Shown here piece after piece: positions 1-64,000 of a DNA stretch of 64,000 nucleotides; position 1 is the stretch's first letter, and the number at the start of each line of letters is the position of its first letter. The DNA is taken from NCBI GenBank assembly GCA_021824145.1, contig JAKALM010000001.1, positions 186,001 through 250,000 of the forward strand, written 5' to 3'. Under the pieces are notes generated by a model. The model made no database searches and was not told the origin of the DNA. It was given only the letters and a program-made list of their open reading frames with translations. Source of the DNA: Bacteroidota bacterium. GTDB taxonomy: Bacteria; Bacteroidota; Ignavibacteria; Ignavibacteriales; Ignavibacteriaceae. The position numbers were made by a program, and so were the translations under genes.

Positions 1-215
1 AAAATCTAGTTCGTGATGATTTGCGCGGAAGAGTAATGAGTTTTTATTCTTTTACATCATTTGGATTTCAACCCATTGGAGCTTTGATTATCGGAATTAT
101 TGCAGAACACTATGGCGAATCTAATTCGGTTCTTATCTGTGCTTTTATTACAATTATATTTTCTTTTGTAATTTGGAATTCAATGAGAAAAGTTGAAAAG
201 TTAAATGTTCTTTGA
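1..215 (+). CDS. MFS transporter, C-terminal fragment
   Basis: The reading frame is open from the left edge, so only the last ~70 residues of a longer gene are present. The visible part begins with a VRDDLRGRVMS segment, the cytoplasmic loop typical of MFS_3/EntS-like exporters, and continues with two hydrophobic transmembrane helices and a short charged tail (MRKVEKL). The substrate cannot be told from this fragment. The TTG at 21 is internal, not a start, because conserved coding continues upstream of it. Sure of the superfamily, not of the subfamily. Confidence 0.75.
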   Translation, partial: NLVRDDLRGRVMSFYSFTSFGFQPIGALIIGIIAEHYGESNSVLICAFITIIFSFVIWNSMRKVEKLNVL

Positions 216-256
216 TTATATAAAAAAAATTTGTTTTAATCACTCTAAATTTAATA

Positions 257-1624
257 ATGATAAAATTTCTTCCGCTTGGCGGTGCTTGTGAGATTGGCGC
301 CAATAGTTATTATTTGAATATTTCAGGCGTAGGAATTATTCTAGATTGTGGAATGCATCCACAAAAAATTGGTATTAGCTCGCTTCCAAATCTAGAATTA
401 ATTAAAAATTTAAATGTAGATTACGTCTTAATTTCACATGCTCATCAAGATCATTTAGGAGCGCTGCCTTACCTTGTTCAAAAACATCCTTATATTAAAA
501 TTATCTCAACACCGCAAACTCGTGCCTTGGCAGAATTGACACTGCATAATTCTGTAACAATATTAAAACAACAAGTAACTGAAGAACCTAATTTCAAAGT
601 TTATGATCATGAAGAAATTGATCTTTTAATTAGATCTATTGAGTATAAATCATATAACGAAGCAGTTTATTTAAGCGGTTACAATCAAAAAACTAAGCCG
701 ACAGTTTCGGCTAGCTTTTACGATGCTGGGCATATACTTGGTTCTGCAGGAATTTTGCTGGAGTATAATAGCAAGAAAATATTTTATACTGGTGATATTA
801 ATTTAAATAACCAGGAACTTCTTCCAGGTGCAATTCTTCCAAATACCAAAGTTGATGTTTTAATTATGGAAACTACTTATGGCGATACTGATTCATCAAC
901 AATTCTTAGTTGGAAGGAAGAATCTTTGAGGTTTGCAGCTTCAATAAATAAAATAATGAATGCTGGCGGTTCGATTTTAATTCCTGTTTTTTCATTAGGT
1001 AAAATGCAGGAAATTTTAGCTCTAATTTGGAATTTAATGAAAACTGGTAAACTTACCGAAGCAGATATTTATACTGGAGGTATAGCAAATAAAATAAGCA
1101 ATGTTTACGATTATAACCGTTACGTTGTGAATAGAATTGATCCTGATTTTGAAATTAGTTCTATTCCGCAAAAAGATTTATATGAAGTTGATCAACCGGA
1201 AAAGTTCTTTAAAAATCCAAGCATAGTTTTAGCTCCAAGTGGAATGATGATTGAGGGAACAGCTTCGTTTAATCTTGCAAGAAGATGGCTTAAACAAAGC
1301 AATTCAGCAATTTTTACGGTTGGATACATGGAGGAAAAAACTCCCGGCTTTGTTTTTTCAAATTCAAAAAAAGGCGATAAAATTAAATTGAACGAAATAA
1401 CAGATATAGAAGAAGTTAAATGTACAATTGAGTCATTTAGATTCTCTTCACACTCTAAAAGAGAAGAATTGGTTAAAATTGTTGAGCGGCTTAAACCTGA
1501 AATAGTAATTTTAGTCCATGGGAGCTTAAATGCAATAGATTGGATTGGCAATGCTGTACTGAAAAAATTTAAGGGAACAAAAGTATTTGCAGCAACAAGC
1601 GGAAAAGAAATAATAATAAATTAA
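257..1624 (+). CDS. MBL-fold beta-CASP nuclease-like metallohydrolase
   Basis: A 455-residue protein of the metallo-beta-lactamase fold with the beta-CASP extension, the family of CPSF-73-like and RNase J-like RNA-processing nucleases. Visible motifs are the metal-binding HAHQDH at residues 61-66, a DAGHILGSAG segment near 157, YTGD near 177, the TTYGD segment near 207, APSGMM near 327, and a late FSSHSKREE plus LVHG that supply the beta-CASP histidines. Length fits the family. It is probably cytoplasmic and acts on RNA, but the exact substrate is not readable. Thirteen bases separate it from the methyltransferase downstream, so the two are likely co-transcribed. Confidence 0.85.
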   Translation: MIKFLPLGGACEIGANSYYLNISGVGIILDCGMHPQKIGISSLPNLELIKNLNVDYVLISHAHQDHLGALPYLVQKHPYIKIISTPQTRALAELTLHNSVTILKQQVTEEPNFKVYDHEEIDLLIRSIEYKSYNEAVYLSGYNQKTKPTVSASFYDAGHILGSAGILLEYNSKKIFYTGDINLNNQELLPGAILPNTKVDVLIMETTYGDTDSSTILSWKEESLRFAASINKIMNAGGSILIPVFSLGKMQEILALIWNLMKTGKLTEADIYTGGIANKISNVYDYNRYVVNRIDPDFEISSIPQKDLYEVDQPEKFFKNPSIVLAPSGMMIEGTASFNLARRWLKQSNSAIFTVGYMEEKTPGFVFSNSKKGDKIKLNEITDIEEVKCTIESFRFSSHSKREELVKIVERLKPEIVILVHGSLNAIDWIGNAVLKKFKGTKVFAATSGKEIIIN

Positions 1625-1637
1625 ATTTAAGCGCTTT

Positions 1638-2402
1638 ATGATAAACTACAACTGGAATTCAAATTTATACATTAGTAAACATTCATATGTCTTTAAGTAT
1701 GGTGAGGATGTTGTAAAACTTTTAAATCCACAAAAAGGTGAAAAAATTTTAGATCTTGGCTGTGGAACGGGGTATCTTACAAATTTGATTTATGAAAGCG
1801 GTGCAAATGTAATAGGAATTGATAGTTCCGAAGAAATGATTAAGCAAGCAAAGCAAACTTATCCGCAAATTAATTTTGAGATTAAAGAAGCGACTAATTT
1901 TTATTTTAAAAATAAATTTGATGCAATTTTTTCAAATGCTGTCCTTCATTGGATACCGGAAAAAGTTAAAGTAATAAAATGTATTTCTGATTCATTAAAG
2001 CACCGCGGAAGATTTGCAGCAGAGTTTGGAGGAAAGAATAATGTTCAAAATATAGTTAGCGCTATTTCTGAAATTTTGATTTCAAATGGATATGCAAAGA
2101 ATATTAAAAACAATAATTGGTATTTTCCATCTGTAGGTGAATATTCAGCTTTATTGGAAAAACATGGATTTGATGTACAATTTGCTTCCCATTTTAACCG
2201 GGATACTTTTTTAGATAAAGGAGTTGACATTAAAAGCTGGCTGGAAATGTTTGGGGGAAAATATTTTTCTGGAATTGATTCTAATAAAAAAATTGAACTT
2301 CAAAAGTTGATTATGAAAAAATTGAAAGCAACTAATTATTTGAATGGTAAATGGTTTATCGATTATAAACGTATTCGAGTTTTAGCTATAAAAGAAAGCT
2401 AA
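1638..2402 (+). CDS. Class I SAM-dependent methyltransferase
   Basis: This 254-residue protein has the Rossmann-type SAM-binding motif I (ILDLGCGTGYL, about residues 38-48), then the acidic residue of motif II (GIDSSEEM) and an AIFSNAVLHWI segment typical of the Methyltransf_11/trans-aconitate methyltransferase group. The C-terminal half (SWLEMFGGKYF) also resembles trans-aconitate methyltransferases, but I would not assign that substrate. It lies in the same operon as the upstream beta-CASP protein, and the next gene starts one base after its stop. Confidence 0.82.
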   Translation: MINYNWNSNLYISKHSYVFKYGEDVVKLLNPQKGEKILDLGCGTGYLTNLIYESGANVIGIDSSEEMIKQAKQTYPQINFEIKEATNFYFKNKFDAIFSNAVLHWIPEKVKVIKCISDSLKHRGRFAAEFGGKNNVQNIVSAISEILISNGYAKNIKNNNWYFPSVGEYSALLEKHGFDVQFASHFNRDTFLDKGVDIKSWLEMFGGKYFSGIDSNKKIELQKLIMKKLKATNYLNGKWFIDYKRIRVLAIKES

Positions 2403-2403
2403 A

Positions 2404-3132
2404 GTGTTTATTATTAAAAAAAATAATTTATTTCTTCTTAAGAAAAAAAATATAATTGGTTTAATTTTTTTTATAATGTTATTGGTTATTGCCGGATGTA
2501 AGGCAAAAAATAACATTTCAAGCTTTGTTCCAAATGAATTTCCAATTCATAAAAATATTATTGTTACTTGTTTTTGGATTGGCGAACCAGCGGACTCAGA
2601 GAATGGATATATTTCTAATTATGAAAGTGCTTGGGATATAAATTGGTTATCGCATTATGGCGGTGAAGATGATCCAACCAATCGTAACGGATTTTATCCA
2701 GCATCCTTTATTCCAAAAGAAAACTCTTTTTATTTTGCATTGCCGTATGATGACTTTGATAGTACCGGTAATAGAAGGCAGAATGCTTTTAAAGAAATAT
2801 ACTGGTCAAAAGAAAAAAGTTGGTCCGCTTATGAATCAATTTGTAAAAACCATTGGATTAAAATTATTAAGGGAAGCAAAATTGTTTATGCGCAATGGGA
2901 AGATTGCGGGCCATTTTATTATGACGATTTTAATTATGTCTTTGGGACATCACAACCTCTGAATCAAACATTAAATAACAGTTCGGGGCTAGATGTTTCT
3001 CCTGCAGTGCGCGACTATCTTGGAATATCTGGATTGGATAAAGTTGACTGGCAGTTTGTTGATTCTGTTGATGTCCCCAATGGTCCCTGGAAAATAATTG
3101 TAACTACTTCTCAAGTAGATTGGGGACAATAG
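2404..3132 (+). CDS. Putative secreted lipoprotein with RlpA/DPBB-like region
   Basis: The protein has 242 residues with a GTG start just after the upstream stop. A Lys-rich N-terminus, a hydrophobic helix and the lipobox-like VIAGC (Cys about residue 32) indicate lipoprotein export. The mature part is Trp/Asp-rich. Near its end, EDCGPF, then LDVSPAVRDYLGISG and VDWQFVD, recall the Asp-x-GPF ... DlS-x-A ... LG pattern of double-psi beta-barrel (RlpA-like) domains. That fold call is an inference from motif order. Function unknown; possibly cell-wall or glycan associated. No clear ribosome-binding site supports the GTG. Confidence 0.55.
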   Translation: MFIIKKNNLFLLKKKNIIGLIFFIMLLVIAGCKAKNNISSFVPNEFPIHKNIIVTCFWIGEPADSENGYISNYESAWDINWLSHYGGEDDPTNRNGFYPASFIPKENSFYFALPYDDFDSTGNRRQNAFKEIYWSKEKSWSAYESICKNHWIKIIKGSKIVYAQWEDCGPFYYDDFNYVFGTSQPLNQTLNNSSGLDVSPAVRDYLGISGLDKVDWQFVDSVDVPNGPWKIIVTTSQVDWGQ

Positions 3133-3153
3133 GGAAATTGAATCCCTAGCAAT

Positions 3154-3708
3154 TCATTGAAATCTTTTAATCCACTGTGCTAGTGTATCAAGAAGGAGTT
3201 TAATTCGTTCTTTTGTTGGTTCATCTTTTAAATTTCCATTTGAATCAAACTTTTCATAAGCATTTGTTACTAAAACTTCGGGCTTATTAAATGTATGCAT
3301 ATTAGTAAAAACAGCAATTTGTCTAAAATGATATTGTGCCCTAGCAGTTCCCAAGGCGCCGCCCGCACCCATCATTGCAAAAGGCTTTCCGTTCAATGGC
3401 GAATTTTTTACGGGGCGTGAAGCCCAATCTATCGCATTCTTAAGTACACCAGAAACCGAATAATTATATTCTGTAATTGCAAACAAAAGAGCATCGGATT
3501 CTGAAATTTTACTTTTAAACTCAATAACAGAATTAGGCGGATTTGATTCAAGATCGCCATTATATAATGGTATTTTTGCAAGGCTATAAATTTCCAAATT
3601 CATACTTGAAGGTAAGACTTCCTGTGCAGCACGAAGTAATCCAGTATTATAAGAGGCATTTCTTATACTGCCGGAAATCCCCAGTAAATTTATTTTTTTT
3701 TCTTCCAT
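3154..3708 (-). CDS. NADPH-dependent FMN reductase family protein
   Basis: A 184-residue flavodoxin-like protein. The N-terminal GISGSIRNASYN loop binds the FMN phosphate, and TEYNYSVSGVLKNAIDW around residues 80-96 is the family signature. The GAGGALGTARAQ stretch is also typical. Members reduce quinones, chromate or azo dyes with NAD(P)H. An AAAGGA ribosome-binding site sits properly before the ATG. It lies downstream of a MarR-type regulator and a VOC (catechol dioxygenase-like) gene on the same strand, a set reminiscent of quinone-stress genes such as the mhq regulon of Bacillus. That functional link is inference. Confidence 0.82.
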   Translation of the reverse strand: MEEKKINLLGISGSIRNASYNTGLLRAAQEVLPSSMNLEIYSLAKIPLYNGDLESNPPNSVIEFKSKISESDALLFAITEYNYSVSGVLKNAIDWASRPVKNSPLNGKPFAMMGAGGALGTARAQYHFRQIAVFTNMHTFNKPEVLVTNAYEKFDSNGNLKDEPTKERIKLLLDTLAQWIKRFQ

Positions 3709-3791
3709 TATTTTAATCCTTTCACTACAAATTTATAACCTAAAAATATTTAATATTAATAAATGTTTATGTTATAAGAATCAATCAAATA

Positions 3792-4745
3792 TTATCTTAA
3801 ATCTAGTTTCATCCAAAACGTTGGACGTTTGTAGGTTGATTTATGGAAATCAGGAATATATTTAAAACCTAATGACTCATATAAATTTATTGCTTTAATT
3901 AAATTTTTAGCAGTTTCCAACACAACTGCTTTGGCGCCCCTTGCATATGCAAAACCTATAACTGCAAGAACAAGTTTTCTCCCGATTTGTTTTCCTTGAG
4001 CTTTTTCAGTTACTCCTAATTTCGCAAGTTCAAAATTTTCATTATCAAGTTTTATAGCAGCACAAGTTCCAACAATTTCATTTTCATAACGAGCAAAAAA
4101 AATCTCTCCACCTTTATCAATTATTTCAGTTTCAGGATTTGATAAAATCTTTAAATCTACTTTTTCAACTTCAAAATATTTTTGCAGCCATTCAGAATTA
4201 AGATTTATAAAGTATTCTTTATAAGAAGGGGAATATCTGAAAACCTCAACTGCATCAAACTGTCTTTTCTTAACTTTTAATATTGTTCTTTCATAAAGGC
4301 TTTTTTCTTTCAAGGTATTTTCAAATGATTCAATTATATTGAGGATGTCATAACCAGCTTCTTTATTTATCTCTTTTATCGATTCTTCAATGTCACTTAT
4401 TATTGGGTGAATAGAATTGAAAATCTCTGTGCCTTTAAGAGATAAGACTAACTTCCTTTTCCGTTTATCATTTATACTTTTTGAAGTTTCAATTAATTTA
4501 TTTTTAATCATTTGTTCAACAATCTGAATTACTGCTGGATGTGTATATCCGGTTGCTTTGGAAAGTTCGTTTATTGAAGCTGATTTATTTTCAATTAAGA
4601 AATGACTAATTGCAAACCATCGTGGCTCATAATCTATTTTCAATTCTTTATAAAGTCTCTTCATATCATTAATTAAGTTTTCGCTTAATCTTTTAAGCCT
4701 ATGAGAAACTGCTAACTCTCTTAGTTCTTTTAATCTGTTTTCCAT
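3792..4745 (-). CDS. MarR-type HTH regulator fused to GNAT acetyltransferase
   Basis: In this 317-residue fusion, residues about 1-145 form a winged-helix MarR domain (SINELSKATGYTHPAVIQIVEQM recognition region, then the KRKRKLVLSLKG wing). Residues about 155-317 are a GNAT fold with the acetyl-CoA loop (LGVTEKAQGKQIGRKL) and a LYESLGFKYI motif. Such fusions are known; their acetyl substrate is usually undefined. Three TTACRTAA octamers lie just upstream of the start and are likely its operator. Neighbours on the same strand are a VOC protein upstream and an FMN reductase downstream. Confidence 0.85.
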   Translation of the reverse strand: MENRLKELRELAVSHRLKRLSENLINDMKRLYKELKIDYEPRWFAISHFLIENKSASINELSKATGYTHPAVIQIVEQMIKNKLIETSKSINDKRKRKLVLSLKGTEIFNSIHPIISDIEESIKEINKEAGYDILNIIESFENTLKEKSLYERTILKVKKRQFDAVEVFRYSPSYKEYFINLNSEWLQKYFEVEKVDLKILSNPETEIIDKGGEIFFARYENEIVGTCAAIKLDNENFELAKLGVTEKAQGKQIGRKLVLAVIGFAYARGAKAVVLETAKNLIKAINLYESLGFKYIPDFHKSTYKRPTFWMKLDLR

Positions 4746-4763
4746 AAATATCCACGAAATAAT

Positions 4764-4795
4764 TTACGTAAATACTTACATAATATATTACATAA
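4764..4795. promoter_or_regulatory. Three TTACRTAA octamers at 12-bp spacing, candidate MarR operator
   Basis: Copies start at 4764 (TTACGTAA), 4776 (TTACATAA) and 4788 (TTACATAA), exactly 12 bp apart, in the 87-bp gap before the MarR-GNAT start codon. The first copy is a perfect palindrome. Location and near-palindromic character suggest an autoregulatory binding site for the adjacent MarR-type protein. The spacing is seen directly; the binding role is inferred. Confidence 0.5.
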
Positions 4796-4832
4796 AAGAA
4801 TAAATTAAAACAAAATTTCAAATTTTAAATTT

Positions 4833-5333
4833 TTATTCGTGATCGAGTTCCGATAAAAGATTTAGAATATCGAGATGTTTAGTTGTCATCTGCAGATGTC
4901 CATCTTCATCAATTGGCCATTGATCTAATGGACGGTCTGAATAAAGTTCTACACCATTTCCATCTGGATCTGTCAAATAAATTGATTCAGAGACACCATG
5001 ATCAGAAGCGCCTTCGATGGGATAATTAATTTCATATAATCTTTTAACAATTTTAGCAAGTTCTAACCTGCTAGGAAAAAGAATTGCGAAATGGTACATT
5101 CCAGTGTGGCCGGGCGGCGGCGGAGTTGCACCTTTACCCTGCCAAGTATTCAATGCAATATGGTGATGATAACCTCCGGCTGATAAAAAAACTGCTGAAT
5201 TGCCGAATGTTGTTGTAATTTCGAATCCAAGCAGATCTCTATAAAATTTTACAGAACGATCTAAATCGGAGACTGTAAGATGAATGTGTCCAATTTTTAC
5301 TTCCGGATGAATTATGTTTTTAATCGGTGTCAT
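4833..5333 (-). CDS. VOC family (glyoxalase/extradiol dioxygenase-like) protein
   Basis: This 166-residue protein has two betaalphabetabetabeta modules of the vicinal-oxygen-chelate fold. Likely metal ligands are His18 (GHIHLTV), His81 (MYHFAIL) and Glu129 (GNGVELYSD). The GGYHHHIALNTWQG segment is typical of the CatE/YfiE-like catechol-2,3-dioxygenase group, although those proteins are nearly twice as long, so this one matches only their first half. It is upstream of a MarR-GNAT regulator and an FMN reductase on the same strand, suggesting a role in quinone or catechol handling (inference). Confidence 0.8.
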   Translation of the reverse strand: MTPIKNIIHPEVKIGHIHLTVSDLDRSVKFYRDLLGFEITTTFGNSAVFLSAGGYHHHIALNTWQGKGATPPPPGHTGMYHFAILFPSRLELAKIVKRLYEINYPIEGASDHGVSESIYLTDPDGNGVELYSDRPLDQWPIDEDGHLQMTTKHLDILNLLSELDHE

Positions 5334-5373
5334 AGGTCCTTAAAATTTTTAAATGCAAATTACAATAAAATTA

Positions 5374-6552
5374 TTATTTTATGAATTGAGCCAGTAAGCC
5401 AGTCGGATTAATAAGATCTTTTATTTTAGAATAAGGAATAAACACAGTGGGCGCGCCAAAAACATAAGGTCCAATTTCGTATTCCTCAAAACGGAAAAGC
5501 AAACCGCCTTTTGCAATTGAAAAATTATTATTAAGATGGAAGCCTTCTTTGCCAATGAAGTAACCAGCTTTTTCAAAACTTTCATTAGGTTTGATGTTAT
5601 AAGCTTTTCTGAACATCTTTTCTCCAATTCGATCCAGCTCAGATTTATAGTCATTGTTAAATAACTCATTAAGTTCAATTTCTTTACCCGTATTCAAATT
5701 ATAGTTTTTATAATAAAAAAAAGTAATTGGATGCGCACCTCCTTCAAATCTGAATTCAGTATTTTCTAGAGAGAGAATATAATTAGAATTAAAAATAATA
5801 TCAGTTGTAAACGAATTTTCCCACATTGGTTTGTAATCGTTGGCAAGTGATGTATCATTTACAAATTCTTTATATCGATTAATAAAATCGTTTGTCATTT
5901 CATTAAAAGTTTTCCAAATCTTGTTCCGTTCACCAAAGTTATAGTCTTTTAAAAAAATATTTTTAATATCAGTATTGATATTCCGTTCAATTGCTTTATT
6001 AGAAAGATTATAAAGAACTGGAAATAAGAAAACAATATCAGCCTTCTGCCAGCCATTTTGATAAGATTTAGAAAAATTTTTCATTTTTATTTTAGTACTT
6101 CCCTCAGGATATATTTCTTTAAGCGCGAATTTAAGCCCAACATTTTTTCCTGGTCTTTTATAGTATCCTTCAATTTTATTTTTAGCGAAAAATTTTCCTT
6201 GAAATTCACCAGAAAAAATTGGTAAATAATTAGTATCATATCCATCAGTTTCAGCATTAATTTTAAAATTGCCAGACGAATCAATTCTGCTATCGTAATT
6301 GAAGTGAATTGGGAACCCATGCATTTCATAATAGTAATTTCCATCAATTAAAGAATCTTGCCGAATAAAGTTAATCACTATAGAATATTTATCTCCAATT
6401 TTCCCTTCAAATCTTTTATAAAAATATTTTTGAATATTAAAGTTGAAAATTTGCTTAGGTTGATTTGAATATTTTTTTCTTAAATCTTTCGATTGGACAA
6501 ACGAAGTGAAAATCAATATACATGTTATTAAACTAAAAAATAATTTTTTCAT
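5374..6552 (-). CDS. Secreted DUF3298-domain protein
   Basis: A 392-residue protein that starts with a clear signal peptide (MKKLFF...FTSFVQS). The C-terminal ~200 residues carry the DUF3298/RsiV-like pattern: FRFEGGAHPITFFYYKNYNL, then ELNELF and finally FEEYEIGPYVFGAPTVFIPYSKI. The middle section contains a beta-rich region with YYEMHGFPIHF. DUF3298 occurs in extracytoplasmic proteins, some of which bind lysozyme, but no specific activity can be assigned. It is likely periplasmic or surface exposed. It appears monocistronic. Confidence 0.7.
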   Translation of the reverse strand: MKKLFFSLITCILIFTSFVQSKDLRKKYSNQPKQIFNFNIQKYFYKRFEGKIGDKYSIVINFIRQDSLIDGNYYYEMHGFPIHFNYDSRIDSSGNFKINAETDGYDTNYLPIFSGEFQGKFFAKNKIEGYYKRPGKNVGLKFALKEIYPEGSTKIKMKNFSKSYQNGWQKADIVFLFPVLYNLSNKAIERNINTDIKNIFLKDYNFGERNKIWKTFNEMTNDFINRYKEFVNDTSLANDYKPMWENSFTTDIIFNSNYILSLENTEFRFEGGAHPITFFYYKNYNLNTGKEIELNELFNNDYKSELDRIGEKMFRKAYNIKPNESFEKAGYFIGKEGFHLNNNFSIAKGGLLFRFEEYEIGPYVFGAPTVFIPYSKIKDLINPTGLLAQFIK

Positions 6553-6683
6553 ATCCGAAATTATTTTATTTATTGAAAGTTAGATTATCGTTTGAAATTT
6601 AATTAAAATAATTAAAACTAAACCAGAATTTTTTAGGAATGTGAGATTTGTTTTGTAGATGAATTAAGAAAGGTAGTTTGGAA

Positions 6684-6719
6684 ATAAATAAAAAAAGCGA
6701 CAGAACTAACTGTCGCTTT
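6684..6719 (-). terminator. Rho-independent terminator after the small Gly-rich secreted protein gene
   Basis: A perfect 10-bp stem (AAAGCGACAG at 6694-6703 with CTGTCGCTTT at 6710-6719) and a 6-nt loop are followed on the minus strand by a T-rich run. It sits 15 bp past the stop of the 6734-7153 gene. Confidence 0.85.
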
Positions 6720-6733
6720 AATGAATATTATGT

Positions 6734-7153
6734 TTACTTTCTTCCGCCTCTTCTAGCATTTCCTTTTGGACCAGTTCCATCACAAATTCCAGTACCAGTG
6801 CCTGTACTTGTTATGGCTCCATAACCTGTACCATCTTTAGGTCCAACACCATTATTGCCAGTGCCATTAGCTGGGCCAAAGCCGCCTTTGCCTAATTTAC
6901 TAGCATTACCTTTCATTAATTTCCTGCCGGTGCCATCCATTGGTCTTGCATAATCTGGATCGAGACAATTTATAATACCATCGCCATCAGAATCTATGGC
7001 ATTATCATTTATTCCGTCACCATTTGCATCAACAAATCCTTTTGATGCTTTTTTTCCAGTTCCCTGCTGGCCAAAAGTTTCACTGCTTGTAAAAAATATT
7101 CCAAGCAGAAAAGCGGCGGTAAATACTAGAAAGAATTTTGCTATTGAGTTCAT
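6734..7153 (-). CDS. Small secreted Gly-rich protein with Asp-rich calcium-type loops
   Basis: This 139-residue protein has a signal peptide (cleavage near residue 29, after TFG). Residues 42-65 hold two thrombospondin-type-3-like loops (DANGDGINDNA and DSDGDGIINCLD), which usually bind calcium. The rest is Gly/Lys-rich with four copies of a P/C-x-[DN]-GTG motif (about residues 71-130). An AAGGAGA ribosome-binding site precedes the ATG. A sigma-54-type promoter lies 45-60 bp upstream, divergent from a kinase/NtrC pair. A smaller relative of its Asp-rich loop occurs in the 11934-12215 protein on the other side of that pair. Function unknown. Confidence 0.75.
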   Translation of the reverse strand: MNSIAKFFLVFTAAFLLGIFFTSSETFGQQGTGKKASKGFVDANGDGINDNAIDSDGDGIINCLDPDYARPMDGTGRKLMKGNASKLGKGGFGPANGTGNNGVGPKDGTGYGAITSTGTGTGICDGTGPKGNARRGGRK

Positions 7154-7196
7154 ACTGTATCTCCTTATATTTGAATTATTGTTTCATGGTGAGGAA

Positions 7197-7213
7197 TTCA
7201 ATAGACGTGCCAA
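7197..7213 (-). promoter_or_regulatory. Sigma-54 (-24/-12) promoter of the 6734-7153 gene
   Basis: Read on the minus strand the site is TTGGCACGTCTATTGAA. The -24 half TTGGCACG is perfect, spacing GG-N10-G is exact, and only the -12 C is replaced by A. The predicted start of transcription is about 34 nt before the start codon. Confidence 0.7.
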
Positions 7214-7266
7214 TTTAAAAAGATTTATTTATAAAAAAATCTAAGTAATTTTTTTTGATAAATATA

Positions 7267-7313
7267 AAAATCGACTTTAACGACGAAAGTTGGACGACAT
7301 TTAAGTCGATTTT
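7267..7313. promoter_or_regulatory. Inverted repeat between divergent sigma-54 promoters, candidate enhancer
   Basis: Perfect 11-bp arms AAAATCGACTT (7267-7277) and AAGTCGATTTT (7303-7313) flank two further CGAC words (7281-7284 and 7295-7298). The centre is about 80 bp from the -24 elements on both sides, the usual place for an NtrC-type activator site. A TTGTCGAATATTTAA stretch at a similar distance from the 12243 promoter resembles one arm. Confidence 0.6.
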
Positions 7314-7364
7314 ATTTAAAAAATAATTATGGAATCTTTAGGAAATTTTTTAATCTTATGTAAG

Positions 7365-7380
7365 TGGTATTTAATTTGCT
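7365..7380 (+). promoter_or_regulatory. Sigma-54-type promoter of the kinase/NtrC operon
   Basis: TGGTATTTAATTTGCT has the invariant GG-N10-GC spacing and a good -12 TTGCT; the -24 TGGTAT departs from TGGCAC. Transcription would begin near 7391, about 18 nt before the kinase start codon, implying positive autoregulation. Confidence 0.55.
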
Positions 7381-7408
7381 TTGTTAATTGGGTAAGCAAG
7401 TGAACTAA

Positions 7409-9436
7409 ATGAGGAATAGAATTAAATTACAACCGAAGATAGTAGTCATTATTTCAATTATAATTGGAGTAGTGATGATAACATCAGCATATTTTGAGCT
7501 GAGCGAAAGTAAAAAGGAAATTTTCCGTGTTCTTTCGAAGCAATCAAACTCACTAATTGAAACTATTTCATTGAGCAGCATCAATGCTTTAAATTCAAGT
7601 GAAGAAATTGAGAATTTAATTAGTAAAAGAATTCTTAATAATGCACTACTTATTAAAAGACTGGACAGTCTAAATTTAATTGACAAGGATATATTAAAAC
7701 AAATAAGCAAAGAGAATGATCTTTTCAGGATAAATATTTTTGATAAATTAGGGAATCAAGTCATATCTAACCGAGAACAACAAGAAAATCATTTCCACCC
7801 CGAGCGACCAATAAATAGATACGATGAACTCAAACCAATTCTTACCGGTGAAGAAAATCAAATGATAATTGGTTTGCATAATGCGTTGTATGAACAAGGG
7901 GAGCGGTATGCTGTTGCAGTATCAAGAGCTTTTAATCGTGGTGCAATTGTAATTAATTTGGATGCAAAAGATTTTGTTGAGTTTAGGAAGAAGATTGGTG
8001 TTGGAAAAATAATTAGAGACATTGCAGACAATGCCGGAATCGAATACGTTGTTTTACAGGATTCTGCCGGAATTCTTGCGGCAAGTTCCTCCATAAATTC
8101 AATTGATAAGATTGAAGGAGAGAAATTTTTAGAAACAGCAGTTAAAATGGATTCTACATTTTTTCGTATAACTGAGTTTAAAAATCACGAAGTATTCGAA
8201 GTTGTGAAACGATTAAATGTTGGCGATGAATTTATTGGCTTATTCAGAATTGGAATTTCACTTGACGAAATTAGAAGTGTTGAAGCAAAAATGTATCGAA
8301 GAATAATAATAATTTCATTTTTGCTTGCAGCAATTTCAATTATTGTTTTGAGCATAATTTTTACATCTCAAAATTTGAGAGCTGTATCCAGTCAGTTTAA
8401 TAAATTCAAATCTTTTACCGGATCAATTCTTGAAAACATGGGCGAATCGGTAATTGTTATAGACAGCCAATTCAATATTATACTTTTTAACAAAACTGCT
8501 GAAAAATTATTTAATGAAAAAAGTGAACAGATAATAAATAATTCTTTAACAAAATTGTTAGATGGGAAATTAAATTTTGTTATTGAAGAAATATCTAAAA
8601 TGAATTCTAACTCAACTGAACTTACAAAAGCATTAAACATAAATGATGATACGAAATATTTATCAATTAATATTTCAAAAAATTTTAATGAACAAAATGA
8701 AATTGACAGTTATACGATAGTCGTAAATGACTATTCGATTCAGAAAAATTTAGAAGAGCAAGCGAAACGTAATGAAAAACTTTCTGCCATGGGCGAGCTT
8801 GCATCTGGAGTTGCACATGAAATTCGAAATCCAATAAATGCAATTGGAATGATTGCACAAAGACTTAATAAGGAATTCATCCCGAAAAATGATGTTGAAG
8901 AATTTAAATCAATCACCAGAGTATTGAATGAAGAAGTAACTCGTATTAACAAAATTATTTTACAATTTCTTGCTTATGCCAAGCCAATTGAAATTCAAAG
9001 AAGAAGCATAGAAACCAAAAAATATTTTGAAGATATTTTTTCATTATTTTCAAGCGAAGCAATAATGAAAAAGAATCAGTTCATTAAAAAGTCGGATGAA
9101 TCATTCAAAGTACAAATTGATCCTGAATTGATGAAGCAAGCGTTAATTAACATCATTCAAAATGCTTTTGATTCAGTAAGCGAAGGTGGTTATATTTCAT
9201 TAAATTATAAACTGGATCATGACTTATTAAATATTGAAATTGAAGATAGCGGAAAAGGAATTTCTGAAGACCAGCTTAAAAAAATATTTGATTTATATTT
9301 TACTACAAAACCCAGCGGAAATGGTTTGGGCTTAAGTATTGCACAAAAAATTGTAATGCAGCATAATGGAAGCATTCAAGTTGAGAGCAAATTAAACAAA
9401 GGAACTAAATTTAAAATTATATTGCCAGCAACATGA
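7409..9436 (+). CDS. PAS-containing sensor histidine kinase of an NtrC-type system
   Basis: The protein has 675 residues. One transmembrane helix near residues 10-28, a ~260-residue extracytoplasmic sensor region with a HFHPERP histidine cluster, a second helix near 297-318, then a PAS domain (about 335-440). The HisKA box is GELASGVAHEIRNPINAIG, and the HATPase_c domain has NIIQNAFDSV, DSGKGIS and GNGLGLSIA. The His cluster could bind metal, as in ZraS-like sensors, but this is a guess. Its stop overlaps the start of the NtrC-type regulator by 4 bp, so the two are a cognate pair. Confidence 0.9.
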   Translation: MRNRIKLQPKIVVIISIIIGVVMITSAYFELSESKKEIFRVLSKQSNSLIETISLSSINALNSSEEIENLISKRILNNALLIKRLDSLNLIDKDILKQISKENDLFRINIFDKLGNQVISNREQQENHFHPERPINRYDELKPILTGEENQMIIGLHNALYEQGERYAVAVSRAFNRGAIVINLDAKDFVEFRKKIGVGKIIRDIADNAGIEYVVLQDSAGILAASSSINSIDKIEGEKFLETAVKMDSTFFRITEFKNHEVFEVVKRLNVGDEFIGLFRIGISLDEIRSVEAKMYRRIIIISFLLAAISIIVLSIIFTSQNLRAVSSQFNKFKSFTGSILENMGESVIVIDSQFNIILFNKTAEKLFNEKSEQIINNSLTKLLDGKLNFVIEEISKMNSNSTELTKALNINDDTKYLSINISKNFNEQNEIDSYTIVVNDYSIQKNLEEQAKRNEKLSAMGELASGVAHEIRNPINAIGMIAQRLNKEFIPKNDVEEFKSITRVLNEEVTRINKIILQFLAYAKPIEIQRRSIETKKYFEDIFSLFSSEAIMKKNQFIKKSDESFKVQIDPELMKQALINIIQNAFDSVSEGGYISLNYKLDHDLLNIEIEDSGKGISEDQLKKIFDLYFTTKPSGNGLGLSIAQKIVMQHNGSIQVESKLNKGTKFKIILPAT

Positions 9437-10824
9437 AAGATTATTCAATATTAATTATAGATGACGAAAAATCACAGCGAGATATTTTGTCGGGATATTT
9501 AAGAAAAAAAAATTTTCAAATATATTCAGCATCATCTGGCAGCGAGGGAATTGAAATCGTAAATAAAAATTTAATTGACATTGTTTTATCAGATTATAAA
9601 ATGCCAGATAAGACTGGAATTGAGATTCTTGAAGAAATAAAAAAAATAAATCCCGAAATAAATTTTGTAATAATAACAGCGTATGGTACAATTGAAAATG
9701 CAGTAAAAGCAATGCGTCTTGGTGCTGATGATTATCTTGCAAAACCGGTTGACCTAGATGAATTAGATTTGATAATCGAAAGAATAATTGAGAAGAAAAA
9801 TTTGAAATCGGAAAACATGCTTCTAAAATCTCAACTGCAAGATAAATTTAAAATTTCTTCTATAATTTCTTATTCTGCAAAAATGCAAGATGTTGTTAAT
9901 TTGGCAGTAAGAGTTGCCGAAAGTAAAGCTACAGTATTAATTTCCGGCGAAAGCGGAGTTGGTAAAGAAGTACTTGCAAAATCAATTCATTATTTAAGTC
10001 AGCGGAAAGATAAACCGTTTGTAGCTGTTAATATTCCAGCGCTTTCGGTGAACTTGATTGAGAGCGAATTATTTGGACATGAAAAAGGTTCTTTTACCGG
10101 CGCAGAAAAAATGAGAAAGGGAAGATTTGAATTGGCAGATAAAGGGACAATCTTTTTAGATGAAGTTGGAGATATTCCAATGTCGGTTCAAGTGAAACTT
10201 TTAAGAGTACTTCAAGAGCAGCAAATTGAAAGAGTTGGATCAACCGAGAAAATAAATATTGATGTAAGAATAATTGCAGCTACAAATATAGACCTTGAAA
10301 AAAGGATTAAAGAAGGATTCTTTAGAGAAGATTTATTTTACAGACTAAATATAGTTTCAATAAAAATTCCACCTTTGCGTGAAAGACGAGAAGATATATT
10401 TCCGCTTATTGATCTTTTTATTAAAAAATTTGGAAAAGAAAATAGCAAAGAGAATATAGAAATTTCTAAAGAAGTTGCAGATCTTTTAATAAAATATAAT
10501 TATCCAGGTAATGTGCGTGAACTTGAAAATATAATTGAAAGATCCGTTGTCCTTGCCAGAAATAATATTATAACTTTAAATGATTTGCCAATGTCAGTAA
10601 AAGGTTTTGCAGAAGAAAAAAAATCGATTGAAACAAATTCAGAAAATTTGAATGAACAAGTTGAAGAGCTGGAGAAAAAATTAATTTATGATTCTTTAAA
10701 AAAAACTAAAGGGAATCAAACTCAAGCTGGGAAATTATTGGGAATAACAGAACGTAATCTGAGATATAAATTAAAGAAATATGGAATTAAATTTTCGAAT
10801 ATTTACGACGATAGTGTCGAATGA
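9433..10824 (+). CDS. NtrC-family sigma-54-dependent response regulator
   Basis: A 463-residue three-domain regulator. Receiver with acidic pocket DD (10-11) and phosphoacceptor Asp54; AAA+ domain with Walker A GESGVGKE, the sigma-54-contacting loop as GSFTGA (a common variant of GAFTGA), Walker B GTIFLDEVGD, and arginine-finger region FREDLFYRLN; C-terminal Fis-type helix-turn-helix ending LGITERNLRYKLKKYGI. All catalytic residues are intact, so it should activate sigma-54 promoters. Likely targets are the three -24/-12 elements at 7197, 7365 and 12243. Confidence 0.93.
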   Translation: MKDYSILIIDDEKSQRDILSGYLRKKNFQIYSASSGSEGIEIVNKNLIDIVLSDYKMPDKTGIEILEEIKKINPEINFVIITAYGTIENAVKAMRLGADDYLAKPVDLDELDLIIERIIEKKNLKSENMLLKSQLQDKFKISSIISYSAKMQDVVNLAVRVAESKATVLISGESGVGKEVLAKSIHYLSQRKDKPFVAVNIPALSVNLIESELFGHEKGSFTGAEKMRKGRFELADKGTIFLDEVGDIPMSVQVKLLRVLQEQQIERVGSTEKINIDVRIIAATNIDLEKRIKEGFFREDLFYRLNIVSIKIPPLRERREDIFPLIDLFIKKFGKENSKENIEISKEVADLLIKYNYPGNVRELENIIERSVVLARNNIITLNDLPMSVKGFAEEKKSIETNSENLNEQVEELEKKLIYDSLKKTKGNQTQAGKLLGITERNLRYKLKKYGIKFSNIYDDSVE

Positions 10825-10845
10825 TCTCGGAAATTTGGTCGATAC

Positions 10846-11937
10846 TTACATGCCCCATTCAAAATTTATCAGAAAAATATGGTTGTCATATTTGTAAAAA
10901 ACATCATTTGATTTGTTATTAAAATAATTCCATAGAATGGTTGCACCTAAACCATTTATATAATTTTCTAAATCAAATTTGAATTCTAAGCCCAGTGAAA
11001 ATAAATTGTCTTTTCTCAAACTTCCTAATTCGTATCCATCTAAATCTGCTGCATATAAATTTGAAAAATATTTAGTTGAATAATTGGCTTCTATTCTTGC
11101 TGTGAGCAAAGAATTTATTATTTGAGTAAAAGCAATACCAGTCTCAAATCCATCATTGGAGTAAATATCATTGAATATTTCTTCTTCGTAAAAAATTAAA
11201 TCGCCGCTGTACAAATAGCGAGTTCCCGATTTAATGTTTTTTCTTAAATTGAAAAAACCGGAAATCCCTGTTTGTTCGGTAAGCGATTGAGAAATATTAA
11301 AACTAAAACTTGCCTGAGAAGTTGAGTTACTTTTGGGCTGATAATAAAATTTCTCAATGTAATTTTTAAAATAGATTTCCGAACCTAACTGTAAAGTTGT
11401 TTTAGTTTGAAATGTGTTAGCATATTTTACAAATGCTTTATTTTCATTGAATGAAAAAGCTGACAAATTTTTGTAATTATTTCTATTAAACAAATAACCG
11501 GTAGTCAAATAATCGGTTTCATTTAATGAGTGTCGGTAATTGATGTATGCTGATAATTGATTAAAATCGAATATGGTGAACTCATCTCTATTATTCTTGA
11601 AACTATAATTTATCCCAATGTTTATTGGATTGGTATCTCCACCTAATAGATATGTATCTACGATGCCTAATTTATGCGAGTTAGAAGTTTTATAAATATT
11701 ATTTTTATAGCTGTTAAAATTGTTCATGCTATAAAACTGAATATTATTATTTTCACTTTCTAAATTGTAACCGCCATTTAATTCAAACGTACTTATTAAG
11801 TCTGAAACTTTTAAGGAATTGTTAAAAATATTATCGTCATAATAGCTTTCTGCTTTTGAAGATAAAATTATTTGCGGGAATAATTCTTTAGACGTGAAAG
11901 CGATTATTGAAAGAAAGATTACAAAATAATTTCTCAT
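10846..11937 (-). CDS. Putative outer-membrane beta-barrel protein
   Basis: A 363-residue protein with a signal peptide (SIIAFTSKELFP). The mature part is a series of alternating aromatic/polar strands rich in Asn, Tyr and Ser, and ends in an aromatic-rich strand (HIFLINFEWGM), which is typical of an outer-membrane barrel. I recognise no family. Its ATG overlaps the stop of the small Asp-loop protein by 4 bp (ATGA), so both are expressed from the sigma-54-type promoter at 12243. Function may be surface- or envelope-stress related; that is inference from the regulator context. Confidence 0.65.
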   Translation of the reverse strand: MRNYFVIFLSIIAFTSKELFPQIILSSKAESYYDDNIFNNSLKVSDLISTFELNGGYNLESENNNIQFYSMNNFNSYKNNIYKTSNSHKLGIVDTYLLGGDTNPINIGINYSFKNNRDEFTIFDFNQLSAYINYRHSLNETDYLTTGYLFNRNNYKNLSAFSFNENKAFVKYANTFQTKTTLQLGSEIYFKNYIEKFYYQPKSNSTSQASFSFNISQSLTEQTGISGFFNLRKNIKSGTRYLYSGDLIFYEEEIFNDIYSNDGFETGIAFTQIINSLLTARIEANYSTKYFSNLYAADLDGYELGSLRKDNLFSLGLEFKFDLENYINGLGATILWNYFNNKSNDVFYKYDNHIFLINFEWGM

Positions 11938-12215
11938 TTTTGGCCCCCAGAATTATGAATTCCTTTTTTATATTGATGTCTTTTACGGAATTTTTCAAAA
12001 CTCATCCCATTTGCTCTGTTGTCGCAGATTCCGTCACCATCTTTATCAATGAAAACATCTTTCTTTTTTTGCTGGGGTTTAGAAGTGGTTTCAGTTTTTT
12101 CATCAATCTTATTTTCAATTGTCTCTTCTTTAGTTTTTGAAGTATCAGCCTCTTGAAACGCGAAAGTTGCAGATTCTATTACAACAAGAAATATAAATGT
12201 GATTAAGGTTTTCAT
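11934..12215 (-). CDS. Small secreted protein with one Asp-rich calcium-type loop
   Basis: This 93-residue protein starts at the ATG at 12215; an in-frame TTG at 12227 is possible but gives no better ribosome site and would leave almost no leader after the predicted promoter. A signal peptide (to about residue 19) is followed by a Lys/Glu/Thr-rich linker and a DKDGDGICDN loop close to the C-terminus, then a basic FEKFRKRHQYKK stretch. The loop parallels DANGDGINDN in the 6734-7153 protein. Translationally coupled to the barrel gene downstream. Function unknown. Confidence 0.7.
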   Translation of the reverse strand: MKTLITFIFLVVIESATFAFQEADTSKTKEETIENKIDEKTETTSKPQQKKKDVFIDKDGDGICDNRANGMSFEKFRKRHQYKKGIHNSGGQK

Positions 12216-12242
12216 ACTTAAATCCAAGTTTCGAAAAGGAAA

Positions 12243-12259
12243 TTCAAATAAAATGCCAA
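12243..12259 (-). promoter_or_regulatory. Sigma-54-type promoter of the 12215-10846 operon
   Basis: On the minus strand TTGGCATTTTATTTGAA: -24 TTGGCA and GG-N10-GA spacing, with the same TTGAA -12 half as the 7197 site. Transcription would begin near 12233, giving an 18-nt leader. A TCGAC-containing stretch lies about 85-95 bp upstream (12334-12360). Confidence 0.6.
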
Positions 12260-12367
12260 ACTAAATCCAAAGATTATTTTAATATCCGTGATAAATTCAA
12301 ATATTTTTTATGATGAAAATTTTTAGTAGAAGTTAATCGTCTTTTTTGTCGAATATTTAATTCAGAT

Positions 12368-13075
12368 TTAGATTTTATTCTTAAGGTAAGTCTGTCTCTT
12401 TTTTTCTGGAAATTTCTCAATTGCATAACGCAACATTGTTCGCGGCATTTTTTTGTAATGCTGATTTAGAAAATTTTCTTCAACAGAAAGATTTCGTTTC
12501 CCGATTTCGCGCAGCATCCAGCCCACTGCTTTATGAATTAAATCATGATCATCATTTAACAATTTTTCGGCAATATTTAAGGAAGTTTCAAATTGGTTTG
12601 CTTTTATAAATTGAAAAGTTGATAAAATAGAAATTCTTTTTTCCCATAAAATTTTTGATGAAGCAAGATTTTCAAGTATTAGTTTGTCTTTATCAAGTAA
12701 ATATTCTCCAACTATTTTTGGAGCAGAAAGATCGACCAAATCCCAGTTATTAATATTTTTTGTATTCTTCAAGTAAAAATCGAAAATATGTTTTCTTTCT
12801 TTATCATAGCTGCACTTTTGAAATTTAAGAACTAAAATCATCAAAGCAGCTAAACGTTCTTCGTGAATTTCTGATGATAGAAGTAATTGAAGTTCGTCTA
12901 AATTAAGATTAATAAAATTTTTAGAAATTTTTCTTAATACAGGAACTTTTATGCCTAAAAATTTATCTCCTTCTCCATAATCTCCCGGAGCAGTTTTAAA
13001 AAACCACTTCAAAATCTTTGCTTGTTCCCGGTCAGCATTTTTTCGAAGAATTTGTTTTAATTCAATTAAACTCAT
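12368..13075 (-). CDS. AlkD-like DNA alkylation repair protein
   Basis: A 235-residue all-helical HEAT-repeat protein of the AlkC/AlkD DNA glycosylase group, which removes alkylated bases without base flipping. Recognisable segments are KWFFKTAPGDYGEGDKFLG near the N-terminus, HEERLAALMILV, NNWDLVDLSAPKIVG (containing the conserved Trp-Asp), WEKRISILSTF and HKAVGWMLREIGKR. Length fits AlkD. A second alkylation-repair gene, tag, is at 21762. Confidence 0.87.
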   Translation of the reverse strand: MSLIELKQILRKNADREQAKILKWFFKTAPGDYGEGDKFLGIKVPVLRKISKNFINLNLDELQLLLSSEIHEERLAALMILVLKFQKCSYDKERKHIFDFYLKNTKNINNWDLVDLSAPKIVGEYLLDKDKLILENLASSKILWEKRISILSTFQFIKANQFETSLNIAEKLLNDDHDLIHKAVGWMLREIGKRNLSVEENFLNQHYKKMPRTMLRYAIEKFPEKKRQTYLKNKI

Positions 13076-13099
13076 TTACCATTTTACATTCGCACAATG

Positions 13100-14539
13100 T
13101 TATTTTTTATTTACAATTTTTAAAATCCAATCTCCCATTGTTTGAAGAGCAATTGGCGCTATCGTTTCTTCAATTCTTCCATACTCACTTGGTGCACCGG
13201 TTTTCGCTGTTTGGAAAAGATGATTTAATCCTGGCAATTCTTTAACCTCAAAATTTTTGTTACCACCTTCTTCCAAAGCTTTTTTAATTGCAGGAAGATT
13301 TATGTCTGGTAAAACTTGAACATCTTTAGAACCACCAAGCGCTAACACAGGGCATTTCACTCTTTCAAGAGTTGGGTAAGGATTATATTTTACAAAATAT
13401 CTGAACCATGGACTCATTAAAGTTTTTATTCCTTTCTGAAAAGCAATTTTCGGATCTCCAATTTCAGCTTTCTTCTCTGCGCTTAAATTATTATAGGAAT
13501 CTAAATAAATATTGTTTAATTCATCCACGATTGCAGAACTGTCTTTATCTTCTTTTAATACGCTGTAGAGTTTTTTATTAAGAGCTAAATCGTCTTTTAT
13601 CTTTTCTTCCGATACACCATTTAATTTTTCAATTGCCTCAGCTTGTGTAAGCAAAACTTGATCGCCGGGGATTCCGGTTCCTGCCATTAAAATAATAAAT
13701 GCAACATCTTTGGTTTTGGAAGCAACCATCGGCGCAATAATTCCGCCTTCACTGTGCCCAATTAATCCTATTTCCTTTGGATTAATTTCTTTCCTGGATT
13801 TTAAATATTCAACACCAGACAAAACATCGGTTGCAAAATCTTTTGTAGTTGAAGCGGCAAAATTTCCTGTAGATTCTCCAATGCCTCTGTCATCAACACG
13901 AAGAACAGCGATCCCAAGTCTAGTTAAATAGTCTGCAATTACTAAAAATGGTTTGTGTCCAAATAATTCTTCATCACGGTTTTGTGCACCGGAACCAGTA
14001 ATTAAAAGAACGGCTGGAAAAGGCCCGCCAGTTTCTGGAAATGTTAATGTTCCGCCTAATTTTATTCCAGCAGATTTATTTTCATAAATAACATCTTGAA
14101 CTTTATATGGGAACGGAGGTTTCGGTTCTTGTGGCCGAATTGCGTCTTCTACTTTTTCAATTTTAGTAATAACTAAAGGTAAGCTTAGTCCGCCTTGATG
14201 CCACTTACCTTCGAATGAAATACTATCTGCATTATAAGTTCCTTCAAAATAACCGTGAATCATATTTGAAACGAGCTTTAAATTTTCACCCGAATAAATG
14301 ACCGAATCAACCGGAATATCTTTAGCGCCTTGGTCGGGGCTGTCCATAGTTGCTTTTAATTTACCATTTTCATCTTCAGTAATCTTAAATATTATTCTTA
14401 ATTCCATACTTTGAACTTTGAGCGTACCCTGCCAAATACCTTTTATTCCATTGCCGGAGTTTGGAAGCAAGTTTGAAAATATATTTGGTGTTTTAAATAG
14501 AAATAGTAATATAATAATGTATAAAAATTTAGCTCTCAT
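13100..14539 (-). CDS. Secreted alpha/beta hydrolase (serine esterase type)
   Basis: A 479-residue protein with a signal peptide. Residues about 30-125 form a beta-rich N-terminal domain (GIWQGTLKVQSMELRI). The C-terminal part is an alpha/beta hydrolase: oxyanion region LLITGSGAQNRDE, RVDDRGIGES, nucleophile elbow GHSEGG, then the acid in GSKDVQV and the histidine in GLNHLFQ. Such two-domain proteins are common in Bacteroidota-like genomes and are annotated as esterases or peptidases; the substrate is not known. The next gene downstream on the strand is the AlkD-like gene. Confidence 0.82.
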   Translation of the reverse strand: MRAKFLYIIILLFLFKTPNIFSNLLPNSGNGIKGIWQGTLKVQSMELRIIFKITEDENGKLKATMDSPDQGAKDIPVDSVIYSGENLKLVSNMIHGYFEGTYNADSISFEGKWHQGGLSLPLVITKIEKVEDAIRPQEPKPPFPYKVQDVIYENKSAGIKLGGTLTFPETGGPFPAVLLITGSGAQNRDEELFGHKPFLVIADYLTRLGIAVLRVDDRGIGESTGNFAASTTKDFATDVLSGVEYLKSRKEINPKEIGLIGHSEGGIIAPMVASKTKDVAFIILMAGTGIPGDQVLLTQAEAIEKLNGVSEEKIKDDLALNKKLYSVLKEDKDSSAIVDELNNIYLDSYNNLSAEKKAEIGDPKIAFQKGIKTLMSPWFRYFVKYNPYPTLERVKCPVLALGGSKDVQVLPDINLPAIKKALEEGGNKNFEVKELPGLNHLFQTAKTGAPSEYGRIEETIAPIALQTMGDWILKIVNKK

Positions 14540-14604
14540 TTTTCCTCCATTTATAAAAAAACATTAAATATTTAAAGTATAATATTGTAATTCCAGCTTA
14601 AAAA

Positions 14605-15261
14605 TTATTTTTTATCATCAAGAAAATAATCAACTTTTCTGTACATATCTTCTCTTCCAGATTTTACATCCGTAAGAATTAAAATATTTTTTTTAATCCA
14701 AAATTTCTTTTTGTCTACCAAAGTATCCGAGCCAGTATAGTTGAAAGTAACTACACTATCAATGATATGATATTTCCCATTAGTTGTCTGGATCGGAAGG
14801 CGAAATAACCATTTCCCATCTTTTGTAAATTTTGAATAAGCAATATGGTCATTTGGATATTTCCAGGTATATTCACCAACAATACTTTTTGAAGGCTTAT
14901 TTTTACCTGGAATTTTTATCATTGTTGTAACTTCATCTTTGCCATTTCGCTTGAATGTACTTATTAAAGTATCTTTTTTAATTTCGATTTTCGATGTATC
15001 AATAAAAACTTTTCCGGAATTATCATTTTTATATTTAGTAATCATTTTATTGCCAATTATTTTGTAAGAATAATCAGCTGCAAGAACTATTTGAAAAGTA
15101 AATGTTGAATCGGGATTAAATTTCATCATTATTCCGCGGCTGTTAGATAACACAACCGATTCCCAATCCCCGGATAAAGGCGAATTATGTTTTTTTTGTG
15201 AATATGATATTTGGGGAATTAAAACCAATAATAGAAAAATAATTGGCAATTTTAATTTCAT
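14605..15261 (-). CDS. Secreted lipocalin-like protein of unknown function
   Basis: A 218-residue protein with a signal peptide (MKLKLPIIFLLLVLIPQISYS). The mature chain seems to contain two similar ~95-residue beta-rich halves, each opening with a short G-x-W/Y motif (SGDWESVV and VGEYTWKY), then a phenylalanine-rich strand (SKFTKDGKWLF; MKFNPDSTFTF) and ending in an ILTxxKxGxE/D-like segment. This resembles small secreted lipocalin-like domains. No enzymatic motif is seen. Confidence 0.55.
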   Translation of the reverse strand: MKLKLPIIFLLLVLIPQISYSQKKHNSPLSGDWESVVLSNSRGIMMKFNPDSTFTFQIVLAADYSYKIIGNKMITKYKNDNSGKVFIDTSKIEIKKDTLISTFKRNGKDEVTTMIKIPGKNKPSKSIVGEYTWKYPNDHIAYSKFTKDGKWLFRLPIQTTNGKYHIIDSVVTFNYTGSDTLVDKKKFWIKKNILILTDVKSGREDMYRKVDYFLDDKK

Positions 15262-15370
15262 ATATAACCTTTGAGTTTTCTTCGAGTACTTGATGAATTA
15301 AACAAAATCATTTCAAAAAAGCTTTGCTATAATAATAGAATTTGACTAGTCATTCCATAGCAATATAAAA

Positions 15371-16288
15371 TTAACTTCGATTATTATCTGAAAATCTCCA
15401 CCATCCTGCAAGCAGAGATGCAGAAACATTCTGCCAAATGCTGAATATAGCTCCTGGCAAAGCTGCAATTGTCGAAAAATATTTTATTGCAAGTGCAACA
15501 CTCAAACCGGAGTTTTGCATTCCAACTTCAATTCCAATTGTCCGGCAGATTTTATTATCCCATCTGAAAATTTTGGGAATGAAATATCCAAGCAGATAAC
15601 CTAATGAATTTAATATAACAACCGCAGCAATTGTCAGTATATCGACATTAAATATCTTGGATTTATTCAATGCTACAATAATTGAAATAATTACAATGAT
15701 GGCAATCATTGAAATAATTGGAAATGCTTTGCTTATATTTTTAATTTTATTTCTAAATATTGAATTGATTGCTGTTCCAATTAAAACCGGAATTAAAACA
15801 ATTTGAAGAATGCTAAACATCATATCTAAAAAAGGTACCGGCACAATTTGATGAAGAAATAAATATGAAAAAGCAGGCGTAGCAATAACCGCAGCAAATG
15901 TATTTGTTGAAGTTAATGTAACAGATAAAGCGACATCAGCGTTTCCCAAATAGCACATTACGTTGGATGCAGTTCCGCCAGGGCTGCAGCCGACAAGAAC
16001 TATTCCAGCCATTAAGCCGGCTGAAAGTCCAAAAATTTCAGCAATTGCAAATGCTAAAAAAGGCATAATTAAATATTGAAGAAAAACTCCGAATACAATT
16101 ACTCCAGGTGACTTAAAAACATCCTTGAAATTATCCCATGTCAATGTCATTCCCATTCCAAACATAACTATCATTAGCAAAGGAATGATCCAGTTTTTAA
16201 AATTTATAAAAAGAAAAGGAAATTGAAACGCAATGCTTGCAAACAAAATTGCCCAAAGCGGAAAGAGCTTGGTAAGTTTTTCAATCAT
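15371..16288 (-). CDS. Bile acid:sodium symporter (BASS) family transporter
   Basis: The protein has 305 residues and about nine hydrophobic helices. The signature GCSPGGTASNVMCYLGNADVALSVTLT near the middle is the family's substrate/sodium crossover motif, with a second one, EVGMQNSGLSVALA, near the C-terminus. Bacterial members transport organic anions such as pantoate or keto acids with sodium; the substrate is not evident. The upstream CDF gene on the same strand ends 14 bp before its start, so they are probably one operon. Confidence 0.88.
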   Translation of the reverse strand: MIEKLTKLFPLWAILFASIAFQFPFLFINFKNWIIPLLMIVMFGMGMTLTWDNFKDVFKSPGVIVFGVFLQYLIMPFLAFAIAEIFGLSAGLMAGIVLVGCSPGGTASNVMCYLGNADVALSVTLTSTNTFAAVIATPAFSYLFLHQIVPVPFLDMMFSILQIVLIPVLIGTAINSIFRNKIKNISKAFPIISMIAIIVIISIIVALNKSKIFNVDILTIAAVVILNSLGYLLGYFIPKIFRWDNKICRTIGIEVGMQNSGLSVALAIKYFSTIAALPGAIFSIWQNVSASLLAGWWRFSDNNRS

Positions 16289-16302
16289 TTTAAAAATTAA
16301 AT

Positions 16303-17211
16303 TTAGTTATGAATTTCTGCATGAAGTTCATCGTGCTTTTCAAGCGGTTCAAGGTGAGTAACAATATTTACCGAAGTGTTTAAAGATTTTTTTATTGTAG
16401 ATTCAATCTCGGTAGCCTTTTTATGAGCATCATCAAGCAAGGTTCCCTGCGGAAATAGTAAATGAAATTCTATCCAAATTGAATTTCCACTTTCACGATA
16501 TCTAAGTTGATGATATTTTAATCCAAGAGCAAGTGTTTCATTCGCAAGTACTTTAATAATTGAATCTCGCAATTCGGTATTTCCTTCGTCCATTAATCCG
16601 CCGGCAGATTGTCTAATCAATTTGCCACCCGACCAAAGAATATTTAAAGCAGCTAATATTGCAACAATTGGATCAAAAGGAAGCCAGCCAGTTATAAGAG
16701 TTAAAACTAATCCGGCTACTACTCCAAAGCTTGTCCAAGAATCAGTAAGTACATGTTTACCGTTTGCAATTAATATTAATGATTTTGTTTTTTTCCCTTT
16801 CCAAACTAAGAACCCGCCTAAAAAAAGATTAATTACTGAAGCTCCAAAAGTAAAGTAAGTTCCTGTGTCAAGATTCGAAATTTCTATTCCTACAAACAAT
16901 CGCTGCACTGAAACATAAATGATATAAAAGGCTGCCAATACAATCAGTCCGCCCTCGGCTCCAGCAGAGAAGTAACTTATTTTATCATGTCCATAAGGAT
17001 GACTTGCATCTGCTGGTTGAAGACTAAGCCACAAACTAAACACTGCAAAACCAACTCCAACAATGTGAACCACTGATTCTGCTGCATCAGATAAAATTGC
17101 TGAAGAGCCGGTAATACTGAAAGCATACCATTTTATGCCAAGCATTAAAATACCGACTGTTAATGAAAGTCGAATTGCAAACAACTGTTGTTTTTGTTCA
17201 GGAGTTCTCAT
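16303..17211 (-). CDS. Cation diffusion facilitator family metal transporter
   Basis: A 302-residue CDF antiporter with six predicted helices. Metal-site motifs are SDAAESVVHIVG in TM2 (His/Asp, with Ser-Asp-x3-Ser) and HVLTDSWTSFG in TM5, plus the ASHPYGHDK cytoplasmic loop. The C-terminal cytoplasmic domain (YHQLRYRESGNSIWIEFHL, HLEP) is a complete ferredoxin-like metal-sensing domain. Expected role is proton-coupled zinc or iron/manganese export. The TM2 site uses H at its second position rather than the more common D, which may shift metal preference. Confidence 0.88.
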   Translation of the reverse strand: MRTPEQKQQLFAIRLSLTVGILMLGIKWYAFSITGSSAILSDAAESVVHIVGVGFAVFSLWLSLQPADASHPYGHDKISYFSAGAEGGLIVLAAFYIIYVSVQRLFVGIEISNLDTGTYFTFGASVINLFLGGFLVWKGKKTKSLILIANGKHVLTDSWTSFGVVAGLVLTLITGWLPFDPIVAILAALNILWSGGKLIRQSAGGLMDEGNTELRDSIIKVLANETLALGLKYHQLRYRESGNSIWIEFHLLFPQGTLLDDAHKKATEIESTIKKSLNTSVNIVTHLEPLEKHDELHAEIHN

Positions 17212-17297
17212 TTAATCAATTAATTTTTAACCGAAATTAAAATTACAAAACATAGTTACCTTAATAAAGATGCAATCAAAAAAGAAATAAAAATTAT

Positions 17298-17933
17298 TTA
17301 ATATAGGCTTTGAGGAACTTCAGTTATATTATTCAGAATTTTTTCTGCACCGAAAAAATTGCTGTGTTTTGTAAGATTTGTCGGAATTACAAAACACTTC
17401 AATCCAGCTGCTAATGCTGATTTCAAACCTCTTTCCGAATCTTCAATAACTATGCAATTTTCTTTATTCAAACCGCTTATTGCCAAAGCTTTTAAGTATG
17501 GATCAGGTGCAGGTTTAGAATTTTCATAATCCTCAACTGTAAGAATAAAATCAAAATAATTAAGCAGTCCGGAATTTTTATGGATAATATCGAAATGATA
17601 TTTCGTCGAACTTGTAACAATTCCCATTTTATATTTTCCAAATAATTTTTTTAATGTTTCCTTCACACCATTTATAACTTCCATTTTAATTTGAAGAAAA
17701 CTGCTGTATAATTCATCTCGTTCATTCCGCAGTTTAGTAATTTCATTTTCGCTTATTCCTTTTGCTTGTGCAAGATGCCAAGTACCGCTCGAACGTTTAA
17801 GAAAATATTCCACGTAAAATTCTTCGGTAAGCTCTATACCAATTTTTTTTAATATTTCTTTGTTTGCTTGATAATATAATTTTTCGGTATCAACAAGAAC
17901 ACCGTCATTATCCCAGAATATTGCTTTAATCAA
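17298..17933 (-). CDS. HAD-superfamily phosphatase (beta-phosphoglucomutase-like)
   Basis: A 211-residue HAD hydrolase using the TTG start at 17933. This start gives a TTGA overlap with the stop of the upstream GT39 gene and follows a GGATAAGG ribosome site; an ATG 57 bp further upstream would overlap by 61 bp. Motif I is FWDNDGVLVDTE, which has Asn where most relatives have Asp-x-Asp spacing FDxDG; motif II is VTSST; then KPAPDPYL and motif IV VIEDSERGLKSA. Cap domain is helical. Substrate probably a sugar phosphate. Confidence 0.82.
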   Translation of the reverse strand: MIKAIFWDNDGVLVDTEKLYYQANKEILKKIGIELTEEFYVEYFLKRSSGTWHLAQAKGISENEITKLRNERDELYSSFLQIKMEVINGVKETLKKLFGKYKMGIVTSSTKYHFDIIHKNSGLLNYFDFILTVEDYENSKPAPDPYLKALAISGLNKENCIVIEDSERGLKSALAAGLKCFVIPTNLTKHSNFFGAEKILNNITEVPQSLY

Positions 17934-19480
17934 ATGAAAAACCTTATCCTTTCCCAAATTAATTTTTTTGGAACTTTCAATTGTCTGCAAATAAAAATTG
18001 GAAGATTATTTTCGTACGGCATTGCATATTCACTATGAATAATGCCGACTTGCTTAACCGAAGTACATGATCGTAAATTATCTTCCATGTTTCCACCGAT
18101 AACAATAACCGTTGTAAAAGTTGTATCGCCTGGTCCCCAGAACCAATAATTATTGTGCCCACAAATTACTCTTGGCAACGGATAATTTTTTCTGAAAAAA
18201 TCTATTGCGCCTGCTTCACCGTAATTTTGTGCAAATACAACTGTCTTCTTTTGCTCTTCAGGAGAAAGCAAGGAGTAAACTTTAGAAACTGTAGCTGCCA
18301 TATTTTTCCAACCAAACATATCAGCGTAATGCTGCGGCAGTTTTTCAAGTTGATTAGATTCAGAACTTGAAGGTTGAATGCAAAGTGCTTTTGAATAATT
18401 TATAAAATTTTGTACAGGAAGAATTGGCAAAGCTAAAGGAATTAGAATTATTCCCGAAAGTAAAATTATCACCGGCAAAGAATACTTTAACCAGTTCATC
18501 GATTTAACTTTAACAATTTTTTCTATCATCACTCCACCAGCCGCAAACAGCATTGAGAAAGCTGGCCCAAGATATTCTGCTTTTGAATGCCAATTAATTA
18601 TTAATATTAAAAGTGTGATGATAAAAATGTAACCGACAATTTTTAAAAATTTTCCTTCTTTATCAAATAAGAAATAATAAATGCCTGCTATCCAAACAGG
18701 TATTGTAAAAGGATTCATAATTAATATTATATCTTTAAAAAGCGTAAAAGGATTTTGCGACGAATATTTTATTGTAGCAGCTCTTCTCATAAATTCCAGA
18801 GTTGCAAATTGGTGGGTGAAATTCCAAACTATATAAGGAATGAACATTATGAAAGCAATAATTCCGGTTAAGTAAACCCATTTAGTTGTAAATATTTTTC
18901 TTTCTGATGTTAGGAGCAATCCGATGAAGAGACCAGCTCCAAACCAAAGCAAATCGATTTTATTAAGCAAACCAAATCCTAAAACAATTCCCAGCCAAAT
19001 CCATAAAATATTTTTTCTTTCTTTGTGGATTTTGATTACTAGGTACGCAGCTAGTGCCCAAAATAACCAGTCAAAACTATTCATCGAATAAATTGAGTTC
19101 ATACCTAGAAACAATGGAGAAAGTGAAATCGAAACACAACCTAATATAATTGCTAAATATCCGCCGTTTAATTTTCGAATCATTAAACCTGTAATAAAAA
19201 TAGTAATGGCCGATGCAATTGCGGGAAGAAGTCTTATTGCAAAGATTGAATCACCGAATAATTTAATACTAAGGAAAAGAATATAACTGGCAAGCGGCGG
19301 CTGATCAACGTAACCGGCAGCAAGATGGCGGCTGCAAGCAATGTAATATAATTCATCGCGAAAATATCCGTAGCCGGCAAACGAATTTGTATATAGATGA
19401 AGCAAAAGTTCAAATATTGAAAAACCCAAAATTATATACAAACTATTACGGGCAAACTTATCATCGTTAGTGGTATTCAT
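17930..19480 (-). CDS. Glycosyltransferase family 39 (PMT-type) membrane protein
   Basis: A 516-residue polytopic protein. The first extracytoplasmic loop has the acidic FRDELYY and VDQPPLASY motifs characteristic of GT39/ArnT-like transferases that use polyprenyl-phosphate sugars. About ten hydrophobic helices follow, with a soluble C-terminal region (GEAGAIDFFRKNYPLP, GHNNYWFWGPGD). Such proteins glycosylate lipid or protein at the outer face of the inner membrane. It is coupled by a 4-bp overlap to a HAD phosphatase. Confidence 0.83.
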   Translation of the reverse strand: MNTTNDDKFARNSLYIILGFSIFELLLHLYTNSFAGYGYFRDELYYIACSRHLAAGYVDQPPLASYILFLSIKLFGDSIFAIRLLPAIASAITIFITGLMIRKLNGGYLAIILGCVSISLSPLFLGMNSIYSMNSFDWLFWALAAYLVIKIHKERKNILWIWLGIVLGFGLLNKIDLLWFGAGLFIGLLLTSERKIFTTKWVYLTGIIAFIMFIPYIVWNFTHQFATLEFMRRAATIKYSSQNPFTLFKDIILIMNPFTIPVWIAGIYYFLFDKEGKFLKIVGYIFIITLLILIINWHSKAEYLGPAFSMLFAAGGVMIEKIVKVKSMNWLKYSLPVIILLSGIILIPLALPILPVQNFINYSKALCIQPSSSESNQLEKLPQHYADMFGWKNMAATVSKVYSLLSPEEQKKTVVFAQNYGEAGAIDFFRKNYPLPRVICGHNNYWFWGPGDTTFTTVIVIGGNMEDNLRSCTSVKQVGIIHSEYAMPYENNLPIFICRQLKVPKKLIWERIRFFI

Positions 19481-19650
19481 TCTATATCTTCTAAATAAAT
19501 TTAATTCATTAAAATATTTTTCTGAATTTACTATTTGAATGAAACATAAATAACTGTGTTCCGTCTATATTTTATTGGAAATAATTTGCAATTTCTATAT
19601 CTGAAATTACATTTTATATTAGCAATAAGAAAAAATATTTAGGTGGAAAG

Positions 19651-19998
19651 ATGGAAAAAATTACTGTATATGAAAAACCTACATGTACAACTTGCAGAAA
19701 AGTTGTAAAAATTTTAAAAGAAAAAGGAATCAATTTTGAAGAAGTGAATTATTACATTGAGCCGTTTACAAAAGAAAAGCTGGAGTCACTTCTAAATAAA
19801 ATGAAAATGAGTCCAAGCGAACTTTTAAGAAAAAATGAACGTGCATATAAAGAACTTGATATCGACAGTTACAACGAAGGACAACTTTTAGAATTGATGC
19901 TGCTTGATAGTGATTTAATCCAAAGACCAATTGTTGAGATGGGCAAGAAAGCAATTCTTGCTCGGCCGCCTGAAAAAATTTACGAATTGTTTGAATGA
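19651..19998 (+). CDS. ArsC/Spx-family thioredoxin-fold protein
   Basis: This 115-residue protein starts ITVYEKPTCTTCRKVVKIL: the Cys-x-x-Cys at residues 12-15 is the active-site position of the ArsC/Spx fold. RPIVEMGKKAILARPPEKI near the C-terminus matches the arsenate-reductase-like substrate loop. Close relatives (YffB, glutaredoxin-dependent ArsC) are oxidoreductases; genuine arsenate reduction is unproven and no arsenic resistance genes are nearby. It has a good AGGTGGA ribosome site. Converges on the PPK2 gene with a 4-bp gap. Confidence 0.82.
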   Translation: MEKITVYEKPTCTTCRKVVKILKEKGINFEEVNYYIEPFTKEKLESLLNKMKMSPSELLRKNERAYKELDIDSYNEGQLLELMLLDSDLIQRPIVEMGKKAILARPPEKIYELFE

Positions 19999-20002
19999 AA
20001 AA

Positions 20003-20866
20003 TTATTTTTCGTCTTCTAACTGTTTTTTGCAATCGGCTAAATCTTTCAGCTGCTCTGCACTTAACTTCGGATAATTAATTGGAAGCTTGTCCATAGTTT
20101 CAACGATAATTTCAGATACGGCAAGCCGCATAAACCATTTATGATCAGCGGGGATTATAAACCACGGCGCATGTTTTTTGCTTGTTGCTGAAATTGCTTC
20201 TTGATAACATTTCTGATATTCATTCCAAAATTGTCTTTCTTTTATATCAGCATCTGAAAATTTCCAGTTTTTTGATTTTTTATCAATCCGTTCTAAAAAT
20301 CTTTTCTTTTGTTCTTCTTTGGAAACATGAAGAAAAAATTTTAAGATGATTGTTCCGTTGTCAAATAAGAATTTTTCAAAATCATTTATTTCTTTGAATC
20401 GCTGATTCCAAATATTGTCACTAATTAATTCTTTTGGAATTTTTTCGTTTTTAATTAAATCATGAACTCTTACAACTAAAACTTCTTCATAATAAGATCT
20501 GTTAAAAATTCCAATTCTTCCGCGTTCTGGCAAAGCTTTGTTGATTCGCCAAAGATAATTATGATTTAATTCTTCAGCAGAAGGCTGTTTAAAACTTGTA
20601 ACTTGTGTGCCTTGAGGATTAAGTCCGCTCATAACATGTTTTATAGTTCCGTCTTTGCCGGCTGCATCCATAGCTTGAAATATTAGAAGCATCGAATAAT
20701 TATCATCAGCATAAAGTTTATCCTGAAGTGCGATCATCTTTTTAATATTATTTTTTAAAACTTTTTTTGCATCTTTCTTAGAAGAAAAACCGTTTGTGTC
20801 GTCAGTTTTGATTATTGAAAGATCAATCTTCAAGTTTGGCTTAACAATAAATTTATTAATGCTCAT
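20003..20866 (-). CDS. ppk2: Polyphosphate kinase 2 family protein
   Basis: A 287-residue PPK2 of the single-domain type. Walker A-like AMDAAGKDGTIKHVMSG near residue 66 and the lid motif RGRIGIFNRSYYEEVLVVRVH near 119 are intact; it also has WEF-type segments (WNQRFKEINDFE, KFFLHVSKEEQKKRF). The family transfers phosphate between polyphosphate and nucleoside mono- or diphosphates. The class (I or III) cannot be settled from motifs alone. Confidence 0.9.
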   Translation of the reverse strand: MSINKFIVKPNLKIDLSIIKTDDTNGFSSKKDAKKVLKNNIKKMIALQDKLYADDNYSMLLIFQAMDAAGKDGTIKHVMSGLNPQGTQVTSFKQPSAEELNHNYLWRINKALPERGRIGIFNRSYYEEVLVVRVHDLIKNEKIPKELISDNIWNQRFKEINDFEKFLFDNGTIILKFFLHVSKEEQKKRFLERIDKKSKNWKFSDADIKERQFWNEYQKCYQEAISATSKKHAPWFIIPADHKWFMRLAVSEIIVETMDKLPINYPKLSAEQLKDLADCKKQLEDEK

Positions 20867-20896
20867 AAAATTAATTTCTCATAATATTAAGTTATC

Positions 20897-21589
20897 TTAA
20901 TTTAATTTTTTATTATCTAAAAGCCACTCAAATAATTTTGGGTTGTTATAAGTTTCTGTCCACGAATCATGGTCTGCCTCTGGATAAACCGTAAATTTGG
21001 GATTGCCATTGCAAGCTTTAAGCTTCTCTACCATTTCTTCAGATCTTTTTATTGGTACTACAGTATCTTTTACACCATGGAAAGCCCAAATTGGAAGATC
21101 TTTTATTGCACAAACTTTTGATGGATCGCCGCCGCCGCAAATTGGTGCAATAGCTGCAAATGTTTCCGGATGTTTAATTGCTAAATCCCACGTTCCAAAT
21201 CCGCCCATGCTTAACCCAGTTAAATAAATTCTTTTTGCATCAATATTATATTTTGAAATTACTTCTTGAAGAAGAATGAAAAGCTCATCAGAATCCCACC
21301 ATAATTTATCTTTGCATTGTGGTGACAAAATAATAAAAGGCAAATCTTTTCCAGTCTCAATAATTTTTGGCGGACCGTGCCTTTTTACAAAATCAAGATT
21401 TTCGCCTCTTTCTCCTGCTCCATGTAAAAATAAAATAATTGGGAATGGAATTTTTTCTTGATCATAATTCTGTGGAAGATATAAAAGGTATTTATCATTC
21501 ATAGTTTTTGGCAAACTATTTTCAATTTTTACAATTATTTGTTTGGGCGATTTTTTCATAATTAATCCAGATGAACATCCAAATATCAA
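20897..21589 (-). CDS. Lipoprotein alpha/beta hydrolase with disrupted signal peptide
   Basis: The open frame encodes an alpha/beta hydrolase of the prolyl-oligopeptidase/feruloyl-esterase-like kind: oxyanion LFLHGAGERGEN, nucleophile elbow TGLSMGGFGTWD, acid in GVKDTVVP and final histidine in ADHDSW. The only start in frame is a TTG inside what looks like a lipoprotein signal (LIFGCSSG, lipobox Cys). The full signal (MKFIVVLIIS-like) is restored if one T is removed from the TTTT at 21614-21617, next to an ATG at 21621-21623 that lies out of frame. So either a one-base frameshift, phase variation or a sequence error is present. Confidence 0.75.
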   Translation of the reverse strand: MIFGCSSGLIMKKSPKQIIVKIENSLPKTMNDKYLLYLPQNYDQEKIPFPIILFLHGAGERGENLDFVKRHGPPKIIETGKDLPFIILSPQCKDKLWWDSDELFILLQEVISKYNIDAKRIYLTGLSMGGFGTWDLAIKHPETFAAIAPICGGGDPSKVCAIKDLPIWAFHGVKDTVVPIKRSEEMVEKLKACNGNPKFTVYPEADHDSWTETYNNPKLFEWLLDNKKLN

Positions 21590-21761
21590 ATTGGAGATTA
21601 TTAAAACTACTATAAAATTTCATATTTTCATTTCTCCACCGTTTATAAAATTAATTTTTATATCAGACTATTGCCAGATAAAATCTAAAATTATTTTGTT
21701 ATTTTAACAACCATTAAATACTATTTCAAATTAGAGAAATTGGTAAACAACTTTTAACCTT

Positions 21762-22331
21762 ATGAAAACATTGCAAAGATGCGGATGGTCGAATAGCGAT
21801 CAATTATACATTGATTATCACGATAAAGAATGGGGCATTCCGATTCATGAAGACAGACTGCTTTTTGAATTTTTAATTCTCGAAGGAATGCAAGCTGGTT
21901 TAAGCTGGTTTACAATTTTAAGGAAACGAGAAAATTTTAGAAAAGCTTTCGATAATTTTAACTTCAAAAAAATTGCTGCTTATGATAAAAAGAAAATAAA
22001 TGAGCTGATGAAGAATGAAGGAATTATTCGGAATAGATTGAAAATTAATTCGGCAATTCAAAATGCAAAAGCTTTTATAAATATTCAAAAAGAGTTTGGA
22101 AGCTTTGATAAATACATTTGGCAATTCACAAGCGGAAAAACAATAAAGAATTCGTGGAAAGAATTAAAGCAAATACCAACAACTACAAAAGAAAGTGATG
22201 CAATGAGCAAAGACTTGAAGAAGAGAGGTTTTAATTTTGTTGGTTCAACAATTTGTTATTCTTTTATGCAGGCTGTGGGAATGGTTAATGACCACGTTGT
22301 TGGATGTTTTCGCTATAAAGAATTGAAATAA
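21762..22331 (+). CDS. tag: DNA-3-methyladenine glycosylase I
   Basis: A 189-residue Tag enzyme, which excises 3-methyladenine from DNA. RCGWSN at the N-terminus supplies the first zinc cysteine; YHDKEWGIPIHEDRLLFEFLILEGMQAGLSW carries the catalytic Glu and the substrate pocket. The C-terminal GSTICYSFMQAVGMVNDHVVGCF has the family's zinc-binding His and Cys. Length matches E. coli Tag. The gene stands alone. Confidence 0.95.
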   Translation: MKTLQRCGWSNSDQLYIDYHDKEWGIPIHEDRLLFEFLILEGMQAGLSWFTILRKRENFRKAFDNFNFKKIAAYDKKKINELMKNEGIIRNRLKINSAIQNAKAFINIQKEFGSFDKYIWQFTSGKTIKNSWKELKQIPTTTKESDAMSKDLKKRGFNFVGSTICYSFMQAVGMVNDHVVGCFRYKELK

Positions 22332-22394
22332 TTTTTACATTTATGGTACAAAAAATTTGTTATAAATTAGATCAAAAAATTTATAGAGGATAAA

Positions 22395-22610
22395 ATGATT
22401 AGTAAGGAATTGGTTGATATACTTTGCTGCCCGGAAACAAAAGCTGATCTTGTTTTAGACGGTAATACTTTAGTTTCGGTTGATAAAAATACGCGACGCC
22501 GTTATCGGATTGAAGATGATATCCCAATTATGTTGATTGAAGAATCCGAACAGCTAAGTATGGAAGAATGGAAATCTATAATGCAGAAACATAATATAAA
22601 AATTGAGTAA
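22395..22610 (+). CDS. Trm112-like small protein
   Basis: A 71-residue protein of the Trm112/UPF0434 (YcaR) type: DILCCPETKADLVLDGNTLVSV, then YRIEDDIPIMLIEES. Bacterial members often lie beside methyltransferases or lipid-A genes and may act as activators or chaperones of methyltransferases. An ICMT-like methyltransferase gene follows almost immediately, so a partner relation is plausible. The zinc site is not complete: CC at 11-12 is present but the second pair is missing, as in YcaR. Confidence 0.83.
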   Translation: MISKELVDILCCPETKADLVLDGNTLVSVDKNTRRRYRIEDDIPIMLIEESEQLSMEEWKSIMQKHNIKIE

Positions 22611-22617
22611 TTTTTTT

Positions 22618-23196
22618 ATGGACCCAATTAATTTAATTATCGGACTAAACATCATTGCTACTTTTGGTGCAAATGTAGGCGGCGCAAAAAAAGGAGTTCG
22701 ATCTTCCCTAATCGCTTCAAAAGAAAAACCCAAAACTTATCTCCAAACTTTACCGCTTATTTTATCTGCCTTTACGCTGGTTTCATTAATTATAGCAGTT
22801 TTCCAAATAGGAACTTTTAATTACCAAAATTTCTCTGAAAATATTCGGCTTGTTGGATTAGTCATTTACTTAATTTTTTCATGGATTCAAATTTGGTCAT
22901 ACAAAACACTTGGTGAAAACTATTCGCAGGAAATTGTAATTTTTAAAAATCATAATCTTATAACAAAAGGTCCTTTTAAGTTTATTCGTCATCCGCAATA
23001 TCTTTCACAAATTTTAGCTGACCTTGGCGGTGGCATAGCAACTCTGAGTTTTGTATTAATTATTTTCCTTATAATTGAAATCCCATTTTTAATTATGCGC
23101 GCTAAACTTGAAGAAAAACTTCTTGAAAAGAATTTCAAAGAAACATTCCAATCTTATAAAAAGAAAACCGGCTTTATTATTCCGTTTGTTGGTTGA
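22618..23196 (+). CDS. Isoprenylcysteine carboxyl methyltransferase-like membrane protein
   Basis: This small polytopic protein (192 residues from the ATG at 22618; a TTG at 22603 overlapping the Trm112-like gene is the alternative) has four to five helices. The hallmark is LITKGPFKFIRHPQYLSQILADLGGG followed by a final hydrophobic pair and an MRAKLEEKLLEKNF tail, which is the ICMT/PEMT (NnrU-like) SAM-binding region. Its methyl acceptor in bacteria is usually unknown. It follows the Trm112-like gene in the same unit and precedes the amidase gene by 23 bp. Confidence 0.83.
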   Translation: MDPINLIIGLNIIATFGANVGGAKKGVRSSLIASKEKPKTYLQTLPLILSAFTLVSLIIAVFQIGTFNYQNFSENIRLVGLVIYLIFSWIQIWSYKTLGENYSQEIVIFKNHNLITKGPFKFIRHPQYLSQILADLGGGIATLSFVLIIFLIIEIPFLIMRAKLEEKLLEKNFKETFQSYKKKTGFIIPFVG

Positions 23197-23219
23197 ATAC
23201 TTATTGTAAAGATTTTAAG

Positions 23220-24764
23220 ATGAAAAAATATTTTTTATTATTTCTCATATTACTGATAAACTTTTCAATCATAGCGCAATCAATTAACAGTCTTATTGTT
23301 GTTTCTGGAGAAAAAAGGTTTTACATACCGGTTTACCATCGCGAAGGGATGATTTATTTTTCAATTAAAAATTTTGCCGACGCACTTTCTGTCGATTATT
23401 CATACAATTCTGAAACGGAAAAAATTAAACTAAACTTTAATGAATACACCCTTTATGTAACTGCTAAAAATCCATTTCTTATCCTTCAAAAGAAAGATAA
23501 AAGTGAATCAAATGTAATTCAGCTGCCTACTTCAACATATATGTTGGAAAATCAAATTTATCTGCCATTAAAATATTCTATTAAGGCTTTACAGACAGCC
23601 TCAGGAATGAATTTAGAATTTCAATCCCCAAATACTTTAATTGTTAAAACTGAAAATTCAGAACCGAAAATTACTCCAAATGAAATTACTTCAAATTCTA
23701 ATTTCGACATCACTGGATTTTCATTAGACGAAAAAGCAAACGGAGTTTTAATCAGATTAAATTCAAAAAAAAATATACCATCATATAATAGTTCATTTAA
23801 AAATGGAATTCTTACATTCATTTTTAGAAAGGTTCATCTTGATCCAGCTAAACTGTTTAAACAAAATGGTGAAGGTCTAATAAAATGGATACATTCAAGA
23901 AATATTAAGAACGATGCTGAAATTCAATTCGGGCTGGGAAAAGAATATACTTCTAGCGAAGTGATGAATATAAATAACAGCAATGACCTTTTGATTGCGC
24001 TATACAATAAAGTTTTTGAAAATCACGCTGTGAAGAATAAAGAAAAAGCAAAATGGAATTTTAATGTTATTGTTATTGATGCTGGCCATGGCGGTAAAGA
24101 TACCGGCACACTCGGAGTAAATGGGATTGAAGAAAAAAATATAAATCTTGCAATTGCACTTAAACTTGGCAAAGATATTGAACAACAAATGAAAGATGTA
24201 AAAGTTGTTTACACACGTAAAACAGACAAGTTTATTGAACTTTATCGACGGGGACAAATTGCAAATGAAGCAGGCGGAAATTTATTTATCTCAATTCACT
24301 GCAACGCAACTCCCAAAAAACCGAGTGACGCAAATGGATTTGAAGTTTATTTACTGCGCCCCGGGAGAACCAAAGAAGCAATTGATATTGCAGAACGTGA
24401 AAATAGCGTAATAAAATATGAAGATAATCCTTCGCGCTATAAAAAACTTACTGATGAAAACTTTATTCTTGTAAGTATGGCTCAATCTTCTTACATGAGA
24501 TATTCGGAAAAGTTTGCCGAAATTTTGGATAAAGAATTTAGTAAAGATATTGGTATAGAACCGCGCGGTGTTAAGCAGGCCGGGTTTTATGTTCTAGTTG
24601 GGGCATCAATGCCAAGCGTATTAATTGAAACTGGATTTTTATCGAACCGCCACGATGCAAAATATTTAAATAGTTCAAAAGGTCAAGCGCAAATTGCCGA
24701 AGCAATTCTTCAAGCAATAAAAAAATTCAGAAATGAATACGAAAAAAATATTGAAGCAGAATAA
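23220..24764 (+). CDS. N-acetylmuramoyl-L-alanine amidase (AmiC type)
   Basis: A 514-residue secreted amidase from the ATG at 23220; a hydrophobic signal peptide follows directly (KKYFLLFLILL). Residues ~25-140 form a copper-amine-oxidase-like N-domain, then an AMIN-like beta domain (~165-260). The C-terminal Amidase_3 catalytic domain starts VIVIDAGHGGKDTGTLG (zinc His), then TRKTDKFIELYRRGQIAN, FISIHCNA (zinc His) and VLIETGFLSNRHDAK with the catalytic Glu. It cleaves the amide bond between MurNAc and the stem peptide during cell separation. Confidence 0.92.
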   Translation: MKKYFLLFLILLINFSIIAQSINSLIVVSGEKRFYIPVYHREGMIYFSIKNFADALSVDYSYNSETEKIKLNFNEYTLYVTAKNPFLILQKKDKSESNVIQLPTSTYMLENQIYLPLKYSIKALQTASGMNLEFQSPNTLIVKTENSEPKITPNEITSNSNFDITGFSLDEKANGVLIRLNSKKNIPSYNSSFKNGILTFIFRKVHLDPAKLFKQNGEGLIKWIHSRNIKNDAEIQFGLGKEYTSSEVMNINNSNDLLIALYNKVFENHAVKNKEKAKWNFNVIVIDAGHGGKDTGTLGVNGIEEKNINLAIALKLGKDIEQQMKDVKVVYTRKTDKFIELYRRGQIANEAGGNLFISIHCNATPKKPSDANGFEVYLLRPGRTKEAIDIAERENSVIKYEDNPSRYKKLTDENFILVSMAQSSYMRYSEKFAEILDKEFSKDIGIEPRGVKQAGFYVLVGASMPSVLIETGFLSNRHDAKYLNSSKGQAQIAEAILQAIKKFRNEYEKNIEAE

Positions 24765-24858
24765 AAAAGATTCGATCATTCATTTTTTGTCATTTATCAC
24801 AGAATTCCGCCAGTTAATTATTTCCCGCCAAAAAATCTTGCTTAATAATTTTGATTAA

Positions 24859-24957
24859 TTTAAGTTTGGAAACTTAAAATACATTATTAGTTTCCCAAGT
24901 AGAAATTTTGTTTGAAATATTCATTTTATTGAAGATTTTAATACGAAATGGGAAACT
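24859..24957. promoter_or_regulatory. Palindromic TetR operator candidates upstream of the efflux regulator
   Basis: A perfect palindrome with 9-bp arms and a 2-bp centre (TTTAAGTTT-GG-AAACTTAAA) lies at 24859-24878. Two related words lie closer to the gene: AGTTTCCCA (24889-24897) and TGGGAAACT (24949-24957), which are exact inverted copies of each other. All share the GGAAACT core. The position, 35-130 bp before the TetR start, fits autoregulation. Confidence 0.5.
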
Positions 24958-24991
24958 TTGAAAACAGAAATCGTTTTTATTAGGTGTCAAG

Positions 24992-25630
24992 ATGACAGAA
25001 GAAAAAGAATTAAAAGATAGAATTCTGCTAAAAGCTGAAGAAATGTTCCTTCAGTTTGGTTATTCAAAAGTTACGATGGAAGAAATTGCCTCGGGGCTTG
25101 GAATGAGTAAAAAGACTTTATATAAATATTTTCCAAGCAAAGAAAGTTTAATCCGAGAGCTTTTATACAACAGGCAATGTGAAGCTGAAGATCAAATAAA
25201 TGCAATTTGGGCAGAAGAAGGTTTGGACTTTGTTGGCAAACTTAAAAAGATGATGGACTTTATCGGTAGAAGATCGACAAGAATTAGAGGGCCCCTTTTT
25301 GAAGATCTTCAAAAAAATATTCCAGATATATGGAATGAAATTCATGATATAAAAAAAATGAAAGGACTTGAGAAGGCTATAAATCTTTTCAACGCCGGCG
25401 TTGAAACTGGAATATTTAGAAATGATATAGAACGTGATATTATTATTCTTGTCTATTCTAATGCCGTACAAGGAATTATTAATCCCGAAACTCTTTCGCA
25501 GCTGCCAATTTCTGGTAATCAAGCAATTGAAATGATATTTAAAGTTTTATTTGAAGGAATTTTAACAGAAGAAGGCAGATCGAAATATATTTCTTATGAG
25601 AAAAAAGAAAATCAGCCAAACCAAAAGTAA
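24992..25630 (+). CDS. TetR/AcrR family transcriptional regulator
   Basis: A 212-residue regulator. N-terminal HTH: ILLKAEEMFLQFGYSKVTMEEIASGLGMSKKTLYKYFPSKESL (residues ~10-52), the classic TetR DNA-binding signature. The C-terminal helical ligand domain (~60-200) includes GPLFEDLQKNIPDIW and is followed by a polar tail. It immediately precedes a TolC-MFP-RND operon on the same strand, so it most probably represses that operon and itself. Confidence 0.92.
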   Translation: MTEEKELKDRILLKAEEMFLQFGYSKVTMEEIASGLGMSKKTLYKYFPSKESLIRELLYNRQCEAEDQINAIWAEEGLDFVGKLKKMMDFIGRRSTRIRGPLFEDLQKNIPDIWNEIHDIKKMKGLEKAINLFNAGVETGIFRNDIERDIIILVYSNAVQGIINPETLSQLPISGNQAIEMIFKVLFEGILTEEGRSKYISYEKKENQPNQK

Positions 25631-25824
25631 AAACACAAATAAATTCGAAATTTATTTTTTTAAGTCGAACAAAATTTTACCGGTAATATTCTTTAGTCTG
25701 CCGATTTATTATTTGATAACTATAAGATGAAAAATAATTTTGCCATAAAAATTTTGTTTGTAAAAATAGTGAAACAAAAATGAAATTAATGAAACAAAAG
25801 ACAATCGATACAAGGAGAAGTGAA

Positions 25825-27156
25825 TTGCAAAATATTAGAAAGATAATAATTCCAATAATTTTGATTGTTCTTTTTCTTACTACTTTAAATTTAGCGCAAG
25901 ATAAAAAGAACCTTACACTCGATGAGTGTATAAAAATAAGCCTTGAAAACAGCAAGATACTTCATTCATCTAAAATGAAAATTATTTCTTCTGAAGCTCA
26001 ATTAAGCCAGGTAAATGCTTCTCGTTTGCCTTCTCTTTCACTAAGCGCATCTTATACTCGTCTAAGCGAAGTAAATCCATTTGAAGTAAATACTCCATTT
26101 GGAAATTTTGTTATTTCACCTTCAATATTTGATAATTACAACGCAAAGTTATCTTTGCAGCAGCCTTTGTTTACTGGCTTCAAATTATCAAGCAGTTCTG
26201 ATATTGCAAAATATAATTCACTTGCAGTAAAACAAGATTTTAGCAAGGATGAACAAGATGTTATTTACAGCGTGAAAAACGCTTATTGGAATTTATTCCT
26301 TGCTGGAAAATTTAAAGAAGCAATCGATGAAAATGTTCAGCAGGTAAAAGCACATTTAGAAGACATTCAAAATTTTTATAAACAAGGTTTGGCAACAAAA
26401 AATGAAGTGCTTAAAGTTGAAGTACAATTATCGCAGGCACAATTAAATCAAATTGATGCGAATAATTCTGTTAAGCTGGCTGTTGTTAATCTTGATAATG
26501 TAATGAATATACCATTAACTACAAATGTGCAAGTTCAAAAAGATATTAAAATTGAAAATGAAAATATTGACGAGCTTGATCAATTGATTTCTAAAGCTCT
26601 GCAGAATCGCCCTGAAATAAAATCAATGCAGTATCGTGTTGATGCAAGTAAAAGCGGCATAACGCTTGCACAATCAAATTGGTATCCGCAATTATTTTTA
26701 TCGGGTGAATATCTTTATGCAAAACCAAATCAAAGAATTTTACCGACAGAAAATAAATTTAATGGAACGTGGGATGTTACTTTGGGGGTTCAATTAAATC
26801 TTTGGAATTGGGGTGCAACAAAAGATCAAACTGATCAGGCACAAGCACAATATGAACAAGTAAAAGATGGTTATAAAACTTTACAAGATGGAATTACTCT
26901 CGAAGTAACTCAAGATTATTACAATTTGATTAAAGCAAAAGAAAAAGTTTTTGTAACTGAACAAGGTGTAAGCCAAGCTGAAGAAAATTATCGTGTTACA
27001 GACGAAAGATTTAAGCAGGGATTGACTTTAAATTCAGAATTACTCGATGCAGAAACAGCATTGATGCAGGCAAAAACAAATCATGCACAGGCAATTGTTG
27101 ATTATGAATTAGCTAAAGCTCTGCTTGAAAAATCAACAGGCGGAAAAAAGAATTAA
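25825..27156 (+). CDS. TolC-family outer-membrane efflux protein
   Basis: A 443-residue outer-membrane channel from the TTG at 25825, which follows an AAGGAG site by 7 nt; an ATG at 25780 would add 15 polar residues before the signal peptide and has no such site. The signal (IIIPIILIVLFL) is followed by two repeated coiled-coil halves: LTLDECIKISLENS ... YSVKNAYWNLFLA and NRPEIKSMQYRVDASKSGITLAQSNWYPQLFLSG, typical of TolC/OEP. It forms the exit duct for the RND pump encoded downstream. Confidence 0.92.
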   Translation: MQNIRKIIIPIILIVLFLTTLNLAQDKKNLTLDECIKISLENSKILHSSKMKIISSEAQLSQVNASRLPSLSLSASYTRLSEVNPFEVNTPFGNFVISPSIFDNYNAKLSLQQPLFTGFKLSSSSDIAKYNSLAVKQDFSKDEQDVIYSVKNAYWNLFLAGKFKEAIDENVQQVKAHLEDIQNFYKQGLATKNEVLKVEVQLSQAQLNQIDANNSVKLAVVNLDNVMNIPLTTNVQVQKDIKIENENIDELDQLISKALQNRPEIKSMQYRVDASKSGITLAQSNWYPQLFLSGEYLYAKPNQRILPTENKFNGTWDVTLGVQLNLWNWGATKDQTDQAQAQYEQVKDGYKTLQDGITLEVTQDYYNLIKAKEKVFVTEQGVSQAEENYRVTDERFKQGLTLNSELLDAETALMQAKTNHAQAIVDYELAKALLEKSTGGKKN

Positions 27157-27173
27157 AAAATTTGAGGTAAAAA

Positions 27174-28226
27174 ATGGCAAAGAAAATTAAATATTCTATA
27201 ATCCTAATTGCAGCTTTTGTTTTAATTGTTGCAATTCTTCTTCATAATCGTTCAAAAATTAGAGCTGCTGAAAATGTTGATAAAGTTGACTCTTATCCGG
27301 TTAATGTTGATACTGTAAAACTTTCATACATAAATGACCACCTTAATTTAGTTGGAACAATCCAAGCAAATAATGATGTCCCTATTGTTTCTGAAGCTCA
27401 AGGAAAAGTTATTGGTGTGTTTGCGCAGGTTGGTGATTATAAAAAAGCTGGCTCAACTTTGATTCAGCTTGAAGATGATTTAGAAAAAGCAGCTTATAAA
27501 ACAGCTGAAGTAAATTACAATAAAGCACAAAAAGATTTTGAACGTTATCAAGTTCTTTATAAAGAAAAATCTGCAACCGATTCACAGCTCGAAACTGCAA
27601 AGCTAGCTTTGCAATCAGCAGAGGCCCAATACATCAGCTCTAAAAAAGCATATGAAGATACAAAAATAGTTACTCCAATTTCTGGAATTGTAACTTCTCG
27701 TAATGTTGATATAGGAAATTACGTCCCAAGTCATTCAACGGTTGCCGAAGTTGTTGATATTGCAACTTTGAAAGCAATGATAAATGTTTCAGAGCAAGAT
27801 GTTTTTAATTTGAAAGTTGGAGATAAAGTTCAAATTACAACCGATGTTTATCCGGGTGTAACTTTTGAAGGAAGAATAAAAACAATTTCAGATAAAGGAG
27901 ATGCTGCACATAATTATCCAGTTGAGGTTGATCTTCCAAATAGCAAAGAACATCCGTTAAAAGCTGGGATGTTCGGACATATAATTTTCAATTCGGTTTC
28001 AAAAACCAAATCACTGGTAATTCCAAGAGATGCTTTGCTTGGCAGTGTAAAAGATGCACAAGTTTATGTAGTTGAAAACGGCGTAGTAAATTTGCGGAAT
28101 CTTGTAATCGGCAATTCATCAAACAATTATTTGGAAGTATTATCCGGTTTAAACGATGGTGATGTTGTTGTTGTAAACGGCCAAAATAACTTGAAAGAAA
28201 ATTTCAAAGTTAAAATCGTTAGATAG
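27174..28226 (+). CDS. RND efflux periplasmic adaptor (MFP)
   Basis: A 350-residue HlyD/AcrA-type adaptor. An N-terminal anchor helix (ILIAAFVLIVAILL) precedes a biotinyl-lipoyl-like domain (VPIVSEAQGKVIGVFAQVGDYKKAGSTLIQLED), an alpha-hairpin (KTAEVNYNKAQKDFERYQVLYKEKSATDSQLETAK), the second lipoyl half (TPISGIVTSRNVDIGNYV) and a beta-barrel with membrane-proximal domain. It bridges the RND pump and TolC. No lipobox is present. It lies 17 bp after the TolC gene. Confidence 0.93.
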   Translation: MAKKIKYSIILIAAFVLIVAILLHNRSKIRAAENVDKVDSYPVNVDTVKLSYINDHLNLVGTIQANNDVPIVSEAQGKVIGVFAQVGDYKKAGSTLIQLEDDLEKAAYKTAEVNYNKAQKDFERYQVLYKEKSATDSQLETAKLALQSAEAQYISSKKAYEDTKIVTPISGIVTSRNVDIGNYVPSHSTVAEVVDIATLKAMINVSEQDVFNLKVGDKVQITTDVYPGVTFEGRIKTISDKGDAAHNYPVEVDLPNSKEHPLKAGMFGHIIFNSVSKTKSLVIPRDALLGSVKDAQVYVVENGVVNLRNLVIGNSSNNYLEVLSGLNDGDVVVVNGQNNLKENFKVKIVR

Positions 28227-28270
28227 AATTGGAATGATAAAAAAATGAGAAAAGTTTTAGGAGATTTAAG

Positions 28271-31200
28271 ATGACAATTACAGAACTATCGATTAAGCGG
28301 CCAACGCTGGTTGTTGTTGTGTTCTCTGCATTGATTTTGCTTGGGCTTTACAGTTACACCCAACTCAATTATGAGCTGCTGCCAAAAATTACTCCGCCAG
28401 TAATTACAATTATGACTGTATATCCCGGAGCTTCACCAAATGAGGTTGAAACTTCGGTTACAAAACCAATTGAAGATGCAATTTCAACTCTTGATCAGGT
28501 TGATAATGTTACCTCAACTTCTAGTGAAGGTGTTTCTTTTGTTGTAATCCAATTTCTTCAATCGGCTGATGTTGATATCCAATTACAAAGTGCGCAGAGA
28601 AAAGTAAACCAAATTTTGAATACGCTGCCTACTGAAGTTAAAACACCTGTACTTTCAAAATTTGCCTTGGATGAAATTCCCGTTTTACGAATGGGAGTAA
28701 CAAGCAATATGCAACCGAAACAATTTTATCAATTTGTTGTTGATAGAATTCAGCCGAGAATTTCAAAAATTTCTGGTGTTGGACAAATAACTTTAGTTGG
28801 CGGAGAAGAAAGAGAAATAAAAGTTAATTTGAATGCTGATAAAATTCGATCATACGGATTATCAATTCTTCAAGTGGTTCAAGTTATTCAATCATCAAAT
28901 TTAGACTTCCCGGCTGGTAAAATTGAAAATAATTCCAACCAATATGTTGTAAGGCTTGCAGGTAAATTTAATTCATTAAATACTTTGAAGAATTTAATTG
29001 TTACTCACTTGCCGAATGGAAGTAATGTCAGGCTTCAGGATGTTGCAGAAGTTGAAGATGGAACAAAAGATCCTGTAAGCATAAGTAGAATTGATGGTGT
29101 TTCTTCAATTGGAATGCTTGTGCAAAAACAAACTGATGCAAACACTGTTGACGTAAGCAAATTAGTTAAGCAAGAACTGGCTAAAATTGAAAATGATTAC
29201 AAAGCTGAAAATGTTAAGTTTAATATTGCGCAAGATGAATCTCGTTTTACAATTGATGCAGCGAATGGCGTGAAGTTCGATTTAGGATTAGCAGTTCTTT
29301 TAGTTGCAATTGTAATGCTTTTGTTTCTGCATAGTTTCAGAAATTCTTTCATTGTTATGCTTGCAATTCCATGTTCGCTTATTTCAACAATGACTGTTAT
29401 GCTTATCATGGGTTACACTTTAAATTTGATGACACTGCTCGGGCTTTCGCTGGTAGTAGGATTTTTAGTTGATGATTCAATTGTGGTTCTAGAAAATATC
29501 CATCATCATTTAGAAAAAGGAGAAGGAAAACGAGAAGCCGCTATTAAAGGAAGAAATGAAATTGGATTTGCAGCGCTCGCAATTACAATGGTTGATGTAG
29601 TAATTTACGTTCCGCTTGCATTAACCGGCGGACTTATAGGAAATATTTTAAGAGAATTTTCAGTTGTTGTTGTTATTTCAACTTTGCTTAGCTTGTTTGT
29701 TTCATTCACAGTTACTCCGCTACTTGCTTCAAGGATTAGTAAAATTGAAAAACTAACTAAAGCAACCATTATCGGAAGATTTGCAATTTGGTTTGAAAAA
29801 GGTTTTAGAAATTTGACAGATCAATATATTAAAGTTTTAAAATGGTCGCTTGTAAATAAAAAGAAAGTAATTGTAATTGCAGTTGTATTATTTATTGCTT
29901 CGTTTATGTTGATACCAATGGGATTTATCGGTGCTGAATTCATGACTCAAACAGATCAAGGTGAATTTGCAGTTACCCTTGAACTGCCGCTTGGTTATAC
30001 TTTTGATCATACAAATTATGTAACTGAAGAAGTAGAAAATTATATTCGTAAAATTCCAGAAGTTAAAAAACTTTTTGTGAATGTTGGAGCTTCAAGTGAA
30101 GGTTTAATTGGACAATATTCTAATAACACTTCCGAGTTGGATGTTTCTTTAATTCCAAAGGAAGAAAGACGTAAATCAACAGATCAAATCGGAAATGAAA
30201 TAAAAGAATTTGCTCAAAAAATTCCAGGTGTTAAAGTTCGTGTAAATCCCATTGGTATTTTTGGAACAGCAAATCAAACCCCAATTCAATTAATTGTAAG
30301 TGGCGCAAATAGAAACGATGTTCAAAAAGCTGCTGAGATTGTAGAAGATGTTACTAAAAAAATTCCTGGTACGGCAGATGTCCGACTTTCATCTGAAGAT
30401 GGAAACCCTGAAACAAGAGTTGATATTGACAGACAGAAACTTGCCGATTATAGTTTATCAATTGCCGATGTTGGTGCAGTATTAAATGTCGCATTTCAAG
30501 GAAATGATGATTCAAAATTCCGTGATGGAAATGATGATTATGATATAAATATTTCGCTTGACAAATTTGATCGATCAAAAATTTCTGATCTTGAAAATTT
30601 AACTTTTGTAAATAAATTTGGTCAGTCAATTCAGTTGAAACAGTTTGCAAATATTTATCAAACAACTGGGCCAACAAAACTTCAAAGAATTAATCGTATT
30701 CCTGAAGTAACAGTTTTTTCGCAAGTGGTTGGAAGAGCTACCGGAAGTATTGGCCAGGATATTAAAAACGCTTTGGCAAAAACAAAATTACCTAAAGGAA
30801 TTGACATCTTATATTGGGGCGATTTAAAAAACCAAGCAGATTCTTTTGGAAGCTTAGGTTTAGCTTTGCTTGCAGCAATTATATTTGTATATATGGTTAT
30901 GGTAGCTTTGTATGATTCATACTTCGATCCGTTTGTAATTTTATTTTCTGTCCCTCTAGCAATGATTGGAGCACTGCTTGCATTAGCGTTAACAATGAAA
31001 TCGTTAAATATTTTTTCAATACTTGGGATAATAATGTTGATCGGTTTAGTAGGTAAAAATGCAATTCTTCTAGTTGATAGAACTTCACAGAGAAAAAGAG
31101 AAGGTGATTCAACATATGATGCATTAATTGAAGCTGGACAAAGCAGAATTAGGCCAATTATGATGACTACATCTGCAATGATATTTGGTATGCTTCCAAT

Positions 31201-31429
31201 TGCTTTGTCATTGGATGCTGGTTCTGAATGGAAATCTGGATTAGCTTGGGCAATTATCGGTGGACTCATAAGTTCATTATTTTTAACTCTTGTTCTTGTA
31301 CCTGTTATTTATTCTATTGCCGAAGGGTACAGAGAAAAGATTCCAGCTTTCTTCTTAAAGCTATTTGGGAATAAACAAAAGAAAACTTCCACAGAGCAGG
31401 AAGAAGATTTAGGATTATTAGGGAAATAA
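28271..31429 (+). CDS. RND efflux transporter permease (AcrB/HAE1 type)
   Basis: A 1052-residue inner-membrane proton-driven pump with the two-fold RND layout: N-terminal TM, porter domain (YPGASPNEVETSVTKPIEDAI), six-helix bundle with the proton-relay Asp pair in GFLVDDSIVVLENIHHH, and the mirrored C-terminal half with GLVGKNAILLVDRTSQ and the proline-rich IRPIMMTTSAMIFGMLPIAL. Hydrophobic/amphiphilic drug efflux is expected. Fourth gene of the tetR-tolC-MFP-RND operon, ending at a terminator. Confidence 0.94.
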   Translation: MTITELSIKRPTLVVVVFSALILLGLYSYTQLNYELLPKITPPVITIMTVYPGASPNEVETSVTKPIEDAISTLDQVDNVTSTSSEGVSFVVIQFLQSADVDIQLQSAQRKVNQILNTLPTEVKTPVLSKFALDEIPVLRMGVTSNMQPKQFYQFVVDRIQPRISKISGVGQITLVGGEEREIKVNLNADKIRSYGLSILQVVQVIQSSNLDFPAGKIENNSNQYVVRLAGKFNSLNTLKNLIVTHLPNGSNVRLQDVAEVEDGTKDPVSISRIDGVSSIGMLVQKQTDANTVDVSKLVKQELAKIENDYKAENVKFNIAQDESRFTIDAANGVKFDLGLAVLLVAIVMLLFLHSFRNSFIVMLAIPCSLISTMTVMLIMGYTLNLMTLLGLSLVVGFLVDDSIVVLENIHHHLEKGEGKREAAIKGRNEIGFAALAITMVDVVIYVPLALTGGLIGNILREFSVVVVISTLLSLFVSFTVTPLLASRISKIEKLTKATIIGRFAIWFEKGFRNLTDQYIKVLKWSLVNKKKVIVIAVVLFIASFMLIPMGFIGAEFMTQTDQGEFAVTLELPLGYTFDHTNYVTEEVENYIRKIPEVKKLFVNVGASSEGLIGQYSNNTSELDVSLIPKEERRKSTDQIGNEIKEFAQKIPGVKVRVNPIGIFGTANQTPIQLIVSGANRNDVQKAAEIVEDVTKKIPGTADVRLSSEDGNPETRVDIDRQKLADYSLSIADVGAVLNVAFQGNDDSKFRDGNDDYDINISLDKFDRSKISDLENLTFVNKFGQSIQLKQFANIYQTTGPTKLQRINRIPEVTVFSQVVGRATGSIGQDIKNALAKTKLPKGIDILYWGDLKNQADSFGSLGLALLAAIIFVYMVMVALYDSYFDPFVILFSVPLAMIGALLALALTMKSLNIFSILGIIMLIGLVGKNAILLVDRTSQRKREGDSTYDALIEAGQSRIRPIMMTTSAMIFGMLPIALSLDAGSEWKSGLAWAIIGGLISSLFLTLVLVPVIYSIAEGYREKIPAFFLKLFGNKQKKTSTEQEEDLGLLGK

Positions 31430-31438
31430 TTATTTATG

Positions 31439-31466
31439 TAAGGCAGAAATAATTTTCTGCCTTATA
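31439..31466 (+). terminator. Terminator after the RND operon
   Basis: An 11-bp stem TAAGGCAGAAA (31439-31449) pairing with TTTCTGCCTTA, short AT loop, then a modest T/A-rich tail. It ends the efflux operon ten bases past its stop. Confidence 0.65.
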
Positions 31467-31566
31467 CTTTAAATCAAAATAGATATTTGCTGTGTTTGAT
31501 ATCATTTTGCCAATCTATCAACCTTGAACTTAGCATTCATAAAAAATAAGTTTGAATTAAATTTTT

Positions 31567-31652
31567 AAAAGCAACTCATATTGGCTTAAAGAAAATAGGC
31601 TAGTATATCTCAATTGCTGTTATATAGCTTAATAATATGAAGTTGCTTTTTT
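31567..31652 (+). other. 86-nt imperfect inverted repeat, possible structured RNA or leader
   Basis: Left arm AAAAGCAACTCATATT (31567-31582) pairs with AATATGAAGTTGCTTTT (31634-31650) with a single bulge, and the right arm runs into TTTTTT. The 51-nt interior can itself fold (AGGCTAGTATATC against TATATAGCTT). This is longer than a normal terminator and ends 40 nt before the Rieske gene start. It may be an sRNA, an attenuator leader or a small MITE-like element; sequence alone does not decide. Confidence 0.35.
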
Positions 31653-31692
31653 ATTTTGAAAAGTTGATGCCTAAAATATTTGGAAAGTCCAA

Positions 31693-32208
31693 GTGAAAAT
31701 ATCTAGAAGATCATTTGTCGAAACAATTTTTAAGGCGGTGGCCGCAATTCCAATTCTATCTTTAGTTGTTACTTTCTTACAAAGCTGTGGAAACTCCAAT
31801 CCATCTTCTCCAAGCAATTCAACTACACCATCAGTACCCACATCGTCAAGTTTTCAAACAATACATACAACTGCTAATAATGGTAAAATAACGTTATCAA
31901 TAGATTCTTCTTCTTCACTGGCTAATGTTGGTGGTGCTGCTTACGTCGATTATCAATCAGGTTCAATTTTAGTTGACCGTGCAAACAATGATTCTTTTAA
32001 CGTCCTTTCGTCAACTTGTACACATCAAGGCTGTACAATAACTAATTTCGATACATCAACTAAACAGTTTATATGTCCTTGCCACGGTTCGCAGTTTAAT
32101 TTGAATGGGCAGGTTGTGGTTGGGCCTGCAAGAACATCTTTAACTGCGTATCAAAATACATTTTCGAATAATCAATTAATCATTGATTTGAATGCAGTTA
32201 TAACATAA
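31693..32208 (+). CDS. Tat-exported Rieske [2Fe-2S] protein
   Basis: A 171-residue protein with GTG start (GGAAAG upstream). The N-terminus has the twin-arginine motif SRRSFVE, a hydrophobic stretch and Cys32 in LQSC, possibly lipidated. A Ser/Pro/Thr-rich linker (~33-55) leads to the Rieske fold: box I CTHQGC (109-114) and box II CPCHGSQF (128-135) provide two Cys/His pairs for the cluster and the disulfide cysteines. Unlike cytochrome bc1 genes it has no cytochrome b neighbour, so it may be a stand-alone periplasmic electron carrier; that is inference. Confidence 0.88.
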   Translation: MKISRRSFVETIFKAVAAIPILSLVVTFLQSCGNSNPSSPSNSTTPSVPTSSSFQTIHTTANNGKITLSIDSSSSLANVGGAAYVDYQSGSILVDRANNDSFNVLSSTCTHQGCTITNFDTSTKQFICPCHGSQFNLNGQVVVGPARTSLTAYQNTFSNNQLIIDLNAVIT

Positions 32209-32249
32209 AATTTATTGCAAATTTTATTTGAAATTATAGGAGGCTCAGA

Positions 32250-32966
32250 ATGAGCGGAGTTGTAATTGAAGAAATTAAATTGAATGTCTCTGATGGAAGT
32301 TCGATGTCAGCATTTGTTGCCCGTCCGAGAGGAACTGAAAAACATCCTGGAATCTTTGTCTTTCAAGAAGCATTTGGAGTAAATGCTTATATTAGAAATA
32401 TTGCCGAACGATTTGCAAAAGAGGATTATGTTGCAATTGCGCCGGAATTATTTCATCGAACTTCAACTCATTTTGAAGGGGATTACAATGATTTTGAAGG
32501 TACAAGAAATCATATCCAAGCTTTAACAAACGAAGGATTAGTTGCGGATATTAAAGCTGTTGATAATTGGATAAGAAGCGAAGCGAGAATTTTAATTGAT
32601 GAAGTTGTGTCTATAGGTTTTTGTATGGGCGGAAGAGTTTCTTTTCTAGCAAATCAAACAGTGAAACTTAAAGCAGCAATTTCATTTTACGGAGGTGGAA
32701 TTCCGACCATTATAAATCAAGTACCGCAAATGCAGGCTCCGCAATTAATGTTTTGGGGCGGCTTAGATAAGCACATTGGTGATGACCAAGTTACTACTGT
32801 TACTAATGCCTTAAAAAAAAATAATAAAAAATATGTAAGTGTAACTTTTTCAGATGCAGACCATGGTTTTTTTTGCGATGTTCGACAAAGCTACAATTCT
32901 GTTGCTGCTAAACAGGCGTGGTCTTTGCTCAATGAATTTTTAAATTCTTATGTAAAGAAAAAATAA
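32250..32966 (+). CDS. Dienelactone hydrolase family protein
   Basis: A 238-residue alpha/beta hydrolase preceded by a strong AGGAGG site. Nucleophile Cys in GFCMGGRVSFL (about residue 129), Asp in GGLDKHIG and His in DADHGFF complete the DLH triad; the N-terminal part (FVARPRGTEKHPGIFVFQEAFGVN) includes the conserved Glu. Family members hydrolyse dienelactone or similar esters in the cytoplasm. It starts a run of small oxidoreductase genes on the same strand. Confidence 0.9.
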   Translation: MSGVVIEEIKLNVSDGSSMSAFVARPRGTEKHPGIFVFQEAFGVNAYIRNIAERFAKEDYVAIAPELFHRTSTHFEGDYNDFEGTRNHIQALTNEGLVADIKAVDNWIRSEARILIDEVVSIGFCMGGRVSFLANQTVKLKAAISFYGGGIPTIINQVPQMQAPQLMFWGGLDKHIGDDQVTTVTNALKKNNKKYVSVTFSDADHGFFCDVRQSYNSVAAKQAWSLLNEFLNSYVKKK

Positions 32967-33004
32967 TTTTTTAATTTAGTTATAAATAAAGGAGAAGTTT
33001 AATT

Positions 33005-33997
33005 ATGGAAAAAAGAAATCTTGGGAAACTAGGTTTAAAAGTATCAGCGATGGGTTTAGGCTGCATGGGAATGTCTGAGTTTTATGGCCCGCGGAATGAT
33101 GAAGAATCTACTAAAACTATTCATCGTGCAATTGAACTTGGAATAACTTTCTTCGATACAGCAGACATGTACGGACCATTCGTGAACGAAGTACTTGTTG
33201 GCAATGCATTAAAACCTTATCGAGATAAAGTCGTAATTGCTACAAAGTTCGGAAATGTGCGTGGAAAAAATGGTGAACGTTTGGGAATAAGCGGAAAGCC
33301 CGAATATGTTCGGCAAGCATGCGAGGCAAGCTTAAAAAGGTTAGGCGTTGATGTTATTGATCTTTACTATCAGCACAGAGTTGATCCTGACACTCCAATC
33401 GAAGACACAATTGGTGAAATGTCAAGACTTGTTGAGGAAGGTAAAGTAAGATTTTTGGGAATGTCAGAGGCATCTCCCAAAACAATTCGCCGTGCAAATA
33501 AAGTGCATCAAATTACTGCTCTGCAAACTGAATATTCACTCTGGACTCGTGACCCTGAAGAAGAAATTCTTGCAACATGCAGAGAATTAGGAATTGGTTT
33601 TGTACCTTACAGCCCTCTTGGGCGCGGCTTTTTAACCGGAAGCTTTAAAAAGCCAGAAGACATTAATGAAAATGATTTTCGTCGGCAAAATCCAAGATTT
33701 CAAGGAGATAACTTCAGCCATAATTTTCAAATTGTAAAAAAGATTGAAGAAATTGCATCAGAAAAAAATTGTAAACCATCGCAGCTAGCTCTTGCATGGG
33801 TTCTTGCGCAAGGCGATGATCTCGTTCCAATTCCAGGAACAAAAAAAATTAAATATCTCGAAGAAAATGTTGGGGCACTAGACTTGAGCTTAACCAAAGA
33901 AGATTTAGAACGGCTTGATAAAATAGCACCGCGAGGTTTTGCAAAAGGTTTCCGGTATCCTGAAGCAGTTATGAAGTCGATCGACCAAGGCCAATAA
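33005..33997 (+). CDS. Aldo/keto reductase (YajO/AKR13-like)
   Basis: A 330-residue NADPH-dependent aldo/keto reductase: [20 protein letters not shown] start, catalytic Asp and Tyr in FDTADMYGP, Lys in VVIATKFG, His in YYQHRVDPD. The [21 protein letters not shown]-terminus is typical of the AKR13-like group. Full length. It lies 38 bp after dienelactone hydrolase and 7 bp before a 2-hydroxyacid dehydrogenase, so these genes form one unit. Substrate unknown. Confidence 0.9.
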
Positions 33998-34004
33998 CAG
34001 ACTT

Positions 34005-34967
34005 ATGAAGATAGTCGTTACTTTTAAAGTACAAGACGAAGAAAAATGTATTTATGATGAAATAGTTAATCATAATTCTAAAGTAATATTTTTAAAAGAT
34101 ATTCCGGATCAAAACCGAAAGAGAGAATTAGAAACTGCCGATATACTTTTTGCGTGGAATCTTCCACGTGAAATAAGTGAAGAAGAAATAAAATTAATTT
34201 CTAAACTTAAATTTATCCAATTGCTTTCAGCCGGTTTTGATCATCTTAATTTTGATTTAATCTCCAAGAGCATAATCATTGCTGCCAACCAGGGTGCTTA
34301 TGCTGAGCCTATGGCTGAACATGCAATTGCACTGATACTTTCGCTAGCAAAAAATCTTTTTAACAACCATAAGAAAATGATTCTCGGAGAATTCGATCAA
34401 AAAACTCCAAGCAGATATTTATTAAATTCTACTGTAGGAATAATTGGCTACGGCAGTATTGGAAAAGCTGTAGCTAAAAGACTCCGAAGTTTTGGTGTTA
34501 AAATATTTGGAATCAATACAACTGCTAAAACTGAAGATGAAATTGACTTCATCGGAACATTAAAAGATCTTGATTATGTATTGAAAAATTCTGACGTGAT
34601 AATAATTTCAATTCCACTAAATGAAAAAACAAAAGGGTTAATTGGCAAAAGAGAACTGGAATTGATGAAACATGATGCAATCTTAATTAACGTTGCAAGA
34701 GGGAATATTATTATTGAAAAAGATTTGTATGAACATCTTACAACTCATCCTGAGTTTAGTGCTGGGATTGATGCTTGGTGGAATGAGCCTTTTACAACAG
34801 GTGAGTTTAAATTAAATTATCCTTTCCTGGCTCTTCCAAACGTTATTGGCTCGCCACATAATTCTGCTATCGTGCCCAGCGCTTTATTCGAGGGGCATAT
34901 GCGAGCATTAGAAAATATTAAAAAATTTTTGGAAGGTAAAGCTATTATTGGAGTTATTAATAGATAA
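34005..34967 (+). CDS. D-isomer 2-hydroxyacid dehydrogenase family protein
   Basis: A 320-residue NAD-dependent dehydrogenase. NAD-binding GYGSIGKAVAKRLRSFG (~144-160), substrate-contact IPLNEKTKGLIGKREL, catalytic Arg in INVARGNII, Glu region GIDAWWNEPF and catalytic His in GSPHNSA. The N-terminal catalytic domain is shortened relative to phosphoglycerate dehydrogenase. Probably reduces a small 2-keto acid. Same operon as the AKR upstream. Confidence 0.88.
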   Translation: MKIVVTFKVQDEEKCIYDEIVNHNSKVIFLKDIPDQNRKRELETADILFAWNLPREISEEEIKLISKLKFIQLLSAGFDHLNFDLISKSIIIAANQGAYAEPMAEHAIALILSLAKNLFNNHKKMILGEFDQKTPSRYLLNSTVGIIGYGSIGKAVAKRLRSFGVKIFGINTTAKTEDEIDFIGTLKDLDYVLKNSDVIIISIPLNEKTKGLIGKRELELMKHDAILINVARGNIIIEKDLYEHLTTHPEFSAGIDAWWNEPFTTGEFKLNYPFLALPNVIGSPHNSAIVPSALFEGHMRALENIKKFLEGKAIIGVINR

Positions 34968-35049
34968 TAATTTTTATTTACCTACACGTAAAATTTTTCT
35001 ATCTTTATCTTGAATTAATTGTAAATCAAAATTCTAAGTGGTGTTTATC

Positions 35050-35913
35050 ATGCATTCAAATCGAAAAAATATAGCAGCGATTTTTTTAATAATTTTTATC
35101 TTGGTATTAAGTTTAGAAAATTTTAGTCAATCTAAATTTCCAAAAACTTCAAAACATAAATGGCTTTTGCTAAGCGAGAAAGATTTATCCAAAGATGCGC
35201 AAAATTTAAATCATCTTAAAAATTTTAAGAAATATGCTAAAGGTTATAATCTTGCAGTGCTGCGCGCAATAGATTCAGTTCAAGCACATGCAATGAACGG
35301 CGGTGGTTATTTCATTGGTAAAGATTCTACTCCAACTGAATCTCCTATCGGTTATGAACTAAAATTATTTGGACACTCATTAATCAATCCTCCGCGAACA
35401 ACAAGCTATTGCAGCGGTTCGTCATATACTGCGTTGATGACTTCACTAAACTATATTTTACCTGATGGTTCGAAGAAAATTTCTAAAGACCGACTAGAAG
35501 CTGTAAGAATGCAAGAGCCCGATGGAGGAAGAAGAGAAGATTGGGTTAAGTTCTGGGGAATTTGGAATGCTGATGGTTTTGGAAGTCAATATGCGCTCGT
35601 TCAATATTCTAAAATGGGAAAAAACATTAAGCCAATTGATGCGATGCCAGGTGATTTTATGAATATTTCCTGGAAAACCGGAATTGGGCACTCAGTAGTT
35701 TTCCTCGGCTGGTATATTGACAAAGATGGAACAAAGAATGTTGTTTATTGGTCAAGCCAAAAAGGTACAAACGGAATGGGGGATCAAGTTGTTCCGCTGA
35801 GCAGGATCAAGGAGGTAAAAATTGTTAGGCTTACAAATCCAAAAAATCTTTTTAAATTTAATATTAATCAATCGGTTGATAAAAAAGTGCCTGGTGACAA
35901 GATAAATTTGTAA
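35050..35913 (+). CDS. Secreted protein with possible Cys-His amidase/peptidase core
   Basis: A 287-residue protein from the ATG at 35050 (a GTG lies 12 bp upstream). After a signal peptide (AIFLIIFILVLSLENFSQ) comes a region with SYCSGSSYTALM, then PGDFMNISWKTGIGHSVVFLGWYI and VVYWSSQKGTNG. The order Cys ... PGD ... GHSVVFLG resembles CHAP/NlpC-P60 cysteine hydrolases that cleave peptidoglycan peptides. I see no clear third residue, so this remains a fold-level suggestion. Confidence 0.55.
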   Translation: MHSNRKNIAAIFLIIFILVLSLENFSQSKFPKTSKHKWLLLSEKDLSKDAQNLNHLKNFKKYAKGYNLAVLRAIDSVQAHAMNGGGYFIGKDSTPTESPIGYELKLFGHSLINPPRTTSYCSGSSYTALMTSLNYILPDGSKKISKDRLEAVRMQEPDGGRREDWVKFWGIWNADGFGSQYALVQYSKMGKNIKPIDAMPGDFMNISWKTGIGHSVVFLGWYIDKDGTKNVVYWSSQKGTNGMGDQVVPLSRIKEVKIVRLTNPKNLFKFNINQSVDKKVPGDKINL

Positions 35914-36000
35914 ATCCTTTTTTAGATGATGATAGCAATTTGTCGCTTAATTCAGTTTAGGATATTTAATTATTTAAAAAATTATTTTCGGAGATAATAA

Positions 36001-36972
36001 ATGCAATATACTCACTTAGGAAGAACGGGATTAAAAGTAAGTAAAATATGTTTGGGTACAATGAACTTTGGGCCATACACAAGTGAAGCCGACAGTTATA
36101 AGATTATGAATAAAGCTTTGGAACTCGGTGTTAATTTTTTTGATACAGCTAATGTTTATGGTGCAGAAAAAGGCGTTGGTACAACTGAAACAATAATTGG
36201 TAAATGGTTAGAGCAAAACAAAAAACGTGAAAGCATTGTGCTTGCAACAAAAGTTTATGGTAAGATGGGTGAGGGAGTTAATGAATCAAAATTATCTGCC
36301 TATAATATTCGTAAAGCTTGTGAAGATAGTTTGCGGAGATTAAAAACTGATCACATTGATTTGTACCAGATGCATCATATTGACCGAGAAACTCCTTGGG
36401 AAGAAATTTGGCAGGCAATGGAACAACTTGTACGCGAGGGAAAAATTCTTTATGTGGGCAGCAGCAACTTTGCCGCCTGGAATATAGTTGAAGCCAACTA
36501 CATTGCAAAGCAAAGAAATTTTTTGGGATTAGTTTCTGAGCAAAGTATTTACAGTTTAAGAAACCGCCATATTGAATTAGAGGTTATACCAGCGTGCAAG
36601 TCAATGGGAGTAGGCATTATACCTTGGAGCCCGATTGGCGGCGGTATTCTGGGTGGTGTTTTAGAAAAAGTAAAAGAAGGACAAAGAAGAAGCCGCGAGC
36701 CCATTCAAAAATCAGTAGAAAAATTACGCCCGCAAATTGAACAATATGAAAAACTTTGTAAAGAAATTAATCTTAAACCAGCTGATGTTGCCCTTGCATG
36801 GATGTTACAAAATCCTGCTATTACTTCGCCTATTGTTGGGCCACGAACTATAGAACAATTTGAAGAAAATGCATCTGCAGTTGATGTTAAATTATCTGAA
36901 GACATTCTAAAAAAACTTGATGAAATTTGGCCTGGCCCAGGAAATCAAGCTCCTGAAGCTTATGCTTGGTAG
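36001..36972 (+). CDS. Aldo/keto reductase (YghZ/AKR14-like)
   Basis: A 323-residue aldo/keto reductase: YTHLGRTGLKVSKICLGTMNFG opening, catalytic Tyr in FFDTANVYGAEKG, Lys in LATKVYG, His in YQMHHIDRETPW. The IGGGILGG loop and AWMLQNPAITSPIVGPRT are the NADPH-binding region. It is a different subfamily from the 33005 enzyme. Ends with a clear terminator. Substrate unknown. Confidence 0.9.
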   Translation: MQYTHLGRTGLKVSKICLGTMNFGPYTSEADSYKIMNKALELGVNFFDTANVYGAEKGVGTTETIIGKWLEQNKKRESIVLATKVYGKMGEGVNESKLSAYNIRKACEDSLRRLKTDHIDLYQMHHIDRETPWEEIWQAMEQLVREGKILYVGSSNFAAWNIVEANYIAKQRNFLGLVSEQSIYSLRNRHIELEVIPACKSMGVGIIPWSPIGGGILGGVLEKVKEGQRRSREPIQKSVEKLRPQIEQYEKLCKEINLKPADVALAWMLQNPAITSPIVGPRTIEQFEENASAVDVKLSEDILKKLDEIWPGPGNQAPEAYAW

Positions 36973-37000
36973 TCTAATAAAAATATTAATTATAATATTT

Positions 37001-37025
37001 GCCGAGTTTTTACTCGGCTTTTTTA
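37001..37025 (+). terminator. Rho-independent terminator after the second aldo/keto reductase
   Basis: GCCGAG-TTTTTA-CTCGGC (37001-37018) followed by a T-rich tail to 37025. Confidence 0.9.
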
Positions 37026-37072
37026 TTTATAATTTTGGGTAAGCTTAACCAGAAAATCTTTAAAGAGGCTTT

Positions 37073-39118
37073 ATGAAACTTTTCAAAACATACTTTATTT
37101 CTTTTACGATCTTCTTCATTGCTGCATCTTTTTTAAGAGCACAAGAAGAAAGTGTACTCAATAATTTAATGCCGGTACCGGCTAAGGTAATTAATCTAAA
37201 TGGTAAATTTAGATTGGATACTTCATTTTCTATTTCTGTTTTCGGAAATCCCGATAAAAGAATATACGGTGCCGCAAGCAGAATGCTTCATCATCTTTCT
37301 GGAAGAACTGGCTTCTTCTTTAATCAAGATTATGTAACAGATACTAGCAAAAGCGATACAGCACAATTTGTAATCGACTGCAAAAAACCAGGTAAGCTTG
37401 GATTAAATGAAGAAGAATCTTACTCGCTTAATATTACTCCACACAAAGTTGAACTTAACGCTGAAACTGATTTAGGTGCAATTCATGGGCTTCAAACTTT
37501 TCTTCAACTGCTTAGCGTTGATGATAATGGCTATTATTTCCCAACAGCGAAAATAATTGATCAGCCGAGATTTCAGTGGCGCGGATTAATGATTGATGTT
37601 GCACGACATTTTATGCCGGTTGATGTTATCAAAAGAAATATTGACGCGATGGCTTTTTTAAAGATGAATGTTCTTCATCTTCATTTAAGTGATGACCAGG
37701 GATTTAGAGTTGAAAGTAAAATCTTTCCCGAACTGACTAAGCTTGGCTCTGATGGAAAATATTTTACTCAAGATCAAATAAAAGATATTATTGCTTATGC
37801 TGATGCAAGAGGAATTAGAATTATTCCGGAGTTTGATGTACCCGGGCATTCAACAAGCTGGTTTGTTTCACATCCGGAATTAGCGTCGGCGCCGGGACCT
37901 TATAAGATTGAAAGAAAGTGGGGAGTGTTTAATCCGGTTTTTAATCCGACGATTGAAGCAACTTATAAATTCCTCGATAAATTTTTCGGTGAGATGGCAA
38001 AACTTTTTCCGGATGAATATTTTCATATCGGCGGTGATGAAAACAACGGCAAAGATTGGGGCGCGAATAAATCAATTCAAGCTTTTATGAAAAAAAATCA
38101 TATTGCAACAGCAGAGGCTCTTCAAACTTACTTCAATAAACGCATCTTAAAAATTCTAACTAAGCATCATAAAAGAATGATTGGCTGGGATGAAATTCTT
38201 CAACCGGGAATGCCGAACAATATTGTAATTCAATCCTGGCGCGGACAGAAAGCATTATTTGATGCAGCAAGAAAAGGATACATGGGAATTTTATCAAACG
38301 GTTATTACATCGATCTTATGCAGCCGACTTCATATCATTATTTGAATGATCCAATTCCGCCGGATTCTGTTTTGCCTGAAAATGTTAAGAAAAATATTTT
38401 AGGCGGTGAAGCAACTCAATGGGCAGAGCTTGTTACAAAAGAAAATATTGATTCACGCATTTGGCCGAGGACTGCGGCTATTGCAGAAAGATTTTGGTCG
38501 CCGGATTCTGTAAGAAATGTTGACGATATGTACCGCCGTCTTGAAATAATTAATTATGAATTGGAAGATTTCGGAACAACGCAAATTAAAAATTACGATA
38601 TGATGCTGAGGCGATTAACAAATGATCAAGACATTTCGGCATTAAAAACATTTGTTGATGTAATTGAACCGGTGAAAGGGTACAAACGCCATTCGCAGGG
38701 AGTTCATTATACTTCTTACTCACCATACACAAGAGTTGTTGATGCAGCGCGCCCAGAATCAATCATTGATGTTCACTTCAGAAATTATGTTGATGAATTT
38801 TTAAAAGGAAATTTGGCTTATAAGCAAAGTTTAATCTTCTGGATGAACCTTTGGGTAAATAATTATCCCGAGCTTGAGCATACAATTATTCTTTCTCCCA
38901 TCTTGCGGGAAATTGAACCGATGTCTTTAAATTTGAAAAATATTTCAGAAGCTGGTTTGGAAGCAGTAAGATTAATTTCATTAAATCAAAAAGCAGATAA
39001 AGATTGGCTGGATCAAAAAATGAAATTAATAAATGAAGCTAAAAAACCTTACGGACAAGCAGAACTAGAAATGGTTTCCGCAATTGAAAAATTGATTAAA
39101 GCTGTAAAAATAAATTAA
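37073..39118 (+). CDS. Beta-N-acetylhexosaminidase, GH20
   Basis: A 681-residue secreted glycoside hydrolase with signal peptide (FFIAASFLRA). N-terminal GH20b domain (about 30-160), then the TIM barrel starting FQWRGLMIDVARHFMPVDVIKR. The catalytic Asp-Glu pair is in YFHIGGDENNGKDW; WRGQKALFDAARKG and GGEATQWAELV line the substrate pocket. It releases terminal GlcNAc or GalNAc from chitin-like or glycoprotein glycans in the periplasm. An extra ~120-residue C-terminal helical domain follows the barrel. Confidence 0.93.
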   Translation: MKLFKTYFISFTIFFIAASFLRAQEESVLNNLMPVPAKVINLNGKFRLDTSFSISVFGNPDKRIYGAASRMLHHLSGRTGFFFNQDYVTDTSKSDTAQFVIDCKKPGKLGLNEEESYSLNITPHKVELNAETDLGAIHGLQTFLQLLSVDDNGYYFPTAKIIDQPRFQWRGLMIDVARHFMPVDVIKRNIDAMAFLKMNVLHLHLSDDQGFRVESKIFPELTKLGSDGKYFTQDQIKDIIAYADARGIRIIPEFDVPGHSTSWFVSHPELASAPGPYKIERKWGVFNPVFNPTIEATYKFLDKFFGEMAKLFPDEYFHIGGDENNGKDWGANKSIQAFMKKNHIATAEALQTYFNKRILKILTKHHKRMIGWDEILQPGMPNNIVIQSWRGQKALFDAARKGYMGILSNGYYIDLMQPTSYHYLNDPIPPDSVLPENVKKNILGGEATQWAELVTKENIDSRIWPRTAAIAERFWSPDSVRNVDDMYRRLEIINYELEDFGTTQIKNYDMMLRRLTNDQDISALKTFVDVIEPVKGYKRHSQGVHYTSYSPYTRVVDAARPESIIDVHFRNYVDEFLKGNLAYKQSLIFWMNLWVNNYPELEHTIILSPILREIEPMSLNLKNISEAGLEAVRLISLNQKADKDWLDQKMKLINEAKKPYGQAELEMVSAIEKLIKAVKIN

Positions 39119-39135
39119 TAAGAAAAAGTTAGTGG

Positions 39136-39173
39136 AAGAATGACTGAATGATTAGAACTATTCAGCCATTCTT
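39136..39173. terminator. Terminator-like hairpin between convergent genes
   Basis: AAGAATGACTGAAT and ATTCAGCCATTCTT pair over 14 bp with one mismatch, 10-nt loop. It lies between the hexosaminidase stop and the convergent membrane-protein stop and may serve both. No long T-tract. Confidence 0.55.
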
Positions 39174-39191
39174 TCATCCAATTGTTTTTAA

Positions 39192-39782
39192 TTAAATTCC
39201 CGTAGCAAACCGCGACATTACAACAATTATACCTACTTGCATCAATCCCTGGATTGCAACTACTTTTACATAAGTTTTCATCAGCCGCTGAATTTTTTGT
39301 CCGTCGGGTTTTTCTTTTCTCATTTCAAAATAAATTTTAAGATTAGTCGGAAGCAAAATTCCTAATCCTTGAACAGTTAGAATTGCAACAATAGAAAGTG
39401 CGGAGATAAGCCACCATGCGTACGGGAACGGCAAAGAAAAAAATCCGAGCCACTCCGCCATATACCATCCGGCAGTTGTAGTAACAATAGAAAGAAGCGG
39501 CATATAAAAAAGCATCTTCGGCATTAAGCGGAGAATTATTTCGCGCCGTGCTTGAATTGTAATTCTTCTCATTATCGGGCCGATCATAAAACCCATAAAT
39601 AGATCAGTGCCCGTCCACAATATTCCTCCGAATACATGAACAAAATTTATAAACCAAAGAACATGACTTGAAATTGCGGCAATCATTATTGCCAAAGGAA
39701 TAAGTACCCACCATTGTTTTGCAACTTCTATCTTAGGTACAAAAGTATCGTTAGGAACGAGCCCGATTTCTCCAATGCTCAT
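39192..39782 (-). CDS. Integral membrane protein with conserved histidines
   Basis: A 196-residue protein with about five hydrophobic helices. HVLWFINFVHVFGGILWTG in the first helix has two histidines and resembles the CopD/DUF2269 group; later GWYMAEWLGFF and a cytoplasmic RKEKPDGQKIQRLMK loop. The His arrangement suggests possible metal or haem ligation, but no activity can be assigned. Single gene converging on the hexosaminidase. Confidence 0.55.
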   Translation of the reverse strand: MSIGEIGLVPNDTFVPKIEVAKQWWVLIPLAIMIAAISSHVLWFINFVHVFGGILWTGTDLFMGFMIGPIMRRITIQARREIILRLMPKMLFYMPLLSIVTTTAGWYMAEWLGFFSLPFPYAWWLISALSIVAILTVQGLGILLPTNLKIYFEMRKEKPDGQKIQRLMKTYVKVVAIQGLMQVGIIVVMSRFATGI

Positions 39783-40120
39783 TTGAGATTCTCCATTTTA
39801 GATTAATAAAAAATAGTTTGATCCGCACGAGGAAGAATATTATATAATTAAAATAAGAATAAATTTTAATCTGACAAATAAAAATTACAATCTATTTTGC
39901 TAAACGTGATCTTTATGCTTTTTTATAAAATAAATTCTGTCCTAGTTGTAAAAATTATTTTAGTAAATTTTACTTGGTTCCCTTATTGGTATATTAATCT
40001 GATTTATTGCTAGTTTTGTTTTAGAAAAACGAGCACAAAACAACAACGCATTTATTTATATTCAATTAATGTGTTCCATGATTAGAAATCATGAGCAAAT
40101 AAAAATTAATACTTTATATT
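39783..40120. other. 338-bp intergenic region between divergent genes
   Basis: Very A+T-rich. It must hold promoters for the membrane protein (minus) and the DUF4440-like gene (plus). The one clear structure is a perfect inverted repeat CATGATT-AGA-AATCATG at 40077-40093, 28 bp before the plus-strand start. No coding stretch or RNA gene seen. Confidence 0.5.
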
Positions 40121-40495
40121 ATGCTAAAAGAAAATTTTTTAAGAGAAACTATTCTTCAACTTGAAGAAAAATTGTTGCAGCCAGGCGTCCGCAAATCATC
40201 AAATGAAATTGAGCAGTTATTAGCTGAAGATTTTATGGAGATAGGATGCTCTGGGCAGACTTATAATAGACGGCAAGTTATTGATGCGCTGCAAAATGAA
40301 TCAACAGCCAAGATGGCAATCTCTGATTTTCGAATATTGAATTTATCAGAAACTGTTGTGCTGGCAAACTTTCGTGAAACAAAATATAATGCTGAAAACA
40401 TAATAGAGAATGAATCTTTAAGAAGCTCAATCTGGAAACTGTTTGGTGATAAATGGAAGATGGTTTTTCATCAAGGAACGCTTTTACAGAAGTAA
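40121..40495 (+). CDS. DUF4440 / NTF2-like protein
   Basis: A 124-residue protein of the SnoaL/DUF4440 fold: an N-terminal helix (ETILQLEEKLLQPGVRKSSNEIEQLL), then ADDFMEIG-type AEDFMEIGCSG, a middle FRILNLSETVVLANFRET and the closing SSIWKLFGDKWKMVFHQGT. NTF2-like proteins bind small ligands in a conical pocket; this subfamily has no proven activity. A short inverted repeat lies just upstream. Followed by a GNAT gene on the same strand. Confidence 0.78.
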   Translation: MLKENFLRETILQLEEKLLQPGVRKSSNEIEQLLAEDFMEIGCSGQTYNRRQVIDALQNESTAKMAISDFRILNLSETVVLANFRETKYNAENIIENESLRSSIWKLFGDKWKMVFHQGTLLQK

Positions 40496-40559
40496 ATTTA
40501 TGCTTATTTAAAATTGTTGCAGTGTAGACTTAAGTCTGTGCTGCAAGAAATAAAAAAAT

Positions 40560-41156
40560 ATGGAAAAGTCGAGTGAAAAATTAATTGTAGACAAAAAGAA
40601 TTTAAGCTTCCATCCGCTTGAAAAATTGAGATGGAAAGACTTTGAAAAGTTATTTGGTGAAAGAGGCGCATGTGGGGGATGTTGGTGTATGGCTTGGCGG
40701 CTCAAGCGATCTGAGTTTAAAGTGCAATCCGGCGAAGGAAATAAAAGAGCGATGAAGAAATTAGTCAACGCAAATGAGACAATTGGAATTTTGGCTTACT
40801 ATAATGATGAGCCAATCGGATGGTGCGCGGTTGCGCCGAGAGAAGAATATGTAAGATTAGAAAGCTCAAAAGTCTTAAAAAGAATTGACGAAAAGCCGGT
40901 TTGGTCAATAACATGTTTCTTTATCGATAAAAAATTTAGAAGACAAGGAATTTCAACTGAATTGATTAAAGCTGCAATTATATTTTGCAAATCAAAAGGT
41001 GCAAAGATTATTGAGGCTTATCCAACGGTTCCTTACGCAGATAACATTCCCGCGGCTTTTGCGTGGACAGGAATTCCATCTGCATTTGATAAAGCCGGAT
41101 TTGTTGAAGTTGAAAGAAGATCACGGACGAGGCCAATGATGAGGTACTTTATATAA
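40560..41156 (+). CDS. GNAT family N-acetyltransferase
   Basis: A 198-residue GNAT protein. The N-terminal GACGGCWCMAWRL motif (four Cys within ten residues) is unusual and conserved in a subfamily that is often annotated YitH/HolE-like. The acetyl-CoA loop is ITCFFIDKKFRRQGISTELIKAA; ends with the GIPSAFDKAGFVEVERRS helix-strand. Substrate unknown. Confidence 0.82.
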   Translation: MEKSSEKLIVDKKNLSFHPLEKLRWKDFEKLFGERGACGGCWCMAWRLKRSEFKVQSGEGNKRAMKKLVNANETIGILAYYNDEPIGWCAVAPREEYVRLESSKVLKRIDEKPVWSITCFFIDKKFRRQGISTELIKAAIIFCKSKGAKIIEAYPTVPYADNIPAAFAWTGIPSAFDKAGFVEVERRSRTRPMMRYFI

Positions 41157-41235
41157 ATTCAAAATTTAAAATGACAAATTAATAATTAGGTTAATTGAAC
41201 TTTTTAATTGCTGAAATAAATTTAACTGCTACATT

Positions 41236-42174
41236 TTATTTCGATTCACTTGATGATGGAAACGGTTCATCTTTAATTGAAATTTTTTGCTGCTGAACAG
41301 TGCCGCTTCTTACGATTGTTACTCCAATAAAAATTACAAACGCTGCAATTACAATCATCCAGTTTAATTCTTCACCAAGGACAGACCATCCCAGCAGTAA
41401 AGCAATTACCGGATTTACATAAGCGTAGGTTGAAACAAACGATAACGGCAGATGAGTTAAAGCATAAATGTAAGAGCTGTAACCGACGATGGAACCGAAG
41501 ATCATTAAATAAATTATTGCGAGCAATCCTTTTTCATCCATTTGAAATTTTGAAGCTTCTCCTAAAGCTAATCCTACTAAAATTTGGAATATTCCGGCAA
41601 CAAGCATTTCCAGAGCAATTCCAAAGAACAAATCGATTTTTATTTTTTTGTATTTTGAATATACAGAACCAAATGACCATGCAAGCATTGAAAAAACTAA
41701 GCTGATTATTCCTGCCAAATAAGATTTATCAAATAAGTTTTTCCAGTCGTGACTTATAATTAAAAAAACACCAAGCAGGCCAAGAAATAATCCGGTAAAT
41801 ATTTTCAAATTTAATTTTGGTCCGGTGGGCAGAAACGCTTCCATGCCAACAATCCAGAAAGGAATTGTAGTAATAATTAAAGATGAAATTCCGCTTGGCA
41901 GCCATTGTTCAGCTGTTGCTAAAAGTCCGTTGCTGATTCCCACCAAACAAATTCCAATAAAAGAAATTCGAATGAAATCTTTTGATCCTGGTAATTTATA
42001 TCCTTTAAATAAAAAAAAGATAACTAATATTAAACCTGCTGCAAACCATCTAATACCTGTGAAAATAAACGGTGGAATTTGTGATACTCCTATTTTTATT
42101 GCAAGATAAGTCGTCCCCCAAAAGATGCAGACACTTAAATATGCAAGGTATGCTTTAAAATTTTCTTTAGGCAT
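41236..42174 (-). CDS. EamA/DMT-family transporter
   Basis: A 312-residue permease with ten helices in two EamA repeats. Repeat one begins YLSVCIFWGTTYLAIKIG and repeat two LVFSMLAWSFGSVYSKY; both show the family's WG/S motif and the last helices a YVNPVIALLLGWSVLGEELN signature with Asn-Pro. Typical substrates are amino acids or metabolites. It runs opposite to the GNAT and eno genes. Confidence 0.87.
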   Translation of the reverse strand: MPKENFKAYLAYLSVCIFWGTTYLAIKIGVSQIPPFIFTGIRWFAAGLILVIFFLFKGYKLPGSKDFIRISFIGICLVGISNGLLATAEQWLPSGISSLIITTIPFWIVGMEAFLPTGPKLNLKIFTGLFLGLLGVFLIISHDWKNLFDKSYLAGIISLVFSMLAWSFGSVYSKYKKIKIDLFFGIALEMLVAGIFQILVGLALGEASKFQMDEKGLLAIIYLMIFGSIVGYSSYIYALTHLPLSFVSTYAYVNPVIALLLGWSVLGEELNWMIVIAAFVIFIGVTIVRSGTVQQQKISIKDEPFPSSSESK

Positions 42175-42427
42175 TTATGATTTTTGTTTAGTACGTTAAA
42201 AAATGAATGGTTAAACATAAAGAATAATTTTTAGAATCATAAATTTTTTAGTATTAAAATAAAATTGATGATGACTGAGTAAAAATATTTTCTAACTTTC
42301 ATAAGATTAAGCACATCACTGATTAAGTGAACTTTCTTTTTCCTAACCTAATACCTAAGTTTAAATTGGAAAATATATTTTTTACATGAGCTTTTTAAAA
42401 AATTAAATTAGAAATAGGAGACAATAA

Positions 42428-43720
<1,293 letters not shown>

Positions 43721-43747
43721 TTCCGGTTTTGAATATTCTAATTTACA

Positions 43748-43776
43748 AAGCCGCTTTATATTTTAAAGCGGCTTTT
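43748..43776 (+). terminator. Terminator after eno
   Basis: AAGCCGCTTTA (43748-43758) pairs exactly with TAAAGCGGCTT (43764-43774), TTTT tail follows. Confidence 0.9.
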
Positions 43777-43810
43777 CAATTGTTTTTTTGCAAAATAATC
43801 TCAAACAAAA

Positions 43811-44704
43811 ATGTTTAATTACATTGGCGAATTAAGCGCCATCATAACTGCCTTTTGCTGGTCTGGTTCTTCATTTGCATTTACAACAGCGGCACAACGG
43901 CTTGGTTCATTACAGTTGAATATTAATCGCCTGATGCTTGCAATAATATTTTTGTCCCTTACAATTGTAATTGCAGGAATTAGCTTTAATATTTCCTCTT
44001 CTCAAATTTTATATTTAGCAATTAGCGGAGCGATTGGATTTGTTTTTGGCGACAGCTTTCTGTTTAAAGCTTATCAGCATATTGGCGCACGATTGGGAAT
44101 GCTCTTAATGTCACTTTCGCCATTTATGAGTGCAATTCTTGCTTATATATTTTTGAAGGAAAATTTAAGTATTTGGGGAATCATTGGGATTGTAATTACA
44201 ATTGGCGGGGTAGTTTTAGTAGTTGTAGAAAGAAGTGAAGTTCCTACTTCTAAATACAAAATTAGCAACATTGGAATCTTTTATGGTTTGATGGCAGCGT
44301 TGGGGCAAGCAGTAGGTTTAATATTTGCAAAGCTTGCATTTAATCTTGGAGAGATAAACGGCTTCCTTGCAACTTTAGTAAGAATTACTTCGGCGGTTGG
44401 TGTTTTGTTTCCAATAATGATCTTAACAAGGAGTTACAAAAACCCTTTAAATATTTTTGCTAAAGATTTGAAAGCATTAAGCTCAACTTTAACAGGGACT
44501 TTATTAGGTCCTTATCTTGGAGTAACTTTCAGTTTATTGGCAGTTGAGCACGCAAAAGTTGGAATTGCTGCAACGCTGATGTCAACAGTGCCAATAATAA
44601 TGCTTCCGATTGCAAAATATGTTTACAAAGAAGATTTAAATTGGCGCTCAATTGGCGGTGCTGTAATTGCAGTTGCAGGAGTAGCAATTTTGTTTTTAAG
44701 ATGA
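43811..44704 (+). CDS. EamA/DMT-family transporter
   Basis: A 297-residue permease with about ten helices. Start ELSAIITAFCWSGSSFAFTTAAQRLG matches the EamA domain; the second copy begins GIFYGLMAALGQAVGLIFAK. GDSFLFKAYQHIGARLGMLLMSLSP is characteristic of the subfamily found beside metabolic genes. Distinct from the 41236 protein, which is more RhaT/YdcZ-like. Substrate unknown. Confidence 0.87.
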   Translation: MFNYIGELSAIITAFCWSGSSFAFTTAAQRLGSLQLNINRLMLAIIFLSLTIVIAGISFNISSSQILYLAISGAIGFVFGDSFLFKAYQHIGARLGMLLMSLSPFMSAILAYIFLKENLSIWGIIGIVITIGGVVLVVVERSEVPTSKYKISNIGIFYGLMAALGQAVGLIFAKLAFNLGEINGFLATLVRITSAVGVLFPIMILTRSYKNPLNIFAKDLKALSSTLTGTLLGPYLGVTFSLLAVEHAKVGIAATLMSTVPIIMLPIAKYVYKEDLNWRSIGGAVIAVAGVAILFLR

Positions 44705-44720
44705 ATGTATTCGCGATAAG

Positions 44721-45248
44721 TTAAATTGCTTTTGAAATCATCTTTTCATATATATTATAGGTATTGCTATCGAAGCAGACAAAAATGATTTTTTCAATTG
44801 ATTTATTTGTTGTCAAAAAATCTTTTACAACTCTTACTGCAACCTTTGTTGCTTCTTCTAAAGGATAACCATAAATGCCAGTGCTGATTGCCGGAAAAGC
44901 AATTGTCTTTATCTTATTAGCTGCAGCTAACTCTAAAGAATTTCTATAACAATTAGCAAGAAGAACTTCTTCATCATAATTTCCGCCGCGCCAAACCGGG
45001 CCAACAGTGTGAATAATATATTTTGCTGGTAATTTGAATCCCGGAGAAAGTTTTGCATCACCGGTTGGACAGCCGTTTAATTTTCTGCAGTATTCTAAAA
45101 GCTCCGGGCCTGCAGCATGATGAATAGCTCCATCAACACCGCCGCCGCCAAGAAGTGAAGAATTTGCAGCATTAACTATAGCATCAACTTTTAACTTTGT
45201 AATATCTCCATGAACAATATCTATTCTATCTTTTAATGATGTTTCCAT
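44721..45248 (-). CDS. Macrodomain O-acetyl-ADP-ribose deacetylase-like protein
   Basis: A 175-residue macrodomain protein from the ATG at 45248, preceded by GGGGAATC. An upstream ATG at 45332 would run into the terminator of the neighbouring operon, so it is not used. Motifs: DAIVNAANSSLLGGGGVDGAIHHAAG (ADP-ribose-binding Asn and Gly loop), then YIIHTVGPVW and FPAISTGIYGYPLEEA. YmdB-like enzymes remove acyl or ADP-ribose groups from protein or metabolite. Confidence 0.9.
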   Translation of the reverse strand: METSLKDRIDIVHGDITKLKVDAIVNAANSSLLGGGGVDGAIHHAAGPELLEYCRKLNGCPTGDAKLSPGFKLPAKYIIHTVGPVWRGGNYDEEVLLANCYRNSLELAAANKIKTIAFPAISTGIYGYPLEEATKVAVRVVKDFLTTNKSIEKIIFVCFDSNTYNIYEKMISKAI

Positions 45249-45313
45249 ATGATTCCCCGATAGTAAGTTTTGTTTTCTATCAATAAAATATTCAAGATTT
45301 AGTTTAGAAGAAA

Positions 45314-45343
45314 TAAAAAAAACCATCGCCAAAGACGATGGTT
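45314..45343 (-). terminator. Terminator of the minus-strand cytochrome/response-regulator operon
   Basis: AACCATCG (45321-45328) pairs with CGATGGTT (45336-45343), loop of 7; on the minus strand it runs into TTTTTTT. It also shows the ATG at 45332 is not the macrodomain start. Confidence 0.88.
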
Positions 45344-45383
45344 TTCGTGCTGTTTTTACAGCGGCTTTTATCGAGAGAGAAAT

Positions 45384-46538
45384 TTATCGTTTAAAAAATT
45401 CATTTACAATTTTATCCCAATTTGCATCATCAAGTTTTTCAAATTCACCAATGTATAATTCACTTCCTTGTTTAACATTAGTCTCTTGTTTTCCCATTTT
45501 CTTTTTCAAATCGATTAGATGATCAAGATCATCTTGATAAAATGAAACAGCAGATTTACCAATTTTCAAATCTACAACTTCTGTATCAAGGTCATCAGCA
45601 TCAATTTCACAAATCCAGTTCGATTCATATGGCGTCATTTCTAATGGTTCAAGATTACTTTTCAAAAGGGTATTTATTCTGGTAACTTTTCCGCTTACCG
45701 GAGAATTAAATGATATTGATCTGTTCCCTTGTTTTATTGAAAACAACGGTTGGTTTCTTTTTATATTCATTCCTAAATTGGGAAGTTCAAGTGAATCAAT
45801 TTTACCAATTAATTTTTTAGCGAAATCGTCAATTCCAACTTTAACTGCGCCGTCTTGTTCCATGCTTGCCCAGCAATGCCCTGGAGAAATAAATACTCCT
45901 CCAGGAATTGAAAATTCATAAGTCAGAAAATGCTTTGATTCAGCAAGATGAGTTATATGAACTTTCGGTTTTAATTGTTTTTGAATTCTATCTTGTCTTT
46001 TGATTAATATCTTTTTGACAAAATCTAAAAGTTCATCTTCAGTAAATGGTTTTTGCACGTAATCCATCGCACCAAATTTCATACACTCTACAGCTGTTTC
46101 AACGGTTGCATATCCGGTAATTATAACAACGTCAATATCCGGGCGCAAATGTTTGACTGATTTTGTAACTTCAACGCCGTCCATTTCGGGCATTTTTAAA
46201 TCTGTAAATACAAAATCGTAATGATGAGATTGAATTAATCCGAGCGCTTCTTTCCCTTTTTCTACGGTGTCAACAGAATAACCGTCGAGCACCAAAATTT
46301 TTCTGAAGCTGTCTAGAATTACTGGCTCATCATCAACACAAAGAATTTTTGCTTTGGGATTTTCAATCTCAACTCGCTTTAATGTTTTAGCTTCTCTTGT
46401 AAAATCCAAGTTCAAGCTTACATTTAACGCGGCTTCGCGATCTTTTCGCAATTTTTTTTCGTTTATTCTCTTGCCGAAATATCGAATAAGAATGTCGGCA
46501 ATGACAAATAATATTACTGCTAAAATTAAAAGTGGCAT
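45384..46538 (-). CDS. Membrane-anchored response regulator with non-lipoyl GcvH-like domain
   Basis: In this 384-residue protein, residues 1-22 form a transmembrane anchor (LILAVILFVIADILIRYF), similar in style to the anchors of 53350 and 53619 with the same Asp position. Receiver ~63-180 with DD (69-70), phospho-Asp113 and Lys in YVQKPF. Residues ~205-300 have the fold signature of glycine cleavage H protein (VFISPGHCWASMEQDGAVKVGIDDFAKKL ... SPVSGKVTRIN), but the lipoylated Lys is replaced (GNRSISFNSP). No DNA-binding domain, so output is likely protein contact at the membrane. Last gene of the operon. Confidence 0.85.
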   Translation of the reverse strand: MPLLILAVILFVIADILIRYFGKRINEKKLRKDREAALNVSLNLDFTREAKTLKRVEIENPKAKILCVDDEPVILDSFRKILVLDGYSVDTVEKGKEALGLIQSHHYDFVFTDLKMPEMDGVEVTKSVKHLRPDIDVVIITGYATVETAVECMKFGAMDYVQKPFTEDELLDFVKKILIKRQDRIQKQLKPKVHITHLAESKHFLTYEFSIPGGVFISPGHCWASMEQDGAVKVGIDDFAKKLIGKIDSLELPNLGMNIKRNQPLFSIKQGNRSISFNSPVSGKVTRINTLLKSNLEPLEMTPYESNWICEIDADDLDTEVVDLKIGKSAVSFYQDDLDHLIDLKKKMGKQETNVKQGSELYIGEFEKLDDANWDKIVNEFFKR

Positions 46539-46624
46539 ATTTTCTTCTCCTTTGAAATATTTAACAACCTTAAGCTGTTTTCCATTTTAGTATTTCTTTT
46601 TCGTTAATAAAACTTCTAACCTTT

Positions 46625-47431
46625 TTAAAGACGATCCGAACTGCAGGGTATTAAATGATTAATCTCGTATTCGCTGTCTGATGGAATAACTCGATAAAAC
46701 CAACCATTGAAGTAAGGATCTTTTTCTATAATATTTGTTTCGTTAATTAATTGTTCATTCCTTTCTATTATTCTTCCTGTTATTGGACTTAGGACATAAT
46801 GCAGCAAACCCTCTTTACTTTTTATTTGAGAACACGAATTTCCCTGAACAATTTCATCGTCAATTTTCAACAATTCCAATTCGTTTATTGAATCAATTGT
46901 TTTAATGAAAAGATCTGTAACGCCTATTAATATCGATCCTGTATTTTCAACTTCTGCCCAACTTGAATAACCCAATCGAAAATATTTTGCTGGGCAAGGA
47001 ACATATATTATTGATTCATCATTTGTACGATTTTTTGATTCAATTAATCTTTTTTGAATTTCTAAATATTTCAATCCGCGAGAAACCGATGAAATTAATT
47101 CATCTGCTGTAAACGGTTTTGGGATAAAATCTATGGCGCCGTTGTATAACGATTTTACAGCGTTCTCAACAGTTGAATAACCGGTTGTCATTATCACAGG
47201 AGATAAAATTTTTCTTTTTGCAATCTCTTCTAAAAACTGAAAGCCGTCAAATTCCGGCATCATTATATCGCTGATAATAAGCCGGTAATTATTTTTATCA
47301 ATTTTTTTAAGCGCATCTTCGGCAGTAATTGATTGGTCTACTTTATATCCTTCAGCAGAGCAAATTTTATTTACTGCATCAAGTACCACTTGTTCATCAT
47401 CAACAATCAATATGTCTGTTACTTTATTCAT
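46625..47431 (-). CDS. Response regulator with non-lipoyl GcvH-like output domain
   Basis: A 268-residue soluble response regulator. Receiver 1-125 with DD (11-12), phospho-Asp55 (ISDIMMPE) and Lys in FIPKPF. Output domain ~145-235 is H-protein-like (AKYFRLGYSSWAEVENTGSILIGVTDLFIKTID ... LSPITGRIIERNEQL), again without the lipoyl Lys at the expected turn (SKEGLLHYVLSP). It overlaps the kinase by 4 bp and is its probable partner. Sibling of the membrane-anchored protein downstream. Confidence 0.86.
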   Translation of the reverse strand: MNKVTDILIVDDEQVVLDAVNKICSAEGYKVDQSITAEDALKKIDKNNYRLIISDIMMPEFDGFQFLEEIAKRKILSPVIMTTGYSTVENAVKSLYNGAIDFIPKPFTADELISSVSRGLKYLEIQKRLIESKNRTNDESIIYVPCPAKYFRLGYSSWAEVENTGSILIGVTDLFIKTIDSINELELLKIDDEIVQGNSCSQIKSKEGLLHYVLSPITGRIIERNEQLINETNIIEKDPYFNGWFYRVIPSDSEYEINHLIPCSSDRL

Positions 47432-49299
47432 ACTTTATTTAAAATCAAAGGTAAACGAATTATAAAAGTTGTTCCTTTGTTCAATTCGCTTTCTACATTT
47501 ATTGTGCCATTATGGTTATCAATTATTCCCCAAATAACAGCAAGGCCTAAACCGGTTCCTTTTTGTCCTTTTGTACTGTAGAAAGGTTCAAATATTTTTG
47601 CCAAATCTTCTTTTGCAATTCCGCAGCCGGTATCTGAAATTTTTATTTCTATATAATCTTTTTGTCCGCCTGTATCAACAGCATCCCATTTTTGCCAGCC
47701 GCATCCTTTGCGTGTACATCCTTCATAAAAGCCTTGAGAAGCAATTTCAATATTGAAAATTGGAGCACCGCATTTTGGACATTTTTTACCCTCTTCAATT
47801 AAAGAAGAACTACATTGTGGACATATTAAATTAATTTCTTTTTTTACATCCAACTCAATTCCGTAAATATGCCTGCTCTTTCCGTAAACGGGATCAAAAT
47901 TTATAATTCCTTCCTCACCGTTTGATTTTACTTTTACTTTTATTGTAGGCATGCCGTCAATCTTTACTTCATTGTCCATTAAGTCATGTCGCTTTGGGCA
48001 AATTGCTTTTTTGATATGAGTAATTCCGTAAGGTGAGAGACTAAGTTTTGATGAAGAAATTGTAATCGTCCCGCCGGTTTTGTCAATTGCATCGTGAGCG
48101 TTTACTAAAAGATTTAAAATCACTTGCTGAATTTGATTTGAATCGACAGTTATTGTCGGAATATTCGCATCAAGATTTTTTACCAATTTAATTCTATCAA
48201 TAACAAGCTGGTTTTCAACTACGCTAATAGCGTGTTCAATAATCTCATTTATGTTAGCTTCATTTTTTTTAGGAACAGACTGCCGGGCAAAATCAAGAAG
48301 GCTTTTTACTATTTCTCTACTTCGTTTTGTTTCTCTAACAATCACTTTTAAATCTTCCTGAAGTTCTGGATTATTCTGAGTTCGCTTTAGGAGAAAACTG
48401 CTGTAAGTTAGAACCCCAGTTAAAGGATTATTAATTTCATGAGCAACGCCGGCAGCAAGCCTTCCCAACGAAGCCATTTTATCAGATTGAAATAACTGCA
48501 GCCGCGCTTCGGAAAGTTTTTTTGTCATATTATTAAATGATCTTGCAAGCATTCCCATTTCATCATCGCGTTTATCTTTAATTGTGTAATTAAGATTACC
48601 AACTCCAACTTGGTTAGTTGCGTTCAACAATTCTTTAACCGGTTTGTCAACCCAGCGTTTTACAAAAAAACCAATGATAAAACTTAAAGCAAGAATTGCC
48701 GTAATCGCAAAGATTACAATTTCCATTTCTCCTTTTTTAATTTGCTTATCAACTTCATCAAGAGAAATTGTAACATCTAAAACACCTAAAACAATTTGGG
48801 ATTTTGAGTGAGCATGGCAGTCAGCGCTCCAGCAAGATTGTTCATTATAAATTGGACTTATTATTCCAATAACTCTTGAAGAGTCTGGATGAATTCTGAA
48901 AATTCTAGTTCTATCTTTAATTGGCAGCCTTTCAAGGGGCTTGTTGGCAGCATGGCAAGCATAACAACTTTCAGCTTTTTTATCAACCATCTTTCCAATA
49001 TCCTCTTCGCGAGAGGAATAAATTATTTCTCCAACCTTATTCAGAACTCGAACATCTCTAATTCCGGGCTGCTGTCCAATCGTGTTTATGATTTTTAAAA
49101 TTCTATCTCTTTGGTTGAGCAACATATCGTAGCGGGTACTGTGTTTAACGGTTTCGCTTAATTGATTAGCGCTTCTTTCAACTTCTGCAAGCAGGCTATG
49201 ACTGTGAGATTGAATATTGAAATAAGAAAAAATTCCAATTGTAATTATTGCAGTCAATCCAACCGCAACAATTAATTTAAATCCAATCTTCTTAAACAT
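47428..49299 (-). CDS. Haem-motif sensor kinase with zinc-ribbon insert in ATPase domain
   Basis: A 623-residue kinase from the ATG at 49299 (a TTG lies 21 bp upstream). TM1 ~9-27; periplasmic domain with one c-type haem motif CYACH (112-116) and a CWSADCH (C-x4-CH, 156-162); TM2 ~193-213; HAMP; HisKA with phospho-His287 in AAGVAHEINNPLTG; HATPase_c N-box NLLVNAHDAI. Before the DTGCGIA box lies a ~130-residue insertion with CPKRH, CPQC, CPKCG and CTRKGCGW, likely a zinc ribbon. Overlaps the response regulator by 4 bp. Probably senses redox state or ligands at periplasmic haem. Confidence 0.9.
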   Translation of the reverse strand: MFKKIGFKLIVAVGLTAIITIGIFSYFNIQSHSHSLLAEVERSANQLSETVKHSTRYDMLLNQRDRILKIINTIGQQPGIRDVRVLNKVGEIIYSSREEDIGKMVDKKAESCYACHAANKPLERLPIKDRTRIFRIHPDSSRVIGIISPIYNEQSCWSADCHAHSKSQIVLGVLDVTISLDEVDKQIKKGEMEIVIFAITAILALSFIIGFFVKRWVDKPVKELLNATNQVGVGNLNYTIKDKRDDEMGMLARSFNNMTKKLSEARLQLFQSDKMASLGRLAAGVAHEINNPLTGVLTYSSFLLKRTQNNPELQEDLKVIVRETKRSREIVKSLLDFARQSVPKKNEANINEIIEHAISVVENQLVIDRIKLVKNLDANIPTITVDSNQIQQVILNLLVNAHDAIDKTGGTITISSSKLSLSPYGITHIKKAICPKRHDLMDNEVKIDGMPTIKVKVKSNGEEGIINFDPVYGKSRHIYGIELDVKKEINLICPQCSSSLIEEGKKCPKCGAPIFNIEIASQGFYEGCTRKGCGWQKWDAVDTGGQKDYIEIKISDTGCGIAKEDLAKIFEPFYSTKGQKGTGLGLAVIWGIIDNHNGTINVESELNKGTTFIIRLPLILNKV

Positions 49300-49378
49300 A
49301 ATTTTTAATTCCAAAAGCAACTTCTGTTACTTTATATTACAAATAAAATCAAAGGTGCTGCAAATATCTAACTATTAA

Positions 49379-50548
49379 TTATTTCTTCTTTTTTGATGAA
49401 ATATTCACTTCAGTGCCCGGTTTATCTTTAGGAAAACTTTTATCATCATGGCAATTTTCACAAGTCGGCGTTTTTGTAAAGTTTTTCTCTTTATGGCATT
49501 CATTGCAATCTAGATCTTTATGGTTTTCGCTCAACTTTAATCCGGTAACTTTATGATCGAACTTTCCTGCAACAAAATCTTTATGGCAATTGTTGCAGTC
49601 ATTATTCAGCTTTACAAATTTGGTAGATGAACCGTGGCATTTTTCACAGGTTAAATTTTCATGAAATCTATTTAATGCCCAGCCAGTTGATATTGCATGA
49701 TTAAATGGTGCCATCGATTTATCTTTATGGCAAAGGCTGCATTTATCATCTTGATGGCATGAGAAACACGGTTTATGATGTTCTTCTTTAGATTTATGAA
49801 TTTTAATCGGCACATCTGAATAAATTTGCTGGACATTAGTTGTTTTATTTTTATCGTGGCATTTAGTACAATTTTCATCCCTATGACAATCAATGCACTT
49901 TGCACCAAATAAGTTTATATGTTCATTATGAAAGAAAGTTACAATCTTTCCTTTGTTATAATTAGTTTCATAAACAATTTTCTTTGGCTCAACTAATGCA
50001 GGATGACTTTTGCCTGTCATCTTTTTAACATAACTGGCAATTGAAATTGATTCGTTTTTATTTTTTAGTGCATGACAAGAAGTGCAGTCATTTGAATGGC
50101 TCCATTCTCTGTGGCAATTTATGCATTGTCGATGATAAGCTGCTTCTAAATCAGGTTTGGAAATATCTGCTCTTTTGCGGGAAGTTTCATGACAATTAAT
50201 ACATGGCTGAATCGGGCCTACTGTATTGTAATGATGACAAGTTCCGCAGCCACCAGACATTTGCGACATTTGTGCATGCAATTTATGAGAAAAAACTACA
50301 GGCATATACCTGCTAGATAATTCTTTTAAAACTTCAACCTCAGGAGCTTGATCTGGAGATTGATTTATTGTTACCATTTCACTACGAGGGCAGGGAACAA
50401 GACAAGGATTTTTCTTTGTTGGAACATCGCAAGTGTGGCAAGTCTTGCAAGTTAAATTTGTTAGTGAATGATTTTTCGGTAATTTATTTTGAGAATAAAT
50501 TGTTATCGAAAAGAATAAAATTATTATTGTTAAAATTTTCTTATTCAT
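49379..50548 (-). CDS. Periplasmic multihaem cytochrome c with 13 CxxCH motifs
   Basis: A 389-residue protein with signal peptide (IIILFFSITIYS). I count 13 CxxCH haem-binding sites spread over residues ~30-375 (for example CKTCH, CGTCH, CINCH twice, CIDCH, CFSCH, CEKCH, CENCH), with many extra His for axial ligation. It ends in a Lys-rich tail. Its ATG overlaps the NrfD gene by 4 bp. It should accept electrons from the NrfD/ferredoxin complex at the periplasmic face. No catalytic motif is visible, so its role is electron transfer, maybe onward to a terminal acceptor not encoded here. Confidence 0.93.
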   Translation of the reverse strand: MNKKILTIIILFFSITIYSQNKLPKNHSLTNLTCKTCHTCDVPTKKNPCLVPCPRSEMVTINQSPDQAPEVEVLKELSSRYMPVVFSHKLHAQMSQMSGGCGTCHHYNTVGPIQPCINCHETSRKRADISKPDLEAAYHRQCINCHREWSHSNDCTSCHALKNKNESISIASYVKKMTGKSHPALVEPKKIVYETNYNKGKIVTFFHNEHINLFGAKCIDCHRDENCTKCHDKNKTTNVQQIYSDVPIKIHKSKEEHHKPCFSCHQDDKCSLCHKDKSMAPFNHAISTGWALNRFHENLTCEKCHGSSTKFVKLNNDCNNCHKDFVAGKFDHKVTGLKLSENHKDLDCNECHKEKNFTKTPTCENCHDDKSFPKDKPGTEVNISSKKKK

Positions 50549-51789
50549 TTTTGTGTCCCCCTAATTGCAAATTTAGATTGTGGAACAAAACTTTTGTCCG
50601 GTAAACTGATGACCGGAAAATTCAAAACAATAAATCTGTAAGCTAAAACCAATAATGAAATGAACCCAACAGTAACTGAAATTTCTCCGATTGACGGGAA
50701 ATAAGGTCCGTAGGAATAAGGTGGTTTGTAAGCAACAACAAAATTGTTAATTCTATTTAAGAGCACACCAAAAATAACAAGTGCCGAGGCTATAAAAAGC
50801 AGCGGTTTTGATTTTAAAACTGCTTCAGATAAAAACATTCTTAGTGGAACTATTACACCAAACAAAACTTCAATTACAAACATTACTGATGCTGTATTGA
50901 ATTCGGTGAGGTAAACAAAAGTGCCACGAATAACCATATCACCAATTTTAAATGCTAAATAAATTCCTAAAATCGGCGGAACCATTCTTCCTAATTCAGA
51001 AAGCAAATTCATTTCTGTTTTTAATCCTAAAGAACGAGATGCAATAATTGATTCGAAAATTACCATTGGAAAGCCAACAGAAATTGCTGATAATAGAAAT
51101 AGCAGCGGCAGCACAGGCGTTTGCCACAGCGGATGCATCTTTGGTCCTGCAATTATCATTAATGTTCCTAAAGACGATTGGTGAAGTGTAGAAAGAACAA
51201 CTCCGAGAATTATAAAAATGAACATCACTTTAGATAAACCTTTATCAAGAATTCTAAGCAATGAATCCAAAGGTTTATTCAAAAAAGAAAAAATACTTTT
51301 TAACTTTACATGTCCAATAAATCTTTCTGTAACAACAGGAAGGAATTCAATATAAAGAACAGTAAGATACATCATTACACAAATACCGACTTCAAACAAA
51401 GCTGAATTTCCGTTCCACATAATTAATGGATGCCAAATGTAATACCATCTTCCTATATCAATTGAAACACCCAAAGCAACAAAAGTATAGCCGAGCATTG
51501 CTGTTAGAAGTGCTGGGCGAAGTATATCATGAAATTGTTCTTTATGAATTACATGACTTAGTGCAGCTGTTGTAAAACCACCAGCCGCTAAGGCAACACC
51601 GGCAGCCACATCAATTCCAATCCAGATTCCCCATGGGTATTGATTATTTAAATTTGTTACTGCTCCAATACCAAAAATTAATCTGCCTGCAAGAAATATT
51701 AAACCATTTAGAGCCAACAAGACTAATACTAAAACTCCAGGTGTAAAGAATTTTTTATTTACAGGAGATGGTTTTGTAAAATGTTCCAT
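50545..51789 (-). CDS. NrfD/HybB-type quinone-interacting membrane subunit
   Basis: A 414-residue protein with ten predicted helices. NNQYPWGIWIGIDVAAGVALAAGGFTTAA is the PWGxWIGFD signature seen in NrfD/HybB/DsrP-like subunits; GRWYYIWHPLIMWNGNSALFE and STLHQSSLGTL are also typical of the quinone site. It passes electrons between the menaquinone pool and the associated ferredoxin and cytochrome. Positioned between its ferredoxin partner and the multihaem cytochrome in one operon. Confidence 0.92.
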   Translation of the reverse strand: MEHFTKPSPVNKKFFTPGVLVLVLLALNGLIFLAGRLIFGIGAVTNLNNQYPWGIWIGIDVAAGVALAAGGFTTAALSHVIHKEQFHDILRPALLTAMLGYTFVALGVSIDIGRWYYIWHPLIMWNGNSALFEVGICVMMYLTVLYIEFLPVVTERFIGHVKLKSIFSFLNKPLDSLLRILDKGLSKVMFIFIILGVVLSTLHQSSLGTLMIIAGPKMHPLWQTPVLPLLFLLSAISVGFPMVIFESIIASRSLGLKTEMNLLSELGRMVPPILGIYLAFKIGDMVIRGTFVYLTEFNTASVMFVIEVLFGVIVPLRMFLSEAVLKSKPLLFIASALVIFGVLLNRINNFVVAYKPPYSYGPYFPSIGEISVTVGFISLLVLAYRFIVLNFPVISLPDKSFVPQSKFAIRGTQK

Positions 51790-51800
51790 ATTTAATTTTC

Positions 51801-52694
51801 CTATTTAGATTCATTTCTTTTTTTAGTAATCCACATAATGCCGCCGAGTAAAGCATATAAAAATGCCGGAGGAACAAAGTATGCAAATATTCCATGCTGA
51901 ATAGATTCGGATGTTCCGGGCATTGGTTTATCGCCAGGCGATGGAAATGCTAATTTAGAAAAGTCTTGATTTGCTAAATACAGCCATGATGTTCCTCCAG
52001 CTTCAGTTTCTCCATAAATATGATTTAAGTATCTATCTGGGTCTCGCTTAATTCTTTCTCTTGCTTCTTTTATTAGGTCATTTCTTGGTCCGTAGGTTAG
52101 AGCTTCAACTGGACAATTTTTTACACAAGCTGGCAGCAGTCCTTGTTTAGTTCTTTCAAAACAGAAATCGCATTTTCTAATTTCTGGATTTAATGGTTTA
52201 TCATAATCGAAAGATGGAATCTGAAATGGACAGGCAACCATGCAGTAACGGCAGCCGATACATTTTTTTGTATCCCAAATAACTGATCCATTTTCTTCTT
52301 TTGATATAGCACCAACAATGCAAGCTGATACACAAGCCGGATGATCGCAATGCATGCATTGTACTTTTACATCAGTTGGCAATACTGCGTTTTTTGGATT
52401 TGGATATTCGTTAACAACCGTATACGCGTTTGGTTGTGGTCTTCTCATGTGTTTAAATACTGAACGATCTTCGTATTTAATTCTATCTTCAGTAGGAATA
52501 TTATGAGCAACTTTACATGCCCATTCACAATTTCTGCATCCAATACAAACCGTAGTGTCAACTAAAACTCCCATTCTATCTTCTGAAAGAATATTTTTGG
52601 GTTTTGCGTTTGCAGTTTTTGTTGATATACCAGTTGCAACTGCACCAATGAGTGCAGAAGTTTTAAGAAAGCTTCTTCTATTTTGTTTTTCCAT
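51801..52694 (-). CDS. Tat-exported four-[4Fe-4S] ferredoxin with C-terminal anchor
   Basis: A 297-residue protein of the DsrO/HybA/HmcB type. Twin-arginine signal NRRSFLKTSALIGAVATG at the N-terminus; then four cysteine clusters: TVCIGCRNCEWACK, QCMHCDHPACVSAC, KKCIGCRYCMVACP and KCDFCFERTKQGLLPACVKNC. The last ~25 residues are a hydrophobic anchor (FVPPAFLYALLGGIMWI). So the clusters should face the periplasm. It is the first gene of the minus operon, followed by NrfD and the 13-haem cytochrome. Confidence 0.94.
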   Translation of the reverse strand: MEKQNRRSFLKTSALIGAVATGISTKTANAKPKNILSEDRMGVLVDTTVCIGCRNCEWACKVAHNIPTEDRIKYEDRSVFKHMRRPQPNAYTVVNEYPNPKNAVLPTDVKVQCMHCDHPACVSACIVGAISKEENGSVIWDTKKCIGCRYCMVACPFQIPSFDYDKPLNPEIRKCDFCFERTKQGLLPACVKNCPVEALTYGPRNDLIKEARERIKRDPDRYLNHIYGETEAGGTSWLYLANQDFSKLAFPSPGDKPMPGTSESIQHGIFAYFVPPAFLYALLGGIMWITKKRNESK

Positions 52695-53349
52695 ATTTCC
52701 TTTCCCCGCTATCAGTAATGCTGATAAAGCCCATTTATTGTTTGTAACTATTTAATGTTGTTAATATAAAATTATGCCAATGGATTTAATGTTTATATTT
52801 TTTATCTCATAAAAGGTTAAGATTTATTTTTAAGCGAATTAATAATGAATGAAAAAATTAATTGTGTTGAATGTTTGAATTAACTTCTCGTAACTGAAAA
52901 TCATTATCAATAATATTAGCCGAATTGAGAAATGGAAGAGTAAAATTTTTATGATGTCCATTTGGAAAAAATTGTTGCTGTAAAATTGTTGTCATGTTGC
53001 AATCGAAATTAAATCACCAATTAATTTCAGCCCCATCAGTAAAGGAGATTCTAACTTTTTTAAATCGGTTAAAAGAAACAAAATTTATTGGAAGTAAATA
53101 TTTTCAAATTTTTTTTATAAAAAAAAATTGTAACGAAATTTTTATTATCACTTAAACATTGATGTAATTTTAAACACCGTGTTGTTCAAAAGATCAACAA
53201 ATATTTTCCACTTCAAAGTCGAACAATTCTGCAACGATAACGTAATCTCTTTTGATCAAATGATTTAAAATTCCAAAATAATAATCAACATTGATGGTAT
53301 GTTAGTTGAACTTTATTAAGTTGAAATTTATCTGAGAAAGGGAAAAGTC
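52695..53349. other. 655-bp divergent regulatory region between the two electron-transfer operons
   Basis: No ORF of note. It contains a plus-strand sigma-54-type promoter (53295-53310), a 10-bp perfect palindrome TTTGATCAAA (53251-53260) and an imperfect dyad TGTTCAAAAGATCAACA (53182-53198). On the minus strand a TTGGCATAAT element at 52771-52780 has a good -24 half but no -12 partner at the right distance. Likely carries enhancer sites for the downstream NtrC-type proteins. Confidence 0.55.
53295..53310 (+). promoter_or_regulatory. Sigma-54-type promoter of the 53350-56957 operon
   Basis: TGGTATGTTAGTTGAA: exact GG-N10-GA spacing, with the same TTGAA -12 half seen at 7197 and 12243. The predicted start of transcription is near 53321, about 29 nt before the ATG at 53350, which has a GAAAGGGA ribosome site. 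Confidence 0.55.
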
Positions 53350-53574
53350 ATGCTAACATTTTTGTTGATCTTAGTTCTAGTTTTTGTTGCAGTCGATCTT
53401 TTTGTTCAGCTTGTAATTGATCCACTAGCTGCAAAATTTGAAGAGAAAAAGAAACAAAAAACAGAGAAGGTAAAACTTGTTGTTCCAAAAATTAGCTTAG
53501 TTGGCGCAACAATGTACGATGGTGGTAAATCGAAATCTGATGAACAAAAACAAACTGAAGAACATAAGGAATAG
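53350..53574 (+). CDS. Small membrane-anchored protein with GATMYDGG motif
   Basis: In this 74-residue protein, residues ~1-22 form a transmembrane helix (FLLILVLVFVAVDLFVQLV) with an Asp near its cytoplasmic edge, as in 53619 and 45384. Then a Lys/Glu-rich stalk and LVGATMYDGG (motif GATMYDGG at 52-59), then a short polar tail. The G-x-T-M-x-D-G-G motif recurs in the next gene and in 56238. First gene of the operon. No family recognised; the motif may bind a shared partner. Confidence 0.75.
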   Translation: MLTFLLILVLVFVAVDLFVQLVIDPLAAKFEEKKKQKTEKVKLVVPKISLVGATMYDGGKSKSDEQKQTEEHKE

Positions 53575-53618
53575 CCCTTCAGTTATGAAATAATTAATAA
53601 AAATTTATAGGCAGAAAA

Positions 53619-54278
53619 ATGGTTGCGTTATTTGTGGTGTTCTTGTTTTTATTTTTTGTATCTCTCGATATAATTGTTTTAATATTTCAAAAGAAAATTC
53701 ATCCTGCCTTTGAAATTGACTCTTCGAATTATTTACAGTTTTCAAAAGGAAAAAATATTTTAAACTCTAACGAGATATTTTTTTCACCAGGGCATACTTG
53801 GTTAAAGTATGATGAAAATGGTTTTATAAATATTGGTTTGGATGAGTTTGCCTCAAAGTTGTTAGGAAACATTCCATTAAAAATAAATTCATCAATAAAT
53901 AAACAGATTAAGAAAGGGGATGTATTATTCAAAAGTGAAGTTGAAAATAAAAAATTAGAATTTAGATCGCCGATTGATGGAATTGTCAAATCAGTTAATG
54001 CAAATACTAGCAATAAAAATTTGAATAAGAATTGGATTTTACAAATTCAGTCAAACAATGTAAATCAAAATTCAAAAAGATTCTTAACTGGCAGTGAAGC
54101 GTTGGAATGGATGAGGAAGGAATATTCAAGACTTGAAAATTTTCTAAATCAGCATGCACCCAAAAAAGAATTAGCTGGAGCAACAATGTTCGATGGAGGA
54201 ACAATTGCCGAAGGTGCAATATTTAATTTGCCCAAAAATAAAATTGAATTGTTCGAGAAAGAATTTCTTTCGTTGTAG
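53619..54278 (+). CDS. Membrane-anchored non-lipoyl GcvH-like protein with GATMFDGG motif
   Basis: A 219-residue protein. Residues 1-24 are a TM anchor. Residues ~50-130 are an H-protein-like fold (IFFSPGHTWLKYDENGFINIGLDEFASKLLG ... FRSPIDGIVKSVNAN); where GcvH has ESVK-type lipoyl loop it shows ENKKLEFRSP, so two lysines are close but not in the normal hairpin context. The LAGATMFDGG motif (GATMFDGG 187-194) is near the C-terminus. Very similar in plan to the C-terminal half of the membrane-anchored response regulator. Role unknown. Confidence 0.83.
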   Translation: MVALFVVFLFLFFVSLDIIVLIFQKKIHPAFEIDSSNYLQFSKGKNILNSNEIFFSPGHTWLKYDENGFINIGLDEFASKLLGNIPLKINSSINKQIKKGDVLFKSEVENKKLEFRSPIDGIVKSVNANTSNKNLNKNWILQIQSNNVNQNSKRFLTGSEALEWMRKEYSRLENFLNQHAPKKELAGATMFDGGTIAEGAIFNLPKNKIELFEKEFLSL

Positions 54279-54291
54279 TATGGAGTAAAAA

Positions 54292-55068
54292 ATGAGTAAG
54301 GAAAAAGGAATCCTCTTTGATGTTACGCTTTGTATCGGTTGCGGGGAATGTTATAAAGCATGTAAAGAAGAAAATAAATTGCCGCAATCAAATAAAGATT
54401 ATTTGAAAGATCATTTATCGGATAAGACTTTTACAGTTGTTGAACAATATGGAAATAATTATGCACGTAAACTTTGTATGCATTGCAACGAACCTTCATG
54501 TGTATCTGTTTGTCCGGTTGGCGCTTTTACAAAAAGTGAAACTGGTGCGGTGCTGTATGATAGTAATAAATGTATTGGCTGCAGATATTGTATGCAGGCA
54601 TGTCCACACAAAATACCAAGATATGAATGGGAAACAACTCAGCCGCGAATTAGAAAATGTGTACTTTGTTATGATAGAGTAAAAGCAGGTAAATTAACTG
54701 CATGTGCAGAAGCTTGCCCAACTGAAGCAACATTATTCGGTGATATGGATAAATTAATTGAAATTGCTAAAGACAGATTAAAAGAAAATAAAGATAAATA
54801 TTTTCAAGAGATATATGGATTGAAAGAGGCTGGCGGTGGGCATGTACTAATACTTTCAAATGTTCCTTTTGAACAGTTAGGCTACACCTCGCTTATACCG
54901 CAACAGCCAATGCCGGAATTTACAAAGAGGGCAATGGAAAAAATTCCACCAGTAGTAGCTGTTGGCGGATTATTTTTAACAGGAATGTATTGGCTTACAA
55001 AAAGAAAAAATCAAATTGCTAAAGAAGAAAACGAATCTTTACACAGGAAATATTATCATGAAAATTAA
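54292..55068 (+). CDS. Four-[4Fe-4S] ferredoxin subunit without export signal
   Basis: A 258-residue relative of the 51801 protein but starting directly with SKEKGILFDVTLCIGCGECYKACK; no Tat or Sec signal. Four cluster-binding motifs: CIGCGECYKAC, CMHCNEPSCVSVC, CIGCRYCMQAC, CVLCYDRVKAGKLTACAEAC. The C-terminal ~25 residues form a hydrophobic anchor (VVAVGGLFLTGMYWLTKRK). The clusters should face the cytoplasm, opposite to its counterpart in the other operon. It overlaps the NrfD gene by 11 bp. Confidence 0.92.
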   Translation: MSKEKGILFDVTLCIGCGECYKACKEENKLPQSNKDYLKDHLSDKTFTVVEQYGNNYARKLCMHCNEPSCVSVCPVGAFTKSETGAVLYDSNKCIGCRYCMQACPHKIPRYEWETTQPRIRKCVLCYDRVKAGKLTACAEACPTEATLFGDMDKLIEIAKDRLKENKDKYFQEIYGLKEAGGGHVLILSNVPFEQLGYTSLIPQQPMPEFTKRAMEKIPPVVAVGGLFLTGMYWLTKRKNQIAKEENESLHRKYYHEN

Positions 55069-56236
55069 TGAAATATTAAAACCGACTTTTTGGAAGATAG
55101 TTTCAGTATTAATTGTTACTTTAGGTTTATATTCAACTATATTTAGATTTACAAAAGGGCTTGGCGCAGCAACCCACTTATATGATACAGTACCTTGGGG
55201 ACTATGGATCGGGTTTGATTTTTTAGGCGTGGGGCTTGCAGCAGCAGGGTTTACAATTGCAGCTACGGTTCATATTTTTAATTTTCACAAATTTGATTCT
55301 CTTGTTCGCCCTGCAATTTTAACTGCCTTTTTAGGATACTCTGTGGTTGTGGGACTTTTAATAGTTGACCTTGGAAGGCCGGAAAATTTTTGGCATCCGC
55401 TTATCATGTGGAATTTTCATTCCGTAATGTTCGAGATAACTTGGTGCATCATTTGTTATTCGACTGTTCTTTTGCTCGAGTTAGCTCCTGTTGTTTTAGA
55501 GAAATTTGGTTTAAAGACTCCAATTAAAATTCTAAAAAAAATTTCTATTCCAATTGTTATTGCAGGAGTTTTATTCTCAACTTTACATCAATCATCTTTT
55601 GGCTCGCTTTATTTAATTGTACCAGGCAGGCTTCATCCTCTTTGGTATTCTTCTTTACTGCCGGTTCAATTTTATATTTCATGTATTGGGGCAGGCTTAT
55701 CAATGATAATTTTTGAATCGTATTTAAATGCAAGAGCCTTTAAAACCGGAATAAACTTGGAAGTATTATCAACAATATCAATTATTATTTTGGTTGACTT
55801 GATTTTAAGTTTTGTTATCAAGTTTGTGGATTTATTTGTTTCGGGAAAATTAATTTATCTTGCAATTCCTTCACTCGAAACTTATCTATTCTATCTTGAA
55901 ATATTAGTTGGAACCTTTCTACCAATTTACTTGTTGAGTTTTAAAAAATTTAGAGAAGATAAAATGTGGTTATATATTATTTCAATTTTTACAATATCGG
56001 GTTTTATATTAAATAGAATGAATGTAAGTATAACAGGTCTAACTGCTTCTTCAGGGAAAAACTATTTCCCATCATTTGATGAAATAAGTATTACGCTGAT
56101 GCTTGTTGTGTTGGCAATGTATGCATTTAATTTAATTGCAAAAAACTTGTCGGTATTCAATGAAGAAAACAACGATCGAGAATTAAATAAAAAAGAAAAT
56201 ATGTCAGAATCTCAAAAATTAATTTTAAGTGAATGA
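55058..56236 (+). CDS. NrfD-type quinone-interacting membrane subunit
   Basis: A 392-residue protein from the ATG at 55058 (ACAGGAAA site); an upstream TTG would overlap the ferredoxin gene by over 50 bp. About ten helices; VPWGLWIGFDFLGVGLAAAGFTIAA is the NrfD signature, and GRPENFWHPLIMWNFHSVMFE and STLHQSSFGSLYL match the 50545 protein. Partner of the cytoplasmic-side ferredoxin, probably exchanging electrons with menaquinone on the inner face. Overlaps or touches the next gene. Confidence 0.92.
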   Translation: MKINEILKPTFWKIVSVLIVTLGLYSTIFRFTKGLGAATHLYDTVPWGLWIGFDFLGVGLAAAGFTIAATVHIFNFHKFDSLVRPAILTAFLGYSVVVGLLIVDLGRPENFWHPLIMWNFHSVMFEITWCIICYSTVLLLELAPVVLEKFGLKTPIKILKKISIPIVIAGVLFSTLHQSSFGSLYLIVPGRLHPLWYSSLLPVQFYISCIGAGLSMIIFESYLNARAFKTGINLEVLSTISIIILVDLILSFVIKFVDLFVSGKLIYLAIPSLETYLFYLEILVGTFLPIYLLSFKKFREDKMWLYIISIFTISGFILNRMNVSITGLTASSGKNYFPSFDEISITLMLVVLAMYAFNLIAKNLSVFNEENNDRELNKKENMSESQKLILSE

Positions 56237-56237
56237 T

Positions 56238-56957
56238 ATGAAAAATTTAAATGATTCAGGAAATCGATTTTATGAATTTATGAAATGCATTTGGATGTCT
56301 TCAAATATAATTGAATATAAATTATGTGATAAAAATTTTGATTGCGAGAATTGTTCGTTTGACAAAGTTATTAGGAATTTATCAAACGATAATATTTCGA
56401 ATTATTCCGAGCAGCCAAATCTTATCAACAAATTGCTGGAAAAACTTAATGATATTAAATTCGATGATAAAATTATTTACTTGAAAAATTGCCTCATTGC
56501 TAAGCAAATTTTTTCAAACACTTATTTCCTTGGAATCAATCCAATTTTAATAAGTTTTTTAGATAATGTAAGCATTATGATGAAATATAAGCCATTGGAA
56601 AGAATTTCAATTGGGAAAAAGTTTATCAGTTTTATAGGTGATTGGGGCGAAATAAATTTATTGGCACCAATGAATTTTTCAATTTATGATAAAGTAAATA
56701 ATCCAACAGATAATCCAATGAAGTCAAAATGGATTGCCGTTGTCGGTGCAATCCAACAAGAGATTTCTGCAAGCAAATTAAATGATGATGCTTGGAATAA
56801 ACTATATAATAAATCCATTGGAATATTAAATGATATTAAATCATCATATCCCAAAGTTGGAATAACTATGCATGACGGTGGAGTAAATGTTAATTATCTT
56901 CATCAACTTGTTGGTAAAGAAAAATATTTAGAAATAATTAATTCATTATTTACTTAG
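56238..56957 (+). CDS. Cys-motif protein with degenerate GcvH-like region and GITMHDGG motif
   Basis: In this 239-residue protein (a GTG at 56229 is an alternative start), residues ~20-50 contain EYKLCDKNFDCENCSFDKVIRN, a C-x4-C-x2-C cluster seen in proteins near GcvH-like genes of anaerobes. The middle (FISFIGDWGEINLLAPMNFSIYDKVNN) is an H-like segment lacking a lipoyl Lys. Its GITMHDGG motif (~208-215) is the third copy in this operon. Probably soluble. Ends with a terminator. Function unknown. Confidence 0.7.
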   Translation: MKNLNDSGNRFYEFMKCIWMSSNIIEYKLCDKNFDCENCSFDKVIRNLSNDNISNYSEQPNLINKLLEKLNDIKFDDKIIYLKNCLIAKQIFSNTYFLGINPILISFLDNVSIMMKYKPLERISIGKKFISFIGDWGEINLLAPMNFSIYDKVNNPTDNPMKSKWIAVVGAIQQEISASKLNDDAWNKLYNKSIGILNDIKSSYPKVGITMHDGGVNVNYLHQLVGKEKYLEIINSLFT

Positions 56958-56981
56958 CAAATATTTCCATTAATTTTTTTT

Positions 56982-57010
56982 ATTCCCACATTTTTTGTGG
57001 GAATTTTTTT
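56982..57010 (+). terminator. Terminator after the plus-strand electron-transfer operon
   Basis: ATTCCCAC (56982-56989) and GTGGGAAT (56997-57004) with a T-rich loop, followed by TTTTTTT. It separates the 53350-56957 genes from the kinase/NtrC/archaemetzincin unit. Confidence 0.9.
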
Positions 57011-57079
57011 GCCTATTCAGTGAAATAATTGTAAATAGTAAATGTAATTTTAAAAGTTTGGATAAACGGGTGGGGATTA

Positions 57080-58675
57080 ATGAAAACAAAAATACGGAAT
57101 AAATTAAGCGTTCGACTTATCATTTCAATTTCCTTGATACTCTTTAGCATCTTGGCAATCTATACTTATATAATTATTAAAAATTTAGACAACTACTTAA
57201 CTCAAGCTCGCTTTGAAAGTGCATATAACATTAGCGATTTAATAAAAAAATCAACGCGCTACAGCATGCTTTTAAATAGGCGTGAAGACGTTCATCAGAT
57301 TATAAAAACTTTGGGAACTGAAATTGGTGTTAATAATATTAGAATTTATAACAAACAAGGTCATATAATTTTTTCAACTGACACTTCTGAAATTTTAAAG
57401 AAGGTTGATCTTTCAGCTGAAGCCTGCATAGTTTGTCATAACAGCTCGGTTCCTTTAAAAAGTTTGACTAATCAAAACAAAATTAGAATCTATAAAAATC
57501 CTGAAAACAAGCGTGTGCTTGGATTGATAAATCCGATTCAAAATGAAACTGATTGCACAAATTCAGATTGCCACGCTCATTCGCCGAAGGTACAAATTCT
57601 TGGTGTATTAGATGTTGTAGTTTCATTAGATAAGTTAGATCAGATAATTGCAAAGAATACAAGAGAAACTATTCTAAACGCTTTTCTAATTACAATTATT
57701 ATTTCATTTTTTGTGGGCCTGTTCATTACTCTTTTAGTTAATAAACCAATAAAAAAAATTACTAAAGGAATTGAAGAAATCGGGAAAGGAAATTTGAATT
57801 ATAAAATTGAAGTCAATTCAAAAAATGAACTTGGGCAAATGGCAAAACGGTTTAATGAAATGTCTGCAAAATTGGATGAGGCGTACAAAGAAATTAAAAA
57901 CTGGTCTGAAACTCTAAATGAAAAAGTGAATGAGAAAACTGAAGAGTTAAAAAATATTTATAACCAAGTAAACCAGATTGAAAAATTAGCTTCACTTGGA
58001 AAGCTTTCTGCAACGGTTGCGCATGAGCTGAACAATCCCCTTGAAGGTATTTTAACTTACAGCAAATTAATTACAAGAAAATTGCAGGCAATTCAAAAGG
58101 ACTCTGAGTATTCCAAACTAATTGAATATCTAGATTTAATATCTGGAGAATCAGCCCGCTGCGGAAAAATTGTTAAAGATCTGCTATTGTTTTCTCACGG
58201 CGAAAAAGATGAGTTTGCAAAAGAAGATTTGATAAAAATTATTGATAAAAGTATAACCGTTATTGGACATCATTTAGAAATTCATGGAATTGAATTGCAG
58301 AAAGAATTTCCTCAAGGTACAAATGAATTATATTGTAATGCCCAGAAAATTCAGCAGGCAATTATGTCGCTTCTAATTAATTCTATAGAAGCGATGCCGA
58401 ATGGAGGTAAAATAATCGTTCGATTAACGTGGGAAAATAATAAAGCGGTAATTAGAGTTATTGATGAAGGAACAGGAATTTCAAAAAAAGATTTGCCTCA
58501 TATTTTCGAGCCGTTTTATTCTACAAAAGAAGCATCTACCGGGACTGGTCTTGGGCTTGCAGTTGTTTACGGAATTGTGGCAAATCATAATGGCCAAGTT
58601 GAAGTTGAAAAGACTTCGGAAAAAGGAACAACATTTAAAGTTACATTACCACAAAATGAAAAATTAATTGAGTAA
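57080..58675 (+). CDS. Haem-motif sensor histidine kinase
   Basis: A 531-residue kinase with GTGGGGAT ribosome site. TM1 ~12-33; periplasmic part with CIVCH (116-120, c-type haem) and CTNSDCH (159-165, C-x4-CH); TM2 ~199-220; HAMP; HisKA with His315 in SATVAHELNNPLEG; HATPase_c with IDEGTGIS and GTGLGLAVVYGIV. Same architecture as the 47428 kinase but lacking its zinc-ribbon insertion. It precedes the NtrC regulator by 6 bp and should be its partner. Confidence 0.92.
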   Translation: MKTKIRNKLSVRLIISISLILFSILAIYTYIIIKNLDNYLTQARFESAYNISDLIKKSTRYSMLLNRREDVHQIIKTLGTEIGVNNIRIYNKQGHIIFSTDTSEILKKVDLSAEACIVCHNSSVPLKSLTNQNKIRIYKNPENKRVLGLINPIQNETDCTNSDCHAHSPKVQILGVLDVVVSLDKLDQIIAKNTRETILNAFLITIIISFFVGLFITLLVNKPIKKITKGIEEIGKGNLNYKIEVNSKNELGQMAKRFNEMSAKLDEAYKEIKNWSETLNEKVNEKTEELKNIYNQVNQIEKLASLGKLSATVAHELNNPLEGILTYSKLITRKLQAIQKDSEYSKLIEYLDLISGESARCGKIVKDLLLFSHGEKDEFAKEDLIKIIDKSITVIGHHLEIHGIELQKEFPQGTNELYCNAQKIQQAIMSLLINSIEAMPNGGKIIVRLTWENNKAVIRVIDEGTGISKKDLPHIFEPFYSTKEASTGTGLGLAVVYGIVANHNGQVEVEKTSEKGTTFKVTLPQNEKLIE

Positions 58676-58681
58676 AAAATT

Positions 58682-60037
58682 ATGAACAGAAAAGAAAATA
58701 TTTTAATAGTTGATGACGAAAAAATTGTACGCGAATCACTGTTCCACTGGTTTGAAGAAGAAGGTTATGAAGTTGAAACCGCCGAAGACGGTGAAACGGC
58801 GTTAAGAAAATATGAGAAAACAAAATTTGATCTTCTTTTGGTTGATATGAAAATGCCCGGCATGAGCGGCTTGGAATTATTAAGCACTATCAAATCAATC
58901 GACAAAGATTCCGTTATAATTTTAATTACCGCATTTGCGTCTGTTCCCACTGCCATAACTGCATTGAAAAATGGTGCCTACGATTATGTAACAAAACCAG
59001 TTGATCCAGATGAGTTGGCTCATCTTGTAAAAAAAGCACTTGAACAAAGAGCTCTGAAGATTGAGAACAAACAATTAAAGGAAAAGATTGATGAAATAAT
59101 TCGCCCGGATAATTTAATTGGTGATAGTCCTCAGATGAAAAAAATATATGAGCTCGTCCAAACCGTAGCTCCAACAGACACAACCGTTATGATAAGAGGT
59201 GAAAGCGGAACTGGAAAAGAACTTGTAGCAAAAGCAATTCATATTAACAGCAACAGAAAATATTTTCCAATTATTCCTGTCAACTGTGGTGCACTTGCAG
59301 AGACGATTCTCGAAAGCGAATTATTTGGCCATGAGAAAGGTGCGTTTACCGGGGCTCAATTCCGGCGTAAAGGAAAATTTGAAATGGCAGACGGCGGAAC
59401 AATTTTTCTTGATGAGATAGGATCAATATCTATTAAAATGCAGATTGAACTTTTGCGAATTATTGAAACCAAACAATTCAATAGAGTTGGAGGAAATGAA
59501 TTAATTAAAAGTGATTTTCGCGTAATTATTGCCACTAATGAGCCATTAGAAGAATTAGTTAAAGCTGGTAAATTTAGAGAAGATCTTTATTATAGATTAA
59601 ATGTTTTTACAATTGTAATTCCACCTCTGCGCGAAAGAAGAACCGATATTCCTGAGCTTGTTAATTTCTTTTTGAAAAAATTTTCTACTGCAATGAACAA
59701 ACCTATACGGCATGTTTCCCAGGAAGCAATGGAATTTTTGGTAAATTATGATTGGCCGGGTAACGTAAGAGAATTAGAGAATGCAATTGAAAGAGCAGTT
59801 GTTGTTGGCAAGCAAGATACTATAAAAGTGACCGATTTACCTTTTCACATTTCTTCAAATCATTTTGAATCTGAAAATGGAAGTAAAAGTCTTTCGTCAA
59901 TGGAAAAGAAATATATTTTGAAAATATTAAATGAGAACAATTGGAATATTTCAAAAAGTGCTCAAATTTTAGAAATTGACCGAGTGACTTTGTATAATAA
60001 AATTAACAAATACAGCCTCAGTAAAATAAATAACTGA
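58682..60037 (+). CDS. NtrC-family sigma-54 activator
   Basis: A 451-residue regulator. Receiver with DD (11-12) and Asp55 (LVDMKMPG), Lys in DYVTKPVDPDE; AAA+ with Walker A GESGTGKE (173-180), intact GAFTGA loop (220-225), Walker B GTIFLDEIGS, sensor I ATN and arginine fingers FREDLYYRLN (Arg305); Fis-type HTH ends ILEIDRVTLYNKINKYSL. Fully functional as a sigma-54 activator. Likely regulates the 53295 promoter and the paralogue at 61000. Its TGA overlaps the next gene's ATG by one base. Confidence 0.94.
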   Translation: MNRKENILIVDDEKIVRESLFHWFEEEGYEVETAEDGETALRKYEKTKFDLLLVDMKMPGMSGLELLSTIKSIDKDSVIILITAFASVPTAITALKNGAYDYVTKPVDPDELAHLVKKALEQRALKIENKQLKEKIDEIIRPDNLIGDSPQMKKIYELVQTVAPTDTTVMIRGESGTGKELVAKAIHINSNRKYFPIIPVNCGALAETILESELFGHEKGAFTGAQFRRKGKFEMADGGTIFLDEIGSISIKMQIELLRIIETKQFNRVGGNELIKSDFRVIIATNEPLEELVKAGKFREDLYYRLNVFTIVIPPLRERRTDIPELVNFFLKKFSTAMNKPIRHVSQEAMEFLVNYDWPGNVRELENAIERAVVVGKQDTIKVTDLPFHISSNHFESENGSKSLSSMEKKYILKILNENNWNISKSAQILEIDRVTLYNKINKYSLSKINN

Positions 60038-60573
60038 TGGACATCTTTATTGCACCGATAAGATTTTCCAACACGCTGTTGTTGAAAAATATTTTGGATG
60101 AATTAAAAAACAGATTCAATTCAGAAATAAGGGAAATTAATCTGCAAATAAACTTAGATGAATTTTATTCCAAAGAGCGCGGCCAATATTTTTCTACTCA
60201 AATTATTGCCGAAGCAATAAGTCATACTAAGTTATACGATGGTAAAATTATTTTACTTACTGATGTAGATATTTTCGTCCCTGTACTAACTTTTGTTTTT
60301 GGCGAAGCACAGCTTAACGGAAAACATTCATTAATATCGGTTTGCCGATTGCACGAAGAATTTTATTCCGGAGAAACAAACGAAAAACTTTTATTCGAAA
60401 GGACATTAAAAGAAATTCTTCATGAACTTGGGCATAATTACGGTTTACGGCATTGTATGAATTGGGATTGCGTTATGCATTCATCACCTGGAATTGAAGA
60501 AGTGGATATAAAAGGGAATTTTTATTGTGGCAATTGTGTAAAACAAGTTGAAGGTTACAAATACAATTTTTAA
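60037..60573 (+). CDS. amzA: Archaemetzincin-family zinc metallopeptidase
   Basis: A 178-residue metzincin. HELGHNYGLRH (129-139) gives the three zinc His and catalytic Glu; Met147 is the Met-turn in CVMHSS; C140, C145, C164 and C167 form the second zinc site of the family. Length matches archaemetzincins, aminopeptidases of unclear physiological role, first known from archaea and found in some bacteria. Translationally coupled (TGATG) to the NtrC activator, which is unusual and suggests a regulatory or processing link. Confidence 0.92.
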   Translation: MDIFIAPIRFSNTLLLKNILDELKNRFNSEIREINLQINLDEFYSKERGQYFSTQIIAEAISHTKLYDGKIILLTDVDIFVPVLTFVFGEAQLNGKHSLISVCRLHEEFYSGETNEKLLFERTLKEILHELGHNYGLRHCMNWDCVMHSSPGIEEVDIKGNFYCGNCVKQVEGYKYNF

Positions 60574-60999
60574 GGAATTAAATTCTCAATGGCGGTAATG
60601 CAGAATAAAATAATTTTTTGCAAATGAGAAATTTTTATCTGAAATGATTTAATTCTTTACAACCAAAAAAAACTTAAATAAAAAATTTTTAATAGTTAAT
60701 ATTTGTCAAGTGGAATGGATTATAATTGTTTTTTTTATAACAAATAGTTTTTCCATTGCTCCTTTATTTTTGAAAGTACCTATCATTAAATAAAAAATCT
60801 TAATTCATTGAAATATTTTCTAGAAGAATTTCTTTGGCGCATTGTTTGCAAACCAAATGATAGTAGAACAATCGGGGTTCCAAGTGACTGGGATTTTGTC
60901 AAAAGAAAATATTCAGTATAGAATTAAATTCTATCAATTGATGATTTCTAAAAAATCAAACACACAAAAATTTAACCTTAGTTAATTAGCGGAAATGTT
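60574..60999. other. 426-bp region before the GAFTGA-less NtrC paralogue
   Basis: Very A+T-rich. Contains a near-consensus sigma-54 promoter at 60835-60850 overlapping a palindrome GTTTGCAAAC (60844-60853). Upstream of it are poly-T/A runs (60731-60742) but no clear hairpin. A 42-codon open frame (60857-60985) has no ribosome site and is not called. Confidence 0.5.
60835..60850 (+). promoter_or_regulatory. Sigma-54 promoter of the degenerate NtrC paralogue
   Basis: TGGCGCATTGTTTGCA: -24 TGGCGC (one change from TGGCAC), exact GG-N10-GC spacing, perfect -12 TTGCA. Best match in the window. Transcription from about 60861 would leave a ~139-nt leader before the ATG at 61000, which has a GCGGAAA ribosome site. 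Confidence 0.68.
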
Positions 61000-62355
61000 A
61001 TGAATAAAAAAGACAGAATATTAATTGCAGATGATGAGAGAGTTGTCAGAGAGTCATTATATCATTGGTTTACTGAAGCTGGATTTATTGTAACAACTGC
61101 TGAGAACGGAGAAATTGCATTGAAAAATTTTATTAGAGAAAAATTCGATTTGCTTTTAGTTGATATGAAAATGCCTGGAATTGGCGGTTTGGAATTATTG
61201 AAAAGAGTAAAGGAACTTGATAATGAAGTTATTGTTATAATGATTACTGCATTTGCATCTGTTTCAACAGCAATTACAGCACTCAAAAATGGAGCTTACG
61301 ATTATGTTACAAAGCCGGTTGATCCTGATGAACTGACACATCTTGTAAATAAAGCGATTGAACAACGCAACTTGAAACGAGAAAATAAATTGCTTAAAGA
61401 AAATTTGGATGAAATATCTAAATCGGAAAATATTATTGGTGAAAGTTTTTTGATGAACAAAGTTCACGAATTAATTAATTCTGCTGCTTCGACAGATTCA
61501 ACTGTAATGATTAGAGGAGAATGCGGAACTGGAAAAGAACTTGTCGCAAAAACAATTCATTCAAAAAGTAAAAACAAATATTTTCCATTTTTATCAATTA
61601 AGTGCGGTGCAATGTGTGAGTCTGCTTTGGAAAAGGAATTATTTGGTGAAGATCCCGGGACATCAGATGGAAATCAAATTGTTCAAAAAGGAAAAATTGA
61701 ACTTGTTGAAGGAGGAACTTTGTATCTTGATGAAGTAAATTCTCTTTCACCAAAACTACAAGTAGAAATTTTAAAAGTTTTAGAAACAAAACAGTTTTGT
61801 CGTGTTGGAAATAATAATCCAATTTCTGCAAATTTTCGATTGATTACAGCTTCAACAGAAAATTTAGAAAAGTTGGTAAAGGAGGGAAAGTTCCGAGAAG
61901 ATCTTTTTTATAAAATAAATGTTTTCCCAATTTTAATTCCTCCTTTAAGAGAAAGAAGAGAAGATATTTTACTGCTTGCAAAAGAATTTATTAAATTAAT
62001 TTCTACTCGCGTTAGCAGGCCAATTAAAGAAATTTCAAAAGAAGCTTCAGAGTTTTTAACTAATTATGATTGGCCCGGAAATATTAGAGAATTAGAAAAC
62101 GCAATTGAAAGAGCAATCGTAATTGGCAAAAAAAATGAAATTGAAGTTGAAGATCTTCCTTTCCAAATTGCTTCAATTCAAATTGATTTAGATGACGACA
62201 AAAAAAGTCTTTCAGCAATCGAGAAAAGACACATCTTAAAAATTCTGAATGAAAACAAATGGAATATATCCAAGGCTGCAAGTATTTTAGAAATTGATAG
62301 AGTTACATTATACAACAAGATTAATAAATTTAATCTACATCGAATTTCTAAATAA
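61000..62355 (+). CDS. NtrC paralogue lacking GAFTGA and an arginine finger
   Basis: This 451-residue protein aligns without gaps to the 58682 regulator. Receiver intact (Asp55). In the AAA+ domain Walker A is GECGTGKE and Walker B is GTLYLDEVNS, but the sigma-54 loop at 220-225 reads GTSDGN instead of GAFTGA. The second arginine-finger position 305 is Lys (FYKINVF), and sensor I ATN is AST. The Fis-type HTH is nearly identical to that of 58682. It probably cannot open sigma-54 promoters and may compete with 58682 for DNA or heterohexamerise. Preceded by a sigma-54 promoter. Confidence 0.9.
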   Translation: MNKKDRILIADDERVVRESLYHWFTEAGFIVTTAENGEIALKNFIREKFDLLLVDMKMPGIGGLELLKRVKELDNEVIVIMITAFASVSTAITALKNGAYDYVTKPVDPDELTHLVNKAIEQRNLKRENKLLKENLDEISKSENIIGESFLMNKVHELINSAASTDSTVMIRGECGTGKELVAKTIHSKSKNKYFPFLSIKCGAMCESALEKELFGEDPGTSDGNQIVQKGKIELVEGGTLYLDEVNSLSPKLQVEILKVLETKQFCRVGNNNPISANFRLITASTENLEKLVKEGKFREDLFYKINVFPILIPPLRERREDILLLAKEFIKLISTRVSRPIKEISKEASEFLTNYDWPGNIRELENAIERAIVIGKKNEIEVEDLPFQIASIQIDLDDDKKSLSAIEKRHILKILNENKWNISKAASILEIDRVTLYNKINKFNLHRISK

Positions 62356-62391
62356 TTCACAAAAATTTTGGAAGCTTTCAAAAATCGTATT

Positions 62392-63576
62392 TTAAATTCC
62401 GAATTCGTCTTTAACTTCTTTGAACATTTGGATTGCGAAGTCTAAATCTTCTTTAGAATGCGCAGCAGAAATTTGAACTCTAATTCTTGCGGCACCTTTG
62501 GGTACAACCGGATAGAAGAATCCAATTACATAAATCCCTTTTTCAAGAAGTCTAGCAGCCATCTTTTGTGAAAGTGCAGCATCGCCAATCATAATAGGTA
62601 CAATTGGATGCACACCTTGCTTAATATTTAATCCAGCTTTTGAAATTCCATCCCGGAAATATTTTGTATTTTCTTCCAGCTTATCTCTAAGATGGGTAGA
62701 AGATTTTAGTAGATCTAAAACTTTTAATGATGCTGCAATTATACTTGGTGCGACAGTATTCGAAAATAAATATGGACGCGAGCGCTGACGAAGCATATCA
62801 ATAATTTCTTTTCTTCCGCTTGTATAACCGCCGCTAGCACCGCCAAGTGCTTTCCCTAATGTTCCTGTAATTATATCAACTCGACCAAGAACATCGTTAT
62901 ATTCATGAGTCCCTTTACCTCGTCTCCCCATAAATCCAACTGCATGAGAATCGTCTACCATTACCATTGCATTATATTTATCTGCCAGATCGCAAATGTC
63001 TTTTAACTTTGCAACAAATCCGTCCATAGAAAAAACGCCATCGGTTGCAATCAATCTAAATCGATTTGATTGGCTCACTTTTAATTTTTCTTCAAGATCA
63101 TTCATGTCGCTGTTTTTATATCTTAAACGCTGCGCTTTGCACAAGCGAATACCATCAATAATGCTTGCATGATTTAACTCATCGCTGATAACAACATCTT
63201 CTTCTGAAAGAATAGTTTCAAAAAGTCCGCCATTAGCATCGAAGCATGAAGTATAAAGAATAGTGTCTTCCGTTTCCAAAAAATCTGAAATTTTTTGTTC
63301 AAGCTCTTTATGAATTTCTTGAGTTCCGCAAATAAAACGAACTGAAGAAAGTCCGTAGCCCCATTTGTCGTAGCTTTCTTTAGCAGCTTTAATTATTTCG
63401 GGATGATTTGCCAAACCGAGATAATTATTTGCACACATATTTAAAACTTTGATTCCATCTTTAACTTCTATTCTGGCGCTTTGCGGCGAAGTTATTACTC
63501 TTTCGCGTTTAAGTAATCCTTCTCGTTCAATTTGATTTAATTGCTGAGAATAAAAATTTTTAATTTCGCTTTTCAT
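62392..63576 (-). CDS. kbl: 2-amino-3-ketobutyrate CoA ligase (glycine C-acetyltransferase)
   Basis: A 394-residue PLP enzyme of the alpha-oxoamine synthase family that converts 2-amino-3-ketobutyrate and CoA to glycine and acetyl-CoA. [19 protein letters not shown] opening, [37 protein letters not shown] and the PLP Lys in [18 protein letters not shown]. It lies downstream of tdh on the same strand, so threonine degradation to glycine proceeds through both. Confidence 0.95.
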
Positions 63577-63683
63577 TTTAATTACCTTTCACAGAAATAT
63601 TTTTTTACATTTTACTTTTGGCAAAAATTTCAAATTGATTATTGATAAAATTGTTTTCTCATCAACAATTAATATTGAAAAAA

Positions 63684-64000
63684 TTATAACCAGTTTAGAA
63701 TAATTTTTCCTGAATTGCCGGATCTCATTAATTCAAATCCTTCGTTAAAATGTTCAAAGTGAAAATGATTTGTAATAATTGGAGAAATATCTAAACCAGT
63801 TTGAATCATGACCGTCATCTTATACCAAGTTTCAAACATTTCTCTTCCGTAAATTCCTTTTAAAGTTAATCCGTTGAATACAACAGTTTCCCAATTTATC
63901 CCCGCGTTTGATGGCAGAATACCAAGCAAAGCAACTTTACCGCCATGACACATAACAGACAACATACTTTTTAAAGCTTCAATATTTCCAGACATTTCTA
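63684..64000 (-). CDS. tdh: L-threonine 3-dehydrogenase, C-terminal part
   Basis: The frame is open at the right edge; about 105 C-terminal residues are seen. [48 protein letters not shown] and [23 protein letters not shown] match the Rossmann and C-terminal parts of zinc-dependent threonine dehydrogenase, which makes 2-amino-3-ketobutyrate. The ATG at 63995 is internal. Downstream kbl confirms the pathway. Confidence 0.92.

Follow-up and report, generated by a model that had tools for sequence, protein, structure and literature searches.

Several homologs of NtrC-type enhancer-binding proteins (EBPs) have a broken GAFTGA motif, among them TyrR, DhaR, HupR, VpsR and the NtrC proteins of R. 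capsulatus and Caulobacter (PMC3162934, PMC10274813). Such proteins are usually treated as annotation noise or as lone sigma-70 regulators. In a second group of systems, paralogous EBPs hetero-oligomerise, as described for HrpR/HrpS, VnfA1/VnfA3/VnfA2 and FleQ/FleT (PMC9542535). The residues that couple neighbouring subunits have been dissected in PspF, where R168 acts in trans: the R168K substitution lowers ATPase activity from 39.5 to 0.12 per min, abolishes remodelling and yields constitutive, non-productive hexamers, and R122A and N64Q leave ATPase activities of 1.3 and 1.5, respectively (PMC3419264).

An NtrC-type regulator and its GAFTGA-less twin

The window, which here means the whole 64-kb stretch of DNA analysed, lies in a 3.48-Mb Ignavibacteriales genome and carries the following pair of regulators.

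58682–60037, + strand: canonical partner EBP, GAFTGA and R305 intact, 451 aa
61000–62355, + strand: the twin, a GAFTGA-less NtrC-type response regulator of 451 aa with receiver, AAA+ and Fis-type HTH domains
61657–61674, + strand: L1 loop of the twin (residues 220–225), GTSDGN replacing GAFTGA
61912–61914, + strand: Lys305 of the twin, replacing Arg (R168 in PspF, R299 in NtrC1)

An earlier note on this DNA described the two proteins as gapless partners of equal length that share a preserved receiver and DNA-binding domain, and this description holds. The products align without a gap (280/451 residues identical, 62%), with the AAA+ domain the most diverged of the three (58% identity) and the DNA-recognition helix the same in both. 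Pfam places the receiver, sigma-54 AAA+, lid and HTH_8 domains over the same residue ranges in twin and partner, and the twin scores above the cut-offs for PF00072, PF00158, PF25601 and PF02954, giving it the receiver, sigma-54 AAA+ and HTH_8 architecture of an NtrC-type response regulator (group 1 bEBP). Its receiver contains the phospho-acceptor Asp, Asp pair, Thr and Lys (D11, D12, D55, T83 and K105). The three-domain fold is predicted to be intact (AlphaFold2, 16 sequences, mean pLDDT 82.6), and its top full-length structural match is NtrX of Brucella abortus (5m7p, E 1e-39), a protein of similar fold and only 31% sequence identity; the whole-chain TM of only 0.60 presumably reflects a different domain orientation.

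The residues lost from the twin are those for sigma-54 contact and catalysis. GAFTGA residues F222 and T223 are gone in all nine paralogs, as the earlier note had read for this copy, and its call of Arg305 to Lys is likewise confirmed: the paralogs have RxDxxxK instead of RxDxxxR (K305 in 9/9), and position 305 is Arg in each of the 32 canonical relatives and also in 17 further genomes. The third proposed loss, that of the sensor-I Asn, applies to this genome (N286T) and is not general, since the Asn is retained in the twins of G010, G003, G001 and G007. Two further losses had been missed, N201 to K and R259 to K; both original residues are absent from 9/9 paralogs, although N201 is less strict outside the family, where distant GAFTGA-bearing relatives can have His. 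By alignment, with the PspF offset taken from the aligned ranges, residues 305, 259 and 201 correspond to PspF R168, R122 and N64, and the equivalent of PspF R162 (residue 299) is kept in the twins. Walker A (GECGTGKE) and Walker B (LDE) are also kept, with the Walker A Lys, Walker B DE and D55 present in 9/9 paralogs. The twin therefore retains the Walker motifs of a functional sigma-54 activator and has neither its GAFTGA nor its RxDxxxR motif. It is the only one of the genome's 20 full EBPs without both the Phe and R305, and the wider EBP alignment that the earlier note had called for places this signature in 9/9 paralogs and in none of the canonical relatives. Because the L1 loop and R305 are lost clade-wide, and by analogy with the inactive PspF R168K, we infer that the twin cannot be expected to activate sigma-54, in line with the earlier proposal.

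Other degenerate EBPs were seen. At a contig end (L019, G000:C36:183434-183940) lies another degenerate EBP with GAFSGA, Walker B YFPE and R259 changed to Tyr. The sole family copy of G033 (L086, 8795-10147) has GAFAGA and a Walker B Asp-to-Val change, which may reflect an independent loss of function in progress.

Distribution, origin and selection

The 58682 family occurs in 45/80 family genomes, with two copies per genome only in this Ignavibacteriales genus, nine genomes of which carry a GAFTGA-less member with a full-length reading frame. Seven of these twins form a single clade (clade A, 100/100 support). The other two, from G011 and G009 (clade B; L077 1825-3180 and L094 8731-10077), branch within the canonical members of the genus. 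They lack an acidic residue of the receiver (D12 to N) and are located elsewhere, adjoining a lipoprotein gene. Forcing all nine into one group costs 13–14 log units (AU p 0.133 for the full alignment and 0.044 once the trait columns are excluded), so that a single origin is disfavoured, not disproven, and two separate origins are likely, not proven. That two duplications, probably separate ones, show the same R-to-K change suggests that the silenced ring or nucleotide state is itself under selection. The clade-B twins differ by a dS of only 0.27 whereas the canonical copies from the same two genomes are saturated, which hints at a possible recent horizontal transfer together with the neighbouring lipoprotein gene.

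Five genomes contain both copies and could be compared as matched pairs: pN averages 0.195 in the twins and 0.082 in their partners, with pS of 0.77 and 0.80, respectively, values that are saturated and make the ratios rough. The excess in twin pN is greatest in L1 (5.9-fold), intermediate in the AAA+ domain (2.9-fold) and the receiver (2.5-fold), and smallest in the HTH (1.7-fold). Clade B has a dN/dS of ~0.18 and zero amino-acid changes in the HTH, and the mismatch of the recognition helix to the canonical consensus is 0.16 for twins and 0.17 for canonical proteins. By these sequence measures the twin is a conserved class under purifying selection and not a case of decay in one genome.

Kinase, promoters and paired elements

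Both regulators lie downstream of a kinase gene and a presumed target operon. The features of this region are given in order of position.

52885–52931, + strand: second O2 copy, weaker, upstream of the divergent FeS51801 operon
53170–53189, + strand: palindrome O1, TTCAACAG-N4-CTGTTGAA type, candidate 58682 site, 125 bp upstream of the promoter at 53295
53295–53310, + strand: canonical-operon promoter of sigma-54 type, TGGTATGTTAGTTGAA, conserved across 10 genomes
53350–56957, + strand: presumed target operon (74-aa membrane protein, GcvH-like, 4Fe-4S, NrfD-like and second GcvH-like proteins)
57080–58675, + strand: sensor histidine kinase with a periplasmic CxxCH motif, likely kinase for both regulators
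60037–60573, + strand: archaemetzincin-like peptidase M54, between the two regulators
60583–60630, + strand: O2, a paired inverted element of 48 bp, ahead of the twin promoter
60835–60850, + strand: sigma-54-type -24/-12 promoter upstream of the twin, TGGCGCATTGTTTGCA, with a homologous site in 7/7 clade-A genomes

At 13 positions in alpha-1 and the beta5-alpha5 loop, which we take to be kinase-facing, clade-A twins match 58682 at 9–12 of 13 and the genome's other EBPs at 1–7, so that kinase 57080 is probably common to both regulators. The gene neighbourhood varies within the clade. The twins of G002 and G004, which branch more deeply, come after a kinase of their own, HK2, with intact catalytic boxes; in G000, G010, G001 and G007, HK2 is gone, the twin stands beside the canonical pair and the canonical kinase is upstream of both regulators. 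G004, which is 99% complete, has the twin and its kinase and lacks the canonical EBP, the canonical kinase and the target operon. The missing canonical pair of G002 proves nothing, given an assembly completeness of 89% and a contig end lying immediately upstream.

The matching kinase-facing residues and the same recognition helix make it plausible that the twin binds the same sites as 58682. The candidate site, O1, starts 114–125 bp before the canonical promoter in six genus genomes, can be aligned in ten, and is assigned to 58682 by its position and co-occurrence alone. O1 was found neither ahead of the twin nor ahead of the G004 cluster, so it was set aside as an element of the twin promoter; the twin's control region carries O2 instead. 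A genome-wide scan for O1 targets returned near-matches too frequent to inform. The first gene of the operon, directly after the promoter at 53295, encodes a conserved 74-aa single-span protein (53350-53574, +) that is easily overlooked with an 80-aa ORF cut-off.

In 7/7 clade-A genomes a sigma-54-type promoter precedes the first gene of the twin cluster, either the twin itself or a GcvH-like gene. It reads TGGCGCATTGTTTGCA here and is of the TGGCTCG type elsewhere in the clade, with a -12 GC in G000, G010, G003 and G001 and GT in the others. The call draws its weight from this conservation, since a single match in 64 kb is at chance level. In G010 the GcvH-like gene separates promoter from twin, and in G003 it begins downstream of the same promoter; in this window it is gone from 60851-60999, where a leader of ~140 nt remains. 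ORF 45384 was considered as an EBP driving the twin and rejected, because the translations of 45384 and 46625 show a receiver and a GcvH-like domain and no AAA+ domain. These response regulators (45384-46538 and 46625-47431, both on the - strand), whose output domain resembles glycine-cleavage H protein and is neither DNA-binding nor AAA+, adjoin a kinase at 47428-49320.

Relative to the twin promoter, O2 is ~120–445 bp upstream; six clade-A genomes have the complete element, and in G002 it is truncated where the contig stops. When a matrix trained on the twin copies was used to scan 2.9 Mb, the best new site was the FeS51801 upstream region of G001, and those of G019, G037 and G055 were also among the top new sites. 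Genus-wide, O2 is nearly fixed in position before this FeS/NrfD/cytochrome operon (~222–240 bp, about -237; equivalents at L212, L213 and L215-L218), the copy at 52885 in this window being the weakest. FeS51801 may have a sigma-54 promoter of its own, for which the candidate is a conserved TTGGCATARTTTTATAT at about -86, although this sequence lacks the -12 GC. O2 is also present at FeS51801 in G006 and G012, in which both regulators are absent; this rejects O2 as an operator of the twin or of 58682 and points to another factor as its ligand. Folding is weak (z -0.3 to -1.6) and the location at FeS51801 is divergent intergenic, so O2 was likewise rejected as a terminator or RNA hairpin. New here, at the level of sequence, are the sigma-54-type promoter of the clade-A twin cluster and an O2 element common to the twin and the FeS51801 operon.

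A model of twin function and its relation to known systems

Our preferred reading, held tentatively and at slightly less than an even chance, is that 58682's kinase has a second, sigma-54-silent output in the twin, which is co-expressed with the sister operon and damps 58682. Derived from the 58682 lineage, the twin would be a hydrolysis-dead response regulator that takes the same signal, probably via kinase 57080, and has the 58682 recognition helix, yet could neither contact sigma-54 nor complete ATP hydrolysis. Its own sigma-54-type promoter would drive it beside the O2 shared with the divergent FeS51801 operon, so that the twin would accumulate once the FeS51801/O2 regulon is on. Accumulated twin might then sit at the sites of 58682, for which O1 at 53170 is the candidate, and the 53295 operon would be transcribed less. 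A broader version, which we regard as rather doubtful, is that duplication of a regulator was followed, probably on two occasions, by loss of the same residues for catalysis and sigma-54 contact, and that the disabled copy was retained as a dedicated brake that couples two redox operons, one being damped when the other is on; the coupling is suggested by a twin gene controlled via the sister operon's O2 and a DNA-reading part that is 58682's.

The main observation against the preferred reading is G004, where twin and intact kinase persist without canonical EBP or target operon. A dedicated anti-activator of 58682 would always be accompanied by its partner, and in G004 it is not. The earlier proposal of an anti-activator that damps the operon is thus supported in part: the sigma-54-silent element of it holds, but antagonism cannot be all that the twin does, and the twin's control region carries a different element (O2) from the one at the canonical promoter (O1), which also counts against it. 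Judging from the gene content of G004, a 58682-independent role must exist somewhere in the clade. This keeps alive, as a somewhat unlikely alternative, a stand-alone sigma-54-independent factor in the style of R. capsulatus NtrC, HupR or VpsR, activating or repressing its own sigma-70 promoters, with the nearness to 58682 a leftover of duplication. By analogy, GAFTGA-less EBPs can activate sigma-70 promoters (PMC10274813), the precedents found are sigma-70 regulators, and both clade-B twins sit apart beside the lipoprotein gene; G002 may be a second case like G004, but is uninformative for the reasons given above. A stand-alone factor fits poorly with the twins of G000, G010, G001 and G007, which stand beside the canonical pair, have lost HK2 and keep the canonical kinase interface and recognition helix.

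The twin could also act as a poison subunit, joining 58682 in mixed hexamers in which K305 inactivates the adjacent ATP site in trans, with a fall in activation proportional to the twin's dose. The trans action of PspF R168 and the inactive R168K hexamers (PMC3419264), hetero-oligomerisation of paralogous bEBPs in Azotobacter, Pseudomonas and Rhodobacter (PMC9542535) and the predicted retention of receiver and AAA+ folds agree with this; the AAA+ domain is, however, the most diverged of the pair and G004 is left unexplained, and we consider such poisoning improbable. That the twin is a functionless, decaying duplicate is highly improbable: evolution is faster and catalytic residues are repeatedly lost, but the frames are full-length in nine genomes, pN is far below pS, the Walker motifs, D55 and HTH are intact, the R-to-K change is identical in 9/9 and the promoter is retained in 7/7 clade-A genomes.

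The open-access papers searched describe no silenced tandem twin in which Lys replaces the R168 equivalent. A lineage-wide silenced twin beside its active parent would be a naturally occurring dominant-negative arrangement in sigma-54 systems. A missing GAFTGA Phe combined with Lys at the R168 equivalent makes a fixed signature by which further cases could be sought. Of the two precedents named in the earlier note, TyrR is correct; CtcC has no DNA-binding domain and is not listed as GAFTGA-less. As an EBP homolog with a broken GAFTGA, the twin falls in the class of TyrR, HupR and VpsR, and like these, DhaR and the R. capsulatus and Caulobacter NtrC proteins it is an NtrC-type AAA+ protein that has lost the sigma-54-contacting loop. 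Those described are lone orthologs at sigma-70 promoters, whereas the twin has an intact activator as its neighbouring paralog and, in addition, K at the R168 position. With HrpR/HrpS, VnfA1/VnfA3/VnfA2 and FleQ/FleT the twin and 58682 share the presence of at least two paralogous EBPs in one locus or regulon, but those pairs are mostly described as joint activators, and the twin lacks both the sigma-54 loop and the subunit-communication residues. Finally, the twin is a natural equivalent of PspF R168K with a further substitution at the N64 position, the site of N64Q (PMC3419264); the PspF mutants are laboratory changes to an active protein, and R168K still bound sigma-54, whereas the twin is also without GAFTGA.
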